Shown in pieces: positions 1 to 64,000 of a stretch of 64,000 nucleotides of DNA. The notes under the pieces are model-generated. The model saw only the letters and a program-made list of their open reading frames with translations. It ran no database searches and was not told where the DNA came from. Both the position numbers and the translations under genes were made by a program. The DNA comes from Alkalinema sp. FACHB-956. GTDB taxonomy: Bacteria; Cyanobacteriota; Cyanobacteriia; Leptolyngbyales; Leptolyngbyaceae. Where the stretch lies: NCBI RefSeq assembly GCF_014697025.1, contig NZ_JACJRC010000017.1, positions 50,887 to 114,886 on the forward strand. The letters run 5' to 3'. Position 1 is the first letter of the stretch. Each line of letters opens with the position of its first letter.

Positions 1-1916
1 GTCACCCGACCGGCATAGACATCCCCTTCTTTGACCCGTTTGGTCATGCCTTCGATAATGGACTTGGCACGGGTGGCTTTCGCCCCATCCAAACCAGAAA
101 TGGTAACGGTTCCATCATCGGCAATGTCGATCTTCGTTCCCGTTTCTTCGGTGATGCCCTTGATGGTCTTCCCACCAGGCCCAATCACCATGCCAATTTG
201 TTCTGGATCGATCTTGATCGTCATCAAGCGGGGGGCATAGGGCGACAGTTCAGCGCGGGGAGTGTCGATCGCCTCTAGCATCTTGCTTAAGATGTGCAAT
301 CGAGCCGGTTGGGCCTGTAACACCGCTTTACGAATCACGTCCATCGGTAGCCCAGCAATTTTCATATCGAGCTGGAGAGCCGTAATCCCACTGTCAGTAC
401 CGGCGACCTTAAAGTCCATATCACCCAGGAAGTCTTCAATGCCCTGGATATCGGTCAAAATTCGGATTTCGCTCCCCTCTTTGATCAGCCCCATGGCAGC
501 TCCGCTCACGGGCTTGATAATGGGGACACCCGCATCCATCAATGCCAAGGTGGATCCTGAGACGGAACCCATGGAGGTGGATCCGTTAGAAGATAAGACT
601 TCTGAAACAACCCGAATTACGTAGGGGAAATCGGACTTCTTCGGTAACACCGGAATCAAAGCCCGCTCGGCCAAGGCCCCGTGACCAATTTCCCGCCGCC
701 CCGGCGATCGCATCGGCTTGGTTTCCCCAACGGAGTAGGGCGGCATGTTGTAGTGGTGGATGTAGCGCTTTTCGCTATCCGGGTGGAGGTCGTCCAATTC
801 CTGGGCATCCCCAGGAGAGCCCAGGGTTGCCACGGACATGACTTGCGTCAAGCCGCGATTGAACAAGCCAGAGCCATGTACCCGCTTGGGCAGAATCCCC
901 ACGCGGCAGGAAATGGGACGGACTTCATCCAGTTTCCGACCATCCACCCGCACGCCATCTTCCACCACCTGTTTGCGCATCAGCTTTTTGGTGATGGACT
1001 TAAAGGTTTCCGGCAATGCTTTGGCGTTCGCGGTTGCGGCGACTTTGACGGGATCCTCGTCCGGCAGCAATTCAATTTCTGCTTTGATGGCGTCTTTGAC
1101 TTCATCTAGCGCCGCATCCCGAATGTTTTTATCCTTTTCAAAGCGACCTAGGATTGCCTTCACTGGGGCAGTCGCCCGATCGGCGATGAAGTTTTCCAGG
1201 GTTTGATCCACTTCCGGTGCTTCTTCTTTCACCAGTTCAATGCCCAGTTGCTTACAAATTTCCAACTGGGTGCCGATCAATTCTCGGACGGCCTCATAGC
1301 CAAAGTCGATCGCTTCGATCATGTCTGCTTCGGGCAACTGGTTTGCCCCCGCTTCCACCATGATGACGCCATCGGGAGACCCCGCAACCACGAGGTCTAA
1401 ATCCCCCTGCTCAATTTCTTCGTAGGTAGGATTGAGGATAAAGTCATCGCCCACTAAGCCGACGCGCACGGCTGCCATCGGACCATTGAAGGGAATTCCG
1501 GCCAGCAAGGTCGCCATGGAGGCCCCGGTTACGGCGAGGACATCCGGCGGCACTTTTTCATCTAGGGAAACCGTCGTGGCCACAATTTGGATATCATCCC
1601 GCAACCAGCCTGGAAACAGGGGACGCATGGGGCGATCGATGAGCCGTCCAATCAAAATTGCCTTTTCCGGTGGCCGCCCTTCCCGGCGCAGAAATCCCCC
1701 TGGGAACCGGCCTGCAGCATACATCCGCTCTTCGTAATCTACTGTCAGGGGAAGAAAATCAATGCCTTCTCTGGCTGTGGAGCGTGTCACCGCCACCAGC
1801 ACGGCGGTGTCCCCTGATTCAATCAGTACAGAACCACCAGCCTGGGGAGCCAGCAGTCCCATCTTCAGTCGAATCTCTCGTCCATCGAAAGATATCGACT
1901 TGGTCACTTCTTCCAT
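1..1916 (-). CDS. pnp: Polynucleotide phosphorylase, 3' end cut by window edge
   Basis: Degrades RNA 3'-to-5' by phosphorolysis in the cytoplasm, as a trimer. About 638 codons are visible, starting [18 protein letters not shown]. The first RNase PH-like domain follows, with the family signature [16 protein letters not shown] near residues 68-83, then the second catalytic domain, then a KH domain containing [13 protein letters not shown] close to the window edge. The S1 domain has just begun (GDVYAGRV) when the window ends, so roughly the last 80 residues of a usual 700-720 are missing. The gene reads away from the ndh cluster. Identity is secure from length and motifs; only the carboxyl end is unseen. 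Confidence 0.96.
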
Positions 1917-2252
1917 GTATTCCTTTGTCCTTTGCTTTTTCTCTTTTATCTATTCTGACGCAATCCTAACACTGATTTAACTGAGTCAAGAGGTGACTTC
2001 GATCGCCCCATGGATCAGGGGATCAGAGTCATACATGATGCCCATCGATCGGTCTCTTGATTCGCTCAAAACAGTTACTGTGGAGTTATTGCTCTTCTTT
2101 AGCCGCTCACTTTATAAGGCATTCTAAACGATTCCTTCGGGTGAGATCACACTGGCCGATCGGCAATTTAAGTAACACTTTGAGTAACACTGCAACTACG
2201 CTTTTCAGTCAACGCACTATTCAGCAAAATTTCCATTAAAAAATTCCATCAA
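1917..2252. other. Intergenic region upstream of pnp
   Basis: No convincing gene. This AT-rich stretch should carry the pnp promoter on the minus strand. A short open frame on the plus strand has no family resemblance or ribosome site and is not called. Confidence 0.6.
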
Positions 2253-2276
2253 AAAAGGTGGGAATTCCCACCTTTT
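2253..2276 (-). terminator. Palindromic terminator after ndhJ
   Basis: Perfect 24-base palindrome: AAAAGGTGGGAA followed directly by its reverse complement. The stem is GC-rich in the middle and flanked by A and T runs, so it can stop transcription in either direction. It lies about 80 bases beyond the ndhJ stop codon, fitting the end of the ndhCKJ operon. Confidence 0.75.
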
Positions 2277-2353
2277 ACCTAATATTAAGCCGAATTTTCA
2301 GGCTGAATCTATGACCTTTATCTAGGAGGCATCCTGTCTAGTAAGCAGCCTAT

Positions 2354-2875
2354 CTAATAAGCATCCTGGAGTTCGTAGAAGTCGGGGGAGACGTAGTCCT
2401 TACGCAGAGGCCAACCCACCCAATCTTCCGGCATGAGAATACGCTTTAACTGTGGGTGTCCTTCGTAGACAATGCCGTACATATCGTAGGACTCGCGCTC
2501 CTGCCAGTCAGCCCCTTTCCAGATCCAGTAGACCGACGGAACTTTGGGATTGTCCCGAGGCAGCGACACCTTTAAGCGTACTTCTTCGGCTTGGGTGGCA
2601 TTATCGACCACTTTAATTAAGTGATAGAAACTCACCAGAGCAGCACCGGGGCCTGCATCATAGGCTCCTTGGCACTGCAAACAATTAAACCCGTAGGCAT
2701 AGAGGGCACTGGCAAAGGGAATCAGGAAATCTGCCTCCACCTGGATCATTTCGACCCCGGAAGCATCAACGCCTAGGAATTCATGGTCAAACCCTTGGGC
2801 TGTCAACCACTTGGAAACCGTTCCCGCTTCTGCGATCGCGCCCGCTGCACCGGCTGCTTTCTTGTCTTCTGGCAT
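2354..2875 (-). CDS. ndhJ: NAD(P)H-quinone oxidoreductase subunit J
   Basis: Subunit of the peripheral arm of the cyanobacterial NDH-1 complex, homologous to 30-kDa NuoC, acting at the thylakoid membrane in cyclic electron flow and respiration. The 173-residue product has the normal family length. It carries the typical core with [12 protein letters not shown] near residue 125, followed by [22 protein letters not shown]. It is the last gene of ndhC-ndhK-ndhJ and starts one base after the ndhK stop, so co-translation is likely. Confidence 0.97.
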
Positions 2876-2876
2876 A

Positions 2877-3596
2877 CTATGCTTTCTCCTTTGCCGCTTC
2901 TAACTCGCCTGCGACGGGGATGCCAAAGGCTTCCATCAGCTCCTTCGGTGGAGCTTGGCGGGTTTCGGCCATCAGGTACTTGCCATCCACGATCGGCTCC
3001 ACGGGCTTCAGGTTGTGGGTGGTGCTGTAGTAGCGGTGGGTTTGCCGCAGCATGCCCCGCTCTTGGATGGATTCGTTGGCCACTTTTTTCCGCAGTTTGA
3101 CGATCGCGTCAATGATGGCCTCTGGGCGCGGTGGGCAACCGGGCAAATACACATCCACGGGAATCAGCTTGTCTACCCCACGCACCGCCGTGGGCGAATC
3201 CACGCTGAACATCCCCCCGGTAATCGTGCAAGCACCCATGGCAATGACGTACTTCGGCTCGGGCATCTGTTCGTACAGGCGCACCAGGGCCGGAGCCATC
3301 TTCATGGTCACGGTACCCGCAGTAATAATCAGATCCGCTTGTCGGGGGGTTGATCGGGGCACTAGGCCAAAGCGATCGAAATCAAACCGAGAACCAATCA
3401 ATGCTGCAAACTCAATAAAACAGCAGGCAGTTCCATAGAGTAACGGCCAGAGACTGGATAACCTAGCCCAGTTGTACAGGTCATCCACCGTCGTCAGAAT
3501 CACGTTCTCGGACAGTTCTTCTGTGACTGTAGGACGCTCAACGGGGTTCATCATCAGACTTTGCTGACCTGCTTTCAGATCGGGATTCATGACCAT
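2877..3596 (-). CDS. ndhK: NAD(P)H-quinone oxidoreductase subunit K
   Basis: Carries the N2-type 4Fe-4S cluster next to the quinone site of NDH-1. Cluster cysteines are visible in [21 protein letters not shown] and [10 protein letters not shown] start the protein at [10 protein letters not shown] (about 240 residues), which matches the usual cyanobacterial amino terminus. An open frame extends seven codons further up (MAERSVG), and a second ATG at 3590 overlaps the ndhC stop as ATGA. All three starts imply translational coupling to ndhC. Function is certain; the exact start is not. Confidence 0.95.
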
Positions 3597-3949
3597 TCCA
3601 ACGCTCCTTTCCGCCAAGCGTATACCAGACCGACTACCAGAATTGCGATGAAAATCAATGCCTCCACGAAGGCAAGTAAGCCTAACTTATGGAACGCCAC
3701 CGCCCAGGGATACAGGAAGACTGTTTCCACATCAAAAATGACGAACACCAAGGCAAACATGTAGTAGCGAATGTTGAATTGGATCCAAGCACCACCCACA
3801 GGTTCCATCCCCGATTCATAGGTTGTGCGACGTTCAGGGCCACGCCGACTTGGGCGCACTAGCTTTGCCGCCAGTAACGCTAGAACGGGTACTAGGCTGC
3901 AAACCAGCAAGAACCCGAGGAGATACTCATAGCCGCTTAGTACGAACAC
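3587..3949 (-). CDS. ndhC: NAD(P)H-quinone oxidoreductase subunit 3
   Basis: Membrane subunit of NDH-1 (NuoA homologue), 120 residues with three transmembrane segments. The conserved loop [20 protein letters not shown] and the acidic [15 protein letters not shown] segment are present. First gene of the ndhC-K-J operon; its 3' end overlaps the start region of ndhK. The operon promoter should lie in the 330-base gap shared with divergent rubA. Confidence 0.97.
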
Positions 3950-4285
3950 GATTCTGCCTCTCTATTGACCGCGCTGCCTCTTCGTGGAGTAAGCAAAATA
4001 ACTTAGTTAACTTTCATTATAGTCAGCCAAGGTCTTTGCATTTTGCTGATTTCACCGCTTAGCCAGACAAAGTTTTAATCGGAAGAATTCACTCTAGCCT
4101 ATCCATCGCAGCGGAATGACTAGGCTAGAGTCTATACTTTCTGGCCTTGCCAGTGCCTGTGCCCCTGCGAGACACGGTTCGCTGAAGCTGGATGGAAATC
4201 GGTCGCCCTGCAATCGCCATGTAATAATAAGTTCTGTAACAAAGGTTTCAGATTTGCTCGACTATTCGTCTACCCCGATTCAGCC

Positions 4286-4708
4286 ATGAGTACCGAAACA
4301 CCGGACACCCCAAATGCGCAATCTGCGGAGACGCCGCCTGAGGAACAAGTCATTCAGCTCGTCAGCCCAGAGGCAGCAGACTCCACTGCTGCTCCTGAAG
4401 ATTTTGATTGTTACGAATGTGCTGCCTGTGGTTATGCCTATGAGCCTCTCAAAGGTGATAGCCGCAGTGAAATTCCACCGGGAACAGAGTTTAAGGATTT
4501 GTCTCCCAAGTGGCGCTGTCCTGTCTGTGGCGCACCCAAAAGCCGTTTTCAAAATATTGGTCGAGCGGGCAAAGCCTCAGGGTTTAAGGAAAATCTGCGC
4601 TATGGATTGGGGGTGAATACCCTGACACCGGGCCAGAAAAACCTGCTCATTTTTGGCAGCTTGTTGCTGTTTTTCATCTTCTTTCTGAGCCTATACGGGC
4701 TGCAATAG
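4286..4708 (+). CDS. rubA: Membrane-anchored rubredoxin RubA
   Basis: Rubredoxin fold binding one iron through two CxxC pairs, seen as CAACGYAYEP near residue 45 and RCPVCGAPKSRF near residue 80. A roughly 40-residue acidic, proline-rich extension precedes the fold. A single transmembrane helix (LLIFGSLLLFFIFFLSLYGL) ends the 140-residue protein, as in the cyanobacterial and plastid RubA family known to be needed for photosystem assembly. It sits 29 bases upstream of ycf48 and ahead of psbEFLJ, the conserved cyanobacterial order, and is probably co-transcribed with ycf48. Confidence 0.95.
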   Translation: MSTETPDTPNAQSAETPPEEQVIQLVSPEAADSTAAPEDFDCYECAACGYAYEPLKGDSRSEIPPGTEFKDLSPKWRCPVCGAPKSRFQNIGRAGKASGFKENLRYGLGVNTLTPGQKNLLIFGSLLLFFIFFLSLYGLQ

Positions 4709-4737
4709 TTTGACGTTTAGACAAGAGGCTACGAGTC

Positions 4738-5778
4738 ATGCATTGGATTTTGAATGGCTGGAAACGCCTGCTAGGCTGGAAACGCCTGTTTGTGGTGGGC
4801 GCGATCGTCCTCCTGAGCACGGTTTCCCTGATGGCACCAGCTAACGCAGCCCGTCTTCAGGATCTTCCCAATGAGCCTTGGGAAGTGGTGGCTTTACCGA
4901 CCCAAGAAAGCATGTTGGATCTGGCGTTTACCAGTAATCCAAACCATGGCTGGATGGTGGGAACCAATTCGACCTTGTTGGAAACCTTTGATGGCGGCCA
5001 AACCTGGAAGGAACGCCAACTGGATTTAGGCACGCAGAAATATCGCTTCAGTGCGGTGAGCTTTGCGGGGGATGAAGGTTGGGTGGCGGGGCAGCCCGCG
5101 ATTCTCCTGCATACCCCCGATGGTGGCCAGTCCTGGGAACGGATGCCCTTGAGCGAAAAATTACCCGGTTCACCGGAATTTTTGGAAGCCTTGGGCCAGG
5201 GTGACCTGGAAATGGTGACTGATGTGGGTGCCATCTACCACACTACTGATGGTGCACTGAATTGGAAAGCCATGGTGGATGATGCCTTCGGGGTGGTGCG
5301 GAGTTTGCATCGATCGGCGGATGGCCAGTATATTGCTGTTTCTTCGCGCGGGAATTTCTTCTCCATTTGGAAGCCCGGTTCGCGTCAGTGGGAGCCGTTT
5401 AACCGCAACAGTTCCCGCCGTCTGCAAAATATGGGCTTTACCCCCGACGATCGCCTGTGGATTATTGCGCGGGGTGGCAGTATTCAATTCACCAATTCCC
5501 CCGACCCGGAAGATTGGCAAAAGGCTCAGGCCCCCGAATCCTTTAACAGTTGGGGCTTTTTGGATATGGCCTACCGCACAAATGATGAAGTGTGGATTGT
5601 TGGGGGCAGTGGTTCTCTCTTAGTCAGCTTTGATAACGGTCAAACCTGGTACCACGATGCCAAGATGGATCAGGATGTACCGGCCAACCTCTATAAGATT
5701 GAGTTCCTCAACGAGAATGACGGTTACATCTTGGGGCAGCGGGGTACCTTCCTGCGCTATCGCGGTGCTACAGCCTAG
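4738..5778 (+). CDS. ycf48: Photosystem II assembly factor Ycf48
   Basis: Seven-bladed beta-propeller protein that in this family binds newly made D1 during photosystem II assembly and repair. The 346-residue product has repeated propeller strands of the type GWMVGTNSTLLETFDGGQTW, recurring about every 45 residues. The amino-terminal signal peptide ends in a plausible signal-peptidase I site (ANA before ARLQ, about residue 38). I see no lipobox cysteine, whereas several cyanobacterial Ycf48 proteins are lipoproteins, so this one is predicted to be released into the lumen. Lies between rubA and psbE. Confidence 0.95.
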   Translation: MHWILNGWKRLLGWKRLFVVGAIVLLSTVSLMAPANAARLQDLPNEPWEVVALPTQESMLDLAFTSNPNHGWMVGTNSTLLETFDGGQTWKERQLDLGTQKYRFSAVSFAGDEGWVAGQPAILLHTPDGGQSWERMPLSEKLPGSPEFLEALGQGDLEMVTDVGAIYHTTDGALNWKAMVDDAFGVVRSLHRSADGQYIAVSSRGNFFSIWKPGSRQWEPFNRNSSRRLQNMGFTPDDRLWIIARGGSIQFTNSPDPEDWQKAQAPESFNSWGFLDMAYRTNDEVWIVGGSGSLLVSFDNGQTWYHDAKMDQDVPANLYKIEFLNENDGYILGQRGTFLRYRGATA

Positions 5779-6113
5779 ATATTCTTGTCGGGCTCGACAT
5801 TCTTGTCTGCCTAGACATTCTCGAACCTGCTGAGGCACACGACTGCAAGGGGAGCAACCTGAGCCTGGGAGATTCTCTGGACGCAGGAAAACTGCTGAAT
5901 GGCGGCCATCGGTGGGGGACGGGCGGTCATTGTGAACCTGCGTTAGCCACCGTCAACCCAAGATTTAGCTGGAGTTGGAGCAACCGGCCCGATCGCTTGG
6001 ATGAGACAGGTTAATAGAACTTAATATTTCCTATCATCCTTGCATCATCTCATTTCATCCTGTATCTCTCATTGGAGATCCCAGCTTCCGTTGTAAATCC
6101 CTGTTGGTGTCCC
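5779..6113. other. Gap between ycf48 and the psbE promoter
   Basis: About 335 bases without a gene. It begins with three imperfect copies of a short motif around GACATTCTTGTC (5785-5825), possibly a weak terminator or simple repeat. Nothing else is recognised. Confidence 0.5.
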
Positions 6114-6142
6114 TTGTGGCCGTTTCAGTCGTGTCCTATGAT
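6114..6142 (+). promoter_or_regulatory. Candidate sigma-70 promoter of psbEFLJ
   Basis: A -35 element TTGTGG (6114-6119) and a -10 element TATGAT (6137-6142) are separated by 17 bases. Transcription would start near 6149, leaving a leader of about 37 bases with a GGAGGGG ribosome site before the psbE start. Inferred from consensus and position only. Confidence 0.55.
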
Positions 6143-6185
6143 GATTTGTATCGAAAATTAACTTGTTGTTTGTGGAGGGGCTTCG

Positions 6186-6455
6186 ATGGCTGGTACTACT
6201 GGTGAGCGCCCATTTGGCGACATCGTGACAAGTATTCGTTACTGGGTGATTCACAGCATTACCATTCCAATGCTGTTTATTGCAGGTTGGTTGTTTGTGG
6301 CAACGGGCTTGGCTTACGACGTGTTTGGTACGCCCCGTCCTAACGAGTATTTCCCCGCAGCACGTCAAGAATTGCCCATCCTGAGCGATCGCCAAGATGC
6401 GCGTCAGCAGATGGATCAATTTGTGAAAGACATCCAAAAGTCGAAGAAGAAATAG
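6186..6455 (+). CDS. psbE: Cytochrome b559 alpha subunit
   Basis: Photosystem II subunit that, with PsbF, holds the b559 haem. The 89-residue product begins [20 protein letters not shown]. The haem-ligand histidine is in [11 protein letters not shown] near residue 23, followed by one transmembrane helix and the lumenal domain with [15 protein letters not shown]. First gene of the conserved psbE-psbF-psbL-psbJ operon. Confidence 0.98.
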
Positions 6456-6488
6456 TCGTCCACTTTTTTATCCAAGGTTAGAGTTGCT

Positions 6489-6611
6489 ATGGCTAATCAA
6501 CCCACTGTTTATCCGATTTTTACGTTCCGTTGGCTGGCCATTCACGGTCTAGCTGTACCCTCCGTCTTTTTCCTGGGTGCGATCGCTGCAATGCAGTTCA
6601 TTCAACGCTAG
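6489..6611 (+). CDS. psbF: Cytochrome b559 beta subunit
   Basis: Forty-residue photosystem II protein read directly from the sequence: [20 protein letters not shown] and onward to AAMQFIQR. The histidine in [10 protein letters not shown] is the second haem ligand and a single transmembrane helix follows. It is 33 bases after psbE and 23 before psbL. Confidence 0.97.
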
Positions 6612-6634
6612 ATAATTAAAGCGAGGATAGTGAT

Positions 6635-6760
6635 ATGGCAATGGAGAGAAGTTCTAACCCCAACAAGCAACCGGTGGAACTAAACCGGACATCCCTCTAC
6701 CTAGGTTTGCTCCTAATTTTTACGCTGGGCATTTTGTTCTCCAGCTATTTCTTCAACTAG
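6635..6760 (+). CDS. psbL: Photosystem II protein L
   Basis: Small single-helix photosystem II subunit, read by eye: it contains [19 protein letters not shown] and ends FSSYFFN. Two starts are possible. The ATG at 6635 lies 7 bases after an AGGA ribosome site and gives 41 residues (MAMERSS...). The ATG at 6641 gives the family-standard 39 residues but sits 13 bases from the same site. I annotate 6635 on spacing. Confidence 0.94.
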
Positions 6761-6844
6761 GTGATTGTCTCAGCTAGTTTAGGGTTGGCTCGTTTTTTTT
6801 ACAATTTCGACTTTACGAAGCTTGCTGGTTAGGAGAAGAAATCA

Positions 6845-6964
6845 ATGTTGCAGAATGGTCGCATCCCTCTGTGGATCGTTGCTACGGTCGCCGGAACTGG
6901 CGTGTTAGTGGTTGTAGGTCTGTTTTTCTACGGTGCCTACGCGGGTCTGGGTTCTTCAATGTAG
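6845..6964 (+). CDS. psbJ: Photosystem II protein J
   Basis: Thirty-nine-residue single-helix subunit, [20 protein letters not shown] and ending YAGLGSSM, needed for photosystem II electron flow and assembly in this family. Preceded by GGAGAAG as ribosome site. Last gene of the psbEFLJ operon; a clear terminator follows 45 bases later. Confidence 0.96.
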
Positions 6965-7009
6965 TCTTGAATGGAGTCTTCGGGCTGTATTCCAGATTTT
7001 TATCAATGC

Positions 7010-7041
7010 AAAAGCCGCCTCAAGTTAGGCGGCTTTTGTTT
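7010..7041 (+). terminator. Rho-independent terminator of psbEFLJ
   Basis: Stem AAAAGCCGCCT / AGGCGGCTTTT with loop CAAGTT, followed by a T-rich tail. It directly ends the photosystem II operon. Confidence 0.9.
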
Positions 7042-7042
7042 T

Positions 7043-7083
7043 GTCGAACTGGAATTTTGTCGAACTGGAATTTCGTCGAACTG
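7043..7083. repeat. 16-bp tandem repeat, 2.5 copies
   Basis: GTCGAACTGGAATTTT, then GTCGAACTGGAATTTC, then a partial copy GTCGAACTG, immediately after the psbJ terminator. No coding or regulatory role is evident. Confidence 0.85.
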
Positions 7084-7151
7084 AACTGGTTTTGCGGATC
7101 TGCTGTCTCAGCGGATTGCAGCAGTTGCAGATCTCTGAAAAGCCCATGAAA

Positions 7152-7182
7152 AAGGGGCGATCGAAGTTTCGATGCCCCCTAA
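7152..7182 (-). terminator. Terminator of psaI
   Basis: Read on the minus strand, the stem GGGGGCATCGAA / TTCGATCGCCCC is followed by TTTTTC. It lies about 60 bases beyond the psaI stop codon in the correct orientation. Confidence 0.8.
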
Positions 7183-7238
7183 GGTCTAAGTACTTTAGCT
7201 TTCAGTACCTGAGCTTTCAGTACCTGAGTCTGTAACTT

Positions 7239-7346
7239 TTAAGCGTCTTTTTCGACGTACAGGAACAGCAAACCCATGCCAACTAGAGGCAGGAGCCAGC
7301 ACACTGCGGGGATGAGAAACCAGGTTAAGTAGGATGCTGCGTACAT
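7239..7346 (-). CDS. psaI: Photosystem I reaction centre subunit VIII
   Basis: A 35-residue single-helix membrane protein read by eye: [20 protein letters not shown] and ending [11 protein letters not shown]. It matches the PsaI family pattern of AASYLP-like start, a long hydrophobic helix and LLFxYIExE end. PsaI binds PsaL and helps stabilise photosystem I trimers in known cyanobacteria. It has its own terminator and lies between the psbEFLJ operon and dxr. A gene this short is easily missed by automatic annotation. Confidence 0.9.
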
Positions 7347-7455
7347 AAACGTTTTCCTATCGATCGAATGATTCCACCTGTGAATCTACTGCGAAATGAT
7401 GAAGCCTGGTTTGCAGTTCTTAGAATTCTTAACAATTGCGAGATGTTGCTAGGGA

Positions 7456-8646
7456 TTAACGCATCACTAAATCCCGTGCTCCAGCCGCTTCCAGAACCGC
7501 CTGTCTGGCCCAGCGATCGGCCTCTAGAATGTCCTCTAAGCTGGGTTGTTGGGTGTTCTGAGTCTGGTAACGATCGCAGGTCTTCTCAATCAGTTTAGGA
7601 ATGTCTAGGAATTTAATTTTTTCATCTAAGAAAAGCGCTACGGCTTGTTCATTGGCTGCATTCAGCACCGCAGGCATACAGCCCCCGGCCCGACCCGCTG
7701 CGTAGGCCAGGTTCATGCAGGGATATTTTGCGTGATCGGGCTCTCGGAAGGTGAGACTGCCCACTTTCACGAGATCCAGGGTTTCCCAGTCGGTGTAGAT
7801 GCGATCGGGGTAGGACAGGGCATAGAGCAGGGGCAGGCGCATATCGGCCCAGCCCAGTTGAGCCAGCACGGAGGTGTCCTGGAGCTCGATCATCGAGTGG
7901 ATAATACTTTGTGGATGGATCACAATGTCGATCGCGTTGTAGTCCATGCCAAACAGGAAGTGGGCTTCGATGACCTCCAAGCCTTTATTCATCAACGTGG
8001 CGGAGTCGATCGTGATTTTGCGACCCATGGCCCAGTTGGGATGCTTCAGAGCGTCGGCCACCGTGACATGGGCTAAATCCTCCACTGGGCGATCGCGGAA
8101 TGCGCCCCCGGATGCCGTTAAAATCACCCGCCGCAGACCCTTGTCAGGTACACCTTGAAGACATTGGAAAATGGCCGAATGCTCGGAATCTGCCGGGAGC
8201 AATTTAACCCCGTGTTTCTGGATCAACGGCAGCACGACGGGGCCACCCGCAATCAAGGTTTCTTTGTTGGCGAGGGCAATGTCTTTTTTCGCTTCGATCG
8301 CCGCGATCGTCGGCAACAGTCCTGCACAGCCAACGATACCCGTGACGACCACTTCCGCAGCCCCATAGCGGGCCACTTCCACGACCCCGGCTTCGCCAGC
8401 CAAGATGATGGGTTGGGGTTTCAGATCCGCGATCGCTGCTTTCAACTCCTCCAGTTTGCTTTCATCTTGCAGCGCAATGATTTCTGGTTGGAACTGCCGC
8501 ACCTGCTGGGCAAACAACTCGACATTACGCCCCGCAGCCATCCCGACAATCCGGAATTGCTCAGGGTACTGGGCCACAATATCCAGGGTTTGCGTTCCGA
8601 TCGAACCTGTTGAACCGAGAAGAGTTAGTGCTTTCACGATCGCCAC
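7456..8646 (-). CDS. dxr: 1-deoxy-D-xylulose 5-phosphate reductoisomerase
   Basis: Second step of the MEP isoprenoid pathway, converting DXP to MEP with NADPH. Up to 396 residues. The NADPH-binding motif [13 protein letters not shown] is at the amino end. The metal and substrate motifs [17 protein letters not shown] and [10 protein letters not shown] lie near residues 150-180, and [20 protein letters not shown] follows. The first codon is GTG at 8646; another GTG three codons later (VKALTLLG) is equally possible. Stands alone on its strand. Confidence 0.97.
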
Positions 8647-8871
8647 ACCTAAACGTCTCCCTTATCTTACGGGAAAGGGTCGAACTTCCTAATCCGTGGC
8701 ACGGGGGAACTCGGCTACTTTCCGAAAAGCGAGGATTCCAGCCCGTAGAGCAAGATAGGACTTTGATAAGAATGCAAGCAAAAAGACCCAGACAGTAATT
8801 ATCTGTAAACTTTATCTGCCACTTCTTAGCCCAGCCCCTACACTGAAATTGACTTTGATGAGGCGATCGCC

Positions 8872-10983
8872 ATGACGAATCCCCAAGGCTCTAATCCAGC
8901 CACCGCCCCCAAGGGAAACGCAGCCATGCCCGATGATAGTCGGGGGATAATTCTACAGCGGGGAGGTGAAGAAATTGTCCTGGAAAAATCGGAAGATCGG
9001 TTTACGGTCAAGGCTACTTCAAAGGAAGAGGTGCCAGGGTTAGCGGCCCAGGTCTCGGCACAAGTGAATCGGAACTCTCCACCTAAAATGTCGGAATTTG
9101 TCGTGCCTGCCCATCAGCGAGATCAGGCAATGGCTAATATTCGCAATTCCGATGTCGTGAAATATGCCAGCCACGTTTATTGCTTTAAAGATGACCCCGC
9201 TTCACGGGTTTATTTAACCAATCAATTAACGGTTCAGTTTGCCCCCCATTTGGGTGATCACAGTGTCACGCAAATTACCAATGAATTTGGTTTGAAACGA
9301 GTCAAGCCGATCGAGGGAATTACCAATGCCTTTGTCTTTGAGGTGACTGATGGATCTTCAGAAAATCCAATTAAGGTTGCTAATCGCCTCATGCAACGAT
9401 CGGACGTGCTAACGGCGGAACCTAATATTATTGTCGAAAGTCAGCAACATTACCGTCCCCGTGATCCGCAATATCCTAAACAATGGCATTTAAATCATAA
9501 TGGTGGTAATGAGTTAGCCTCCGGCTCCCATATTTTTGCGGAACAGGCGTGGGATGTCACCCGAGGCAATCGATCGGTTGTGGTTGCGGTGATGGATGAC
9601 GCGATCGATGTGAACCATCCCGACTTCCAGGGTTTAGGAAAAATTGTAGCTCCCCGCGATTTTCGAGGGAAAGATTTTATGCCGTTGCCCGATGAACCGG
9701 GGGAAGATCATGGAACCTCCTGTGCAGGGGTGGCTGTGGCAGAGGAAAACGGCATTGGAGCGGTTGGAGCAGCTCCGGGCTGCGCGCTGATGCCCATTCG
9801 GACGACCGGATTTTTGGATGACGAGTCGATCGAAGAGTTATTTCTTTGGGCGATTAACAAAGGTGCTTCCGTCATTTCCTGTAGTTGGGGGCCGAGTGCG
9901 GTTTACTATCCCCTTTCCCTGCGGCAAAAGGCCGTGCTGACCCGTGCGGCGACCCAAGGAAGGCGGGGTAAGGGCTGTGTGATTGTTTTTGCGGCGGGGA
10001 ATGCCAATCGACCCACCGATGGGGTGGTGAACGAACGTGGCTGGCCCCGCGATGCCATCAAAGGCCCTACCCGTTGGTTAGGGGGCTTTACGGTGCATCC
10101 CGATGTGATTACGGTGACGGCGTCCACCAGTTTGGGTAAAAAGGCCGCCTATAGCAATTGGGGGCCGCAGGCGTCGGTTTGTGCGCCGAGCAATAACGCC
10201 CCCCCCGGCGTAGGCTTACCGGATCTGGGCTACGTGGCGACGCCGCCGGAGGTGAATATCTATCTCCCTGGTTTAGGCATTGTTACGACCGATCGCGTGG
10301 GGGCAGCGGGCTATGATCCGTCCAGTTACACCCCGGATTTTGGTGGCACCTCCAGCGCTTGCCCGTTAGTAGCTGGAGTCGCGGCTCTGGTACTGTCTGC
10401 AAATCCCGATTTGACCGCGCGGGAAGTGCGACAAATTCTGGAACAAACGGCAGATAAAATTGTCGATCCCGAGCCCGATCCGCAATTCGGATTTCGCAAA
10501 GGCACCTATGAAGCCAGTGGCCGATCGGATTGGTTTGGTTACGGAAAAGTCAATGCTGCAAAAGCTGTGCAAATGGCAGTGAAGAAACGGGCGGTACCGT
10601 TGACTGCGCCGCGATCGGTACAAGCCCAAAACAATACTGCACAGACTATTCCCGATGGGGATCCCCAGGGCGTATTAAGCACTGTACAAATCAATGATAC
10701 AGGTACGGTTCAGGATATTAGCGTGACGATCGACATTGATCATGGCTATTTGGGTGATTTGGAAATTCGGCTGGTGGCACCCAGCGGGCAATCGGTCCTA
10801 CTCCAAGGTCGCACGTTAGGGATTAAAACCAAGTTGCAAACGCTCTATAACCTGCAAAATACACCTGCGTTGCGTTTGCTCTTGGGGGAAGCCAGTCAAG
10901 GTCGTTGGCAAGTTCAAGTGATTGATTCGGTACCCACGGATTCTGGCACGCTGAACTGGTGGCAACTCAAGCTGGGTATTTAA
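8872..10983 (+). CDS. Subtilisin-like serine protease with P-domain
   Basis: Peptidase family S8 protein of 703 residues. The catalytic triad is visible: Asp in VVAVMDDAIDVNHPDF (about 241-245), His in EDHGTSCAG (about 279) and Ser in GGTSSACPLVAG (about 493). A proprotein-convertase P-domain ends the protein (DIDHGYLGDLEIRLVAPSG, then GTLNWWQLKLG). The first 200 residues look like a long pro-region rather than a signal peptide, and no export signal is clear. An 8-base GCGATCGC site overlaps the sequence just before the ATG. Substrate unknown; not in an operon. Confidence 0.9.
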   Translation: MTNPQGSNPATAPKGNAAMPDDSRGIILQRGGEEIVLEKSEDRFTVKATSKEEVPGLAAQVSAQVNRNSPPKMSEFVVPAHQRDQAMANIRNSDVVKYASHVYCFKDDPASRVYLTNQLTVQFAPHLGDHSVTQITNEFGLKRVKPIEGITNAFVFEVTDGSSENPIKVANRLMQRSDVLTAEPNIIVESQQHYRPRDPQYPKQWHLNHNGGNELASGSHIFAEQAWDVTRGNRSVVVAVMDDAIDVNHPDFQGLGKIVAPRDFRGKDFMPLPDEPGEDHGTSCAGVAVAEENGIGAVGAAPGCALMPIRTTGFLDDESIEELFLWAINKGASVISCSWGPSAVYYPLSLRQKAVLTRAATQGRRGKGCVIVFAAGNANRPTDGVVNERGWPRDAIKGPTRWLGGFTVHPDVITVTASTSLGKKAAYSNWGPQASVCAPSNNAPPGVGLPDLGYVATPPEVNIYLPGLGIVTTDRVGAAGYDPSSYTPDFGGTSSACPLVAGVAALVLSANPDLTAREVRQILEQTADKIVDPEPDPQFGFRKGTYEASGRSDWFGYGKVNAAKAVQMAVKKRAVPLTAPRSVQAQNNTAQTIPDGDPQGVLSTVQINDTGTVQDISVTIDIDHGYLGDLEIRLVAPSGQSVLLQGRTLGIKTKLQTLYNLQNTPALRLLLGEASQGRWQVQVIDSVPTDSGTLNWWQLKLGI

Positions 10984-11055
10984 CCCGGCAGATTTAACTC
11001 GGCAGATTTAACCCTACTAAATTGAATCTTGCCCAATCTAACCCTTAGCTTCTAG

Positions 11056-11943
11056 CTAACCCTTAGCTTCTAGAAAGTTATAAATCGCCCAATCTCCGAT
11101 CGCGCAATAGCCAATTTTGGCGTAGATGTGATTCGAGGTTGGGTTTTTCAGATCAGTAAAAATAAAACAGGCTTGGCAACCCTGATCAAGCTGTATTTGG
11201 CTAATGGTATGCACGCAGGCAGTGGCATAACCTTTACGTCGATGGTGTAGAGGCGTAAATACTGGGCCAACTCTTGCAAACTGCGGACTAAAACGCTGAG
11301 CACATACAAAGGAAACGGGTTCGCTATCATGACTAGAATCACTAATGGCATCTAGCCAAAGATAGGCACGCTGTTGTTGGATAAACAAATCGATCGAAGC
11401 GTCTACATCATCAGTGGCATTAGCAACCGATCGTTCTGGGAAAACCTCTTGATTAAACGTCCGATAGGCTTCGATTAACCAAGTTCGATCGGTTTCGGTA
11501 GCTAATCTTAGGTATCCCGATGTGGGCGCAATCGGTTGACAGGCCGTGAGTTGATGTAACCGCATCGCCATTTCCAGTTCATGGGACTGTCCCGTCGTGG
11601 CTGTCCAAAGGGAAGCAAACTGCTGGGCTTCAGTCACCATTGCAGAAACACCAGGCATCGATCGACCCTGCGCCTGTAAATGCTCAATGACCAGTTGGAT
11701 TGCCCTAGACTCCAATCCAAAGGACAGTAACAATGGATAGGGGGGCATTTGTAGCACGACTCCAGTAATCTCGCTTGCATGGTCTAAATAGGCTATGAAG
11801 CATTGCTGTAAGCGATTTTCGTCTAGGGCTGCCAGCGTTTGCCAGACGCCTAGCAGCAGATTGTTCTCCGCAGGATATTGCAATAAAAACTCAGTGAGCG
11901 CTGCTGAAATTGTTGCGAAATCAGTGATGGGATACAGTTGCAT
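11056..11943 (-). CDS. GNAT-family N-acetyltransferase
   Basis: About 295 residues starting MQLYPITDFATISAAL. The carboxyl half shows the acetyl-CoA fold: FVCAQRFSPQFARVGPVFTP, then the pyrophosphate-loop motif HHRRKGYATACVHTIS and the closing FTDLKNPTSNHIYAKIGY. Substrate unknown. I start at 11943 because its ATG overlaps the kptA stop as TAATG, giving tight translational coupling; an open frame runs 18 codons higher but lies within kptA. Confidence 0.85.
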   Translation of the reverse strand: MQLYPITDFATISAALTEFLLQYPAENNLLLGVWQTLAALDENRLQQCFIAYLDHASEITGVVLQMPPYPLLLSFGLESRAIQLVIEHLQAQGRSMPGVSAMVTEAQQFASLWTATTGQSHELEMAMRLHQLTACQPIAPTSGYLRLATETDRTWLIEAYRTFNQEVFPERSVANATDDVDASIDLFIQQQRAYLWLDAISDSSHDSEPVSFVCAQRFSPQFARVGPVFTPLHHRRKGYATACVHTISQIQLDQGCQACFIFTDLKNPTSNHIYAKIGYCAIGDWAIYNFLEAKG

Positions 11944-12497
11944 TAGGAATCCTCCAAACGACGGATGTATTGGGGCGGAACATGATCGGTCAGCCACACG
12001 CCATTCTCCGATCGGTAAAATGTCAATCCAGCTTGGTGCATCGCAGCGGCATCCACCACGAGCACCACAGGTTTACCATGGCGCATTCCCACTTTTTTCG
12101 CAGTCATGGTGTCGTAGGACAGATGGACATGGTGCCGCGTCATTTTGAGCAACCCAGTTTGCAAAATTGCCTCGACCGATCGCGCCCCCGTCCCGTGGTA
12201 GAGAACCTTAGGCGGTACTTGTGGTTCCAATTGCAGATCAATTGCCACGGTATGGCCTTGGTTGGCGCGGATTTTCTCCCCCGTTGCATCAAAGGAGAAG
12301 CGCTGTTTGTCATTGGTTGTCACCACTGCTTCCAAGTCCGCACGGCTGATAGCGAACCCATGCTGAGCACAGGCTTGTAATAAGTCTGCCACACTCACCC
12401 AGCCGCCGGGTTCCAATTGCAGCCCGATTTCCTCGGGTTTGTGGCGTAGGTGACAACTGAGGTATTTACTCACGTTGGTTCGGCGATCGCGATTCAT
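11943..12497 (-). CDS. kptA: RNA 2'-phosphotransferase KptA/Tpt1
   Basis: Transfers a 2'-phosphate from an RNA splice junction to NAD. In eukaryotes this is the last step of tRNA splicing; the bacterial role is unsettled. The 184-residue protein shows the family's order of motifs: SKYLSCHLRHKPEEIGL at the start, LYHGTGARSVEAIL near 97, HHVHLSYD near 121 and GLTFYRSENGVWLT near 160. Coupled to the downstream GNAT gene. Notable in a genome that carries permuted tRNA genes 46 kb away, though no functional link is shown. Confidence 0.93.
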   Translation of the reverse strand: MNRDRRTNVSKYLSCHLRHKPEEIGLQLEPGGWVSVADLLQACAQHGFAISRADLEAVVTTNDKQRFSFDATGEKIRANQGHTVAIDLQLEPQVPPKVLYHGTGARSVEAILQTGLLKMTRHHVHLSYDTMTAKKVGMRHGKPVVLVVDAAAMHQAGLTFYRSENGVWLTDHVPPQYIRRLEDS

Positions 12498-12593
12498 GGC
12501 TTTCTCCCAAATATCAAAAAAGTGATTAGCATAGAGTCATGATTCATAGAGTCATGATTCATTGAGTCGTCATTCCACTGTGAGGTCACATCC

Positions 12594-12911
12594 ATGGCCG
12601 TCAAAAAGCAATTTCGTAATCTAGAAGAACTCCTCTCAGACTCAGATATTCCTGTATTAGTAGACTTTTATGCAGAATGGTGTGGCCCTTGTCAGGTCAT
12701 GGCGAAGGTGTTGGAACAGGTGAATGCCCAGACGACCGATCGGCTCAAAGTTGTCAAAATCAACACGGAAACCTATCCTCAGCTAGCCTCGCAGCACGAA
12801 GTCACAGCCCTACCCACCTTAGTTCTCTTTAAACAGGGACAACCCGTCCATCGCATTGAAGGGCTTGTGCAGGCAAAACAACTTCTGGCACAGATCCAAC
12901 CGTTCCTATAA
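12594..12911 (+). CDS. Thioredoxin
   Basis: Small dithiol oxidoreductase of 105 residues with active site EWCGPCQVM near residue 29, the cis-proline segment TALPTLVLFK near 76 and the usual VDFYAEW strand before the active site. Stand-alone gene with its own short leader. Confidence 0.95.
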   Translation: MAVKKQFRNLEELLSDSDIPVLVDFYAEWCGPCQVMAKVLEQVNAQTTDRLKVVKINTETYPQLASQHEVTALPTLVLFKQGQPVHRIEGLVQAKQLLAQIQPFL

Positions 12912-12979
12912 CCAATCCAGTCCTATAACCCATCTATCAACGAATCTGATTGCAAAGCATGGGATAGCTTTGCAATGCT

Positions 12980-13054
12980 ACAAGTACATTCGGGTTACAC
13001 AAGTACATTCGGGTTACACAATTACATTTGGGTTACACAAGTACATTCGGGTTA
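12980..13054. repeat. 19-bp tandem repeat, left part
   Basis: Four head-to-tail copies of ACAAGTACATTCGGGTTAC, the third diverged (ACAATTACATTTGGGTTAC). The array resumes on the other side of the insertion sequence (14080-14112), so the IS landed inside it. Confidence 0.95.
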
Positions 13055-14071
13055 ACGTGAGTTCGACGAGAGGAGTGGCATAAAAGGAAAGCTGAGACTA
13101 CGGTTGAAAGAAGACATAAACAAAGTTCTTTCGAGTCTCAGCTATGGAATCTATCGTATCGCGCTTGGATGTCACAGCGATTTTCTGTGAGGTCGATGAC
13201 TTCTGCCAGCAATTTGCACAAGTTTGGTCACAGCAACCGCAACTGCCCTCTATGCCTGGAGAAAAGCGGTGTGGCTCTCGACTGCACTTGAGTGAGGTGA
13301 TGACGATTGTGATCGCCTTTCATGGGTCAGGGGCAAGAACCTTCAAAGATTTCTATACCCTGACCGTCTTGCCCCACTGGCGCAATGCCTTCCCCAACTT
13401 GGTCAGCTACACCCGCTTTGTCGAACTGATGCCTTGGGGTCTGATGCTGTTGTGTTGCTTTGCCGTGACCCGACGCGGCAAAGTTACTGGCCTGGCCTTC
13501 ATTGATTCGACGCCCCTGGAAGTCTGCCTCCCCGCGCGGGCCCATGCGCACAAGGTATTCAAAGATCTCGTCGGTTGGGGCAAAAGTTCGACGGGTTGGA
13601 AGTTTGGCTTCAAGCTTCATTTGATCATCAATGAGCGGGGCGAACTGCTAGCCTTCAAACTGACCCCAGCTAACACCGATGACCGTCAACCCGTCCCCGA
13701 AATGACCCAAGACTTGTTCGGTCAACTATTTGGGGATCGAGGCTATATCTCACAGCAATTGTTTGAGCAACTCTACGATCGAGGCTTACAGTTAGTGACC
13801 AAACGCAAGAAGAATATGAAACAGAAGTTGGTCAAACTGATCGACAAAATTCTGCTGCGTAAACGCGCCCTGATTGAGACGGTGAATGACCAACTCAAGA
13901 ATCAATGCCAGATTGAGCATTCTCGTCATCGCAGTATCTGGAACTTTCTGGTCAATTTGGTCGCTGGGCTGATTGCCTACACCTATCAGCCCAAACTTCC
14001 CTCCCTTGACTTGAAGTCTAAAGGCTTACCTGCCTTGCCTGAAGCTATCTTTTAATCCGTCGAACTCACGT
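13055..14071 (+). mobile_element. IS982-family insertion sequence, complete
   Basis: Complete 1017-bp element. Terminal inverted repeats of 14 bases are perfect: ACGTGAGTTCGACG on the left (13055-13068) and its reverse complement on the right (14058-14071). An exact 8-base duplication of the target, TCGGGTTA, flanks it (13047-13054 and 14072-14079). The intact ends, intact transposase and perfect duplication point to a recent insertion. Confidence 0.93.
13144..14055 (+). CDS. IS982-family transposase
   Basis: DDE transposase of 303 residues and normal family length, with no frameshift. Likely catalytic residues are Asp in LAFIDSTPLEVC (about 120), Asp in FGDRGYIS (about 198) and Glu in LIETVNDQLKNQ (about 243). 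The family-typical HRSIWNFLVNLVAGLIAYTY motif is near the end. It fills the element between the inverted repeats. Confidence 0.93.
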   Translation: MESIVSRLDVTAIFCEVDDFCQQFAQVWSQQPQLPSMPGEKRCGSRLHLSEVMTIVIAFHGSGARTFKDFYTLTVLPHWRNAFPNLVSYTRFVELMPWGLMLLCCFAVTRRGKVTGLAFIDSTPLEVCLPARAHAHKVFKDLVGWGKSSTGWKFGFKLHLIINERGELLAFKLTPANTDDRQPVPEMTQDLFGQLFGDRGYISQQLFEQLYDRGLQLVTKRKKNMKQKLVKLIDKILLRKRALIETVNDQLKNQCQIEHSRHRSIWNFLVNLVAGLIAYTYQPKLPSLDLKSKGLPALPEAIF

Positions 14072-14079
14072 TCGGGTTA

Positions 14080-14112
14080 TACAAGTACATTCGGGTTACA
14101 CAAGTACATTCG
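14080..14112. repeat. 19-bp tandem repeat, right part
   Basis: Continuation of the 12980-13054 array after the IS: one full copy and a partial one. The repeat runs into the endonuclease V gene, whose stop codon (14096-14098) lies inside a repeat copy. Confidence 0.9.
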
Positions 14113-14770
14113 TATGACCATTTGCAAGGTGATCGGCCCAACGGGTGGTTTCTGGTAAACGATATTGCTGAGTACATTGTAATGTGAGTTGAATTGCAGT
14201 GTCTAAACCAATGCGATGACCCACAGAAACGTAAATGGGTTTGACCTTGGGTTGCGATCGCACCACTGCACCAATCACTTCCTTCCGATCCCAAATTGGT
14301 TGCCAATCGCCCCGTTGGTTCCCCACGGATTCATGGTGGCCTAGGTGGTAAGTTTTGGCGACCCCGATCGCGGGAATTCCGGTCAGTAACCCAATTTGGC
14401 AGGCCGAACCACAGCGGCGTGGATGCAAATAGCCATTGCCGTCACATAGCAGTAAATCGGGTTGGGTGTTCAGTTGCTCAAAGGCCTGGAGAATGGCAGG
14501 GAGTTCCCGAAATGCAAGCAAACCGGGAATATAGGGGAATCCGATCGGAGCCAGGGTGACCACTGACTCATGCAATGTTAAATCTGGAAAGTTTAGCACT
14601 GCGATCGCGGCTCTAGCTTGATCGCCGATAAACCCCACATCGATTCCTGCTACCCAACGCACTGTCCCAAAATCATCCTGCCGAATCACTTGGGATCGCA
14701 ATTGATCTTGCAGCGCGATCGCGGCTTCGATCGTTGTGGGCGGGTGATAGTGCAAAGGTTGTAAGGGCAT
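14096..14770 (-). CDS. nfi: Endonuclease V
   Basis: Cleaves DNA or RNA near deaminated adenine (inosine). The 224-residue product shows the fold's motifs: VRWVAGIDVGF near 38, YIPGLLAFRELPA near 80, LLLCDGNGYLHPRRCG near 107 and GVAKTYHLG near 136. The last residues (HTNVLV) are encoded by the invading 19-bp repeat, so the natural carboxyl end has probably been altered; the catalytic core is intact. Confidence 0.93.
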   Translation of the reverse strand: MPLQPLHYHPPTTIEAAIALQDQLRSQVIRQDDFGTVRWVAGIDVGFIGDQARAAIAVLNFPDLTLHESVVTLAPIGFPYIPGLLAFRELPAILQAFEQLNTQPDLLLCDGNGYLHPRRCGSACQIGLLTGIPAIGVAKTYHLGHHESVGNQRGDWQPIWDRKEVIGAVVRSQPKVKPIYVSVGHRIGLDTAIQLTLQCTQQYRLPETTRWADHLANGHTNVLV

Positions 14771-14786
14771 GAACTCAAAAATGGAA

Positions 14787-15015
14787 AATTAGTGAAATCA
14801 AATTAGTGAAATCAAAAAAATTAGTGAAATCAAAATGAGCCATTGGTAGGCGTAGGCCCGATTAAATGCAGGCCAGATTAAATTAGGTGGGTACAGTGCA
14901 TGCTAAATAGATTGGTTAAGGGCCAACAGTCCTATCCCGATACAATCAACCAATACAATCAACCAATACAATCAAGAACATGCACAATCGACCTACACAA
15001 TCAACCCACATAACC
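14787..15015. repeat. Low-complexity direct repeats
   Basis: Two clusters between endonuclease V and the ThiF gene: three copies of AATTAGTGAAATCA (14787-14834), and several variants of CAATACAATCAAC (about 14940-15015). No coding potential. Confidence 0.8.
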
Positions 15016-15018
15016 AAC

Positions 15019-15657
15019 CTACACAATCAACGCTTCCACAGAGAGATCTTTCAACGTGATTGTAAAGTTTCGTTGCTCACCTGTTGTCGCATAGCCCATC
15101 ACCACCTCACTAGCGATCGCCACCGTCAGCATCACTAAATTGCGGGCTAGGGGATAATCACACAAATCCTCCCGACTTGCCGAGGGCACGCGATAGTGGG
15201 CATTCCAAATGACCTCCGCATAATCGGTAGCTAAGCCAGCATGAAGACAGGGCCAATTTTGCTGGGCACAGGTATCTGTCACCGTTTGCCGCGATGAACT
15301 GTTATCAAATGCATCAATCACGAGTTGACTGCCTTTGAGCAACTTCATCGCGTTGTCTGATGTCAATTTCTGCGTATTCGGGCTAATTTCTACGCCCAAT
15401 GCCCGATAGAGGTTGTTCGCCAGTACTTTTGCCTTAAAGCCCCCGACTTCCGATCGGTAATAGGGCTGTGTTGAGAGATTATGCTCTTCAACACGATCGT
15501 AGTCAATCACCCGTAACGCCTGAAATCCCGATCGCGCTAAAGTCTCTGTAATGTTGGCTCCCAATGCCCCTGCGCCGCAGATGGTAATGGGAACGGCCTT
15601 AAATTTCTCCATCACGGCTGGGGTGCGGTAAATGTGCTCATGTAGAAACATTGACAT
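15019..15657 (-). CDS. ThiF/HesA-family E1-like adenylating protein
   Basis: Rossmann-fold protein of 212 residues, related to enzymes that adenylate the carboxyl end of ubiquitin-like sulfur carriers. The ATP motif ITICGAGALGANITETLARSG is near residue 25, DYDRVEEHNLSTQPYY near 53, and VIDAFDNSSSRQTV near 113. No zinc CxxC pairs and no carboxyl domain are visible, so it is shorter than MoeB or ThiF. Next to an uncharacterised gene on the same strand 49 bases upstream; target and partner unknown. Confidence 0.8.
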   Translation of the reverse strand: MSMFLHEHIYRTPAVMEKFKAVPITICGAGALGANITETLARSGFQALRVIDYDRVEEHNLSTQPYYRSEVGGFKAKVLANNLYRALGVEISPNTQKLTSDNAMKLLKGSQLVIDAFDNSSSRQTVTDTCAQQNWPCLHAGLATDYAEVIWNAHYRVPSASREDLCDYPLARNLVMLTVAIASEVVMGYATTGEQRNFTITLKDLSVEALIV

Positions 15658-15706
15658 GGTGGATCCCTCCTATCAGTGATATGCCTAGCGATACGCCTGC
15701 GGCTGT

Positions 15707-16642
15707 TCAAGCCTCGGCCTGCTGTTCAATGACACCGACCAAGGCTTGCAAATCGAAATCGCGGTCGCGATCGCTCAGGCAAATGCCAGAACTTAAAACT
15801 GTCAGATCTGCTTTGGCGATCGCGCTGACATGGTGCTGACCTGTCCGCGTTTGCCATTCCACCGTCCAATAGTCCCCTTGATCCTGGAAGCTATGCAGAT
15901 CCCCTCCACCCATTGCTAAGGCCGCTTGTAGGCGCTGGGCTGCCTGCTCAGGCTGGGTACGGGAGGTAATGGCAGCAAAGGCCAATTGATAGGCCGTGCG
16001 CATCTCGGGCGTTAAGCCTGAAAACTGTAAAGCTGCGGGCGTTGTGCCCTGTTGGAGCGCAAGCCGTAGGGCATCCGCCTGCCGAGGATCGGCCAAGCGA
16101 TCGATTCCATGAAACCACCAAATTTTCCCCTGCCGTCTGGCCAGAATTGGGTCAAAGGGCTGACCTTCAGAAACTAAATGGACAACAACTGGTTGAATCC
16201 CCCTCGCCAACTCACTAGGAGCCATTCCATCCTGAGCCCACCCAGTGGCCTTCCCATAACTCGCAGACCGTAAATCTCGATTTCCTGGGGTTCCTAAATG
16301 TTCTAAGCGTTGGCAAAAATCTCCTTCAAAGGAAGGATAGGCTAACCAAATTAAATCCCTCAACTGGAGGATTAACCGAAGATGAAACTTAGGTAACCTT
16401 TGCAAGTATTCATCCACCATTAAAGGAGATGCAATTTCCACCACTCTTGCCGTTTCAGTATTTCGCGGTTGGAAGAGGCCCCAACCTGCAAACGTTATTG
16501 GCTCTGGACGAAAGGTATATACCAAACCGGCAATGCGAGTCCAAATTCTTCCCCCGCTGATACAAGGTGCAAGAAACGTCGTCGATCGTAATTGGGTTTC
16601 CTGGGCAGAGAGTGTTGCTAATAACTGAGAAATGGGTTTCAT
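15707..16642 (-). CDS. Unknown protein next to the ThiF gene
   Basis: A 311-residue soluble protein I do not recognise. It has no signal peptide or membrane segment. Features are RIAGLVYTFRPEPITFAGWG near residue 37, a LARRQGKIWWFHGIDRLADP segment near 168, and a carboxyl part GDYWTVEWQTRTGQHHVSAI followed by LSDRDRDFDLQALVGVIE. It precedes the ThiF-like gene, probably in one transcript, so it may supply or bind its substrate. That is inference from position only. Confidence 0.75.
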   Translation of the reverse strand: MKPISQLLATLSAQETQLRSTTFLAPCISGGRIWTRIAGLVYTFRPEPITFAGWGLFQPRNTETARVVEIASPLMVDEYLQRLPKFHLRLILQLRDLIWLAYPSFEGDFCQRLEHLGTPGNRDLRSASYGKATGWAQDGMAPSELARGIQPVVVHLVSEGQPFDPILARRQGKIWWFHGIDRLADPRQADALRLALQQGTTPAALQFSGLTPEMRTAYQLAFAAITSRTQPEQAAQRLQAALAMGGGDLHSFQDQGDYWTVEWQTRTGQHHVSAIAKADLTVLSSGICLSDRDRDFDLQALVGVIEQQAEA

Positions 16643-17370
16643 AGACTCAACATGAACACAAGGAGATTTGCTAAGGTTATGTAAACTTGTTCTGAATAGA
16701 CTAAATGGTTATAACTTGAATGCTATGGAGTTTAAGCAGCCCCCTGAATATTCAAGTGAGCTAGCATACTCAGGCCAACCAGGATATTCAGGTTAATCCA
16801 GTGCAATTAATGGGTTGGAAGTTGCATTGATTACTGCTCAGGCTGTGTAAATGTGATACGTTACAGGCATTGCTGGTGAGATGCCAATTCTGGATGCAGA
16901 CAGAACTTTGTACGTTCCTAGTCCTTTTCTATACATCTACTCTGAATCTCTGATTTGCTACACGAAATTTTCTTTTCTTCTCATCAAATATTTCCAACAT
17001 TGAGTTCACCGAGTTCACCAACCCATTAATTTGCTGAGTTTGGTGTTTTTGATCACTCTATAACGGTGTGTTTAATCACCTTAAAATAAAGGAATCATGC
17101 TGAAGATTGATGAATTGTGCCAATGGCATTAGTTGTCCGACACTCAACTGACAGCTAACCCAATCGCCGAGCTGTTGGTTGACCCAAGGGTGTGCTACAC
17201 ATAATACAAAGTATTATAACCTGAGAAAATATCTATGCAACTTTTTCTGCGCTGGTGAGTGGTCAATGTCACTTCTCGCGGCTCAGATTGGCATATTAAG
17301 TAGGTTGGCTTAAGTAGATTAGCTTAAGTAGGTTGGCGTATTAACAGTAAGTGCTGTCCGTGAATCAGCT
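16643..17370. other. Long intergenic region before the diguanylate cyclase
   Basis: About 730 bases with no credible gene. It should contain promoters for both divergent neighbours. A small palindrome AATACaaaGTATT lies near 17207, and three variants of TTAAGTAG(G/A)TTGGC near 17300-17340. Confidence 0.6.
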
Positions 17371-19290
17371 ATGCGGCTTTCCCCCTTTTTCAAACATGAT
17401 GTGACTTCTTGGCAGATTCCGCTGAGACTGATCTTGGTCTTGCCGTTTGTGCTACAGATTGTTGCGTCGGTTGGAGCGCTGGGTTGGCTGTCCTATCTCA
17501 ATGGACAACAGGCTGTGAATGAAACAGCTGGCTACCTATTGTCAGAATCCGCGAATCATATCGATCGCCAATTGCGCAATTATTTGGCGATTCCAGAACA
17601 GGCGATGGCGAATAGCGAGTTAATTACTCGTAACAATAATTTATCTTCTAAGCAGTGGAAATCGTTGGAATCCATTTTTCTGCGCCAACTTGAAATTAAT
17701 CCAACCCTGGCCTCCATTGGTTTGGGGAGAGAGAATCGGGAGGCGATCGGTGCAGAACGGTTGTCGGATAATGCCCTCACGGTTTGGCGTTCAGGACAAG
17801 CCACCAACTACGAACTGCAAGCTTTCTACACCGCAGAAATCGGAAAATCAGCCCAACCCATTCGACGCAATGCGAACTTTGATCCAAAGCGATCACCGTG
17901 GTATCAAACGGCGATCAAGGCAAAGGGCCTCACTTGGAGTCCAATCTCTCCCCATGCCAGCGGCATGACCGCCTATTTGTATGCTTCTCAGCCTTTGGTG
18001 ATCAACTTTCAGCCGCAGGGAGTTTTATTTAGTAGTTTGAATCTGGGGCAAATTAATAACTTTTTGCGAGAGGTGAAGCTGAGTCAGCGGGGACAGAGCT
18101 TTATTATTGAACGATCGGGCCTGCTGGTTGCCACTTCTACCAGTGAAAAACCCTTTCGGCCTATTAATCAAGTCCATGGAGCTCAGCGCACCTCCGCCCT
18201 GGAAAGTATCCATCCGGTGACGCAAGCGGCGGCCAAATATATCATGGCGGAATGGCCTGAATCGGTTCCCCTGAAGCGTTCCTATCGACGAGAATTGTTG
18301 GTTTCTGGCAATTCCTACTTTCTGCAAGTCCAGCCCCTGCGGGATAGCCGAGGGCTAGATTGGTTGATTGTTGTCATTATTCCCAAAGCAGATTTTGCAG
18401 GACAGGTGAATCAAAATACCCAAACGACGATCATTTTGTCCTTAGGAGCCTTGGCGATCGCCATTATTGCTAGCACCATCATCAGTCGCATCATCACTGA
18501 ACCGTTGTTAAATTTATTAGCGGTCAGTCAGCGCGTTGCCTTAAGCGATTTTAGTCAAAAGGCCAAGGTGGGAGCCATTGCCGAGTTTTCCGTGGTGGCG
18601 CGATCGTTTAACCAAATGCTCCAAGATTTGCAACAGTCTCGGCGGCAGTTGGAAGAGTACTCTCGCCTATTGGAAAATAAAGTCAGTGAGCGAACGGCCA
18701 AGCTACAGCAGGAAATCAGTGAGCGGATGGTGGTGGAATCGGCATTACAATCGGCGAATCAAGAACTACAACGCATTGCCTACATTGATGGCTTGACGCA
18801 AGTGGCAAATCGTCGTCACTTCGATGAATGTCTACAGGCGGAATGGCGGCGACTGGAGCGGGCTGGGTTGCCGTTGTCGTTAATTCTCTGTGATGTTGAT
18901 TACTTTAAAGCCTTTAACGATACCTACGGCCATCAGATGGGTGACGAATGTCTGAGACAGGTGGCAACGGTGCTGCAACGGGCGGTCAAGCGGCCTGGGG
19001 ATATTGTGGCTCGCTATGGCGGCGAGGAATTTGGCATTATCCTCCCCAACACCACCGCCCGAGGTGCCGCTCAAATTATTACCCGTATCCAAAGCAAATT
19101 GGGCGAATTAAAAATTCAACATGAACAGTCCAAGGTCAGCTCCTGGGTCACCCTGAGCTTTGGGGTGGCCACCATGATCCCCCTACATGATATTGATGCT
19201 TCAAAAATTGTCACGATCGCAGATCATGCCCTCTACCAGGCTAAACTCAGCGGCAGAAACCAAGCCATTAGCCAAGAAGTCGCGTTGTAA
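17371..19290 (+). CDS. Diguanylate cyclase with dCache sensor and HAMP
   Basis: Makes the second messenger cyclic di-GMP. The 639-residue protein has a first transmembrane segment (about 14-36), a long extracytoplasmic dCache-type region (about 40-330), a second transmembrane segment (about 340-362), HAMP and coiled coil (about 365-460) and a GGDEF domain. The active site GGEEF (about 550-554) is intact. The inhibitory site RPGD sits five residues before RYGGEEF, so product feedback is likely. The sensed ligand is unknown. Solitary gene. Confidence 0.93.
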   Translation: MRLSPFFKHDVTSWQIPLRLILVLPFVLQIVASVGALGWLSYLNGQQAVNETAGYLLSESANHIDRQLRNYLAIPEQAMANSELITRNNNLSSKQWKSLESIFLRQLEINPTLASIGLGRENREAIGAERLSDNALTVWRSGQATNYELQAFYTAEIGKSAQPIRRNANFDPKRSPWYQTAIKAKGLTWSPISPHASGMTAYLYASQPLVINFQPQGVLFSSLNLGQINNFLREVKLSQRGQSFIIERSGLLVATSTSEKPFRPINQVHGAQRTSALESIHPVTQAAAKYIMAEWPESVPLKRSYRRELLVSGNSYFLQVQPLRDSRGLDWLIVVIIPKADFAGQVNQNTQTTIILSLGALAIAIIASTIISRIITEPLLNLLAVSQRVALSDFSQKAKVGAIAEFSVVARSFNQMLQDLQQSRRQLEEYSRLLENKVSERTAKLQQEISERMVVESALQSANQELQRIAYIDGLTQVANRRHFDECLQAEWRRLERAGLPLSLILCDVDYFKAFNDTYGHQMGDECLRQVATVLQRAVKRPGDIVARYGGEEFGIILPNTTARGAAQIITRIQSKLGELKIQHEQSKVSSWVTLSFGVATMIPLHDIDASKIVTIADHALYQAKLSGRNQAISQEVAL

Positions 19291-19303
19291 CTGATATCAA
19301 CAA

Positions 19304-19338
19304 CACCGGAAGATCCCTTGAGTTTCGATCTCCCGGTG
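19304..19338. terminator. Terminator between converging genes
   Basis: Stem CACCGGAAGAT / ATCTCCCGGTG (10 of 11 paired) with a 13-base loop, between the ends of the diguanylate cyclase and aspS. A short T-run follows on the plus strand. Confidence 0.65.
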
Positions 19339-19364
19339 CCTAGTCTGTTTTTGATGAAAGCTGC

Positions 19365-21161
19365 CTAATCTTGCTTCAGCTTAGGCCGATAGGTAGAGAC
19401 GACTTGCAACTCCTTAAGCTGCTTGTCTTCCACGTTGGAGGGCGCATTGGTGAGCAAACAGCGGGCCTGCTGGGTCTTCGGGAAGGCGATCGCATCCCGA
19501 ATCGACTCTTCGCCCGCCAACAGCATCGCCAAGCGATCGATCCCGTAGGCAATCCCACCGTGGGGCGGCGTGCCATACTCGAACGCTTCCAGCAAGAAGC
19601 CAAACTTGCTCTGGGCTTCTTCATCGCTGAGGCCGATCGTTGCAAACACCTTGGCTTGCAGATCGGGTTGATAGATCCGTAAACTACCGCCACCGATTTC
19701 GTAGCCGTTCAACACAATGTCGTAGGCTTGGGCGCGGGCCGTTGCCAGGTTGTCGCGATCCTCCGGGAACGGGGAGGTAAACGGGTGGTGCAGTGCTTCC
19801 AACCGCTTTTCATCGGCATTCCACTCGAACATCGGGAAATCCGTTACCCAGAGCAGATTCCACAGGCTTTCGTCGATCAGGTTCAACTCCCGACCCACCA
19901 CCTGCCGCAGCCGATCGAGGGTCTTGTTCACCGTCGCTGTATCCCCCGCCCCAAACAGCAGGAGATGTCCGGCTTGGGCTCCGGTACGCTGGAGCAATTC
20001 GGCCTTTTGTTCCGGGGTTAGGTTGTCTTTGATGGCTCCGATCGTGTCGATTTCGCCATTTTCCCGCACGCGGATGTAGGCCAGTCCCTTCGCACCTGCA
20101 ACGGTCGCCTCGTTGAACAGATCCCCACCGGGCTTGATCCGCACGTTGGAAATGGCATCATTGCCCCCCGGAATCGGCAGGATTTTAATAATGCCGCCCT
20201 TGGCCACCGCATCGGAGAAGACCTTAAAGCCAGAATCCTTGAGGATGTCAGACACGTCCACCAGTTCCAGCCCAAAGCGAGTATCGGGCTTATCGGAACC
20301 GTACTTCTCCATCGCTTCTTTGTAAGTCAGGCGGGGAAAGGGACGGGGAATGTCGATGCCTTTAACTGCCTTGAAGATGTAGCAGACGAGGCGCTCGTTC
20401 AGATCCAGAATTTCCTCCTGACCCATGAAGCTCATTTCCATGTCGAGCTGGGTAAACTCCGGTTGCCGATCGGCCCGTAGATCCTCATCCCGGAAACAGC
20501 GCGCCACTTGGTAATAGCGATCGAGCCCCGACACCATCAGCAACTGCTTAAACAACTGAGGCGACTGGGGCAGGGCAAACCATTCACCGGGGTTCACCCG
20601 AGACGGCAGAATGTAGTCCCGTGCGCCCTCTGGGGTGGATTTGGTCAGAATGGGAGTTTCGACTTCGGTAAATTGCTCTTCATCCTCCAAGAACCGCCGC
20701 GCCGACTTAATCACCTGGTGGCGCAGTTGCAAGTTCTTGCTCATGCGCTCCCGCCGCAGATCGAGATAGCGATACTTGAGGCGCAGTTCTTCCTTCACCG
20801 TCTCCGTTTCCGCACTGGACACCTGGAAGGGCAACTGTTTGCGCACCGCACTGAGAATTTCAATCTCATCGGCATAAATTTCGATTTCCCCCGTGGGGAT
20901 CTTGGTATTGAGAGATTCCTCAGGCCGCTGGCTCACCCGACCCGTTACTTTGATCACGTATTCGTTGCGAATGTCTCCGGCGATCGGGTGGGATTGGGGC
21001 GTGCGATCGGGATCGCTGACCACTTGCACGGTTCCGGTCTTATCCCGCAGGTCGAGAAAAATCACAAAGCCATGATCACGGCGACGATCGACCCAGCCGA
21101 ACAGGGTGACAGTTTCTCCGATATTGGCTGCTCGAACTTGACCGCAATAGTGACTACGCAT
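19365..21161 (-). CDS. aspS: Aspartyl-tRNA synthetase
   Basis: Class II synthetase of 598 residues charging tRNA with aspartate. It has an amino-terminal OB-fold anticodon domain ([20 protein letters not shown]), the motif 2 region [18 protein letters not shown] near 220, and motif 3 [16 protein letters not shown] near 540 with the bacterial insert between them. Full length. Whether it is discriminating or also charges tRNA-Asn cannot be told here. Confidence 0.97.
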
Positions 21162-21463
21162 GGCTCCTAATCGTTACTTCTAACTAAATTGAAAACCTTT
21201 CCATTATGCCAGCATTTGCCGCATTACACCGGACTGCAATAAAAAGCAGCCCAGCCCCTTCGGGCGCGATCGGGATAAGGCGAGTTGAGCTTTCTCACGT
21301 TCCCGTAACATTCCCTGGAAAACGGTTATGCCAATGGGGGGTAAGGATTAAGATTTCGGGGACGCCGTCAGATTATTCGTTTGATCCCCCGACTGACAGG
21401 ATTTTCGTAACGTAACCCTGGATTACACAGCCCTGGATTACACAGCCCTGGATTACACACTCT
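21162..21463. other. Intergenic region with triple 15-bp repeat
   Basis: About 300 bases between divergent aspS and the symporter gene. It ends in three direct copies of CCCTGGATTACACAG (21416-21459) immediately before the symporter start; this could bind a regulator or be a simple repeat. No gene seen. Confidence 0.7.
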
Positions 21464-22759
21464 ATGGAAACATCACAGAAATCGTTCAACTGGAAAGCTA
21501 TTCCGCTCTATGCACAAATTGCGATCGCGATTGTCCTAGCGATCGGCGTTGGAATTGCGCTGGGGGCGGGTCATGCCAGCGAAGCCGTTCAAGGTTGGGC
21601 TAATCACCTAGCCGTGCCCTGTACGCTCATCCTCAAAGCCCTGCGTACCCTGGCGACGCCGCTGATTTTGCTAGCCGTGCTGCATACCTTTTTGACCGCT
21701 GACATTCCCGGTCGATCGGGCCGGAAACTCGCGATTTTGCTGATCACCAACACTACGGTCGCGATCGTCATTGGTCTGTTGGTCGCTAACGTGTTGCAAC
21801 CCGGTCGCTTTGGCAAGCTGGCGGCCCCCACCGAAGGGATGCATGGCAAGAGCTTGGATCCCTGGGGACTGTTGCAGGACATGGTACCGGAATCGGTGGT
21901 CAAGCCCTTGGTGGATAACAATGTTTTGCAATTGATTTTCCTAGCCTTGGCCTTTGGCATTGTGCTGCGGGGCATTAAAGCCCACCAAATTGCTGACGGA
22001 AAACGGGACTACGTGGCCGTGGAACAGGGCATTGCCGTGATGTTTGAAGCGGTGATTCGCATTTTGCACTGGGTGATTGCCTTGGTCCCGATCGCAGTCT
22101 TTGGTATCGTGGCAAAAACGATCGCGATCCAAGGCTTTGAACCATTTAAAGCTCTGGGTGTTTTTGTACTAACGGTGATTCTGGCTTTGCTACTGCAAGG
22201 AGTTTATTACCTGACCCGCGTCAAGTTGGGTTCCTGGGTCAGTCCTGGGGGCTTTTTGCGGGGTGGGGCAGACCCTTTAATTACCGCTTTCTCCACGGCG
22301 TCTTCCACGGTGACGATGCCCATTACCTTTGAGGCGTTAATTGCCAAGGTGGGCCTGCGGGAATCGTCTGCCTCCATGGGTGCATTGGTCGGCAGTAACT
22401 TCAACAACGATGGCACCGCCCTCTACGAAGCCATGGCAGCGTTATTCATCGCCCAGGTTTTGGGGCTCAACCTCAGCCTGCCGCAACAGTTAGTCGTGAT
22501 TTTGACCTCGATCGTTGCTTCCGTCGGGGCAGCGGGCATTCCGGAAGCCGGACTGGTCACCATGACGCTGGTGTTTAGCTCCGTTGGGTTACCCACGCAG
22601 TACATTGCCCTACTGATTACGGTGGATTGGTTCCTCGATCGTTGTCGTACGGCCATTAACGTGATGGGAGACATGACCGTCAGTTGCCTGCTGGATGGGT
22701 CAACCCCCCACCAACCGGAGACGGAACCCTTTCTGCTTGATCCCACAGTGGTAGATTAG
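21464..22759 (+). CDS. Dicarboxylate/amino acid:cation symporter (DAACS family)
   Basis: Inner-membrane secondary transporter of the GltP/DctA type, 431 residues with about eight transmembrane helices and two re-entrant loops. Family motifs are visible: a serine-rich hairpin [18 protein letters not shown] near 278, and [20 protein letters not shown] near 310 in the sodium and substrate site. Substrate (glutamate, aspartate or C4-dicarboxylate) cannot be decided. Solitary. Confidence 0.92.
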
Positions 22760-22839
22760 CGACCACCTGCCGAACCGACCCCCGAAACCCGATAGAATAT
22801 GGGGTCGGTATCCTAACGTCGGGAAAGGGACGGGGCAAG

Positions 22840-23670
22840 ATGATGGAATGGCATTCGGTGAAAGACTACGAGGACATTCAATATTTCAAAGCCGATGGCA
22901 TTGCCAAAATCGTGATTAATCGTCCCCACAAACGCAATGCCTTCCGTCCCAAAACCGTTGTTGAACTCTACGAGGCATTTGCCAATGCCCGTGAAGATAG
23001 CCGCATTGGGGTCGTTCTGTTCATGGGGGCAGGGCCTCACAGCGATGGCAAATATGCCTTCTGTGCCGGGGGCGACCAAAGTGTGCGGGGCGAAGGCGGC
23101 TACATCGACGAAGAGGGTGTGCCACGCTTGAATGTGCTGGATTTGCAGCGGTTGATTCGCTCCATGCCCAAGGTCGTGATTGCCTTGGTGGCAGGCTACG
23201 CGATCGGGGGGGGCCATGTGTTGCACATGCTCTGTGACCTGACGATCGCGGCGGATAATGCAATCTTTGGGCAAACGGGGCCGAAGGTCGGCAGTTTTGA
23301 TGGCGGCTTTGGCGCAAGCTATATGGCACGGATCGTGGGGCAAAAGAAGGCGCGGGAAATTTGGTACCTCTGCCGCCAATACGACGCCCAACAGGCACTA
23401 GATATGGGTTTGGTCAATACGGTGGTGCCTGTGGAGCAGTTGGAAGCGGAAGGCATCCAGTGGGCCCAGGAAATTCTGGAAAAAAGCCCGATCGCGATCC
23501 GATGTTTGAAAGCTGCCATGAATGCTGATTGTGATGGGCAGGCAGGGCTGCAAGAATTGGCAGGTAACGCCACGATGTTGTATTACATGACCGACGAAGG
23601 GGCTGAAGGGAAGAAAGCTTTCTTAGAGAAACGCAAGCCCGATTTCCGGCAATATCCTTGGCTGCCCTAA
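22840..23670 (+). CDS. menB: 1,4-dihydroxy-2-naphthoyl-CoA synthase
   Basis: Crotonase-family enzyme that closes the naphthoate ring in phylloquinone synthesis, needed for the photosystem I A1 quinone. Full length at 276 residues. It has the oxyanion-hole motif [19 protein letters not shown] near 65-83 and [20 protein letters not shown] near 120, with the family's [16 protein letters not shown] following. An adjacent second ATG makes the start ambiguous by one codon. hicA follows after 14 bases. Confidence 0.97.
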
Positions 23671-23684
23671 GGAGAACGGAGCCA

Positions 23685-23900
23685 ATGCCTAGGAAAATCA
23701 GAGAGTTAAAAAGTCTATTATTGAAGGCAGGATTTACGTACGAGTCTGGGAAAGGTAGTCACACTAAATGGTCTCATCCTCTGTTACCTGGAAAGCTAAC
23801 ACTGTCAGGCAAAGATGGGCAGGATGCGAAACGTTACCAAGAGCAAGACGTTGAGAGTGCGCTCAGACAAATCGCTCAAATCGAAGGGGAGAATTCATGA
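23685..23900 (+). CDS. hicA: HicA toxin, mRNA interferase
   Basis: Seventy-one-residue double-stranded-RNA-binding-fold toxin. The hallmark KGSHTKWSHP with the catalytic histidine is near residue 25. The start MPRKIREL is preferred because GGAG lies just before it; an open frame continues up into menB. Overlaps hicB as ATGA. Toxin-first order is typical of HicAB. Confidence 0.93.
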   Translation: MPRKIRELKSLLLKAGFTYESGKGSHTKWSHPLLPGKLTLSGKDGQDAKRYQEQDVESALRQIAQIEGENS

Positions 23901-24142
23901 ATACTCGTTACACCATTATTATTCAATGGTCAGATGAGGATCAATGCTACGTTGTGAGCCTACCGGAATGGGGTGACTACTGCCACACCCACGGGGACAC
24001 CTACGAAGAAGCCCTACAAAATGCCTGTGAGGTTCTGGAATTGCTCACTGAATCAACCCTGGAAGAAGGCAAGCCTTTACCAAACCCACAGTTATTTGGG
24101 CAATTTTTACAATCAGAGTGTGTGGATAAACAGACAGCTTAA
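23897..24142 (+). CDS. hicB: HicB antitoxin
   Basis: Eighty-one-residue partner of HicA, with the degenerate RNase H-like core of HicB (YTIIIQWSDEDQCYVVSLPE and HGDTYEEALQNACE). No added DNA-binding domain is seen, so autoregulation may need another protein. Starts within the hicA stop codon. Confidence 0.93.
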   Translation: MNTRYTIIIQWSDEDQCYVVSLPEWGDYCHTHGDTYEEALQNACEVLELLTESTLEEGKPLPNPQLFGQFLQSECVDKQTA

Positions 24143-24321
24143 TAACGGGTTAAACTTGATAGCTTTCTTGGAAAGGGTTGCTAGCAGGTTATTTGGGTGT
24201 CAAGGTTGAAGCATTTTTCGAGGCGTTTTGCTTAGCAATGCTATGAGATCGGTGTCTCCCGGCTAAGAGCAGTTTGAGAGAATTGGCAACTGATGTAGAT
24301 GAGATCGAGGCTTTCATCGTT

Positions 24322-24660
24322 TTAAGATTCGGGTGGGATTTTAGTTTGTAATACTTTAATCAATGGCGGTATTTCTGACTGAATAACATCCCAGACAATA
24401 TTAAGATTGACATCATCGTATTCATGCACGAGCCGGTTTCTCATGCCGTTGATCTCTTGCCAAGCAATATCAGGTAAGGTTTGTCGAGTCGCTTCTGAAA
24501 CTCGTCGAGCAGCTTCGGCAATAACCAAGAGTCGGCGGATGACTGAATCTTGAAGCTGAATGTTGTTGATAAATTCCGCTTTTTTACACTGGCCAACATA
24601 AGTGACAACTAGTTTTGCGGATTGCAGCATGTCAAGCAGAAATTGCAGATCTCGTTGCAT
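24322..24660 (-). CDS. hepT: HepT-type toxin
   Basis: HEPN-domain toxin (DUF86), 112 residues. The RX4HXY active motif is present as RNRLVHEY near residue 72. Overlaps the upstream mntA gene by 29 bases, the standard arrangement for this toxin-antitoxin pair, in which MntA adds AMP to HepT. Confidence 0.93.
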   Translation of the reverse strand: MQRDLQFLLDMLQSAKLVVTYVGQCKKAEFINNIQLQDSVIRRLLVIAEAARRVSEATRQTLPDIAWQEINGMRNRLVHEYDDVNLNIVWDVIQSEIPPLIKVLQTKIPPES

Positions 24661-24961
24661 AAATCACCTGGGCTGAGGAAAGAATTTCGTGGCGGCGGAG
24701 ATAATTCCGACTGGATTCAATGCCTTGACGGGTGACTAGATCCACAGCCCGATCGAAAAGAGTGGTAAGTTCTGCTTCCATCTGGTCGAGGGTGTTGAAG
24801 GTGGGATGCGCGTCTGGATGAAATTGCACCAGGATATCAATATCGCTGTCGGAACAAAAGTCTTCTCTCAGAACGGAACCAAAGAGAGCAAGCTCTGTCA
24901 CCTGCCATTTTTGACAAAATTCAGCAATTTGCTCCCTAGGAAGCTCGATCGCGATTGTCAT
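24632..24961 (-). CDS. mntA: MntA antitoxin, minimal nucleotidyltransferase
   Basis: 109-residue nucleotidyltransferase with the motif GSVLREDFCSDSDIDILVQF (GSX10DXD) near residues 27-46, the AMP-transferring site that neutralises HepT in characterised pairs. Pair order and overlap with hepT are typical. Confidence 0.93.
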   Translation of the reverse strand: MTIAIELPREQIAEFCQKWQVTELALFGSVLREDFCSDSDIDILVQFHPDAHPTFNTLDQMEAELTTLFDRAVDLVTRQGIESSRNYLRRHEILSSAQVIYATRSAISA

Positions 24962-25288
24962 GATTGACTCCTTTTAGTTTTGCGATTGATTTCTTGGGTG
25001 ATATCTGCTACTAGGTCATTTTGGTATAGAGTTGGAAGCGTTTTTAGAGGGGGCTTACTTTGCGATGCGATCGGGGGGAGAAAACGACCTATATATTAAC
25101 AACAATTGTCCGAGGAAGGAGTGTGTCTATCTTGGTTTGAAGATAAGTGCACGGACAATTTGATTGTGTGTCTTAATACATCCCAGCAAATATTTTCTCT
25201 GCTAACTTAATAGGATGACTATTTAGCTTTTTCAGTTCATATGAAAGTCCAACCTGGCATGATTCAACGTCACCCTAATGAGGATATT
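24962..25288. other. Intergenic region
   Basis: About 330 bases between divergent mntA and the secreted-protein gene. It presumably carries their promoters; no gene or clear structure was recognised. Confidence 0.5.
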
Positions 25289-26176
25289 ATGGCTCGAGTT
25301 GAGCGGCGTTACAGTAAGAATGCTATTTGTTTACTTGTGATGAGTACTCTATTAGTGAGTCCTTTTCCAGCGTTAGGGCAATCTTCTCAAATATCAATTG
25401 ACGATCGTGGCGTGCCTGTTCTGGCCCTTGAGTTAAAGGATATTCTCCCGAACGTGCGTCAGACGCGAAGAAAGCGGCGCACACCTAAGCCTTCCCAGCG
25501 GCCTACGAGGGATAGGGATACAAACGATTCGCAAATGCCAGACCAAGTTCCGCCTAGTCCTTTTCCCAGGAATTCTCCGACACCTCGTCAGCCGAAGCCG
25601 CCAGCCCCGATCAGTCCTCAGGAGCAACAATTTCTAGAGAGCCTTTCTCCGGATGAACGGCAGCTTTATACGGTGATCCAGAGAGCCAAAAAAGTTCTTC
25701 GGCAGCAGGCCGGTGCTAATTTGTTAGGGGGACTCATGGGCTTCTCACCCAAGCAGGTGACTCAAAGTCCACAAGACCTCGACCGAGAATTTCAAACGAT
25801 TATTCGCGATAGTAGGAACTCAAGCAGTTCTGAAACTACGGTAAAGGATAGCAATCACCCGACGGGTGCAAAACCGGGTAATCGATTAATTCAGCGCCTA
25901 TTGAATAGACGCAGCAATGAAACCCATGAGCAATGGCATACCAGGATTGATCCCCTAGTCTTTGCCACTCCACGGGATGAGTATGAAGCGTGGAAAGCAA
26001 CTTTATCCTCGACTGATAAACAAGCCTATGATACCCTCGTTCAAAAACAGAGACAGAAGCAGAGCGAAGAAGCGGGCAGAATATTGCAGGATCAAATCAG
26101 ACGCGATTTATCCTGTCGATGGGTGACTGATCCTCAGGGAGATGGCTTCGATAAAATTCAGGTTTGTGACGACTAG
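25289..26176 (+). CDS. Secreted proline-rich protein of unknown function
   Basis: About 295 residues from MARVERRYSKN, chosen because GAGG lies just upstream; an open frame runs 16 codons higher. A signal peptide (CLLVMSTLLVSPFPALGQ) ends near residue 32. A basic, proline-rich stretch follows (about 60-115), then a mostly helical, charged region with two similar segments, SPDERQLYTVIQRAKKVL and SSTDKQAYDTLVQKQRQKQ. It ends CRWVTDPQGDGFDKIQVCDD with two cysteines. I recognise no family. Confidence 0.7.
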   Translation: MARVERRYSKNAICLLVMSTLLVSPFPALGQSSQISIDDRGVPVLALELKDILPNVRQTRRKRRTPKPSQRPTRDRDTNDSQMPDQVPPSPFPRNSPTPRQPKPPAPISPQEQQFLESLSPDERQLYTVIQRAKKVLRQQAGANLLGGLMGFSPKQVTQSPQDLDREFQTIIRDSRNSSSSETTVKDSNHPTGAKPGNRLIQRLLNRRSNETHEQWHTRIDPLVFATPRDEYEAWKATLSSTDKQAYDTLVQKQRQKQSEEAGRILQDQIRRDLSCRWVTDPQGDGFDKIQVCDD

Positions 26177-26291
26177 CCATTGGGCAGTTTGGCTCGGGGT
26201 GGGGTAGCAACTTATGAGGGCAATTTGCTACCGCCTTGCTAAGCAGTTTGAGGGTAGCGCTGTTCAAGATGCCTGTGTGCGAGGATTTCGA

Positions 26292-27122
26292 TTAGGTGAG
26301 GTTGGTTGAACCACTTCTGCTAGAGGTGCTAGGCGGCGAGAGTTTCAGCTTTGTGGGCTTTGGCTTCGTCGGCTTTGGCTTGCTTGGTTGCGCTCTCTGG
26401 GGTTGAGCTTTGGCTGGATTCAGGCAGATACTTAAACGCTTCGGCATTTCCGCAATCCAGCCCCCGCCCCAGGCATCCATCGCACCACCATTACTGGCAG
26501 GTCGCAACGGTAAGTGGCCTCGCTGTGCCCGCAAATCCGCATTCAGAATTTGCCTATGCCAGCCAACCTTGCCTTCGAACCGCTGGGAATCCTTGTAGTT
26601 CTTGCCATACATCCGCATCCAAATGCCCGCCTGGACACTGAACCCAAAGCGATCGTTGCTGTAATAGCGCCACAATTTATCCACCGTCAGCAGATCCTGG
26701 CAGGGAAACAGCCGAATATCGCGAGCCACCAGATACCCTTGATCCAACTGATCCGCCGCTTGCAGCATTAGATTGGACGTCATTTCATTGGCCGCTTCCC
26801 ATTGCCCCTGCCGCAGTAATTGTTGTAGCGGTTCATAGTCGATTAAGCGGCTGGACGGCAGGGTCTCTAGGGGCGTTTGGGGAATGGCTAGGGCGGGTTT
26901 CGGCAGCAAAGTTATGCCAGAGACGAGTCCGATCGCGCTGACCCCGATCGCAGCAAGGCCAATTCCACCGATCGTCGTGGAGCCTGTAACCGATCGCCCT
27001 CCAGGCAACAATCTAGCCAACGGCAGTTTGGGCAACAACTTAGAACAGCGCGTCAATCTCATAGCAGGTTCCCACGTAACGAGTTCCCCATCAAACCAAT
27101 GGGTGCCCACCATGTTACCCAA
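26292..27122 (-). CDS. GUN4-domain protein with transmembrane anchor
   Basis: GUN4 proteins bind porphyrins and regulate magnesium chelatase; this is a paralogue with extensions, not the plain Gun4. About 276 residues. A hydrophobic segment lies near 50-80. The GUN4 core follows from DYEPLQQLLRQGQWEAANE (about 95) through RLFPCQDLLTVDKLWRYYS and FGFSVQAGIWMRM. The tail is rich in KPKPTKPKP and serine. Porphyrin binding is untested. Confidence 0.85.
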   Translation of the reverse strand: MGNMVGTHWFDGELVTWEPAMRLTRCSKLLPKLPLARLLPGGRSVTGSTTIGGIGLAAIGVSAIGLVSGITLLPKPALAIPQTPLETLPSSRLIDYEPLQQLLRQGQWEAANEMTSNLMLQAADQLDQGYLVARDIRLFPCQDLLTVDKLWRYYSNDRFGFSVQAGIWMRMYGKNYKDSQRFEGKVGWHRQILNADLRAQRGHLPLRPASNGGAMDAWGGGWIAEMPKRLSICLNPAKAQPQRAQPSKPKPTKPKPTKLKLSPPSTSSRSGSTNLT

Positions 27123-27201
27123 GAAATTCTAGACGTTGCCCAAGAATTTCCAGATTCCCCCCATTCAATCTCAACTAAATCGCAACAAAACAGATCGCAA
27201 C

Positions 27202-27226
27202 AAAAAAGGGCCAAGATTGGCCCCCA
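27202..27226 (-). terminator. Terminator of psbK
   Basis: On the minus strand GGGCCAATCTTGGCCC forms a hairpin directly followed by TTTTTT, about 28 bases after the psbK stop codon. Confidence 0.85.
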
Positions 27227-27253
27227 AGCATGAATTCCAAACTAGGAATCAGT

Positions 27254-27391
27254 TTACCGAAAACCTACGGCTGCTTGCCATACAAATGCCAGCAACAGGA
27301 AGAAAACGGGAATTACAGGCATGATATCTACAAGCGGATTGAAGATCGAGTAAGCTTCCGGCAGCTTCGCCAACAGCATTGCAGCTTCCAT
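27254..27391 (-). CDS. psbK: Photosystem II protein K
   Basis: Forty-five residues read by eye: [20 protein letters not shown], then [19 protein letters not shown] and ending AAVGFR. The mature family sequence KLPEAYxxFxPLVD...VWQAAVGF is fully matched, and the first eight residues are the cleaved leader. Single-helix photosystem II core subunit with its own terminator. It lies on the same strand as tgt, one gene away. Confidence 0.96.
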
Positions 27392-27502
27392 GAATCGATT
27401 GCCTCTCCAACACAGTATTAATAATTGACACGCATTTTAACATAAACCGCTCTGCAAGAGGGAGTCCGATCGCGGGGAGCATGGGCCTCCCACAGAACCG
27501 CC

Positions 27503-28681
27503 CTATACAAAGAAGAAGATTCCTGGGAAACCCGGTAGCCCCGGAATCGGGTCGATCGGGGGAAGTTCAGGCGGTGGCGTGGGCGTGGGGCTAGGATTTG
27601 GGGGCAATGTGGGGGGCTGGGAGGAAGCGGTGAGTACGATCGTATTCAGGTCGTAGGTGGCGCTGAAGGGGCCGGTGGGAGTTGTTAAATTTGTTGTAAT
27701 AATGCCTTGATTAAAGTTAACAGTTCCTTGGCTTTGGGCTAAGAAGCTGGCTGTGTCCGTCACGAATTTTGGCAGATCCAGACTGGTTTTGATCGTCCCT
27801 AAGCTCCCTGTGACATCGATCGCCGCAATGCCATTGGTAAAGACGATCGTGCCTGTGCCTTGCAATGCATCCTTGACCTTATCCGCAACGATCGCCCCTG
27901 TCGCAAAGCTGGTCGTCAATTCGCCAAAGGGCGTGGGAATATCGAGGATAATGTTCCCTTTGGAGAAGGTAAAATCGCCGGAAAAGGCGGTCAGGGGAAT
28001 ATTCAAATTCCCTAGAAAGCCCCCGGTTTGCAACGTGACAACGCCTTGATCTAAATCGACTAGGCCACTGATTCCACCCAATGCAACGGGCACTTTGGCA
28101 TCATCCCCAAAGTCGATCGTCAAGTCGAGATCCCCAAAGGGCGTTTGCAAATCCGTTACAAAAGCTCCGCGACCAAAGTCGATCGTCCCTGTCACGGGGC
28201 CTAAGAGCGTTGGCGTATTTACCTGCACCTTCCCATCGGCAAAGGGAGCCGTGCCTTCTAAGCTGTTGACCAAATTCACGATCGTAGAACTGATCAAATC
28301 GGCAAAATTCAGCGTTCCCTGGAGTTGACCGCCGCCATAGGTCAGATTAGTGGTGGCAACCCCCTGATCCAGGCTAATGGTTCCGTTGAGCGTCGTTAGT
28401 CCAGCGGCTAAGTCTCCAGCGAGCTTCACCAAGTCCAAGGGGGCGTTGAACAGTTCACCCGTAGGGCTCGTCAAGCTGCCAGTGACGATGCCATTTTCGC
28501 CAAGGGTGAGGGTTCCGCTCGCGGATTTTAAGGTGTTTAAAAAAGCCTGGGCATTGCCTGTCCCAAAAATGGGATCTAGAAATGAGCCCGTGGGTGGTGG
28601 TAAGGGGTCTTCGAGTCTTAAGCCGGCTGAGGGGGGTGTGAAAGGTGCAAAACCGCTGGGGGACAGCGTGGACAGTAGCAT
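27503..28681 (-). CDS. Repetitive beta-strand protein, unknown
   Basis: 392 residues without a recognised family. The body (about 45-360) is built of eight or more degenerate units of 30-40 residues with the pattern GTI-x-aspartate/glutamine-x-G-x-hydrophobic-T-x-L-x-TPxG. Examples are GTISLDQGVATTNLTYGGG, GTIDFGRGAFVTDLQTPFG and GTVNFNQGIITTNLTTPTG. A proline-rich linker (PPNPSPTPTPPPELPPIDP) leads to a hydrophobic end GFPGIFFFV. The pattern suggests a stacked-strand fold, possibly at the cell surface, but no signal peptide is seen. Confidence 0.7.
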   Translation of the reverse strand: MLLSTLSPSGFAPFTPPSAGLRLEDPLPPPTGSFLDPIFGTGNAQAFLNTLKSASGTLTLGENGIVTGSLTSPTGELFNAPLDLVKLAGDLAAGLTTLNGTISLDQGVATTNLTYGGGQLQGTLNFADLISSTIVNLVNSLEGTAPFADGKVQVNTPTLLGPVTGTIDFGRGAFVTDLQTPFGDLDLTIDFGDDAKVPVALGGISGLVDLDQGVVTLQTGGFLGNLNIPLTAFSGDFTFSKGNIILDIPTPFGELTTSFATGAIVADKVKDALQGTGTIVFTNGIAAIDVTGSLGTIKTSLDLPKFVTDTASFLAQSQGTVNFNQGIITTNLTTPTGPFSATYDLNTIVLTASSQPPTLPPNPSPTPTPPPELPPIDPIPGLPGFPGIFFFV

Positions 28682-29085
28682 GGAATACCTCGATGTGGTA
28701 AACGACTACCCAGGGTAGATGACTAACCAGGGTCGGTAACTACAAAGCGTTGATCATTGCCAAGCAGTAGATAACTACAAAAAAGTAGATCGCTACAAAA
28801 ACATAGACAACTACAGTAGATAGCTACGCCCTGTACCTTAACAACTGTTTATACTAATCGAGGTATGTCTTTAGATAGAGTTGCCGAACTGCAAAGATTG
28901 GTTTTCCTAAAGGCTTTCACGGAAAGCTATCGAAATCCTAATTCCTCCATGTCTTGGTGTCTCCATTGATTGATTTGCAATTACCCTAGGCGCAGCTTGC
29001 AGTTGAATTTAGCCTGTTTGGTTCTGAATTCAGACACAGCTGCTGGGTTGCTCCCTCAAACGAGGGAGGTTGTTTTCAGCATTGT
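28682..29085. other. Intergenic region with short repeats
   Basis: About 400 bases downstream of tgt and upstream of the repetitive-protein gene. Around 28680-28830 there are six or more variants of GTAGATNNCTACAA, partly self-complementary. No gene recognised. Confidence 0.6.
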
Positions 29086-30198
29086 CTAACCTGTGACTGG
29101 TGCAATCCATTCAGCAAATTCTGTTGTGAAGGTGCCCGCTAGGATCGATTGCCGAATGCGTTGGGTAAACCGGACTAACTCAGTGATGTTGTGAATTGAG
29201 AGTAAGGTGTAGGCTAGTAATTCCTGCGATCGCAACAAGTGACTGATATAAGCCCGACTAAAGTTTTGGCAGACATAGCAGGAGCAGGTCTCATCTAAGG
29301 GGCGGAAGTCTTCCCGGAATTTCGCGTTTTTCAAATTCCAGCGTTCGCCCCCCACTAAGGCAGAACCATGACGCGCCAGCCGGGTCGGAATCACACAGTC
29401 AAACACATCCACCCCCGCCGCGATCGCCCGTGCCATTTCACGGTAACTGCCGACGCCCATGAGGTAGCGCAATTTATTCTGCGGCAACAGGGGAGCCGTA
29501 TGCTGTACCACTTGATCGATCACTTCCGGCGCTTCCCCCACGCTAACGCCCCCGATCGCGTATCCCGGCAAATTCAAGTCCACCAATTGCCGCGCCGCCT
29601 CCGCCCGCAGATCCAAAAATTCGCCCCCTTGGACAATGCCAAACAGCGCTTGATCTGCCTTGCGGCTGTGGGCTGCGACACAACGCTTCAGCCATTCGTA
29701 GGTGCGTTCCATGGCTTTTTCCACCGTATCCCGTCCCACTCCAGGGGGCGCACATTCATCAAAGGCCATGATCACATCTGCGCCGAGGGTGTTTTGAATG
29801 GCGATCGATTTCTCAGGCGTTAGGTGAATCAGCGATCCGTCACGGGGCGATCGAAAGGTCACGCCATCATCGTTAATCTGATTAATTTCACTGAGGCTGA
29901 ACACCTGAAAACCCCCGGAATCCGTCAGCATGGGGCCAGACCACCCCATAAACTTATGCAATCCCCCTGCCATTTGCACAATGTCTTCACCGGGTTGTAA
30001 ATGCAAATGGTAGGTGTTGGATAAAACCATTTGTGCACCTGTGTCCTGAAGCTGCGCAGGTGTGACGGTCTTTACATTGGCCAATGTTCCCACGGGCATA
30101 AACCGAGGTGTTTCTACCACGCCATGGGGGGTGTGGAAAACCCCTGCACGGGCGTTGGTGTAGGAGCAAGTGGCTTGGACTTCGAAGGTGAAGGACAT
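29086..30198 (-). CDS. tgt: tRNA-guanine transglycosylase
   Basis: Exchanges guanine 34 of Asp, Asn, His and Tyr tRNAs for the queuosine precursor. About 370 residues from [20 protein letters not shown]; the open frame extends 24 codons higher but the family starts here. It has the nucleophile region [12 protein letters not shown] near 95, [13 protein letters not shown] near 150 and the zinc site [18 protein letters not shown] near 310. The tRNA array in this window encodes all four substrate tRNAs with G34. Confidence 0.96.
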
Positions 30199-30326
30199 AG
30201 GGTTAGCTAGCCAGAGAGGAATGAAAGAGATAGGAGAATAGATTATCCATCGCGATCGCGATGGATACAAGATTCAGAAAGGAGAATAGCAATACCGGAT
30301 TCGGGTTTAGTTAGATAGCATAAACA

Positions 30327-30746
30327 CTAGGTAGCAGGAAGGCACTGCACTAAAGAAATTTGATCATAGATTTCTTGATTTTCTTCTTGGGCTTGACGCA
30401 GGTCATACTGTGCTTGTAAGTTTAACCAGAACTGAGGGCTATTCCCAAAATAGCGGGATAACCGCCAAGCCGTATCTGCGGTAATGCTACGTTTCTCAGC
30501 CAAGATTTCGCTAATACGGGTTTGAGCAACTCCAATGTCTTTGCTGAGACGATAGGGCGTAATCTCTAAGGGTTCTAGAAATTCCGATTTCAAAATTTCA
30601 CCAGGATGAATGTGGGGAAGACGATCGTTGTCCATAGAACTTTTGTTGACAGATGCTTTATCTTGGTCGTTTTCCTCGGTTTCCAGTCGTCTAAATTCGG
30701 TTAATTCAATCGGATTAACGAATGAGTTAACGGACATCGTAGCCAA
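30327..30746 (-). CDS. higA: HigA-family antitoxin, without a toxin gene
   Basis: XRE-type helix-turn-helix protein. The HigA core HPGEILKSEFLEPLEITPYRL and DIGVAQTRISEILAEKRSI lies at about 46-90 of 139. If translation starts at MDNDRLPHIHPGE (30635) it is a normal HigA of about 102 residues; the longer frame overlaps ubiD by 20 bases. No HigB-like gene is adjacent: the upstream gene is ubiD and the downstream one is tgt. It is therefore an orphan regulator. Confidence 0.85.
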   Translation of the reverse strand: MATMSVNSFVNPIELTEFRRLETEENDQDKASVNKSSMDNDRLPHIHPGEILKSEFLEPLEITPYRLSKDIGVAQTRISEILAEKRSITADTAWRLSRYFGNSPQFWLNLQAQYDLRQAQEENQEIYDQISLVQCLPAT

Positions 30747-32238
30747 AGAGATTGGGATTCGCTTCGGTCAGATTGATGTCGGCTAAACCGTATTCCGCCC
30801 AGCGTTGGGTGACTAACTCCGCTGTCGCTGGATCAGGTTGCAATGCCTCGCCCCAAGGCCGATCGGTTTCCGGATAAATTTTGGTGGTGGCGTCAATGCC
30901 CATTTTGCTGCCGAGGCCACTGCGCTCCGTGGCGAAATCCAAGGAGTCAAAGGGATTATCCGGCAGAATAAACACATCCCGCGCTGCATCTACTTTAGAG
31001 GTCACAGCCCAGACAACAGCCCGCGGATCACGAATATTAATGTCCTTATCCACCACAATGACAAATTTGGTGTAGCTGAATTGTGGGAGGGCACTCCAAA
31101 AGGCCAAGGCCGCCCGCCGTGCTTGACCGGGATAGGCTTTGTCGATCGCGATCACCGCAGCCTTATAGGACAACGCTTCCATCGGCAAAAAGAAATCCAC
31201 AATTTCCGGAACCTGTTGTCGCAGAATGGGCGTATAAATGCGATTCAGGGCGATCGCCATCATGGCATCTTCCTTGGGGGGGCGACCGCTGAAGGTTGTT
31301 AGGTAAATGGGATTTTTGCGGTGGGTCATGCAGTGGAAATGCAGGAGGGGTGCATCTTCCTTAACGGGGCCGTAGTAACCCATGTGATCCCCCGCTGGGC
31401 CATCGATCGCCACTTCTCCGGGGGTAATTGTGCCTTCTAGGACAAATTCCGAATCCGCAGGCACTTCCAAATCCACCGTTTTACACTTGGCCAAGTGCAC
31501 CCCAGAACCGCCGTAGAGTCCAGCAAACAGCCATTCCGATAAATCGATCGGCAAGGGTGTGGCCGCGGCCATAATGACGATCGGATCAACCCCGATGGCG
31601 ATCGCCACTTCCAGCTTTTCGCCCCGTTCTGCGGCTTTGCGAAGGTGGCGTGTGGCTCCCCGGACGGACAGCCATTGCACGGTCATGGTGTTTTTAGATT
31701 GCAGTTGCAAGCGATAGACTCCGACGTTGGGAATCTTAGTTTCCGGGTCTTTGGTGATCATCAAGCCGAGCGTGACCACCTTACCCGCATCACCGGGATA
31801 CACCTTCAGAAGCGGCAGTTTGGTAAGGTCAACTTCCTCGCCTTTTAGCACCACCTGCTGGCACGGGGGAAAGAGATCGCGATCGGGTTTAGCCTTGAGA
31901 ACATCAAACAGAACCTTCCCCAGGTCGATCGCCTGTTGCAGTTTTTTGGGGGGACGGGGTTGGTACAGGATAGCGAGTTTTTTGCCCAGGTCTTCCAGTT
32001 CCGTCACCGATTCCATGTTCATTGCCCAGACGATGCGCTGCACCGTCCCCATCAGGTTAACGACCACGGGATGATCTGCGCCTTTGACGTTTTCAAACAG
32101 AAGGGCAGGCCCACCACACTGAAGCATTCGTTGGGCAATTTCGGCAATTTCCAAGTCTGGATCAACGGGGGCTGTGATGCGCCGTAGTTGACCGCGATCC
32201 TCCAATTGTTTGATAAATCCCCGCAAATCCCGTGGCAT
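30727..32238 (-). CDS. ubiD: UbiD-family prenylated-FMN decarboxylase
   Basis: Non-oxidative decarboxylase of about 503 residues using prenylated FMN; in cyanobacteria the likely substrate is 4-hydroxy-3-solanesylbenzoate in plastoquinone synthesis. It starts MPRDLRGFIKQLEDRGQLRR. The cofactor region GVYRLQLQSKNTMTVQWLS lies near residue 175, EFVLEGTITPGEVAIDGPAGDHMGYY (the E-R-E active-site area) near 275 and RGLGSKMGIDATTKIYPE-like residues near 445. Full length. Confidence 0.93.
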   Translation of the reverse strand: MPRDLRGFIKQLEDRGQLRRITAPVDPDLEIAEIAQRMLQCGGPALLFENVKGADHPVVVNLMGTVQRIVWAMNMESVTELEDLGKKLAILYQPRPPKKLQQAIDLGKVLFDVLKAKPDRDLFPPCQQVVLKGEEVDLTKLPLLKVYPGDAGKVVTLGLMITKDPETKIPNVGVYRLQLQSKNTMTVQWLSVRGATRHLRKAAERGEKLEVAIAIGVDPIVIMAAATPLPIDLSEWLFAGLYGGSGVHLAKCKTVDLEVPADSEFVLEGTITPGEVAIDGPAGDHMGYYGPVKEDAPLLHFHCMTHRKNPIYLTTFSGRPPKEDAMMAIALNRIYTPILRQQVPEIVDFFLPMEALSYKAAVIAIDKAYPGQARRAALAFWSALPQFSYTKFVIVVDKDINIRDPRAVVWAVTSKVDAARDVFILPDNPFDSLDFATERSGLGSKMGIDATTKIYPETDRPWGEALQPDPATAELVTQRWAEYGLADINLTEANPNLFGYDVR

Positions 32239-32598
32239 GGTTAAGCTTTGTAAAAGACCTTTCTGATCCTACACCGGGACTGCTTCGGTGGGGTGGGATT
32301 TCTGGGGTTTAGATGGGATTTTCGGGCTAGGGGAAGGGGCGGATCAAGAAGTCCCCTAGAGCATTCCGTTTTTGTCAATTCTGCGCGATCGCGTTTATCT
32401 ACTGTCATTGAACAATGAATCTGTCAATCAAGATCATCAGTCATAATCCATAAACAATTTTCAGATGCGCAAACAGCACACCTGAAAATCACTCAATACT
32501 ATTACAAGGTTGAATTTGACTAATCGCTGAATTTAGTTGCCAAGTCCGGGATTGCTTGGTTTTCGCAGTGGAGCGACTAGATTGAAATACCCAACTTT
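32239..32598. other. Intergenic region upstream of ubiD
   Basis: About 360 bases with no gene. It contains the ubiD promoter region and lies beyond the 3' end of the glycine-zipper gene; no structure recognised. Confidence 0.5.
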
Positions 32599-33117
32599 TT
32601 ACTTGCCATCACGATCGGTATCCCCAGGCAAGGCCCTTTCCACCCGATCCCAGGCATCCCGTGCGGCATGTTGTGCCTTTTCCCACGCAAGGCGACCTTT
32701 GTTATGGCGTTCATAGTCTTCGCGCAGATGGGGTTCTGCTGCATCATAGGTCAACCCGCGTTTTGCATAGGTTGAATATCCCTCATACCCAGTGCGGTAG
32801 GCAGGATGGTAATCATCGTAGCCATAGTCTGCTTCAAAATAGGGACGAGTCGTATAGTTTGTGCTCCAGTACTCGTCTTCCAGGGTGGGATTCATCTGTT
32901 CAGCAACGCCTTTCCCGGCCAGCCCACCTGCAACCGCACCCACCACTGCACCCACCGCAGCCCCGATCGGCCCTGCAACGGTCGCCCCTACTGCGGTGGC
33001 AACGACCCCTGCACTAGCAGCCCCAACACCGGTGCCAATCGGATGGGCACCGGGTTGTCCCGTAATGGGATCTAGGTTGGCGTCTACATCATGATTGACT
33101 TTATTATCTGTACTCAT
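32599..33117 (-). CDS. Glycine-zipper protein, conserved hypothetical
   Basis: 172 residues. A hydrophobic glycine and alanine zipper at about 27-70 (GVGAASAGVVATAVGATVAG, then GAAVGAVVGAVAGGLAGKG) can insert in membranes. It is followed by a tyrosine-rich region (EADYGYDDYHPAYRTGYEGY) and a charged helical end (ERHNKGRLAWEKAQHAARDA). Similar proteins are seen near stress genes in bacteria, but function is unknown. Confidence 0.75.
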   Translation of the reverse strand: MSTDNKVNHDVDANLDPITGQPGAHPIGTGVGAASAGVVATAVGATVAGPIGAAVGAVVGAVAGGLAGKGVAEQMNPTLEDEYWSTNYTTRPYFEADYGYDDYHPAYRTGYEGYSTYAKRGLTYDAAEPHLREDYERHNKGRLAWEKAQHAARDAWDRVERALPGDTDRDGK

Positions 33118-33929
33118 TAGTAAGACCTCATTTCTACAAAAATGTGCTCCTTAAAATGCTCCTTACATCAAGGATTCAATAGCCTTTGAGCTGTCCCGCT
33201 TTGCGATTAAAAGGAGCTTGTGGTTTCCAGGGATGTTTCCAGGAATGTTTCCACAATAGCGGTCAATCATCCCCCGCCCCGTCTTCTAGAAGAGGGAAGC
33301 TCAAAATTAGCGATCTCTTCAAAAAGAAGGATTCTTGCAACAACTGATAACAACTTGCAACAACGCCAAGCAGCCAATCCATCAATTGATCTATCAATTG
33401 ATCTATCAATTGATAGATCAATAAAAAAAATGATTTCCAGAAAATTCCTGATGGCTTAACTTCTGTTTTTACACTGCAATTGCTTTTTTGAGTCTTGAGT
33501 GTTCTAAAAACTAGATTCATTAATATTTTTCAGATGGATTATGGTATTGCTTTTGCGGTTGGATACAGCATTTTTTAGACGCCAGTGGATTGAATCAATC
33601 TCACGTAACTGTTGATTCGATCGAAAAATTTAGGGCACGATCTGGGTGAGCCATAAATTTTGCTCAAGTCATCCGGCTCAACTTGGATAACCTCAGTACT
33701 ATGTAAGACACTTGGTTAAAATGAATACTCAATTTCTATAATTGAGTGAAATTACTGAGATGCCCCTTGGCGATTATGCAACTCAATGGCATAATTCAAT
33801 CCCTGTGATAGCTCCCTGTTGACCCCTAACTTCCCTTGTTTTCGTCCAAGCCTGTGGCAGTGAAACGAACATTTCCTGATCACAGCCCCCTTTTGCAACG
33901 CATTTTTGGGCATCTTCCGGAGCTTCACC
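33118..33929. other. Long AT-rich intergenic region with palindromic repeat
   Basis: About 810 bases with no credible gene. At 33381-33416 the unit ATCAATTGATCT repeats three times. Bases 33399-33420 form a perfect 22-base palindrome centred on CAATTG. The right end should hold the promoter of the TpsB gene. Confidence 0.65.
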
Positions 33930-35756
33930 ATGGTTAGTCCGCTGTTTAGGTCTTTGCCTCGTTGGTTGGCATGGTTCCCCCCTTCTAGTCCGCTTCACCG
34001 GCCTGGAGCGATCGTCCTGAGCAGCTTGGTCAGTGGCGGGCTGGTGGGTAGCAGTTTAATCCATGCCGTACCCAGTTGGGGGCAGACGGTTTCCCCTGGC
34101 ACTCCCCCCCTCGATCGCGCCCTCCCCCGAGGGGATAGCATTGTTCCCCGGGACGCCCAACCTCCCTCCAGCCAGCCCTTACCCGAAACAACACCGATTC
34201 AGCCTTTACCCCCCCCATCGGAGTTGTTGCCGCCGCTGCCTGCCTCGGGCGAGACCTTTCCCAGTGGGCCAAGAACGATCGTGGTGAAGCAATTCAAAGT
34301 CACTGGGAGTACAGTGTTTTCCCAATCAGAGTTCGATCGCGTAGTGGCGGAATTTGTCGATCGACCGATTACCTTGACGGAATTGTTCCAAGCGCGATCG
34401 GCCATTACCAACTTTTATATTCAAAAGGGATATATCACCTCCGGGGCCTACATTCCGCCGCAAACCTTTAACGACGGGGTGGTGGAAATTCGGGTGTTGG
34501 AAGGGAGCCTACAAGCCATTAACGTCACCGGAACCCAGCGGCTCAATCGTGGCTATGTGCGATCGCGCATTGGCATTGCAACCCAACGCCCCTTGCAGCG
34601 GGAACGCTTGCTAGATGCCCTACGGTTACTGCAACTCGATCCTCGGATTCAAAATTTGTCTGCGGAATTATCAGCGGGCGATCGTCCCGGACAAAGCATA
34701 TTGGATCTGCGAGTGGTGGAGGCCAAGACCTTTGATGCCAGTCTGACCTTAGACAATGGCCGATCGCCCAGTGTGGGCACTGAACAACGCAAAATCCAAC
34801 TGCGCGAAGCCAATCTTTTGGGCTTGGGGGATAGTCTGAGTCTGTCCTATACCAATACGACGGGTAGTAACAGCTTTGATGTGGGCTATACCCTACCTGT
34901 CAGTCCCCACAATACGACGCTGAGTCTCAGTTATGGTGGATCTTCCAGTCGTGTGATTGAGCAACCGTTTAATATTTTGGAGATTGAATCCAAATCTCGC
35001 TATTACGAACTCACTCTACGCCATCCATTTCTGCAAACGCCCACCCAAGAATTCGCGATCGGGGTGACGGGCAGTTGGCGGCAAAGTCAGGCCACCTTTT
35101 TGGAGGATTTACCCTTTCCGGCAAGCGGAGCCGATGAAAACGGGAAGACGCGGGTAACGGCAGTACGATTTTTTCAAGAATGGACGCAGCGCAACAGTCG
35201 TCAGGTGTTTGCACTGCGATCGCAGTTCAGTTTGGGCTTCAATGCCTTTGGCTCAACGATTAATGCAGATGCACCCGATAGTCGCTTTTTTACTTGGCGG
35301 GGACAGGCGCAGTGGGTCAGGCTGTTGGGGCCGGATACGCTATTGCTGTTGCGGGGAGATGTGCAACTGGCCGATCGGCCATTGCTGGGATTGGAACAAT
35401 TTGGCCTCGGTGGGCCGGAAACCGTACGGGGCTATCGGCAGGACTCGCTGTTGACCGATAGTGGCGTTTTGTTTTCGGCGGAGGTGCGGATTCCGATCGT
35501 CCGATTTGGGCGACAGCAGAATTTGTTGCAACTGACGCCGTTTGTGGATTTCGGCAAGGCGTGGAATCTGGGGGAACAGGATGATCCGGCAACGAATACG
35601 CTGGCTTCTGTTGGGATTGGGTTGCGGTTACAACTCGCGAATGCATTGACGGCAAGGCTGGACTGGGGGATTCCGTTGGTGGAATTTTCAACGGATCGGC
35701 AAAACTTACAGGAACGGGGCATTCATTTTTCGATCGTCGCTTCACCGTTGCGCTGA
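33930..35756 (+). CDS. TpsB/ShlB-family outer-membrane transporter
   Basis: Two-partner secretion porin of about 608 residues starting MVSPLFRSLPRWLAW (GGAG upstream); the alternative TTG start adds eight codons. A signal peptide is followed by a proline-rich linker (about 45-110), two POTRA-like domains (IVVKQFKVTGSTVFSQSEFD near 120, then VVEIRVLEGSLQAINVTGTQ near 185) and a 16-strand barrel. The barrel ends typically with ALTARLDWGIPLVEF and a terminal aromatic-rich strand. No TpsA exoprotein gene is adjacent, so the cargo is unknown. Confidence 0.9.
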   Translation: MVSPLFRSLPRWLAWFPPSSPLHRPGAIVLSSLVSGGLVGSSLIHAVPSWGQTVSPGTPPLDRALPRGDSIVPRDAQPPSSQPLPETTPIQPLPPPSELLPPLPASGETFPSGPRTIVVKQFKVTGSTVFSQSEFDRVVAEFVDRPITLTELFQARSAITNFYIQKGYITSGAYIPPQTFNDGVVEIRVLEGSLQAINVTGTQRLNRGYVRSRIGIATQRPLQRERLLDALRLLQLDPRIQNLSAELSAGDRPGQSILDLRVVEAKTFDASLTLDNGRSPSVGTEQRKIQLREANLLGLGDSLSLSYTNTTGSNSFDVGYTLPVSPHNTTLSLSYGGSSSRVIEQPFNILEIESKSRYYELTLRHPFLQTPTQEFAIGVTGSWRQSQATFLEDLPFPASGADENGKTRVTAVRFFQEWTQRNSRQVFALRSQFSLGFNAFGSTINADAPDSRFFTWRGQAQWVRLLGPDTLLLLRGDVQLADRPLLGLEQFGLGGPETVRGYRQDSLLTDSGVLFSAEVRIPIVRFGRQQNLLQLTPFVDFGKAWNLGEQDDPATNTLASVGIGLRLQLANALTARLDWGIPLVEFSTDRQNLQERGIHFSIVASPLR

Positions 35757-35785
35757 TGATTAACAAGTCGAAAATAGCTAAACAA

Positions 35786-35811
35786 AACCCTTCTCAAAAT
35801 AGAGAAGGGTT
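35786..35811. terminator. Bidirectional terminator between TpsB and pxcA
   Basis: Stem AACCCTTCTC / GAGAAGGGTT with loop AAAATA, between the two converging genes, flanked by A and T. Confidence 0.8.
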
Positions 35812-35862
35812 GTAAATCGTAAAAGTAGAAGTCAATCAACAGAAACTTTAAACCAATAACAA

Positions 35863-37347
35863 CTACTCATTCATTTCCTTATAGGTTGCTACTGCGGACG
35901 GTGAAATCCGGTTGAGATAACGGAAAATCCAATATTTGAAAATCGTATCGAGAATCACTGGGAATGTCGCGATAAATAGGAAAATGAAATTACGACTGGG
36001 TGGAATGCCCAAATGCTCGGACACGCCTTCCAAGATCACTTCCCAACCGTGGGGAGAGTGGAATCCGACAAAGACATCGGTAAACAGAATGATGATAAAT
36101 GCCTTGGCACTATCACTCAAACCATAGACAATTTCGTCAATAAAGCCCTTCACCGCTTCGATCTGTGCCTGGCCTCGCGTCAGGATGAAGATAAAAGCGA
36201 TCACCCCAGACAGGTCGGCGATCCAGTTTTTAATTGCATTGGCACTCCGATGGGAATAATCCTTCGCGATCGCCTTCACCCGATCGCGCACTTTTTCCTC
36301 CTGAGCTTCCACCTCCGGGGCTTCCAGTCCGAGGGTTTCCCGCAGTAACGTTTCAAATTTCATACGTTCCTCAAAGGTCGTCAAACTCTTGAGAGCCTGC
36401 TCGGTCATTTCACCGTTGAGGAAAATCTTGTTGGGGTTCGTGATCGTAAATTGTCGGCTGATCCAATGGCCGGGAATAAACCGATCGGACAACGCCACAT
36501 TCCGCACAGACACTTGCACCAAAATCGGGACTGCAACCAGCGTCAGGATGAAGCGAATGGCCATTTTTGTCCGTTGCCGCTTGACCTGAAAGTCTTGCAT
36601 GACTTCATATTCGGCATTGGGATCGAGTTCCTGTTTCAGCCGACCGATCGTTCCCAAAATCGATCGGGGCAACACTCCCGTCTTATCGGAAATGGTTTCC
36701 AGATTACTCAGCGTATCCGACTTTCTAGCAGTCCTAGCCTGCTGATCAGCCAGGATCTGAGCGGATAAATTGGCGCTGCCGGATAAATTGGCGCTGCCAT
36801 TGTAGTTGTTGATGGGCAAATTCCCCGATCGGGGCGGGGTGGCGGGTGATCCATAGGGCGTTGTTGGTGCGTCCAGGGGAACCAAAGCCGTAGAGACATT
36901 ACCCCGCGACACCTGATACCGGGCCAGAATTTGATCGACAAACTGTAACTTTTCCAAGGAGATGGCTGTCCGTTCTTTGCTGGGGCGCACTAAGCGTCCA
37001 GACTCCGGCGGGGTGCTGTAACTCTCGCCACTCCCAGATTGGGGTAATTGGCGATCGGCTTTGGGATTGGTGACATTGAGGGTCGATCGACTCAAGCGAA
37101 ACTCAGATAACCGTAGGCGAATGGTTTTGAGGTGTTTGTTGAGTTCCTGCTCAAAGTAAGCATAGGTTTCCTGTCCCACCTGACTATGGTTCGGACTGAT
37201 TTTTTGTCCTCCAAAGTGCTCGTTTTCCAATGCCTGAATCATTAAGGCGGCATCATAGGCTTCATCCAGTGCCCGATCGGGTGTGGTCAGATACCATTGT
37301 TCAGCGCGTTGCAGATAAACACGAAGGCGAGAAAGAAAACTAACCAT
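35863..37347 (-). CDS. pxcA: Proton extrusion protein PxcA (CemA homologue)
   Basis: Inner-membrane protein needed for light-induced proton extrusion in cyanobacteria. 494 residues: a long soluble amino-terminal region with LTTPDRALDEAYDAALMIQ near 18, a variable linker, then the CemA domain from about 235 with four transmembrane segments. It ends with HSPHGWEVILEGVSEHLGIP, RNFIFLFIATFPVILDTIFK and FRYLNRISPSAVATYKEMNE. Length and ends fit PxcA rather than the shorter PxcL. Confidence 0.94.
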   Translation of the reverse strand: MVSFLSRLRVYLQRAEQWYLTTPDRALDEAYDAALMIQALENEHFGGQKISPNHSQVGQETYAYFEQELNKHLKTIRLRLSEFRLSRSTLNVTNPKADRQLPQSGSGESYSTPPESGRLVRPSKERTAISLEKLQFVDQILARYQVSRGNVSTALVPLDAPTTPYGSPATPPRSGNLPINNYNGSANLSGSANLSAQILADQQARTARKSDTLSNLETISDKTGVLPRSILGTIGRLKQELDPNAEYEVMQDFQVKRQRTKMAIRFILTLVAVPILVQVSVRNVALSDRFIPGHWISRQFTITNPNKIFLNGEMTEQALKSLTTFEERMKFETLLRETLGLEAPEVEAQEEKVRDRVKAIAKDYSHRSANAIKNWIADLSGVIAFIFILTRGQAQIEAVKGFIDEIVYGLSDSAKAFIIILFTDVFVGFHSPHGWEVILEGVSEHLGIPPSRNFIFLFIATFPVILDTIFKYWIFRYLNRISPSAVATYKEMNE

Positions 37348-37575
37348 AATTGATGATGAGGCGGCTTTTCTCCGGAGGATGAATTAAATCCTAATGGACG
37401 AAAATATTCAAGTGCTCTAGACAACATTGCACAGCTTATTCTATGCTCGCCATTCCGAAAGATCTATCTCAGAACTAACCAAATTTCTAATCGATCGCTG
37501 TGACAAACCGATCAGGCTTCAATCAGTCAGCCGAGATCAGCCAGACTAGAATAGAGCTTCCCTAGGTTTTTTGCT

Positions 37576-39849
37576 ATGGCAGATCAGGTGTTCGATCGTA
37601 CAAGTTCTCCCTCCCGCTCCCATCCCGCTGCGCCTTCCAGACTGGCTCCATCCCCTGCACCGGGAGCCCCGCATCACACCGAGACCTCACCCAGCGATCG
37701 CCCTAACGCCTATTGGATTACCGGCTCTAGCCGTAGCGGCAAAACCCAAGCGCTGATCGATCAGTTTTGTTTATGGGCGAACGGGACTCGGCAGAGCTAT
37801 CCGACGCTGCCCACCTTTCCAGGGGTGCTCGTGCTCTCGGCGATCGGAGACAACCGTATTGACTTGGCCGATCGGCTCACCGCTGCCACCCAGGCCCAGT
37901 ATCCCTTCCGGGCCACCACGCCCCTCGGGTTCTTTGAAGATGAGGTGGTGCTGTTTTGGTCGTTGCTGATTGAGAAGCTGGACTTGGCGGCGCAATTCCC
38001 CCTGCGGCTGCGACCGGAGAACGAACAGGAATTGGCCCAACGGCTCTGGCAACCGGCTATCGATCGGGCGGTGGGTCAAACGGGCATCCGCGAAGCGAAG
38101 TTAGTCCGCCGCTTGCTGGATTTGATGCAATTGGCGGCCTTGGGCGGAATGGCGCTCCAGGATCTCCCGATCGTCCTGACCCAGGGGTTAGGCTCCCAAT
38201 CCACCGAACTGCCCCTGCCCTACGACACCGTGCGGGATCTGCTGCTGCAATGGCGATCGTGGTGTTTGCAGCGCGGCCTGCTGACCTACAGCCTGGTTGC
38301 GGAACTCTACGGCCAAGTGCTGTTGCCCGATCCCCTCTACCGAGAGAAATTACAAAGCCGCTACACCGCCCTGTTCGCCGACGATGTGGATGAATATCCG
38401 GCGATCGTGCGGCCCCTGATAGAGCAGTTTCTGGACGCCCATGCACCTACAGTCCTGACCTATAACCCTAACGGGGGCATTCGCCTAGGGTTGGGGGCGG
38501 ATCCGGAGTATTTGGCAAGCCTGCGCGATCGCTGCCAGGTAATTGAACGATCGGCAAATCCGGCGGCCTCTCTGCTGGCGGAGGTGGGTGAAGCGGTGAT
38601 TGAACTGGCGATCGCGCCGACGTTTTTCCCGCCCAGCTTGCCCAACAGCATCCAGTCTCTGCAAACGGGAACCCGTGCCCAACTGCTGCGCCAAACCAGC
38701 GAGCTCATTCTAGAAGGCATCCAGCGGGGGCAGGTGGAACCGAGCGATGTGGCGATTATTGCCCCCGGTTTGGAACCGATTTCCCGCTATGCCTTGACCA
38801 ATATTCTGACTAGCCAAGGGGTGCGGGTGGAGAATTTGAACGAACAGCGCCCACTGACCTCGGTGGCGATCGTGCGGGGCTTGCTGTCGCTGCTGACGCT
38901 GGTTTATCCCGGTTTGGGACGGCGGATCAAACGGGATGCGATCGCGGAAATGTTAGGGGTTTTGAGCTTGGGGGCGATCGATCCGGTGCGGGCGGGACTG
39001 CTGGCCGATCACTGCTTTGAACCCCATCCGGAAACGCCGCGTCTGTTGCCTAGCCAGGTGTTTGCCCGCTGGGATCGCCTGGGTTACCAAGCCAGCCAAG
39101 CCTACGAAGATCTGGTGCAGTGGATTGCGAATCAGCAAGCTCAACTGAGTCAGCGCATGATTGCGACGCCGGTGGTGCTGCTCGATCGGGCGATCCAAAA
39201 ATTTTTCCAGGGGGGAACCCATCTGCCCTTTGAGCAGGTGGCCAGTTTGCGGGAGTTGATGGAAACAGCGCAGCACTATTGGGAGGTAGAAGCCCGACTG
39301 CGGTTAAGGGATTCCCGTGCCCAAGTTGAGGCTCAAGTCGAGGCTCAAGTTCAGGCTCAAGTCGAAGCCCGGATCGAGGCTCAACCCATTGCCCGGTTTA
39401 TCCAACTGCTGCGGGCGGGGGCGGTGACGGCGAATCCCTTCCCCGTGCGTCCGATCGGCCCTGCCCGGAATGCTGTTACCCTGGCTACCGTGTTCCAGTA
39501 CCGTTCCAGTCGCCGATCGCACCGTTGGCAGTTCTGGTTGGATGCGGGCAGTCCGCGCTGGCTGAGTGGGGTGGATTCGTTGTTTGCGGCTCCGTTGTTT
39601 TTGCAAGGTTGGTCGGGGCATCTCTGGACGGTGGATGACACCCAGGCGGCCAATGAACGGCGGTTGCAACGGATTCTCACCGATCTGCTGAGCTGCACCC
39701 AGGAGCAGGTGGTGCTTTGTTACAGTGACTTGGCTTCTAACGGTCAGGAACAGACGGGGGTATTGTTGTCGTTGGTCAATGCGGCGGCTCCGATCGGGCT
39801 GGGGGACGATCGGGCGGTTGAGGCAGAAACGATCGTGATCGATCGTTGA
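37576..39849 (+). CDS. UvrD-like P-loop helicase-related protein
   Basis: 757 residues resembling an uncharacterised cyanobacterial family of UvrD/AddB-like ATPases. Walker A is WITGSSRSGKTQALIDQF near residue 48, and a Walker B-like ALFADDVDEYPAIVRP near 265. SDVAIIAPGLEPISRYAL followed by a superfamily-1-like GVRVENLNEQRPLTSVAIVR is near 400. No nuclease motif is recognised at the end. An unusual in-frame repeat RAQVEAQVEAQVQAQVEAR lies near residue 580. Role in DNA repair is inferred only. Confidence 0.75.
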   Translation: MADQVFDRTSSPSRSHPAAPSRLAPSPAPGAPHHTETSPSDRPNAYWITGSSRSGKTQALIDQFCLWANGTRQSYPTLPTFPGVLVLSAIGDNRIDLADRLTAATQAQYPFRATTPLGFFEDEVVLFWSLLIEKLDLAAQFPLRLRPENEQELAQRLWQPAIDRAVGQTGIREAKLVRRLLDLMQLAALGGMALQDLPIVLTQGLGSQSTELPLPYDTVRDLLLQWRSWCLQRGLLTYSLVAELYGQVLLPDPLYREKLQSRYTALFADDVDEYPAIVRPLIEQFLDAHAPTVLTYNPNGGIRLGLGADPEYLASLRDRCQVIERSANPAASLLAEVGEAVIELAIAPTFFPPSLPNSIQSLQTGTRAQLLRQTSELILEGIQRGQVEPSDVAIIAPGLEPISRYALTNILTSQGVRVENLNEQRPLTSVAIVRGLLSLLTLVYPGLGRRIKRDAIAEMLGVLSLGAIDPVRAGLLADHCFEPHPETPRLLPSQVFARWDRLGYQASQAYEDLVQWIANQQAQLSQRMIATPVVLLDRAIQKFFQGGTHLPFEQVASLRELMETAQHYWEVEARLRLRDSRAQVEAQVEAQVQAQVEARIEAQPIARFIQLLRAGAVTANPFPVRPIGPARNAVTLATVFQYRSSRRSHRWQFWLDAGSPRWLSGVDSLFAAPLFLQGWSGHLWTVDDTQAANERRLQRILTDLLSCTQEQVVLCYSDLASNGQEQTGVLLSLVNAAAPIGLGDDRAVEAETIVIDR
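39321..39386. repeat. 12-bp coding tandem repeat
   Basis: Five degenerate copies of CAAGTTGAGGCT within the UvrD-like gene, encoding (Q-V-E-A)n and forming a charged helical spacer. The repeat may vary in length between strains. Confidence 0.85.
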
Positions 39850-39964
39850 GTTCTGCTGGATCGAGTAAAATTTTGCAGCTTGGGTCGCTGACTCTCTCAA
39901 GATTGGGCGACACTTAAAGCTAGGCCAGCAACGGATTTTTGACGATCGGGAACGGAAACGAACT

Positions 39965-41176
39965 ATGGCACTTTCCTTTAAACAACTGGCGATCGGGGTT
40001 TCTTTGGTCGCGATCGGGAGTGGTGTGGGACTGATCACGGCCAGTTGTGTGCGCAATGGTGCGAAAAATCCTGAAGGTTCTCCTCCGGCTCCCGTCAGCT
40101 CGACCCAGGCCAATCCACCAACGCAGTCAGCCCCCAGTGTGAATAATCCCAACTTTATTGCCGATGCGGTGGAGCGGGTGGGGCCTGCGGTGGTGCGGAT
40201 TAATGCGGCTCGTCGGGTTGCGAATGCTCCCGATGCGTTCCAAAATCCGTTGTTGCGGCGCTTTTTTGGCGATCAGATGCCAGAGCAGCAACCGGAGCGG
40301 GTGGAACGGGGCACGGGTTCGGGCTTCATTTTGACGACGGATGGCCGGATTTTGACCAATGCCCATGTGGTGGCGGAGGCGGATGAGGTGAATGTGGTGC
40401 TGAAGGATGGCCGATCGTTTAAGGGGAAGGTTTTGGGCTTAGATCCGGTGACGGATGTGGCGGCGATTAAGATTGATGCCCAGAATTTACCGACGGTGAA
40501 GTTGGGGGATTCCGATCGCTTGATTCCGGGGCAATGGGCGATCGCGATCGGCAATCCCCTAGGACTCGATAACACAGTGACGGCGGGGATTATCAGTGCG
40601 ACGGGGCGATCGAGTCGGCAGGTGGGCATTTCGGACAAGCGTATTAATTTCATCCAAACCGATGCGGCGATTAATCCGGGGAATTCCGGTGGCCCGTTGC
40701 TCAATGATCGGGGCGAGGTGATTGGGATTAATACGGCGATTCGGGCCGATGCCCAGGGGTTGGGGTTTGCGATTCCGATCGCGACGGCGCAACGCATTGG
40801 GGATCAGCTTTTCAGCAAAGGCAAGGCCTCTCACCCGTTCCTGGGGATTCAAATGATGGAGCTGACGCCGGAACTCCAGGAACAAATCAACAATGACCCC
40901 GATGCCAATCTGCAAATTACCCAAAGTAGCGGGGTGCTGATTGTGCGGGTGGGTAGAGGTTCGCCAGCGGCCCAAGGGGGACTGAAGGCGGGGGATATTG
41001 TGCAGAAAGTGAATGGGCAACCGATTAAAACTTCGGGGGATGTGCAAGACAAGGTGGAAGCGAGTACGATCGGGCAAGGGCTGACGTTTGAAGTGTTGCG
41101 GGGCAATCAAACGGTGACGGTGGAAGTGCGTCCGGGAGAATACCCGACGCAACGTCAGTCTGACGAGCCTAGGTAA
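39965..41176 (+). CDS. HtrA/Deg-family serine protease
   Basis: Trypsin-like protease with one PDZ domain, 403 residues. The triad is His in TNAHVVAEADEV (about 134), Asp in DPVTDVAAIKI (about 164) and Ser in INPGNSGGPLLND (about 240). The PDZ domain (about 300-390) has VLIVRVGRGSPAAQGGLKAG. An amino-terminal hydrophobic segment targets it to the periplasm or lumen; a cysteine near residue 29 is not in a good lipobox. Which of HtrA, HhoA or HhoB it corresponds to cannot be decided. Confidence 0.94.
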   Translation: MALSFKQLAIGVSLVAIGSGVGLITASCVRNGAKNPEGSPPAPVSSTQANPPTQSAPSVNNPNFIADAVERVGPAVVRINAARRVANAPDAFQNPLLRRFFGDQMPEQQPERVERGTGSGFILTTDGRILTNAHVVAEADEVNVVLKDGRSFKGKVLGLDPVTDVAAIKIDAQNLPTVKLGDSDRLIPGQWAIAIGNPLGLDNTVTAGIISATGRSSRQVGISDKRINFIQTDAAINPGNSGGPLLNDRGEVIGINTAIRADAQGLGFAIPIATAQRIGDQLFSKGKASHPFLGIQMMELTPELQEQINNDPDANLQITQSSGVLIVRVGRGSPAAQGGLKAGDIVQKVNGQPIKTSGDVQDKVEASTIGQGLTFEVLRGNQTVTVEVRPGEYPTQRQSDEPR

Positions 41177-41196
41177 TCAGCGTTTTTCAAGCTCCT

Positions 41197-41499
41197 ATGG
41201 ATTTTTATCTGATTCGGGTACTATTTCCGGCGCTCTTGATTGACCTTGTCCTCACGGCTGTTTTTTGCTGGAAAGGAACTTTTCTGCAACGAAGTAAACA
41301 AGTCTTGATGGCATTGCTTCCAGCACTGCTTTACCTCATTGCAGCGCTGGGTTGGGTGGTGATTCTGGAGCGTGGAGATGCACGATTTCAAGGGCAAGGG
41401 GTCATCGGGTTATATTTCCTGCTAGGGTTGGGCCTTGTGTTCACGTTTCTGCGCTTGTTGTTGGGAGTTATACTTTTCATCAGCTTCCGCCGTCGCTAA
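41197..41499 (+). CDS. Small three-helix membrane protein, unknown
   Basis: 100 residues starting MDFYLIRVLFPALLIDLVL, with three hydrophobic segments (about 7-24, 37-58, 70-95) and a basic end ISFRRR. It follows the HtrA-type protease gene by 20 bases and is probably co-transcribed. No family recognised. Confidence 0.7.
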   Translation: MDFYLIRVLFPALLIDLVLTAVFCWKGTFLQRSKQVLMALLPALLYLIAALGWVVILERGDARFQGQGVIGLYFLLGLGLVFTFLRLLLGVILFISFRRR

Positions 41500-41660
41500 A
41501 ATCATGGCGCGATCTGAAGTTAGCGATCGGTTCTGGCCGCATCGGTTCTGAAGGAGTCGTATTGCTTTTCAACAAGAGGGGTGGAATTGCTTCTCAGGAG
41601 TTGACCGAAGGAATTGATTGATCTGTTTTGTTGATCTATCTGTGATGAGGGCAAGCCATT

Positions 41661-42257
41661 ATGGGTTCATTACCGTCTACAGCTCCCCGTTCTCCCAGGG
41701 TCAATTCAGCCTTTCAACGGTTGATGTCGGTGCATTGGTGGATGGCGGTTTGCTATCTGATTTTGTTTGTCGTGGGAACTTGGATGGCGCAGTTACCCAG
41801 GGAGGTCTCATTTCGAGGATCGCTCTATGATTTCCATAAGTCGATCGGGTTGTTAACGTTAGGGTTATTAACCTGGCGGATTTTGGTATTGCTACAAGTG
41901 ATTGGCAAGAAGTACAGTAAGCGTTTTCCGAAGTTGTCACCGAAGTGGATTCGCAATGTGATCCTGCATACGCTGCTCTATGGTTTGATGTGGGTGGTTC
42001 CGGTGACGGGAATTTTTCTGTCGAATTCGTTTCGTCCCAATAATGTCAAGTTTTTTGGGATTGTGATTCCGGATATTTTTCCCCAGAGTCAACCGATGGT
42101 GGATGTGGGACGAGGTTTACATTTCTGGCTATCCTACAGTTTTTTGGCGTTGATTATTTTGCATATGTTGGTTCAGTGGAAGGTGGTGAAGGCGAATTGG
42201 CGACGGTTTAAGGGGTTTGTCAAAACGAAGTTTTCCAGGAATGCTGCGGGCTGCTAG
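41661..42257 (+). CDS. Cytochrome b561-like membrane protein
   Basis: Four-helix dihaem cytochrome b of the prokaryotic b561 / Ni-Fe hydrogenase type, 198 residues. Candidate haem histidines are in LMSVHWWMAVCYL, RGSLYDFHKSIGLL, NVILHTLLYGLMW and GRGLHFWLSYSFLALIILHM. Electron partners are unknown. Its stop overlaps the end of a broken PIN gene on the opposite strand. Confidence 0.88.
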   Translation: MGSLPSTAPRSPRVNSAFQRLMSVHWWMAVCYLILFVVGTWMAQLPREVSFRGSLYDFHKSIGLLTLGLLTWRILVLLQVIGKKYSKRFPKLSPKWIRNVILHTLLYGLMWVVPVTGIFLSNSFRPNNVKFFGIVIPDIFPQSQPMVDVGRGLHFWLSYSFLALIILHMLVQWKVVKANWRRFKGFVKTKFSRNAAGC

Positions 42258-42400
42258 GTCGATCGTTGGGTGAACCGAGAGGAGAAATGTCTGCTTTGCT
42301 CCAACGACGCATTCGAACTGAGCAGTCCTGCATCTTGGAAAAAAGGCTCTCGTTGCAGCAGAAAATCTAAAACGATATTGGTATCAATTAAAACTCTCAC
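42254..42400 (-). pseudogene. Truncated PIN-domain toxin (VapC type)
   Basis: A GTG start overlaps the antitoxin stop (GTGA). The first 27 residues, MRVLIDTNIVLDFLLQREPF and then FQDAGLL, match the PIN start with its catalytic Asp. The frame then turns into unrelated sequence and stops after 48 codons, so about 100 residues including the other acidic residues are gone. The gene has been cut next to the cytochrome b561 gene. Confidence 0.8.
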
Positions 42401-42492
42401 TGAAGATACTTCTCCACCCGCCGCTCTTCCAGCATCGCTGCTACTTCTTCATCGGTTGGGGCAGGTTGGTCTGTTTTTAATAAGCCTCTCAT
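42397..42492 (-). CDS. Short VapB-like antitoxin left beside a broken toxin
   Basis: 31 residues: MRGLLKTDQPAPTDEEVAAM and then LEERRVEKYLQ. The PTDEEV...LEERRxEKYL pattern is typical of small cyanobacterial antitoxins encoded just before PIN toxins. Either a very short antitoxin or the surviving carboxyl end of a longer one. Its toxin is destroyed, so it may be dispensable. Confidence 0.6.
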   Translation of the reverse strand: MRGLLKTDQPAPTDEEVAAMLEERRVEKYLQ

Positions 42493-42863
42493 TAATCAAG
42501 TCTTTCTAGATTTTTCGCCTGAAAACGACTGCCCAAGAAACAACCTGAAAAGCCGATCGAGTTTTGCATCACACAGATGAGTGAGAAAATGCACGATCGC
42601 TCTCAACTACCACTATTTCTGCTTTCGCGGACGGGTTTCTGGGTCAATGAACCAGTTACTTTTGCTGAAACCTCGATCGATTTCATGCTGGGAAAACAAA
42701 CGGATCAATGTTGCAAAAGCCTCGATCGATGAGTCCGCGCAGAGTCTCGAATGACATTGATGATGCGATTATGGGAGCGATCGTGATTATTGCAATTCTG
42801 AAACGTAAACTGAAATGCTGGAAAGACAGAGAATGGAAGGGCTTTTTTCTCTCTGGGCAGTCA
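42493..42863. other. Intergenic stretch between antitoxin remnant and attC-like site
   Basis: About 370 bases without a convincing gene. Two short frames are open (near 42577 on plus, 42683-42910 on minus) but show no family, no ribosome site and overlap the palindrome; probably degraded sequence. Confidence 0.5.
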
Positions 42864-42949
42864 GCATAACGGCAAAACGCAGCGGCGGCAGATAACCATA
42901 AACTCAGCACCAGCGGATTTCGTCCGTCCGCTGCCGTGAAGTGTTAGGC
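42864..42949 (-). other. Integron attC-like recombination site
   Basis: Read on the minus strand it starts GCCTAAC (R'' type) and ends GTTATGC (R' type). The inner arms GGCAGCGGACGG and CCGCCGCTGC pair with one extrahelical base, and a further hairpin CAGCGGA / TCCGCTG sits inside. Total 86 bases, starting 20 bases after the stop of the ATPase gene, the position attC has in a gene cassette. A second core-like GTTAGGC lies upstream of that gene (44326-44332). No integrase is in the window. Confidence 0.5.
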
Positions 42950-42968
42950 TGCCCTAACCAGAATCACG

Positions 42969-44240
42969 TCAAAATAAGCTTCTCTGTTCTGCTTCAGGAA
43001 GAACAACTCCCCATCTGAGATAGTAAGCAAAAAAGGGATCAGAAATGTGGAGATAAGAGCTATCCCAATCAACAACAGGCTCACCCTCAATTTCATCTTT
43101 AGCGATCTCGGACATCTTTTCTAATATTCGCGTTACTTCATGAGCCTGTGGTATTTCATCACTTAATACTGTTCGCAAACCTGTACGTATATCCTCATAA
43201 GACAATCTTATTTTGGGACCAGTTGAGGCAATTGCAAATAAAACAGCGCCATATATATCACACGTTTCACCATTCACTAGTGTTCTTCTTATACGGTCAG
43301 TACGCTGGCGAGGTCCTATTGCCAGACGCTCAAAAGCTAATTTCGATGTATCAGATGCCATATTTCTAAAGAAGGACTGCCAGTCATCTGGTTCCTGTAA
43401 CTCGATAAGTGATGACTGAGATTCGCGCACACCATTTGCTTTACATAAAGCTGCACAAAAGTCCTGCATGAGGTGTGGGCTATCAAATGATTCTTCAGCC
43501 ATTTTCCTCACAAGTTCAGGATTGCAATGCACGTTAAGCGCCCTAAAACCAAGTTCTGCAATTTTTTCTAATTCACTTGCCTGCCATGCCGGTATCTGTA
43601 ATTGCTTTACTCGTCCAGTCATTTCTTTTTCCACTCGTATGACATCGAATGCCCTATGAGGTACGGTGATTAGAATGACTGGCAAACCTTCAAAAATAGG
43701 ATCTTTAAGACTACGTACAATCGATTGTTGTATAGGTTTATCTATGTAATGAAAATCATCTACAACCAGCGGGATTTTGTGATCAAGCAGTTGGTTGATA
43801 GCTGAGGAAGCTGATGGAACTGTGCGGCTTACAGTTTGACTGACCCCATACTGTTCACTCTCATTGAACTGCGACTTAATGTCCCCTCCCATCCCTCCTG
43901 GTTTAATACTGGCAGTCATCTCACGCCCTGACACAGTATTTGTATTCTCATTTGTCGTCTCACTAAGTGAGGTATAGCCTCCTGTCTTTTCCAAGACTAT
44001 CCCCCAAAAACTGTTCAAATCACTTACTTGACCACCAGGAATCCAGAAACTAGATTGCTTTGGAACAATTTTTCGGACTAAAACAGTCTTACCAGACTTA
44101 GTTGAACCAGATATAGACAGCAGCTTGTATCGAGCATCAAGATAATCCTCAACTGTAGACTCAAGCTGATATTCATCGCGGGAAATATAGGTGATGCTAG
44201 GAAATCCGCCAGCCACAAAAACATCGCTTAATCTCACCAC
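42969..44240 (-). CDS. P-loop ATPase, possible integron cassette gene
   Basis: 423-residue NTPase of the AAA/STAND-like superfamily, otherwise unrecognised. Walker A is SISGSTKSGKTVLVRKI near residue 44, Walker B IPLVVDDFHYID near 178, and a sensor-like GLPVILITVPHRAFDV near 205. The carboxyl half (about 230-420) is helical and ends SSYLHISDPFFAYYLRWGV. A polar, low-complexity insert (about 95-140, TNENTNTVSGREM) separates the Walker motifs. Base use differs from its neighbours (more A+T, few CGATCG sites), which with the flanking attC-like site suggests acquisition. A defence role is possible but unproven. Confidence 0.75.
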   Translation of the reverse strand: MVRLSDVFVAGGFPSITYISRDEYQLESTVEDYLDARYKLLSISGSTKSGKTVLVRKIVPKQSSFWIPGGQVSDLNSFWGIVLEKTGGYTSLSETTNENTNTVSGREMTASIKPGGMGGDIKSQFNESEQYGVSQTVSRTVPSASSAINQLLDHKIPLVVDDFHYIDKPIQQSIVRSLKDPIFEGLPVILITVPHRAFDVIRVEKEMTGRVKQLQIPAWQASELEKIAELGFRALNVHCNPELVRKMAEESFDSPHLMQDFCAALCKANGVRESQSSLIELQEPDDWQSFFRNMASDTSKLAFERLAIGPRQRTDRIRRTLVNGETCDIYGAVLFAIASTGPKIRLSYEDIRTGLRTVLSDEIPQAHEVTRILEKMSEIAKDEIEGEPVVDWDSSYLHISDPFFAYYLRWGVVLPEAEQRSLF

Positions 44241-44639
44241 GTCTTGCTTCTCCTCAGATGTTGATAAGCTCAGTTTCCATCCAATTATAGTTTGAAAAAA
44301 TGTTGGATACGGATCAGCTTTAGCCGCCTAACTATATTATTAGATCGATTTTTTCTGTCTAATACCCTCTCAGTCCCCAAATGGATAGAAAAATTCTATC
44401 TAATTGGAAAAATGGGACATTAGGATGAATAGATTCTCCGTATATTAACCCTTGCCAAATCAAAATGCTGGAGATTTCAGCATTTCTTCCACTCTCCTCA
44501 GCTTCCTTCGCTGCCTAATATCCAAAAATCCTAATTAGATCGATTTAGGTCGATTCTCTAGGAATCGGATACCTCATTTGAGTGAGGTGCCCACAGGCTA
44601 CAAGACAAGCAAACCTGCGGGACACCTACGCCACAGCCT
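44241..44639. other. Intergenic region upstream of the ATPase
   Basis: About 400 AT-rich bases. It contains the minus-strand core-like site GTTAGGC (44326-44332), a candidate left boundary of the ATPase cassette, and probably its promoter. No gene seen. Confidence 0.5.
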
Positions 44640-44957
44640 TTACCAACGGCGCTGCAACACACTCACCCATTCGCCTTCCACACCGGGTACAGGCATTGGT
44701 TTTCCCCAATACACCCTGTCCACAAACCCGATCGAATGCAATCGGTTAATGATTGACTCTACTGTTTCCTTAGTGCCGAAAAGCTGTAACCGATAGTATG
44801 GATGCAACTGTTCGATCGAGCGATCGCTCCGATCGCTAGAACCTTTCGCCATATTGTGAGCTTCTCCTTGTAGTGAACCTAAGAAGCCCCAAAATTTAGA
44901 GCCACCCCGTTTGACATCACAAACAAGAGTGGCTCGGTCAGATGTTAAAATCCTCAT
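44640..44957 (-). CDS. Unknown protein, second gene of a coupled pair
   Basis: 105 residues from MRILTSDRATLVCDVKRG, including RLQLFGTKETVESIINRLHS and ending EGEWVSVLQRRW. No recognised family. Its ATG overlaps the stop of the 61-codon gene upstream (TGATG), so the two are translated together; a longer frame reaching 45059 would overlap that gene and is not preferred. Confidence 0.6.
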   Translation of the reverse strand: MRILTSDRATLVCDVKRGGSKFWGFLGSLQGEAHNMAKGSSDRSDRSIEQLHPYYRLQLFGTKETVESIINRLHSIGFVDRVYWGKPMPVPGVEGEWVSVLQRRW

Positions 44958-45142
44958 CAAGCCTCCTTGCTGTAGCACCAGCGAGGGGGAATAGCTACCC
45001 GGAGTTGCGTCAACAACGAAGGGTAGTGCTCTAAATTGTTGGGAACCCAGCGACCCCATGCTTCATACCGACCCGTCAAAGAAGGATGTCCATGGCAACC
45101 GCTATGAAAAACCAGCCTACGGACAAACTCCTCCCAAGTCAA
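44957..45142 (-). CDS. Unknown 61-residue protein, first gene of a coupled pair
   Basis: Begins MTWEEFVRRLVFHSGCHGHP and continues LTGRYEAWGRWVPNNLEHYP. Basic and aromatic-rich; no family recognised. The tight TGATG overlap with the next gene is the main argument that it is real. Confidence 0.5.
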   Translation of the reverse strand: MTWEEFVRRLVFHSGCHGHPSLTGRYEAWGRWVPNNLEHYPSLLTQLRVAIPPRWCYSKEA

Positions 45143-45218
45143 CCGTACAGAACCAAAAAAATATTAACCTTACTCCGATCGTAGAAAACACCAACCCCTG
45201 CCTCCCCACCCCCAGACA

Positions 45219-45584
45219 ATGCACAGTAGGATAGTCAATGGAGCGACGCCAACTTCCCCGCCCATGCCCTGCCCATCCCCCCTGCCCCCCACCGAGTTCC
45301 CCCGTTGGGTGCACGTCTGCCAAGGCAAATCCTGCCGCAAACTCGGCGCAGCCCAGGTTCTCGCCGCCTTCCAAGCCCAGTCCACCTGCCCAGTCCCGAT
45401 CGTCCCCGGCTCCTGCCTCGGACAATGCGGCAACGGGCCAATGGTCGTGGTGTTACCCGAAAAAACTTGGTATTGTCGGGTGAGTCCCGCAGAAGTGCCC
45501 GCGATCGTCGATCGTCACCTGAACCAGGGGCAGCCCATCCCAGCCATGCTCTACCCCAAATTCCATCCCACCCATCCTGACTAG
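45219..45584 (+). CDS. Thioredoxin-like 2Fe-2S ferredoxin
   Basis: Up to 121 residues; a likelier start is MPCPSPLPPTEF at 45264 (106 residues). Cysteines are arranged as in thioredoxin-fold ferredoxins of the NuoE type: HVCQGKSCRKLGAAQVL, then PGSCLGQCGNGPMVVVLPE about 35 residues later. Function unknown; probably a small electron carrier. uvrC starts 18 bases downstream. Confidence 0.85.
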   Translation: MHSRIVNGATPTSPPMPCPSPLPPTEFPRWVHVCQGKSCRKLGAAQVLAAFQAQSTCPVPIVPGSCLGQCGNGPMVVVLPEKTWYCRVSPAEVPAIVDRHLNQGQPIPAMLYPKFHPTHPD

Positions 45585-45602
45585 CCCCTCCCGATTGCCA
45601 CC

Positions 45603-47549
45603 ATGGTGACCCATTCCCGGAAAAGCCTCCCCCTCATCCAAGACCCCGAACAATTGGAAGCCCGGTTGAAGGAAATCCCCTTGGAACCGGGCGTGTATTA
45701 CATGCGGGATGCATCCGACAACATCCTCTACATCGGTAAATCTAAAAAACTACGATCGCGACTCCGACAATATTTCAACGGTCAAGATACCCGATCGCGA
45801 ATTCCGACCATGATGCGACTGGTCACGGAAGTGGAATTCATCGTAACCGACACCGAAGCCGAAGCCCTAGCGCTGGAAGCCAACCTGATTCGGCAACACC
45901 AACCCCACTACAACGTCCTGCTGAAGGACGACAAAAAATATCCCTACCTCTGCATCACCTGGTCAGACCCCTATCCCCGCATTTTTATCACCCGGCGGCG
46001 ACAGATGGGCAACTCCCGCGATCGCTACTACGGCCCCTACGTAGACACCCAACTCCTGCGCAGTACCTTGGCCCTGGTCAAACGCATTTTCCCCCTGCGA
46101 CAACGCCCCCAACCGCTGTTTAAAGATCGCCCCTGCTTAAACTATGACATTGGCCGCTGTCCCGGCGTCTGCCAAGGCTTAATCCAACCGGACGACTATC
46201 GCAAAACCCTGCAAAAAGTGGCGATGATTTTCCAGGGACGCAGTGGAGAACTGGTCGATACCCTGACCGAGCAAATGGAGCAAGCCGCCGAAGCCCTCAA
46301 CTTTGAACATGCGGCGCGATTGCGCGATCAAATCCAAGGCTTAAAGGAGTTAGGAGCCGATCAAAAAGTCGCCCTCTCCGACGACACCATCTCCCGCGAC
46401 GCGATCGCCCTAGTCGCCGATGATCACCATGCCTGCGTGCAGTTATTCCAAATTCGTGCCGGACGGTTGGTAGGGCGGCTGGGCTATGTCGCCGATGCCC
46501 GATCGGGGGAACCGGGAGCCATTTTGCAGCGAGTTTTGGAAGAACATTTCCAAACCGTCGATCCCGTGGAAATTCCCACGGAAATTTTGGTGCAGCACGA
46601 ATTGCCCGAGGCCGACATTCTAGCCGCCTACCTCAGCCAAGCCAAGGGCCGCAAAGTCTCGATCGTCCATCCCCAGCGGCAATCCAAAGCCGACCTCCTG
46701 GAAATGGTGGAACGCAACGCCGCCTACGAACTGGCACGGACTCAACGGGTGGTCGATCGTAATAACCAAGCCATGCAGGACTTAGCGGAAATTTTAGATT
46801 TACCGGAATGGCCCAGACGCATTGAAGGCTATGACATTTCCCACATTCAAGGTTCCGATGCGGTGGCCTCCCAAGTTGTATTCGTCGATGGATTACCGGC
46901 CAAACAACATTACCGTCACTTTAAAATTAAAAATCCCGATGTCCGTCCGGGTCACTCCGATGACTTCGCTAGTATGGCCGAGGTGATTACGCGGCGGTTC
47001 CGTAAGTATGCCAACGCCAAAGCTCGGGGAGAACAGATTCGCCGTTGGAACGAGTCCTCAGTCTTAACACGGCAATCCACATCCTTTTCAGATTTTCCCG
47101 ATTTAGTCATGATCGACGGCGGCAAAGGCCAACTCTCAGCAGTGGTCAATGCCCTGCGGGAGATGAATTTGCTGGAAGAAATTCGCGTTGTCAGTTTAGC
47201 CAAGCAACGGGAAGAGATTTTTCTGCCGGGGGAATCCCTACCGTTAGTCACCGAAGCAGAACAGCCGGGGGTGCAATTGCTGCGGCGCTTGCGAGATGAA
47301 GCCCACCGCTTTGCCGTCACGTTCCACCGCCAACAACGCAGTAAACGCATGCAACGATCGCGCCTGGATGAAGTGCCGGGACTGGGCCATTATCGCCAAA
47401 AGCAACTCCTCGCCACCTTTCGATCGATCGATTACATCCGCGAGGCAACGGTAGAGCAGTTAGCAGCGGTACCGGGAATTGGCCCCAAAATGGCCGAGCA
47501 AATTTACGAATATTTCCATCCCACCCAGGAAGCAGAAGCCATCTCCTGA
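45603..47549 (+). CDS. uvrC: Excinuclease ABC subunit C
   Basis: Makes both incisions in nucleotide-excision repair. 648 residues, full length: GIY-YIG domain (PGVYYMRD then [18 protein letters not shown], about 27-60), UVR motif ([18 protein letters not shown], about 222-240), RNase H-like domain ([19 protein letters not shown] near 408; [16 protein letters not shown] near 502) and a terminal helix-hairpin-helix ([13 protein letters not shown] and [14 protein letters not shown]). Likely in one transcript with the ferredoxin gene. Confidence 0.97.
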
Positions 47550-47665
47550 AACCCTGACATTGGCGAATATTTCCTCACAAGATTCTCAAATTTCTCCCGT
47601 AGCGTCAGGGATGAATGGTTGCAACGCCCGGTAATCCCCCTACATTACCGTTGAGGATTTTGATT

Positions 47666-49297
47666 ATGAATATGGCAAAGGAACAGATCCACTATGGACT
47701 GGAGCACCATGGTATTTTGCAACCCGGCATGGTGTATTGGAATCTTTCGGTACCGGCCCTCTACGAAGAAGCCCTGCGACGCCGGGAAGGAATGTTAGCA
47801 GCAGCGGGGCCTTTAGTAGTCCGAACGGGCCATCACACCGGTCGATCGCCCAATGACAAATTCATTGTTCGGGAAGCCAGTACCGTGGATGAAGTTTGGT
47901 GGGGCAAAATTAACCATCCCTTGAGTGAACACCGCTTTGAGTCGCTCCGGGCGCGGATGTTGGCCTATTTGCAAGGGCGCGATCTGTTTGTGCAGCATCG
48001 CTTTGCGGGGGCTGATCCGGCCTATCGCATTGGGGTGCGTTTCATTACCGAAATGGCTTGGCATAACTTATTTGTGCAAAATCTGTTTATTTCCCCCAGT
48101 CATGAAGAGCTTTTAAACTTTGTTCCCGATTTTACGGTGATTACATTGCCCAATTTCCATGCCACACCTGAAATTGACGGCACCAATTCCGATGTTTTTA
48201 TTGTTTTAGATTTTGAGCGTAAGCTGGTGTTGATTGGTGGCACTAGCTATGCCGGAGAGATGAAAAAAGCAATCTTCACAACGTTGAACTATCTGTTGCC
48301 CCATCACCATGTGTTGCCGATGCACTGCGCGGCCAATGTGGGTCAGGATGGTCGGGTCGCATTGTTCTTTGGCCTGTCGGGAACGGGAAAAACCACGCTG
48401 TCCGCCGATCCCCAGCGGACATTGATTGGGGATGATGAACATGGCTGGAGCGATCGGGGCATTTTCAACTTTGAAGGCGGCTGCTATGCCAAGTTAATTC
48501 GTCTGTCACCGGAAGCGGAGCCGGATATTTATCAAACCACCCAACGGTTTGGCACGATTTTGGAAAATGTGGCGATCGATCCGCTAACGCGACAGTTGGA
48601 CTTAGATGATGGGAGCTTAACAGAAAACACAAGGGGAGCCTATCCCATCCGGTTTATTGACAATATCGATTCCACGGGAACCACGGGCCATCCCCAGGAT
48701 ATTGTGTTTCTAACGGCGGATGCGTTGGGGATTTTGCCGCCGATCGCGCAACTAACGCCAGAACAGGCGATGTACCATTTCCTCAGCGGTTACACGTCCA
48801 AGGTGGCCGGAACGGAAAAGGGCTTGGGCCATGAGCCGGAGGTGGTCTTTAGCGCATGCTTTGGTGCACCGTTTATGGCATTGCATCCCCATGTCTATGC
48901 CGATTTGCTCGGGCAAAAGATTGTGCGGCACCGTGCTCGGGTGTGGTTGGTGAATACGGGCTGGACGGGGGGCAGCTATGGTGAGGGCGATCGCATGCCG
49001 ATTCAGCAAACGCGGGCGATGTTATCTGCGGCGTTGAGTGGGGCATTGGATCAGGTGAAGACGGTGGTTGATCCGTTGTTTGGCTTCCGGATTCCGATCG
49101 CCTGTCCGGGCGTGGAGGCCAAGCTGTTAAATCCCCGTCTGACGTGGAGTGATCCAGCAAATTATGATTTGCAAGCGTTGAAGTTAGCGCAACGGTTTGT
49201 GGATAATTTTCGGCAGTTTGAGGCGATGGTAAGTCCTGAAGTTCTGCAAGGTGCACCATCCCTGACGCTCCAACCGGATTTGGTTTCGATGCGGTGA
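47666..49297 (+). CDS. pckA: Phosphoenolpyruvate carboxykinase (ATP)
   Basis: Interconverts oxaloacetate and phosphoenolpyruvate with ATP. About 543 residues from MNMAKEQIHYGLEHHG; a frame 17 codons longer is open but lacks family resemblance. Motifs: RTGHHTGRSPNDKFIVRE near 50 for substrate binding, and the kinase-1a loop FGLSGTGKTTLSADPQR near 232, then DDEHGWSDRGIFNFEGG. Full length. Confidence 0.95.
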   Translation: MNMAKEQIHYGLEHHGILQPGMVYWNLSVPALYEEALRRREGMLAAAGPLVVRTGHHTGRSPNDKFIVREASTVDEVWWGKINHPLSEHRFESLRARMLAYLQGRDLFVQHRFAGADPAYRIGVRFITEMAWHNLFVQNLFISPSHEELLNFVPDFTVITLPNFHATPEIDGTNSDVFIVLDFERKLVLIGGTSYAGEMKKAIFTTLNYLLPHHHVLPMHCAANVGQDGRVALFFGLSGTGKTTLSADPQRTLIGDDEHGWSDRGIFNFEGGCYAKLIRLSPEAEPDIYQTTQRFGTILENVAIDPLTRQLDLDDGSLTENTRGAYPIRFIDNIDSTGTTGHPQDIVFLTADALGILPPIAQLTPEQAMYHFLSGYTSKVAGTEKGLGHEPEVVFSACFGAPFMALHPHVYADLLGQKIVRHRARVWLVNTGWTGGSYGEGDRMPIQQTRAMLSAALSGALDQVKTVVDPLFGFRIPIACPGVEAKLLNPRLTWSDPANYDLQALKLAQRFVDNFRQFEAMVSPEVLQGAPSLTLQPDLVSMR

Positions 49298-49621
49298 CTT
49301 CGATTGATCGGGGGCTAGGGACTCAAGACGGGTGCTGAATACGAGTGCTAATTAATACCTGATCGTATTTACACAACACGATCAGGATTGTAGGCATCCC
49401 CCCAAGTCGCGGTTCCTCCTTGCTTTGCACTCAGCGAGGAGGATTGAGCAGGATTTGAACCCAGGATTTCAACCTGCGATCGAGCCACTCTTTTTTGGGA
49501 TATCCAGTGGGGTGGCTCTACGCTTTTTGGGGGAGCCCAACTCTCATAAAAACTTCACCCCTACGCCAAAACTGACTGAGTTTTTGTGCAACAGCACAAT
49601 GACCTTTTAGTTGTGGGCTAA
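49298..49621. other. Intergenic region after pckA
   Basis: About 320 bases with converging genes on each side. It contains the inverted repeat CCTGATCGT / ACGATCAGG (49358-49386, 11-base loop), possibly a weak terminator. A tRNA T-arm-like string near 49450 on the minus strand has no supporting cloverleaf. Confidence 0.55.
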
Positions 49622-51472
49622 TTAAGTTAGCATACCAAACTCAGATACTGATTGCAGCGACGATTGTATGACTCTCCCAATGAATGTACCCAATATTGAG
49701 ATGGTACCAAACAGCAAGATTACCCAGATATATTGTTTATACGTCCTCGGCTTGAGAGTAGCCTTATTAAGACCTCTACTGAACAGAATAAATTGCAACA
49801 TTGCAACTAAACCTACGCTGATTGCACTCCCGATGGTCACATTTGTAAAATAACCGATAAGCCAACCAGCGAATATAACCTCAAAGAATGCCCACACCAC
49901 ATTCGCAGAACTTGCCCACAGGATCACTAATGCTCCATCTAATGCCAAAGCCCAAGCAAATGCCAAAGCCCCATCTAACAACGAAGCCCACGCTAGAGAC
50001 AAAGAAACCACCCAAGATACAGATAGAATCCAAAATACGACTAAAACCTTTGGCCAAGACCAAGATAAGATACCCGGCCATACCCAAGCTAAAAGCCAAC
50101 TCCAAGCTAAAGTGAAAGCCCAATACGTGGCCCAGCGTCCGGCAGAAAATGGCTCAACCAATGTGGATGAATGATTGAGAGCAATTAGAACGCCCAAAGG
50201 AACCAAACTGAATACCAATGCGCTAAAGTGCAACCATAGAGAGTGATCTTTGTAAGTTTGAATTTTTCTAGCATTCGTAGTAGTGTCAGGGTCGAGGGGA
50301 TAGGTTTTTTGTTGCCTCTCGGAAAGTGCTTGAATTCTTTTTTGCGCTAGTTGGCGGTCTTCAAGTCTCTCCGCGTGAATCATCAATTCTTGCCAAATCT
50401 CCAATGCTTTATTCCATTGATGTTGGGCTTCCCAATTTTGTGCTTCTTGCCTTAGGTCGTCAACTTGAACCGTGATTGTCTCCAGGGGACAGGGTGTTGT
50501 ATCAGGTAACTGACTAGCCGCAATTGGGAACATTTCAGTACGGTTAGTTGCCTCAGATACCACCTCAGATGCCACCTCAGATACCACCATGGTCTTCACA
50601 CTAGTATTGGTGAAAGACATTGGAGGAACCGTTGGAGAGATTGGTCTTGCTTCCAGGAATTCCAATGCATGTAACACGGATGTTGCTGATTGAAACCGAG
50701 ATGAGACGTTGTAAGCGATTAAAGTCTGTAAAATCTGGGCAAAATCTGGATTGCTCAACGGAACCCACTGCCGCCATGCTAATCGGGCAGCCCCACGCTG
50801 AGGTGGCCCATAAAAGAAACTAAGGGGGACGCCCAGCAAGACTAGGGTTGTCACGCCCAGGGCATAGAGATCACTGGCAGGACAGGGCTGACCTTGCATC
50901 TGCTCCAATGGGGTATACCCTTCTTTACTCACTAACGTTCCAGGAAAAGCAAGTGTAATTTCCCGAGCCACTCCGAAATCAATTAAATATGTCCGTTGTT
51001 TTGACTGAGACCAAATTAAGTTGTCTGGTGAAATGTCCCGATGAATAATGCCATGCCCATGGATATAGTCCAAGATAGGTAGCACTTCCTGAAGGAACCG
51101 AATCGCTTCTGTTTCATTAAATCGAGAGTTACGATTATAAAGAGCTTGATAGGTTTCTCCTTCAATCAAATCTTGGACTATAAAGAATAGTTGGTTGCCC
51201 TGATAGTCAAAGGGGAAAAAAGCTTGAAACTTTGGGATTTGAGGATGTTCTAAATGATGTAGCAGTCGGGCTTCCCGCTGAAAAAGTTCTAGTGTTTTTT
51301 GCAAGGAATCAGGATCTTGCTGATAGGGACAAAATTCCTTCAGAACACACCGTTTATCAAATTGCCGAATATCTTCCGCGATATAAGTTCTACCCAATCC
51401 ACCCCGGCCTAGCCCACTCAGAATGCGGTAACGCTGATCCACTAAAATCCCAGGTTCAATGGGCTGTAACAT
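49622..51472 (-). CDS. Serine/threonine protein kinase with membrane tail
   Basis: 616 residues. The kinase domain is about 12-275: GLGRGGLGRTYIAED loop, VLKEF lysine, HRDISPDNLIWS catalytic loop with Ser in place of the usual Lys (common in cyanobacterial kinases), IDFGVAREI and an APE-like KEGYTPLEQMQG. A coiled linker (about 335-400) is followed by five or six tryptophan-rich transmembrane segments (about 420-610), including repeats like WSWLLAWVWPGILSWSWP. Substrate and signal unknown. Confidence 0.92.
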   Translation of the reverse strand: MLQPIEPGILVDQRYRILSGLGRGGLGRTYIAEDIRQFDKRCVLKEFCPYQQDPDSLQKTLELFQREARLLHHLEHPQIPKFQAFFPFDYQGNQLFFIVQDLIEGETYQALYNRNSRFNETEAIRFLQEVLPILDYIHGHGIIHRDISPDNLIWSQSKQRTYLIDFGVAREITLAFPGTLVSKEGYTPLEQMQGQPCPASDLYALGVTTLVLLGVPLSFFYGPPQRGAARLAWRQWVPLSNPDFAQILQTLIAYNVSSRFQSATSVLHALEFLEARPISPTVPPMSFTNTSVKTMVVSEVASEVVSEATNRTEMFPIAASQLPDTTPCPLETITVQVDDLRQEAQNWEAQHQWNKALEIWQELMIHAERLEDRQLAQKRIQALSERQQKTYPLDPDTTTNARKIQTYKDHSLWLHFSALVFSLVPLGVLIALNHSSTLVEPFSAGRWATYWAFTLAWSWLLAWVWPGILSWSWPKVLVVFWILSVSWVVSLSLAWASLLDGALAFAWALALDGALVILWASSANVVWAFFEVIFAGWLIGYFTNVTIGSAISVGLVAMLQFILFSRGLNKATLKPRTYKQYIWVILLFGTISILGTFIGRVIQSSLQSVSEFGMLT

Positions 51473-51631
51473 GGTCGGGCTAGAATGACGATAAGGACAA
51501 CGAAATCAACCTCTACAGACTTTTCATTCATTAGAGATTGTTCTTAGTGTACCTTTACTGGCGTCTATCCCCAAAACAGAAATCTATCCCCAGTAAATTC
51601 TTCATAATTGCTGAGGAAGACAAGATGCCTA

Positions 51632-52828
51632 TTACCGCAGCAATGGCTTGAGGGGGGGATAAGCCATTGACACCGATCGCTCGATCGTTCCTGTCAGCCG
51701 ATCGAGGACTTGCTGCAATACCATTGCCGTCCAATCGATATCGGCCTCCGTCGTATGGCGTCCGAGGGTTAACCGGATGCCCGTTTTTGCCACCCGATCG
51801 CTCCACCCCAAGGCCGTCAGAATGGGACTGGGCGTAATTTTGCCGCTGCTACAGGCCGCCCCCGCACTGATGCCAATTCCCGCCAAATTCATCTGCCGCA
51901 CCAATGTTTTGCCACTCACCTGCTCACCATCGGCCTCCGGTAGACAAAAGCTGATATGGTGCGGTAGTCGATCGGCCAAATCTCCCGTCGGCACCAAGGT
52001 TGAATCCGCCAGCAAGTCGAACAAACGATCGCGCAGCTGGGTTAATCGCGTCGTTTCCGTCGCCATTTCCGAACATATCAGTTCCGCTGCTAGCCCAAAT
52101 CCCGCGATCGCAGGCATGGCTTGGGTGCCCGATCGCAGCTTACCTTCCTGGCCCCCCCCGCCCAGCAGGGGCACCAATTCCACCCCCGGACGAACGTACA
52201 GCGCCCCAGCCCCCTGCGGCCCATAGAGTTTGTGGCTGGACAGAGACAGGAGATCCACAGGTAATGTTTGCACATCGATCGCTAAACGGCCCGCCACCTG
52301 CACGGCATCGGTGTGGAACAGCACATTGTGGGCACGGGCGATCGCCCCCAATTCCCCGATCGGTTGCAAGGTTCCAATTTCACTTTGTCCCCAAATCAGG
52401 GAAATAAGCACCGTATTGGGCTGAATCGCAGCTTGCAGATCCGCTGGATCAATCCGTCCCGCTGAGTTCACCGGTAACCAAGTCACTTGCCAGCCTTCCC
52501 GCTCCAATTGCTTGGCAGGTTCAGAAATAGCGGAATGCTCCACACTGGAAATAATCACATGTTGTGGGTGATAGTATTGCCGAGCTACCCCAAAAATAGC
52601 CAGGTTATCGGACTCGGTGCCACCGGACGTGAACACGATCGCCTCCGCAGGTGCATTGACCAAACGAGCCACCTGCATCCGCGCCCGTTCCAGCAGCGTG
52701 GCCGATCGATTGCCCCAGGTGTGCAAGCTAGAGGGGTTGCCCCATTGCTCCGCCATCACCTGCTGCATCAGAGAAATCACCTCCGATCGGGGGGGCGTAG
52801 TTGCACTATAGTCCAGGTAGATCTGCAT
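51632..52828 (-). CDS. Cysteine desulfurase, IscS/NifS type
   Basis: Pyridoxal-phosphate enzyme taking sulfur from cysteine for Fe-S clusters and tRNA thiolation. About 398 residues from MQIYLDYSATTPPRSEV; nine more codons are open upstream. FTSGGTESDNLAIFG near 70, the cofactor lysine in LSLSSHKLYGPQGAG near 205 and the active cysteine in GISAGAACSSGKITPS near 330 are all visible. Stand-alone gene; which paralogue cannot be told. Confidence 0.94.
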   Translation of the reverse strand: MQIYLDYSATTPPRSEVISLMQQVMAEQWGNPSSLHTWGNRSATLLERARMQVARLVNAPAEAIVFTSGGTESDNLAIFGVARQYYHPQHVIISSVEHSAISEPAKQLEREGWQVTWLPVNSAGRIDPADLQAAIQPNTVLISLIWGQSEIGTLQPIGELGAIARAHNVLFHTDAVQVAGRLAIDVQTLPVDLLSLSSHKLYGPQGAGALYVRPGVELVPLLGGGGQEGKLRSGTQAMPAIAGFGLAAELICSEMATETTRLTQLRDRLFDLLADSTLVPTGDLADRLPHHISFCLPEADGEQVSGKTLVRQMNLAGIGISAGAACSSGKITPSPILTALGWSDRVAKTGIRLTLGRHTTEADIDWTAMVLQQVLDRLTGTIERSVSMAYPPLKPLLR

Positions 52829-53030
52829 GGAAATCGGTCTCCCATTCACGGCCATTTCTATTGTCTGCGGAGATGTCCGGAATTGGCGAATTTTTCTATG
52901 ATGATATTAGAAGAATAATTGAAGTAACGGCCTGAATCAGGTTCTTAACTCTTGATTTCAGGCAGATTTCGATTCTTTTATCAAGCAATAATCTGCGGAT
53001 TCCCCCCTAATTCTGGATCGATACTTTCTC

Positions 53031-53702
53031 ATGATGGCTCGAATTCTAATTTTTGCTGGTCTTTCCATACTCCTATTCTCGTTACAATCTCCTGCCTGGG
53101 CCGATCTCAATGCCAAGGTTGTTTCCATCGGTGATGGCGACACAATTACCGTTCAACAGGGCAATGCAAAAACAACGGTGCGTCTGGCCTGCATTGATGC
53201 AGCGGAAATGAAGCAGGGCAATTGGGGTACACAGTCCAAACGACAATTGCAACGCCTTTTACCGATCGGCCAAACGGTGAGAATCCGAGATGTGGAAAAG
53301 GATAAGTACGGTCGGTTAGTCGGTGAAATTTTTGTTGGAAATAAATCGATCAATTTAGAAATGGTGAATGCTGGCGAGGCCGTGGTCTATCGCCAATATC
53401 TGAGTGCCTGTCCCGATAACCAGCGCCAATACCTGAATGCGGAACGTTGGGCCAAGGCCGAAAAACGAGGATTCTGGAATCAGGCCAATCCGGTCATGCC
53501 CTGGGATTTCCGCCATGGCAAATCGACCACCACACCCAGAACTCAGCCCCAACAGCAATTTCCAGCCTGTGTGAGGTCGGATTGTGATTGTAAGGATTTC
53601 TCCAGCCGTGAGGAAGCTGAAGCGGTATTTCGCGCCTTTCCGGGTGATCCGTTTCGGCTAGATGGCGATCGGGATGGTATTCCCTGCGAGAGTTTGCGCT
53701 AA
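53031..53702 (+). CDS. Secreted thermonuclease with Excalibur domain
   Basis: Staphylococcal-nuclease fold enzyme of 223 residues with a cleavable signal peptide (LFSLQSPAWA before DLNAK). The SNase core runs about 27-150: VVSIGDGDTITVQQG, VRLACIDAAEMKQG, the DKYGRLVGEIFVG segment and VYRQYLSACPDN. A carboxyl Excalibur calcium-binding motif (DCDCKDFSSREEAEAVFRAF, then DGDRDGIPCESLR) closes the protein. Probably degrades extracellular nucleic acid. An adjacent second ATG is an alternative start. Confidence 0.93.
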   Translation: MMARILIFAGLSILLFSLQSPAWADLNAKVVSIGDGDTITVQQGNAKTTVRLACIDAAEMKQGNWGTQSKRQLQRLLPIGQTVRIRDVEKDKYGRLVGEIFVGNKSINLEMVNAGEAVVYRQYLSACPDNQRQYLNAERWAKAEKRGFWNQANPVMPWDFRHGKSTTTPRTQPQQQFPACVRSDCDCKDFSSREEAEAVFRAFPGDPFRLDGDRDGIPCESLR

Positions 53703-53816
53703 GGCTGAGGAGGGACACATAGAGACGCATTCTTTGTTGTCCCTCCCATTGTGTCCTTCCTGCTAGGAGGATAGATGGGTGGAACCTTGCTCGGTTGGCT
53801 GTGCAACTTGTCCAGT

Positions 53817-55565
53817 CTACTGACTTGGGGCGACTGGCTTCGGTTTGAGCTGCCAAACTTGGTTCCACTCATCCTGAAAAACTAGATGGCCTTGCCAGGG
53901 GTAAGTTGCTTCAAACCGATGGCGAAACTGCTCAGAAAGATTCATCATAAAAAGGCTCTGAAATCCCTCTGGAACCCCCCGATCGGGGAATGTGTCACTC
54001 ACTTTCGGTAAAAGCCAAAAGTGAATTGTGGGATTGAGTAAATAACTCAGAGATACCATGCTGGCCGGATTGTAGATGTCCCCATCAGTAACCACCAAAG
54101 GTCGATCGCTGCGATTCAAAATTTCTGCAATCTGTGCATAGTTAGAATTGACCACTTTATTCCACCAAGTATTGGCTTGGCTATAGACCCCACAAGAGCC
54201 AACGCCAGCCGCCATTAAACCAATGCACCCAGCGATGACCAGTCCCCGCTTCCATTGCAGAGAAACCGCCCAAGTTTTTAGGAGAAGGTGGGTGCAGCAA
54301 TAAGCTACAGCTAGTTGAATCCCTACAAAGCAAGGAATCAGATAGCGATTCACCGTGACCCGTTGTCCACCTAGGAGCAGATCAGGCAGTCCCAAAAGGA
54401 GAATGGTACCAGCAATCAAGGTTACTACAAATCCCCAAACTGCCTTGGAAGATGTTCGATATAGATCAAAGAGCGAGTATAGCTGAAGACTCAAGAATGG
54501 AATTGCACAGATATAAATCCATGGATTATTAAAACCAAAATTAAAATCTATAAAAATACGGCTGAAATTTGCAATAAAGAGTTCTAGGCTAGAAATCCAT
54601 GGCAATGGAAGACCAATCCAATTCGTTGTCTGATGAAGAGTATCTTTAGAAACAACCATAAAATAGAGCCAAGGCGTGAAGAGTACGCCGACACCGATTA
54701 AGCTGACTAGGCAAGCAATGGTTCGATTCCTACCGTCTAGCCATTCTTTCCAATTCAATGGCTTCCAGGTAAGCCGTTGTTTGAATGCAAGTAACTGTTG
54801 AAAAGTGAAGGATCGTCCCACGCCACCCGATTGGGAACGGAGCGGTTCTGCATTGCCAGCAACGCAATCGACCCACAGAATATAGAAACAATGGCTGATT
54901 GCAATGCCTAAAGTAAAGAGGGATGTGTAGCTCGCAACCAGCATAGAAAGTGCATACAGGCCCCAGCTTTGCCAGGAGGACGATCGGATCGCCTTGAGTA
55001 ATAACGCACTACTCACCAGAACCAGCGCAGTCCATAGCCCATATTGCCGTGCCTCTTGCGCATAGATGAGGTGGACTGGAGACACCGCAAATACACCGAT
55101 CGCAACCCAGCCATAGACCGCAGATCCAAAAAGCTCTAAGCAGAGCCAATATAACGCTGGAAAAATCGCCAAACTCAAAAAAGCGGATAACCCACGAATG
55201 AAGGCGATCGAGGTTCCACCGAGCTTAGCGCCAGCGTAGATCAGCAGATAGTAGAGCGGTGGATGTTGGGCATCTTCCAGACCTTTGCGAACCAACATAT
55301 CCTGTAAAGTCAGGGAGGGTGCAAAGTGCTGATAGGTTAATAAATCTTTCGCCTGTACGATTTTTCCGGTAAATAAATCTTTCGTCAGATATCGCCCTGG
55401 GTGAGCGGTGATCACGAGAGAGGTATAGACTTCATCGTGCCAATAGACCTTGCGATCGAGGTGTAGAAATCGGAAACAAATGGCCAAGATTAATCCAGCA
55501 ATCCCAATCCAACGGACTACTTTCAAGAGCCGGGATCGCTGGGGGTTCATACGCTGGGACATCAT
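53817..55565 (-). CDS. Glycosyltransferase family 39-type membrane protein
   Basis: 582 residues with about 12 transmembrane helices. After the first helix the extracytoplasmic loop has LDRKVYWHDEVYTSL, the acidic motif typical of GT-C/GT39 transferases using polyprenyl-phosphate sugars. Then QEARQYGLWTALVLV and the long carboxyl loop. Likely adds sugars to lipids or proteins outside the inner membrane; substrate unknown. Confidence 0.88.
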   Translation of the reverse strand: MMSQRMNPQRSRLLKVVRWIGIAGLILAICFRFLHLDRKVYWHDEVYTSLVITAHPGRYLTKDLFTGKIVQAKDLLTYQHFAPSLTLQDMLVRKGLEDAQHPPLYYLLIYAGAKLGGTSIAFIRGLSAFLSLAIFPALYWLCLELFGSAVYGWVAIGVFAVSPVHLIYAQEARQYGLWTALVLVSSALLLKAIRSSSWQSWGLYALSMLVASYTSLFTLGIAISHCFYILWVDCVAGNAEPLRSQSGGVGRSFTFQQLLAFKQRLTWKPLNWKEWLDGRNRTIACLVSLIGVGVLFTPWLYFMVVSKDTLHQTTNWIGLPLPWISSLELFIANFSRIFIDFNFGFNNPWIYICAIPFLSLQLYSLFDLYRTSSKAVWGFVVTLIAGTILLLGLPDLLLGGQRVTVNRYLIPCFVGIQLAVAYCCTHLLLKTWAVSLQWKRGLVIAGCIGLMAAGVGSCGVYSQANTWWNKVVNSNYAQIAEILNRSDRPLVVTDGDIYNPASMVSLSYLLNPTIHFWLLPKVSDTFPDRGVPEGFQSLFMMNLSEQFRHRFEATYPWQGHLVFQDEWNQVWQLKPKPVAPSQ

Positions 55566-55776
55566 ACAGAGTGAACCTATGGATAGGACCTGTCAGTGAA
55601 GGGAACTTGTAAAACTGATCGGGAAACGTGATCAGGAAACGTGATCGGGAACCGTGAGAGTAACTAGCTCAAAGCAGATCTAGATTATCAATTTTTCGGA
55701 ATCCCCCTTGACAGATTTGAAGAAGCAGATTACACATGTAGTATAGAAATTAGTAGGTTAAGAGGTCGAGCCTTCT

Positions 55777-56088
55777 ATGTTGCGTACTTTCTCCCATACC
55801 TTATCAAGCCACCGTAGCCAGCGTCCCAGCCTGGGAAGTTTTGGCGCGATCGTAGGATCGGGGTTGGGGCGACTGTATCGAGTCAGCATAGACCGATTTA
55901 CCGTAGAGAACCATCCTGCGATCGATTGTCGCAAACCCGGCATGGTGGGCGCGATCGAATCCACGATCGACTCCGCGATCGAATCAACCATTTCCCGTCA
56001 AGATTGGGGCGGCGAGGGCCGGCCAAGTCCAAGAACCAATCTGAAAACCTACCGACAATGCGGGGCACGCAGGCGAAAAGCGTGCTGA
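55777..56088 (+). CDS. Doubtful 103-codon open frame
   Basis: MLRTFSHTLSSHRSQRPSLG continuing with many Arg, Ser and Ile. The stretch is unusually rich in CGATCG sites, which can keep frames open by chance; the opposite strand is also open over much of it. It lies between a TTGACA element (55708) and a good terminator (56117-56160), so it may be a small protein or part of a non-coding RNA. Confidence 0.3.
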   Translation: MLRTFSHTLSSHRSQRPSLGSFGAIVGSGLGRLYRVSIDRFTVENHPAIDCRKPGMVGAIESTIDSAIESTISRQDWGGEGRPSPRTNLKTYRQCGARRRKAC

Positions 56089-56116
56089 TCAGTTCAAGCT
56101 AGTGCGACAAGCCCTA

Positions 56117-56160
56117 AGCCCCGCTCCTGGAACATGACCAGAGCGGGGCTAATTTTTTAG
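56117..56160 (+). terminator. Strong Rho-independent terminator
   Basis: Stem AGCCCCGCTC / GAGCGGGGCT with a 14-base loop, followed by AATTTTTTAG. It ends a transcript coming from the left (about 55740-56155) whose product is unclear, just before the HNH gene. Confidence 0.85.
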
Positions 56161-56173
56161 AGGAGTGTGAGCG

Positions 56174-56698
56174 ATGCAACCGTTACACCGTCCACCCTAT
56201 CCATCGATCCTCCAGAACACAGTCGTGGTGTTCTCCAAAAACTATCTGCCCCTGAGCCGCATCTCCATCAAACGGGCGATCGCGCTCCTCGTCACCGGAC
56301 AGGCAGAACCCGTGGATTTCACAACCAACCAATGCTTTGAGGTTCACTCTCCCAACTTAATTCTCCAAGTCCCTGAGCACATTCGTCTCACCTTTGGTAA
56401 TCCAGAGCGGCATTGGAAAGTTCCCCCGGTCAATCGGCGTGGCGTACTACAACGAGATCATCACACCTGCCAATACTGCGGTAGCAAAAAGAAACTCACG
56501 CTAGACCACGTTATTCCCCGATCGAAGGGTGGCCAACACAGTTGGGACAACGTCGTTGCAGCTTGCGAGCAATGCAACGGCCAAAAGGGCGACAAACTTC
56601 TACACGAAACTGGCATGAAGTTACGCAATCGACCTAAAGCCCCGGTGCATCCAGCAGTCCTGTTCGCAGACCAATTTTGGAAGAATCAATCGGATTAA
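56174..56698 (+). CDS. HNH endonuclease family protein
   Basis: 174 residues. The HNH domain is at about 92-145: QYCGSKKKLTLDHVIPRSKGG, then WDNVVAACEQCNGQKGD, giving two CxxC zinc pairs around the DH..H..N metal site. The first 85 residues (VVVFSKNYLPLSRISIKRAI) are typical of a common cyanobacterial HNH subfamily. A GAGGAGTG ribosome site precedes it. Chromosomal role unknown; it stands upstream of the tRNA array with one gene between. Confidence 0.9.
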   Translation: MQPLHRPPYPSILQNTVVVFSKNYLPLSRISIKRAIALLVTGQAEPVDFTTNQCFEVHSPNLILQVPEHIRLTFGNPERHWKVPPVNRRGVLQRDHHTCQYCGSKKKLTLDHVIPRSKGGQHSWDNVVAACEQCNGQKGDKLLHETGMKLRNRPKAPVHPAVLFADQFWKNQSD

Positions 56699-56757
56699 AT
56701 TCCAGGAGGAACGGCCCGATCGGTCAATGAATTTAACAAACAATGCTACAAAAATTT

Positions 56758-56805
56758 TGAGCATCAATTTGAGCGTCAATTTGAGCGTCAATTTGAGCGT
56801 CAATG
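56758..56805. repeat. 12-bp tandem repeat, four copies
   Basis: TTGAGCATCAAT followed by three copies of TTGAGCGTCAAT, in the gap between the HNH gene and the next gene. Confidence 0.9.
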
Positions 56806-56915
56806 CAAGAGATGCATGGAATACAGTCTTGAAGTGATTTGTAAGAAATTGATTGTAGCAAAGTTTTTCATCCATTGCCGATCGCCGTCTCCTCCCAACG
56901 CTAAGGAGAAGACCC

Positions 56916-57305
56916 ATGCTGAAACTAACCTACACTGACGTTGGATTAACCTTAGAGCGGTTGGCGGGTGCGCTGGAAACGGTGGTTGCTCAGCGCGTCA
57001 TCCTAGCTATGCGAGTGGGACAAACCATATCGGTAGAACCCAGTCGGGCTGCGTTTCTCGTCCCGATCGATCACCCTTGCTTTAACCATCTGGTGCAAGC
57101 CATTCATGCAGTGCAAGGTCAAGGGATCAGCCTCTGTGTCGTAGATGATGATTTTGCGGAAGTTAGCTTACAAGGATTCTGGTTAGCAGCAACCCGCGAA
57201 GCCCACGAAGGGATGTTTATCTGCACCTTGGCCGATCGGGTCGAGTTTTTCATTCACAAACTTTGGCAAGCCGACCCTCACAACATCTCGTCGATCGCTC
57301 AATAG
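56916..57305 (+). CDS. alr0857-family conserved cyanobacterial protein
   Basis: 129 residues starting MLKLTYTDVGLTLERLAGAL. The pattern RVILAMRVGQTISVEPSRAAFLVP, then CVVDDDFAEVSLQGFWLA and LADRVEFFIHKLWQ, matches a small family found widely in cyanobacteria. No enzymatic motif; function unknown. Confidence 0.8.
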   Translation: MLKLTYTDVGLTLERLAGALETVVAQRVILAMRVGQTISVEPSRAAFLVPIDHPCFNHLVQAIHAVQGQGISLCVVDDDFAEVSLQGFWLAATREAHEGMFICTLADRVEFFIHKLWQADPHNISSIAQ

Positions 57306-57673
57306 AAATAATGACGTGATCGTTATTACTGGAGTAGACCCAAGGTATATCCGGTAGAGATTTGCTACTACTCGATTTCTTAAACATCGATCGAGGATTG
57401 AATTGTTCGTCAAATTAACTCTATTGGGGATGTGAATTACCACATCTCCAGTAGATTATGCTGCCAATTCTGGAAATTCAAGAATGCGTTTTCAGTAAAT
57501 GCTGAAGTTCTGATTTCAGCAGGGAATGGCACGATTGACTTGTAGTATACCGATCGCAGTCGAAGGGGCGTTTATTTTGAGCAGGTCAAGGCTATTTAGA
57601 TCACCTGAAAAGCTTTCACAATCAGCAATTTGATTAACTCTCAAAAAAACTCGAAAAAAAATTCCAAAACCCC
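57306..57673. other. Intergenic region before the tRNA array
   Basis: About 370 AT-rich bases with no gene or repeat recognised; the array promoter lies at its right end. Confidence 0.5.
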
Positions 57674-57703
57674 TTGACACTTCCGAAAAGTACAATGTAG
57701 TAT
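57674..57703 (+). promoter_or_regulatory. Candidate promoter of the tRNA array
   Basis: Consensus -35 TTGACA (57674-57679) and -10 TAGTAT (57698-57703), spacing 18. A second TAGTAT follows eight bases later. No other strong promoter was seen before the first tRNA, and no terminator lies between it and 58149. Confidence 0.55.
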
Positions 57704-57738
57704 ATGTAGTATCAGGAAAGCGAAAAGGAGCCAACACA

Positions 57739-57966
57739 ATGAAACGCTCAACCGCAGTCCTTCCATTCAACCCCACTCCTGGACAAGCGTCTTCTACCTT
57801 GTCCCCTGAGCAACCGCTAGCCTCTAGTCAACCACGCAGGTACGCAGGTGCTCAACCCATCGAGCAGGGGTTTCAAAAATCAAAACGGTTGAACCAAGAA
57901 AAAACAGCAGAAGCCTTTCGGCGAGTAGGAACCCTCTATACGCTGGAACGACATTGCTTCTTCTAG
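57739..57966 (+). CDS. Possible leader protein of the tRNA array
   Basis: 75 residues, MKRSTAVLPFNPTPGQASST and then a polar region ending LYTLERHCFF. It has a good AAGGAG ribosome site 8 bases before the ATG and lies just behind the array promoter. No family recognised; it may simply be an open leader. Confidence 0.4.
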   Translation: MKRSTAVLPFNPTPGQASSTLSPEQPLASSQPRRYAGAQPIEQGFQKSKRLNQEKTAEAFRRVGTLYTLERHCFF

Positions 57967-58148
57967 AGAACTGAACCGCGCGATCGTATTGCGCAATCCA
58001 TCTTTTAAATTTTTCCAACACTCACTTGAACCTTGAAAACTCAATAAATTTAAATGCCACAATTTCTGAAGTGTGAACGATGAAGGCTGAAGTCGGAACT
58101 GACAAGTCCATTCAAACTTCTTGATTCCTTCTCGTTCATACTTTCTCT

Positions 58149-58221
58149 GGGGATGTAGCTTAGCGGCTAAAGCGCTTGTCTGTCGAACAAGAGATCGCGG
58201 GTTCGAATCCCGTCTTCCTCG
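58149..58221 (+). tRNA. tRNA-Asp(GTC)
   Basis: First tRNA of the array. Anticodon stem CTTGT / ACAAG around loop CTGTCGA; T-arm CGGGTTCGAATCCCG. Acceptor GGGGATG / CTTCCTC has one mismatch; discriminator G as expected for Asp. Confidence 0.9.
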
Positions 58222-58225
58222 CCTT

Positions 58226-58274
58226 GAGTCCAAAACGGTGTTGTTTTGCGTGTCTCGTTGCAACACCTAGACTC
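58226..58274 (+). other. Structured spacer hairpin in the array
   Basis: Nested pairing GAGTC / GACTC outside and GGTGTTG / CAACACC inside, between tRNA-Asp and tRNA-Glu(CTC). Possibly a processing signal or the remnant of a lost tRNA. Confidence 0.6.
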
Positions 58275-58278
58275 TCCC

Positions 58279-58352
58279 AGCCTCGTGGACGACTAGAAAA
58301 GTCGCGCTGATTCTCAGTCAGTGAGAAGCGGGTGCAACTCCCGTCGGGGCTC
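58279..58352 (+). tRNA. tRNA-Glu(CTC)
   Basis: Acceptor AGCCTCG / CGGGGCT, D stem GAC / GTC with a loop lacking the usual GG, anticodon stem GCTGA / TCAGT around TTCTCAG, T-loop TGCAACT. Discriminator is C instead of the usual G; weaker than its neighbours. Confidence 0.7.
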
Positions 58353-58360
58353 CCAATCCT

Positions 58361-58432
58361 ATCCAGGTAGCCAAGTAGTAAGGCGATGGTCTGCAAAACC
58401 ATTCATCGTGGGTGCAATTCCCACTCTGGATT
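58361..58432 (+). tRNA. tRNA-Cys(GCA)
   Basis: Acceptor ATCCAGG / TCTGGAT, anticodon stem ATGGT / ACCAT with loop CTGCAAA, T-arm GTGGGTGCAATTCCCAC, and the Cys-type discriminator T. Confidence 0.9.
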
Positions 58433-58436
58433 CCAA

Positions 58437-58508
58437 TGCAGTGTAGCTCAATAGCGGAGCAGCAAGCTCATAACTTGATGGGTGTGGGTGCAATTCCCAC
58501 CACTGCGA
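58437..58508 (+). tRNA. tRNA-Met(CAT), elongator or Ile2
   Basis: Acceptor TGCAGTG / CACTGCG, D stem GCTC / GAGC, anticodon stem GCAAG / CTTGA with loop CTCATAA, discriminator A. It pairs at position 1-72, so it is not initiator-like; lysidine-modified Ile use cannot be excluded. Confidence 0.88.
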
Positions 58509-58512
58509 CCAA

Positions 58513-58586
58513 ACCGGAATCGCGTAATGGTCTAAGCGCGTCGGTCTCCAAAACCGAAAGTCTGGGTTCGAATCCTAGTTCCGGTG
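58513..58586 (+). tRNA. tRNA-Trp(CCA)
   Basis: Acceptor ACCGGAA / TTCCGGT fully paired, anticodon stem TCGGT / ACCGA with loop CTCCAAA, T-arm CTGGGTTCGAATCCTAG, discriminator G. Confidence 0.92.
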
Positions 58587-58611
58587 TGGGCTGTATAGCC
58601 CTACAAAAAGT

Positions 58612-58784
58612 GGCTCCGTGCCCTAAATCAAGAAGCCTACAAACTGGTAACAATTGATCTGAAAAATCAATGAGTTGGTTCGAATCCAACAGCCTCCACT
58701 AAATTGATTCCTACAACGTTAGTTCAATGGATTCATCGGACAGGGAGGCTGAAAAAAAACAGCTTCTTAAACTTGCACGGAGCC
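58612..58784 (+). ncRNA. Permuted tRNA-Phe-like unit 1
   Basis: Outer helix P1 GGCTCCGTGC / GCACGGAGCC (58612-58621 with 58775-58784), inner helix P2 AAGAAGC / GCTTCTT, joined by CCTAA on one side and AAACTT on the other. Inside come a Phe anticodon arm (TTGAT, CTGAAAA, ATCAA), a T-arm GTTGGTTCGAATCCAAC and a 3' acceptor strand AGCCTCC. The matching 5' acceptor GGAGGCT follows only 46 bases later (58744-58750). The order is permuted but the D-arm is not found, so this copy may be degenerate. Confidence 0.5.
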
Positions 58785-58792
58785 TCCAACCT

Positions 58793-58866
58793 GGTGCTGT
58801 AGACAAATTGGTAAAGTCACAGGGCTTTCAATCCTGAGTTTGCGGGTTCGATCCCCGTCAGCACTG
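58793..58866 (+). tRNA. tRNA-Glu(TTC)
   Basis: Acceptor GGTGCTG / CAGCACT, D stem GAC / GTC, anticodon stem CAGGG / TCCTG with loop CTTTCAA, T-arm GCGGGTTCGATCCCCGT, discriminator G. Confidence 0.92.
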
Positions 58867-58881
58867 CCAAATTTTTTATCT

Positions 58882-58984
58882 GGGTCAGTATCCAAGCCTG
58901 GTTGAAGGAAACCGTCTGTAAAACGGATGCTCATTGCCGCGTAGGTACCCTACGGGAAGCAAGCTACAAATCCTACCTGACCTA
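58882..58984 (+). tRNA. tRNA-Tyr(GTA) with an insertion in the T-loop
   Basis: Acceptor GGGTCAG / CTGACCT, anticodon loop around TGTAAAA with stem CCGTC / CGGAT-like pairing, and a long variable arm as usual for Tyr. T-stem GTAGG / CCTAC encloses 26 bases (58946-58971) instead of seven. The inserted sequence (ACCCTA, then GGGAAGC, then CTACAAA) resembles the left strand of the permuted-unit frame. Either removed by processing or the gene is inactive. Confidence 0.7.
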
Positions 58985-59009
58985 TCGATGATGGCATTCA
59001 TCGAAATAT

Positions 59010-59099
59010 GGAGAGATGGCCGAGCGGCTTAAGGCACCTTCCTGCTAAGAAGACGTGGGTTTTATCAATCCACCGAGGGTTCAAATCCCTCTCTCTCCG
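59010..59099 (+). tRNA. tRNA-Ser(GCT)
   Basis: Acceptor GGAGAGA / TCTCTCC, anticodon loop CTGCTAA, long class II variable arm (GTGGGTTTTATCAATCCAC) and discriminator G. A complete, normal Ser tRNA. Confidence 0.93.
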
Positions 59100-59103
59100 C
59101 CTT

Positions 59104-59177
59104 GAGAATGTGGTGTAGTTGGATAACACGTTGGTCTACGAAACCAAAGACCGTAGGTTCAAGCCCTACCATTCTCG
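59104..59177 (+). tRNA. tRNA-Arg(ACG)
   Basis: Acceptor GAGAATG / CATTCTC, D stem GTG / CAC, anticodon stem TTGGT / ACCAA with loop CTACGAA, T-arm GTAGGTTCAAGCCCTAC, discriminator G. A34 would be edited to inosine. Confidence 0.92.
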
Positions 59178-59179
59178 TT

Positions 59180-59209
59180 GTTAGAAATGTTGCTCCTTGC
59201 ATTTCTAAC
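59180..59209 (+). other. Spacer hairpin, 10-bp stem
   Basis: GTTAGAAATG / CATTTCTAAC with a 10-base loop between tRNA-Arg and tRNA-Phe. Not followed by a T-run, so more likely a processing or spacing structure than a terminator. Confidence 0.7.
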
Positions 59210-59216
59210 ATTATTT

Positions 59217-59290
59217 CCCCCGGTAGCTCAGTTGGTAGTAGCGCCTGTCTGAAGAACAGGAAGTCGTCGGATCGAGACCGACCTGGGGGG
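59217..59290 (+). tRNA. tRNA-Phe(GAA)
   Basis: Acceptor CCCCCGG / CTGGGGG, anticodon stem CCTGT / ACAGG with loop CTGAAGA, T-arm GTCGGATCGAGACCGAC. Discriminator G rather than the usual A of Phe tRNAs, so charging should be tested. Confidence 0.8.
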
Positions 59291-59313
59291 CTGGGTTGTT
59301 AAAACTCATTTAT

Positions 59314-59385
59314 TGCCTTGTAGCTCAATGGTGGAGCGAGCGGCTGTTAACCGCGCGGTTGTGGGTTCGAGTCCCACCGAGGCAG
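59314..59385 (+). tRNA. tRNA-Asn(GTT)
   Basis: Acceptor TGCCTTG / CGAGGCA, D stem GCTC / GAGC, anticodon loop CTGTTAA on stem GCGGC / CCGCG-type pairing, T-arm GTGGGTTCGAGTCCCAC, discriminator G. Confidence 0.9.
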
Positions 59386-59390
59386 CCTAT

Positions 59391-59462
59391 TGGGGTATGG
59401 CTTAATGGCAAAGCACTCGGCTGATAACCGAGCGATCGTTGGTTCGATTCCAACTACCCCAA
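59391..59462 (+). tRNA. tRNA-Ile(GAT)
   Basis: Acceptor TGGGGTA / TACCCCA, D stem GCTT / AAGC, anticodon stem CTCGG / CCGAG with loop CTGATAA, T-arm GTTGGTTCGATTCCAAC, discriminator A. All arms pair perfectly. Confidence 0.93.
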
Positions 59463-59470
59463 CCATTCCT

Positions 59471-59541
59471 TGCCGGATCGACTAATGGCAGGTCGCAGTG
59501 CTCTGAACACTGAAATGTAGGTTCGACCCCTACTCTGGCAA
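59471..59541 (+). tRNA. tRNA-Gln(CTG)
   Basis: Acceptor TGCCGGA / TCTGGCA, D stem GAC / GTC, anticodon stem CAGTG / CACTG with loop CTCTGAA, T-arm GTAGGTTCGACCCCTAC, discriminator A. Confidence 0.9.
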
Positions 59542-59547
59542 CCAAAT

Positions 59548-59618
59548 AGCCTTGTGGTGTAATGGAAACATCCTTCGCTTTGAACGAAGAGAACTAGGTT
59601 CGATACCTGGCGAGGCTG
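59548..59618 (+). tRNA. tRNA-Gln(TTG)
   Basis: Acceptor AGCCTTG / CGAGGCT, anticodon stem CTTCG / CGAAG with loop CTTTGAA, T-arm CTAGGTTCGATACCTGG, discriminator G. Confidence 0.9.
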
Positions 59619-59621
59619 TCG

Positions 59622-59661
59622 GGAGGATAGACGCTTGTAGAGAGACACAACACTAGCCTCC
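59622..59661 (+). other. Spacer hairpin
   Basis: GGAGGATAG / CTAGCCTCC (8 of 9 paired) with a 22-base loop, between tRNA-Gln and the first leucine tRNA. Confidence 0.6.
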
Positions 59662-59671
59662 TGGTTAATTT

Positions 59672-59744
59672 GCCCTTGTGACGGAACAGAATACGTACTG
59701 CGCTTAGAACGCAGGTTTTGCAGGTGCAAGTCCTGTCAAGGGTA
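59672..59744 (+). tRNA. tRNA-Leu(TAG) with short variable loop
   Basis: Acceptor GCCCTTG / CAAGGGT, anticodon stem CTGCG / CGCAG with loop CTTAGAA, T-arm GCAGGTGCAAGTCCTGT, discriminator A as in Leu tRNAs. The variable region is only about five bases (GTTTT) where bacterial Leu tRNAs normally carry a long arm. Confidence 0.85.
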
Positions 59745-59767
59745 CTGGGTCATTGACCCCAATTAAA

Positions 59768-59841
59768 GCTCCTGTGGCGAAACGGAAAACGCAGCTAGCT
59801 CAAACCTAGTGTAATTGTGAGTTCGACTCTCACCAGGAGTA
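59768..59841 (+). tRNA. tRNA-Leu(CAA) with short variable loop
   Basis: Acceptor GCTCCTG / CAGGAGT, anticodon loop CTCAAAC on stem GCTAG / CTAGT, T-arm GTGAGTTCGACTCTCAC, discriminator A. Short variable region (GTAATT). Confidence 0.82.
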
Positions 59842-59842
59842 T

Positions 59843-59882
59843 GGGAAGTGTGGGTACAGTTCATCGCGCGATCGTACTTCCC
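59843..59882 (+). other. Spacer hairpin
   Basis: GGGAAGT / ACTTCCC with a 26-base loop between tRNA-Leu(CAA) and the next tRNA. Confidence 0.6.
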
Positions 59883-59887
59883 TGCAA

Positions 59888-59962
59888 ACTCTCGTAGCCC
59901 AATGGGTAGAGGCGGCTGTTTTAGAAACAGTCTACGTATCGGTTCAAGTCCGATCGAGAGTC
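59888..59962 (+). tRNA. tRNA with anticodon TAG, identity uncertain
   Basis: Acceptor ACTCTCG / CGAGAGT, D stem GCCC / AGGC-like, anticodon stem GCTGT / ACAGT with loop TTTAGAA, T-arm ATCGGTTCAAGTCCGAT. By decoding it is a second Leu(UAG), but discriminator C and the different body argue against leucine identity. Confidence 0.65.
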
Positions 59963-59969
59963 CCTAAAT

Positions 59970-60044
59970 CCGGGTGTGGTGTAGCTTGGTTTGCACTCCT
60001 GTTTTGGGAACAGGCAGTCGCAGGTTCAAATCCTGCCACTCGGA
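59970..60044 (+). tRNA. tRNA-Pro(TGG)
   Basis: Acceptor CCGGGTG / CACTCGG, D stem GTG / CAC, anticodon stem CCTGT / ACAGG with loop TTTGGGA, T-arm GCAGGTTCAAATCCTGC, discriminator A. Confidence 0.92.
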
Positions 60045-60048
60045 TCTT

Positions 60049-60121
60049 GCCCTTGTGACGGAACGGTATACGTCCTGTGGTCAGAACGCAGGTTTTGTGG
60101 GTTCAAATCCCACCAAGGGTA
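60049..60121 (+). tRNA. tRNA-Leu(CAG) with short variable loop
   Basis: Acceptor GCCCTTG / CAAGGGT, anticodon stem CTGTG / CGCAG with loop GTCAGAA, T-arm GTGGGTTCAAATCCCAC, discriminator A. Close relative of the Leu(TAG) gene at 59672. Confidence 0.85.
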
Positions 60122-60159
60122 CTGGGATGAATTTCCCAAATGGTGATTCCCCAAGCAAT

Positions 60160-60232
60160 GCTCCTGTGGCGGAACGGTATACGCACTAGGTCGAGAACTT
60201 AGAGTTTATGGGTTCAAATCCCATCAGGAGTA
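60160..60232 (+). tRNA. tRNA-Leu(GAG) with short variable loop
   Basis: Acceptor GCTCCTG / CAGGAGT, anticodon stem CTAGG / CTTAG with loop TCGAGAA (C at 33 instead of U), T-arm ATGGGTTCAAATCCCAT, discriminator A. Related to the Leu(CAA) gene. Confidence 0.78.
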
Positions 60233-60240
60233 CCAAACCT

Positions 60241-60312
60241 GAGTCGTTGGCAGAGCGGTTATGCAACCGGCTTTTAACCGGTATCATCTGGGTTCGACCC
60301 CCAGGCGACTCC
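60241..60312 (+). tRNA. tRNA-Lys(TTT)
   Basis: Acceptor GAGTCGT / GCGACTC, anticodon stem ACCGG / CCGGT with loop CTTTTAA, T-arm CTGGGTTCGACCCCCAG. Discriminator C is atypical. Confidence 0.85.
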
Positions 60313-60318
60313 CCATTT

Positions 60319-60393
60319 GCCCCTGTAACCCAATTGGTAAGAGGTGCCAAACTTAAAATTTGGATGTTGTGGGTTCGAGTCCCACTAGGGGTA
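60319..60393 (+). tRNA. tRNA-Leu(TAA), no intron, short variable loop
   Basis: Acceptor GCCCCTG / TAGGGGT, anticodon stem CCAAA / TTTGG with loop CTTAAAA uninterrupted, T-arm GTGGGTTCGAGTCCCAC, discriminator A. The usual cyanobacterial Leu(UAA) gene often has a group I intron and a long variable arm; this one has neither. Confidence 0.87.
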
Positions 60394-60394
60394 T

Positions 60395-60469
60395 CGCGGA
60401 GATAGAGCTACGGTGCGCTCGGCAGTCTCATAAGCTGTCATTTACCAGGTTCAACTCCTGGCTCCGCAA
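60395..60469 (+). tRNA. Initiator-like tRNA-fMet(CAT)
   Basis: Acceptor CGCGGAG / CTCCGCA with the diagnostic unpaired C1-A72, D stem GAGC / GCTC, anticodon loop CTCATAA, T-arm CCAGGTTCAACTCCTGG, discriminator A. The three G-C pairs of a standard initiator anticodon stem are not present, so it is initiator-like rather than canonical. Confidence 0.8.
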
Positions 60470-60477
60470 CCAATCAT

Positions 60478-60551
60478 GCTGGTGTAGCTCAACTTGGCAG
60501 AGCGGCTGTCTTGTAAACAGCGGGTTGCAGGTTCGATTCCTGTCTCCAGCT
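60478..60551 (+). tRNA. tRNA-Thr(TGT)
   Basis: Acceptor GCTGGTG / CTCCAGC (one mismatch), D stem GCTC / GAGC, anticodon stem GCTGT / ACAGC with loop CTTGTAA, T-arm GCAGGTTCGATTCCTGT, discriminator T. Confidence 0.9.
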
Positions 60552-60580
60552 CCTTCGTTCATATTATTCAGGGTAAAACT

Positions 60581-60673
60581 ATGCTTTCTACTATTGTAAT
60601 CCTAGGCTTCTTCGCTAGTATTCCAAGTCTTTATATCGTGGTGCTCAATTACTTGTTTGAAAAGCCTTCCTAG
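60581..60673 (+). CDS. Single-helix microprotein inside the tRNA array
   Basis: 30 residues: MLSTIVILGFFASIPSLYIV then VLNYLFEKPS. AGGG lies 6 bases before the ATG. One hydrophobic helix with a short charged end, the shape of small photosystem or membrane-complex subunits, but I cannot match it to PsbM, PsbT, PsbX, PetL, PetN or Psb30. It is the only protein frame among the closely spaced tRNAs. Confidence 0.55.
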   Translation: MLSTIVILGFFASIPSLYIVVLNYLFEKPS

Positions 60674-60705
60674 AATGACATCGGTTATGTGAAATTCAGT
60701 TATTC

Positions 60706-60776
60706 GCGATCGTGGTGTAACGGCAGCATTAGAGTCTTCCAAACTCATGGTATGGGTTCGAGTCCCTTCGATCGCT
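60706..60776 (+). tRNA. tRNA-Gly(TCC)
   Basis: Acceptor GCGATCG / CGATCGC, D stem GTG with weak partner, anticodon stem GAGT / ACTC with loop CTTCCAA, T-arm ATGGGTTCGAGTCCCTT, discriminator T as common in Gly. Confidence 0.87.
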
Positions 60777-60804
60777 TAGCAAATCATTTTGTTTTGCTGC
60801 CAAT

Positions 60805-60875
60805 GCGGATGTGGTGTAGCGGCAACATCAAGGCGTGCCAAGTCTTAGTCACGGGTTCAAATCCCGTCTTCCGCT
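60805..60875 (+). tRNA. tRNA-Gly(GCC)
   Basis: Acceptor GCGGATG / CTTCCGC (one mismatch), anticodon stem AAGGC / GTCTT with loop GTGCCAA, T-arm ACGGGTTCAAATCCCGT, discriminator T. Confidence 0.87.
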
Positions 60876-60880
60876 CTCGT

Positions 60881-60952
60881 CGCCCTGTAGCTCAATGGTG
60901 GAGCAGGTGTCTTACAAACACGAGGTTGTAGGTTCAAGTCCTACCGGGGTGA
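60881..60952 (+). tRNA. tRNA-Val(TAC)
   Basis: Acceptor CGCCCTG / CGGGGTG, D stem GCTC / GAGC, anticodon stem GTGT / ACAC with loop CTTACAA, T-arm GTAGGTTCAAGTCCTAC, discriminator A. Confidence 0.9.
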
Positions 60953-60961
60953 CCAAACTTT

Positions 60962-61034
60962 GGGATTGTAGCTCAATCGGAAGAGCATCGGTCTTCGAAA
61001 CCGAGGGTTGTAGGTTCGAGTCCTACCAATCTCG
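60962..61034 (+). tRNA. tRNA-Arg(TCG)
   Basis: Acceptor GGGATTG / CAATCTC, D stem GCTC / GAGC, anticodon stem TCGGT / ACCGA with loop CTTCGAA, T-arm GTAGGTTCGAGTCCTAC, discriminator G. Confidence 0.92.
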
Positions 61035-61040
61035 CCTCGT

Positions 61041-61113
61041 GGGAATGTCGCCTAATGGGAAGGGCATCGATCTTCTAAATCGACCTGTGTAGGTTCAAAT
61101 CCTACCATTCCTG
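61041..61113 (+). tRNA. tRNA-Arg(TCT)
   Basis: Acceptor GGGAATG / CATTCCT, D stem GCC / GGC, anticodon stem TCGAT / ATCGA with loop CTTCTAA, T-arm GTAGGTTCAAATCCTAC, discriminator G. Confidence 0.92.
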
Positions 61114-61122
61114 CCAAAACAT

Positions 61123-61195
61123 GGGTCCGTAGCTTAATTGGGAAAGCGTCTACCTTGCAAGTAGGAAGATATCGGTTCAACTCCGATCGGAATCC
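61123..61195 (+). tRNA. tRNA-Ala(TGC), first copy
   Basis: Acceptor GGGTCCG / CGGAATC has a mismatch at position 3-70 where Ala tRNAs carry G-U. Anticodon stem CTAC / GTAG with loop CTTGCAA, T-arm ATCGGTTCAACTCCGAT. May be poorly charged. Confidence 0.8.
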
Positions 61196-61215
61196 ACCAA
61201 ACCACATCTAATCCT

Positions 61216-61288
61216 GGGGCTGTAACTCAATTGGAAGAGTATCTGTTTTGCACACAGAAGGTTAGGGGTTCGAGTCCCCTCAGTTCCA
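61216..61288 (+). tRNA. tRNA-Ala(TGC), second copy
   Basis: Acceptor GGGGCTG / CAGTTCC, which includes the G3-U70 identity pair of alanine. Anticodon stem TCTGT / ACAGA with loop TTTGCAC, T-arm AGGGGTTCGAGTCCCCT, discriminator A. Confidence 0.9.
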
Positions 61289-61290
61289 CT

Positions 61291-61364
61291 GTGACTGAAT
61301 CCGAAGGGGTCGAGGAGCTAGTCTGTGAATCTAGTGTTAGCGAGTTCGAGTCTCGTCAGTCACC
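61291..61364 (+). tRNA. tRNA-His(GTG)
   Basis: Acceptor GTGACTG / CAGTCAC, anticodon loop CTGTGAA on stem CTAGT / TCTAG, T-arm GCGAGTTCGAGTCTCGT, discriminator C as in His. The base before position 1 is T, so the usual encoded G-1 seems absent. Confidence 0.85.
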
Positions 61365-61370
61365 CCAAAT

Positions 61371-61454
61371 GGAAGCTACTGCTAAGGGTTTAGCAACCTG
61401 TCTCGAAAACAGGAGTGCGATTGCGTCGTAGGGGTTCAACTCCTCTAGCTTCCG
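61371..61454 (+). tRNA. tRNA-Ser(CGA)
   Basis: Acceptor GGAAGCT / AGCTTCC, anticodon stem CCTGT / ACAGG with loop CTCGAAA, class II variable arm (GTGCGATTGCGTCG), T-arm TAGGGGTTCAACTCCTCTA, discriminator G. Confidence 0.92.
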
Positions 61455-61458
61455 CCTT

Positions 61459-61540
61459 GGAGAGTACGGCCAATGGTTGGCAAATCGTCTTGAAAACGAT
61501 CGCAGTTCTTAACTTGGGGGTTCAATTCCTCTACTCTCCG
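61459..61540 (+). tRNA. tRNA-Ser(TGA)
   Basis: Acceptor GGAGAGT / ACTCTCC, anticodon stem ATCGT / ACGAT with loop CTTGAAA, class II variable arm (CAGTTCTTAACTTG), T-arm GGGGGTTCAATTCCTCT, discriminator G. Confidence 0.92.
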
Positions 61541-61648
61541 CTAGCTATCTCTGCATAAGCCACGGCTGATGGGAGAGATAGTGAATGACGCGAATTCGGT
61601 GTATTTAAAAATCTAGTTCGCCCCTTGAAATGTGTGAAGGAGCCACCC

Positions 61649-62284
61649 ATGACGACCCGTCAATTATTTAAATCCAATCAAGCAGGGCATTTCGACTACA
61701 CCCTGCGGAAGCAGACGGGTGGCCCTGGACAATATGCAAGGGTAATCGGTTATGTCGAAGCTTGCGATGAAAATTTCATCTTTGAAAATCGCATCACTGG
61801 TGGCACAATTCCCACGGAATTTATTAAATCCTGTGAGCAAGGCTTCCGAGATGCGACGAGTGCTGGAATTTTGGCTGGTTATCCCGTGGTGGGTGTAAAG
61901 GTTGTCCTGACTGGTGGCGATTTCCATCCGAATGACTCCAACGATCGGGCCTTCCGTTTTGCTGCTTGCCAAGCTTTCTATCAAGGCATGAGCACAGCCG
62001 ATGCGGTTATTATCGAACCGATTATGGATGTCCTGGTAACGGTGCCGAGTAAATTTATTGGCGCGGTACAGGGTGATTTAATCAAGCGACGCGGTATGGT
62101 GCAGAACATACAGACAAATGGGAATGACACAGACTTAAATGTGCAGGTGCCATTGTCAGAAATGTTTGGTTATGCCACACAACTACGATCGCTCACTGCC
62201 GGACAAGGTAATTTCTCTATGACTCCTAGTAATTACCAACCTGTTCCTGAAACCGTTCAGGCAGCGTTGATTGCCAAGGCATAA
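61649..62284 (+). CDS. Free-standing EF-G domain IV-V protein
   Basis: 211 residues from MTTRQLFKSNQAGHF, with AAGGAG 8 bases upstream. The sequence follows EF-G domains IV and V closely: RKQTGGPGQYARVIGYVEAC, FENRITGGTIPTEFIKSCEQ, GILAGYPVVGVKVVLTGG, then VIIEPIMDVLVTVPSKFIGA, GDLIKRRGMVQNIQ and VPLSEMFGYATQLRSLTAGQ. The GTPase (G) domain and domains II-III are absent. In EF-G, domain IV mimics a tRNA anticodon arm and enters the ribosomal A site. It sits in the tRNA array between the last Ser tRNA and the permuted units, so a role in translation or tRNA handling is likely but unproven. Confidence 0.88.
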   Translation: MTTRQLFKSNQAGHFDYTLRKQTGGPGQYARVIGYVEACDENFIFENRITGGTIPTEFIKSCEQGFRDATSAGILAGYPVVGVKVVLTGGDFHPNDSNDRAFRFAACQAFYQGMSTADAVIIEPIMDVLVTVPSKFIGAVQGDLIKRRGMVQNIQTNGNDTDLNVQVPLSEMFGYATQLRSLTAGQGNFSMTPSNYQPVPETVQAALIAKA

Positions 62285-62315
62285 ACAATGACCTGTTCTG
62301 ATTATTTTTGTGGAA

Positions 62316-62461
62316 ACTCCGTGCCCTCATTTGTAAAGCTTACATACGTCCCTTAGGAAGGGGTGATTGCAGGTTCGAGTCCTGCCGACGGCATATCCGC
62401 CGTCGTGGCCTAATTGGAAAAGGCACCTAGTATCACACAGCTTTGCTAACTTGCACGGAGT
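62316..62461 (+). ncRNA. Permuted tRNA unit 2, 146 nt
   Basis: Frame: P1 ACTCCGTGC / GCACGGAGT (62316-62324 with 62453-62461), junctions CCTCA and TAACTT, P2 GTAAAGC / GCTTTGC, then TTACATAC. Inside, the tRNA 3' part comes first: anticodon-stem strand TTAGG, variable loop, T-arm GCAGGTTCGAGTCCTGC, acceptor CGACGGC and discriminator A. After TATCC comes the 5' part: acceptor GCCGTCG, D stem GCC / GGC around TAATTGGAAAA, and anticodon-stem strand CCTAG. All arms pair, so cutting and joining within the anticodon loop would give a normal tRNA. The anticodon cannot be read without knowing the joining point. Confidence 0.75.
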
Positions 62462-62515
62462 TCCCAAATTTTCTGATTGGTGGATTGTGATTTAACGGGC
62501 AATACCAAAGGTGCT

Positions 62516-62597
62516 GGAAGGTGCCGCTGATGGTTGGCAACTGGCTTGGAAAACCAGGGTGGGTTAATGCCCAAGGGTTCGATTCCTTCTCCTTCCG
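62516..62597 (+). tRNA. tRNA-Ser(GGA)
   Basis: In normal order between permuted units 2 and 3. Acceptor GGAAGGT / TCCTTCC (one mismatch), anticodon loop TTGGAAA on stem CTGG / CCAG, class II variable arm (GGTGGGTTAATGCCC), T-loop TTCGATT, discriminator G. Confidence 0.82.
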
Positions 62598-62599
62598 TC

Positions 62600-62745
62600 A
62601 CTCCGTACCCTAACGAGTGAAGCTTACATACGTAACCCAAACTGTTGGTTGTAGGTTCGAGTCCTACTTACCCGGCCTGACGGGTAATAGCTCAATTGGT
62701 AGAGCAGCAGGAAGTATATTTCGCTTTGCCTAACTTGTACGGAGT
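62600..62745 (+). ncRNA. Permuted tRNA unit 3, 146 nt
   Basis: Frame: P1 ACTCCGTAC / GTACGGAGT (62600-62608 with 62737-62745), junctions CCTAA and TAACTT, P2 GTGAAGC / GCTTTGC, then TTACATAC. The 3' tRNA part comes first: CCCAAACTGT, T-arm GTAGGTTCGAGTCCTAC, acceptor TTACCCG and G. After CCTGA comes the 5' part: acceptor CGGGTAA, D-arm GCTC / GAGC around AATTGGTA, and GCAGG. Acceptor, D and T arms are perfect; the anticodon stem is weaker (GCAG / CTGT). Same length as unit 2. The G-to-A and C-to-T change in P1 relative to unit 2 is compensatory. Confidence 0.75.
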
Positions 62746-62820
62746 TTTCAATATTAGTCACAATAAATACATCGCAATCATCAAGAAAAATAATCATGTA
62801 ATAACAAGGAGGTGAGAACA

Positions 62821-63543
62821 ATGCCGGATATCTTTGAAGTTGGTGGAAAAGTACGGGATGAATTGCTGGGCTTAAAGAGTAAAGATGCTGATTTCGCATT
62901 TGTTCTCACTTCCGCAGAGGCTGAGGGGAAATCGATCGAGCAAGCTTTTGAGTTTATGCGTGATTGGATGCAGTCACAGGGCTTTCAGATTTTTCTGAGT
63001 ACGCCGGATTGCTTAACGATTCGCGCTAAGTTCTGTAACTCAACCCAAACGGCAGACTTTGTGTTAGCAAGGCGGGAATTAACATACATGCCTGGAACTC
63101 GCAGACCCATTGTTGTGCCTGGTTCGTTAGCCGATGATTTGCAACGGCGGGATTTTACGGTGAACGCGATCGCGCGATCGGAACAGGGGGAACTGGTAGA
63201 CCTATTTGAAGGCCAAAAAGACTTAGCAGATAAGGTTCTACGCACTCCCCTTGATCCAATGGTGACGTTGGCTGATGACCCGTTGCGGGCATTACGCGCA
63301 GTACGATTTTCGGTCAAGTTAGGATTTCGCATGGCAACCGATCTCGTGGAGGCTTTGCATAATCCTGAGTTACCGGAGTTGATGGCCGTTGTTAGTACCG
63401 ATCGAGTACGCGAGGAACTCGCCAAGGCAATGAAAGCTGACACCTGGGCAACCCTCAAGTTGTTGCAGCGGTTACCAGAAGCCTTGGTGCGCGACTGGCT
63501 AGAACGACCTGGCATGTGGTTAATGCCAACGGTAAAACAGTAA
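62821..63543 (+). CDS. Short CCA-adding-type tRNA nucleotidyltransferase
   Basis: 240 residues from MPDIFEVGGKVRDELLG (AAGGAGG 8 bases upstream; three more codons are open). It has the class II CCA-adding head and neck: GGKVRDELLGL for nucleotide, KDADFAF metal aspartates, LQRRDFTVNAIARS, then LADDPLRALRAVRFSVKLGF. The usual body and tail domains (another 150-200 residues) are missing, so it may add only C, only A, or act on special tRNAs. Its place in the tRNA array, whose genes mostly lack the complete CCA, gives an obvious substrate. Confidence 0.88.
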   Translation: MPDIFEVGGKVRDELLGLKSKDADFAFVLTSAEAEGKSIEQAFEFMRDWMQSQGFQIFLSTPDCLTIRAKFCNSTQTADFVLARRELTYMPGTRRPIVVPGSLADDLQRRDFTVNAIARSEQGELVDLFEGQKDLADKVLRTPLDPMVTLADDPLRALRAVRFSVKLGFRMATDLVEALHNPELPELMAVVSTDRVREELAKAMKADTWATLKLLQRLPEALVRDWLERPGMWLMPTVKQ

Positions 63544-63653
63544 GTTGTCAACACAGAGTGTATTTCTAAAAACATAGAAATACACTCATTAAATCTTCAA
63601 TCATCAATACAAATTAAACCTCTCAATACGTTGCATCAATAGTTAAATTTAAT

Positions 63654-63828
63654 TTCGTGCCCTAATCGTAAAAGCCTACATACTCTCATACAACGATCCT
63701 AAGGTAGCGACATTCAGGTGACTGAACCAGCGACATATCGCCACATCTCCCGTAGATAAAGCGATCGTGCCCACTGCCCAAACGGTAAGAGCGATCGTCA
63801 GTACAACTGCTTTTACAACTTGCACGAA
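63654..63828 (+). ncRNA. Permuted unit 4 with 23S rRNA-like core
   Basis: Frame: P1 TTCGTGC / GCACGAA (63654-63660 with 63822-63828), junctions CCTAA and AACTT, P2 GTAAAAGC / GCTTTTAC, then CTACATAC. The 3' half contains AACGATCCTAAGGTAGCGAC and a T-arm-like TTCAG / CTGAA with only a four-base loop. The 5' half has a D-loop-like AAACGGTAAGAGC, and GATCG can pair with CGATC as an anticodon stem. Acceptor pairing is not clear. The frame is well conserved, the tRNA content is poor. Confidence 0.5.
63688..63715 (+). other. 23S rRNA helix 69-71-like segment
   Basis: Contains CCTAAGGTAGCGA, the universal 23S rRNA string at the foot of helix 71. Over 28 bases about 24 match the bacterial consensus that begins TATAACGG and continues TCCTAAGGTAGCGAAATTCC. 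Lies inside permuted unit 4, far from any rRNA gene visible here. Confidence 0.65.
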
Positions 63829-63878
63829 CCCAATTTAACCTGATGTCTCTTGCTCAATAATTGCTTTGATTTCTACGG

Positions 63879-64000
63879 TGGACCCCAAAAACTGGACAGG
63901 TAGTTAAGCTCTGAAAACTCAAACTGTGATAGGAGTATTTCATGGGCAATAAACGCAAACAATACAGCGCCGACTTCAAAGCCAAAGTAGCCTTAGCGGC
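63879..64000 (+). mobile_element. Left end of an IS3-type insertion sequence
   Basis: Begins with the terminal inverted repeat TGGACCCCAAAAACTGGACA, typical of IS3-family elements of the IS150 kind. Continues past the window edge. It bounds the tRNA array on the right. Confidence 0.8.
63942..64000 (+). CDS. IS3-family transposase OrfA, start only
   Basis: Twenty codons visible: MGNKRKQYSADFKAKVALA. The RKxYSxDFKAKVAL start is that of IS3-family OrfA helix-turn-helix proteins. An AGGAG ribosome site lies upstream. The rest is outside the window. Confidence 0.8.
   Translation, partial: MGNKRKQYSADFKAKVALA

Follow-up and report, generated by a model that had tools for sequence, protein, structure and literature searches.

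The locus and its features

The stretch of Alkalinema sp. DNA analysed here, 64 kb in length and referred to below as the window, carries a dense tRNA array and, within and after it, several elements termed frames, in which a stem joining both ends encloses a variable payload. The frames were located by a finder that demands a 5′ motif and an ACTYG motif together with at least 5 outer and at least 4 inner base pairs; it reports four frames in the window and none when the sequence is read backwards. The initial annotation had described two circularly permuted tRNA genes at this place. Both units are real, yet they are not the only ones, since two further frames lie at 58612-58784 and 63654-63828. 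The elements of the region are as follows.

57541..57712, + strand: three TGTAGTAT sites (57541, 57696, 57705) upstream of the tRNA array; the sequence is the TrcR site printed in PMC10272220
58149..61541, + strand: tRNA array; of 32 tRNA calls in the window it holds 31, and the remaining one lies on unit 1
58612..58784, + strand: fourth frame, inside the tRNA array, its payload with a T arm and an acceptor-like stem (frame finder)
61649..62284, + strand: free-standing open reading frame that encodes EF-G domains IV and V only, located after the tRNA array and before unit 1 (PF03764, 6.9e-31; PF00679, 2.3e-27)
62315..62462, + strand: unit 1, Y RNA-like frame with a permuted tRNA-like module (frame finder; RF02553)
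62316..62324, + strand: unit 1 outer stem P1, 5′ arm ACTCCGTGC, partner 62453-62461
62333..62340, + strand: unit 1 inner stem P2, 5′ arm, partner 62439-62446 (predicted fold)
62350..62362, + strand: unit 1 anticodon-like hairpin CCCTTAGGAAGGG (sequence and predicted fold)
62369..62385, + strand: unit 1 T arm (sequence, Rfam match, predicted fold)
62386..62405, + strand: unit 1 acceptor stem and 6-nt closing loop (sequence, fold, pairing statistics)
62408..62424, + strand: unit 1 D arm (sequence, predicted fold)
62453..62461, + strand: unit 1 outer stem P1, 3′ arm GCACGGAGT, partner 62316-62324
62600..62745, + strand: unit 2, Y RNA-like frame with a permuted tRNA-like module (frame finder; RF02553)
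62600..62608, + strand: unit 2 outer stem P1, 5′ arm ACTCCGTAC, partner GTACGGAGT at 62737-62745 (predicted fold)
62617..62623, + strand: unit 2 inner stem P2, 5′ arm GTGAAGC, partner GCTTTGC at 62723-62729 (homology to other frames)
62651..62667, + strand: unit 2 T arm (sequence, Rfam match, predicted fold)
62668..62687, + strand: unit 2 acceptor stem and 6-nt closing loop (sequence, fold, pairing statistics)
62690..62705, + strand: unit 2 D arm (sequence, Rfam match)
62821..63543, + strand: short protein resembling a tRNA nucleotidyltransferase, encoded after unit 2 and before the third frame (PF01743, 7.6e-19)
63654..63828, + strand: third frame, payload like the H69-H71 region of 23S rRNA (frame finder; 23S alignment)

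In both units the 3′ part of the tRNA precedes the 5′ part, as had been proposed, in the order T arm, acceptor 3′ strand, loop, acceptor 5′ strand and D arm. The acceptor strands pair at 7/7 positions in each unit across a gap which is short, as annotated, and measures 6 nt in both: CGACGGC (62386-62392), loop ATATCC and GCCGTCG (62399-62405) in unit 1; TTACCCG (62668-62674), loop GCCTGA and CGGGTAA (62681-62687) in unit 2. The frames, first described as identical and 146 nt long, are alike only, with lengths of 148 and 146 nt and a common 34-nt 5′ arm that is 82% identical. The split had been placed in or beside the anticodon loop; in unit 1 the 3′ part contains the whole anticodon-like hairpin, and the break therefore sits between the D arm and the anticodon arm. 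A possible 7-nt AGG-type loop is kept in unit 1, and a clear anticodon hairpin is absent from unit 2. Compared with dinucleotide shuffles, the folding energies of units 1 and 2 have z values of -3.8 and -2.8, with 1/200 and 3/200 shuffles, respectively, folding equally well; the minimum-energy fold of unit 2 lacks the inner stem and the D arm, in whose place another pairing forms. Between the two units, at 62515-62597, lies a tRNA-Ser-like gene with a GGA-type loop, which is missed by ARAGORN and receives only a sub-cut-off tRNA-Sec match from Rfam.

The surroundings of the array recall a described regulon. The sequence TGTAGTAT occurs four times in the window (0.5 expected), three of the sites falling in the 610 nt that precede the array, and the window also encodes, upstream, an HNH gene and a gene of the alr0857 family. 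PMC10272220 describes TrcR of Anabaena sp. PCC 7120 as a repressor acting on the trn operon, on rtcB, on alr0857 and on an HNH gene; the repression is relieved by translation inhibitors, and the TrcR site at the trn promoter is TGTAGTAT. The present locus thus shares with that system the long tRNA array, the HNH gene, the alr0857-family gene and the sites, whereas the main text of that account never mentions "Y RNA" or "Ro60".

Conservation of the frame and its module

The outer stem of the frame covaries. In a set chosen by the 5′ pattern and the ACTYG motif only (81 pattern hits, from which 10 without the 3′ motif, six of them chance sites, were dropped), 92.8% of positions are paired over 45 distinct stems, compared to a maximum of 83.0% for shuffles that ignore relatedness among the sequences, and to at most 58.7% in slid registers. 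More variation is seen in the inner stem: among frames that were preselected for at least 4 inner pairs, the outermost pair is present in 68% of 50 distinct stems. Across the permutation, the acceptor is 93.3% paired in 17 modules not picked for pairing, one of which is a mis-caught 23S-type module (L089:1942); 5000 shuffles, again blind to relatedness, gave a mean of 55.9% and a maximum of 73.1%. Independent decay of the pieces in relatives, which the initial annotation had named as evidence against itself, is not what is found: the 17 modules keep their acceptor pairing. The permuted tRNA-like fold with maintained pairing is upheld by compensatory change in relatives (93% of acceptor positions paired).

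Linkage of the frames to a Ro60-like protein

A degenerate frame pattern, CCN10AAGCHTACATAC, was searched in an order sample of 42 genomes and a phylum sample of 339. It occurs in 14/42 and 23/339 genomes, respectively, and its reversed form in 0/42 and in 6/339, with one occurrence in each of the six. Reading of the matched stretches led to 18 of the 23 phylum-sample genomes being judged genuine; the matches in G045, G100, G154, G172 and G308 were judged to be chance.

In relatives, the frames are gene-linked to a vWA protein. In the relative G014 (locus L018), several frames and a vWA protein of 477 aa come after a homologous tRNA array, and a full-length relative of this protein, with 71% identity, is encoded in the window's own genome at G000:C6:121931-123352. 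Two frames lie upstream of this gene (locus L065), one reported by the finder and a shorter one read by eye. Units 1 and 2 are on contig C17 and the Ro60-like gene is on contig C6. By eye, the contig end at window 63880-64000 looks like the start of an insertion-sequence transposase, and this may account for the Ro60 locus lying on another contig.

Relatives of the vWA protein are encoded in 265 stretches, the best 80 of which were analysed. Frames stand beside the Ro60-like gene in 79/80 of these best loci, the exception being a contig of 3,971 nt. All 320 frames are on the strand of the gene and 294 are upstream of it, a few spans covering two neighbours; the nearest upstream frame has a median distance of 106 nt, and the same 80 loci read backwards gave 0 frames. 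In the 339-genome sample the protein is present in 23 genomes, the pattern in 23 and both in 17 (Fisher p 5e-19). Three of the six protein-only genomes were scanned with a relaxed finder, which revealed frames in two and none in the third, a 5,392-nt contig; the remaining three have truncated protein matches. A protein match was obtained in 13/42 genomes of the order sample, in G039 and G040 as fragments only, and the protein is present in 11/14 frame genomes. Frames with no Ro60 match occur in G311 (1/18 genuine genomes of the phylum sample) and in G024, G030 and G037 (3/14 in the order sample).

The vWA protein is predicted to adopt the Ro60 fold. In the predicted model (pLDDT 82.8; Foldseek and VIA) a HEAT-like helical part is joined to a vWA domain, and the predicted fold is like that of the Ro60/TROVE proteins Rsr and phage phiLo Ro60 over more than 410 residues; unlike these, it combines an identity of only about 15% with the lack of a TROVE sequence match. 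Pfam TROVE (PF05731) matches neither the vWA protein nor anything else in the window's genome, and the protein is therefore not filed under that family. The idea of Y RNAs without Ro60, suggested by the empty TROVE search, was dropped on account of the predicted Ro60 fold of the relative's vWA protein. A PDB sequence search returned no match, PADLOC has no model for it, and database rows call it "hypothetical" or "vWA-domain protein".

Among the best 80 of the 265 loci, the Ro60-like gene is accompanied by proteins of 66 aa (71 loci), 276 aa (60) and 241 aa (50), by a ThiF/E1-like protein (59) and by one like L7/L12 (28), each family being typed from one representative. The L7/L12-like proteins and the free EF-G domains IV-V make a set of translation look-alikes. 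The nucleotidyltransferase-like proteins at 62821-63543 and L018:8015-8743, of 240-242 aa, lie beside frames and score below the cut-offs for CCA enzymes; their closest PHROG is a tRNA nucleotidyltransferase family.

The TGTAGTAT sites extend to other parts of the system. Two are found upstream of the genome's own rtcB (0.03 expected in the locus), and a single one in its own Ro60 locus, which is not beyond chance (33/200 shuffles match). The best 80 of the 265 Ro60 loci contain 203 sites in 76 loci, compared to 40-176 for 20 letter-permuted controls, and 93 of the 203 lie 1.5-3.5 kb upstream of the Ro60 gene. TrcR is presumed to act here.

Diversity of the payloads

The payload survey covers 106 distinct frames from the window, L018 and L065-L106, or 103 when two double spans and one duplicate are subtracted. 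The same frame carries diverse payloads, among them permuted tRNA, normal-order tRNA, T-arm minihelices, short hairpins and pieces of 23S rRNA.

The payload of the frame at 63654-63828 aligns with positions 1915-1941 of E. coli 23S rRNA with a score of 39 (maximum of 60 shuffles, 25), and its relative in L069 scores 47 versus 26. The heads of such 23S-like payloads exceed all 60 shuffles in 9/10 cases, that of L093 by one point (32 versus 31), and the head of L073 fails (29 versus 30). In the ten payloads, pairing across the break forms a stem that corresponds to H69 (94% versus 79.6%, 0/5000 shuffles), with a G-G mismatch in three of the ten stems. A separate test of nine tails gave none that exceeded its own shuffles over the whole 23S rRNA; against positions 1801-1950, L093 (3/1000) stands out and, weakly, L069 (20) and L073 (46), and the tail of 63654-63828 itself is not 23S-like (891/1000). 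Since the tails are mostly not significant, it is the head match and the stem pairing across the break that carry the permuted-H69 reading.

Another payload found in relatives corresponds to the GTPase centre (E. coli 1055-1104), with a score of 50 versus 29; 4/4 of these payloads exceed their own shuffles, and that of L018 lies above the cut-off of the Rfam LSU model (55.1 versus 50 bits). This payload also bears AGTACGAGAGG, the sarcin-ricin sequence at E. coli 2654, a string present in 29/311 distinct frames near Ro60 genes in the best 80 of the 265 loci. The frame with both pieces lies at L018:9701-9911, and likewise in L066, L071 and L080. In L083 and L103 the opening of the permuted tRNA lies in the D loop instead. 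At L018:5082-5160 and in its relatives, a tRNA-like gene seems to hold a short frame as an insert in its anticodon region, an arrangement opposite to the permuted one. At L018:6296-6446 and in its relatives, a different payload class directly precedes the start codon of the Ro60-like gene (57 nt in L108), where it might serve feedback control.

On the anticodon side, the strict count of permuted modules near Ro60 genes is 46 in the best 80 of the 265 loci; looser classes drawn by regular expression give 54 "permuted" frames, including mis-sorted ones. A GNAA tetraloop hairpin replaces the anticodon arm in 22/46 modules (GCAA in 16, GAAA in 5, GTAA in 1). A 7-nt loop is present in 7/46, and the loop argument thus does not rule out tRNA for all modules.

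Discussion

The best Rfam family for both units is YrlA (RF02553), with 40.5 bits (E 6.6e-7) for unit 2 and 31.2 bits (E 3.3e-4) for unit 1. The gathering cut-off of 69 bits is reached by neither, and the units are therefore not filed as Rfam YrlA members; in the order sample the cut-off is exceeded in 0/42 genomes. The match by itself is weak, because 9/14 control genomes have sub-threshold matches and adjacent tRNA genes imitate the module. YrlA matches alone were accordingly rejected as proof, those in L005, L007 and L014-L017 looking like tandem tRNAs. It is by anatomy, linkage and fold that the units resemble a Y RNA and the vWA protein resembles Ro60. YrlA is described in PMC8394870 as a stem joining both ends with a tRNA-like domain that has D, T and acceptor arms, and its structure, 6CU1, gives circularly permuted superpositions with tRNAs according to PMC11472068. 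The annotated statement that no bacterial family shows such an architecture thus fails. Like YrlA, the units have ends that pair into a long stem and a module whose D, T and acceptor arms follow a permuted order, and their frames are gene-linked to a Ro60 protein in relatives; unlike YrlA, they fall below the Rfam cut-off, have their own conserved stem sequence (CC-N10-AAGCHTACATAC ... ACTYG), occur as several frames per locus and carry payloads other than tRNA. A self-splicing intron frame was discarded, no Rfam intron family matching the units at E up to 1. A literature search covering mainly openly accessible papers returned no paper on cyanobacterial Ro60 or Y RNA.

The two units are most probably, at about 0.8, Y RNA-like noncoding RNAs, in which a conserved end-paired stem, putatively held by a divergent protein with predicted Ro60 fold, displays a permuted tRNA-like module and which would not mature to decoding tRNAs. 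Upon a translation block, the TrcR-type operon would open and the Ro60-fold protein would bind the stem of the frame. The displayed module, be it a tRNA, the H69 region of 23S rRNA or the 23S GTPase centre with the sarcin-ricin loop, may then attract enzymes or factors that recognise the genuine RNA (nucleases, PNPase, tRNA-modifying enzymes, ribosome factors), whereby the Ro60 particle would be guided to damaged tRNA and rRNA for sorting, repair or degradation. The permutation would arise because hanging a tRNA on the stem by its anticodon side needs the natural ends to be sealed by a small loop.

On balance, and with less assurance, a wider proposal is also favoured: in a hitherto unrecognised cyanobacterial Ro60 system, one Y-RNA stem would be grafted onto permuted or excised translation pieces, namely tRNA broken open at either the anticodon side or the D loop, 23S rRNA broken open at the H69 loop, and the 23S GTPase centre with the sarcin-ricin loop. 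Together with the L7/L12-like and EF-G-fragment proteins, these would form a stress-induced look-alike kit, each member steering the Ro60 particle to one damaged RNA or attacker.

A possible, though rather doubtful, alternative concerns function and is compatible with the Y RNA identity: the tRNA, H69, GTPase-centre and sarcin-ricin pieces would be decoys that soak up toxins or defence nucleases, and the Ro60-like protein would only stabilise them. The payloads are indeed translation parts that toxins attack, and the sarcin-ricin loop is a toxin target. The EF-G domains IV-V and the L7/L12-like proteins (28/80 in the best 80 of the 265 loci) could be decoys as well, and PMC7790460 proposes that the tRNA-like domain of YrlA could competitively inhibit an anticodon nuclease. 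The tetraloop form, however, has no anticodon and therefore would not bait anticodon nucleases by mimicry of the cleavage site, and the association of the frames with the gene of a Ro60-fold protein points to a role beyond that of a free decoy.

It is improbable that the units are true permuted tRNA genes, with the flanking stem as a splice-site helix that is cut and joined, for example by RtcB, after which RNase P and tRNase Z would open the acceptor loop to release a working tRNA. Such genes, known from algae and an archaeon, are probably matured from bulge-helix-bulge motifs by a splicing endonuclease and a ligase, according to PMC3978253; the units share with them the 3′ half placed before the 5′ half, the short loop at the acceptor end and the maintained pairing. 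RtcB is encoded in this genome, so that ligation as such is possible, and its gene has the two upstream TGTAGTAT sites; unit 1 has its possible 7-nt AGG-type loop, in common with the seven of 46 modules that keep a loop of this length. The splicing endonuclease of these genes (PF01974), in contrast, was found in 4/14 control genomes and 0 times in the own genome, the anticodon loop is often replaced, by a GNAA tetraloop in 22/46 modules near Ro60 genes, and the same frame also holds 23S-like, short and normal-order tRNA payloads. The annotated requirement for cutting and joining of RNA is consequently unsupported. That the units are decayed tandem tRNA duplicates, only apparently permuted, is hardly credible: they adjoin a dense tRNA array and adjacent tRNAs yield false YrlA-like matches, but compensatory change has preserved the acceptor and stem pairs, and frames lie by Ro60-like genes in 79 of the best 80 of 265 loci.

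The Y RNA-like reading finds a parallel in the Salmonella rsr-yrlBA-rtcBA system, which, according to PMC7790460, likewise unites a Ro60 protein, Y RNAs and RtcB and is tied to damaged tRNA. The present system differs in that rtcB lies on another contig, the regulator would be TrcR rather than RtcR, and it further includes rRNA-like payloads and a tRNA array.

Imitation of tRNA is an established property of bacterial Y RNAs, and 23S rRNA-like modules on the same stem would show that the module is exchangeable, which would make the purpose of Y RNA ends directly testable. Cyanobacteria would gain a predicted Ro60 missed by the TROVE sequence model, and long tRNA arrays, RtcB and Ro60 would be tied to one candidate stress regulon. 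In the cell, this Y RNA-like family would help to handle damaged RNA under translation stress.
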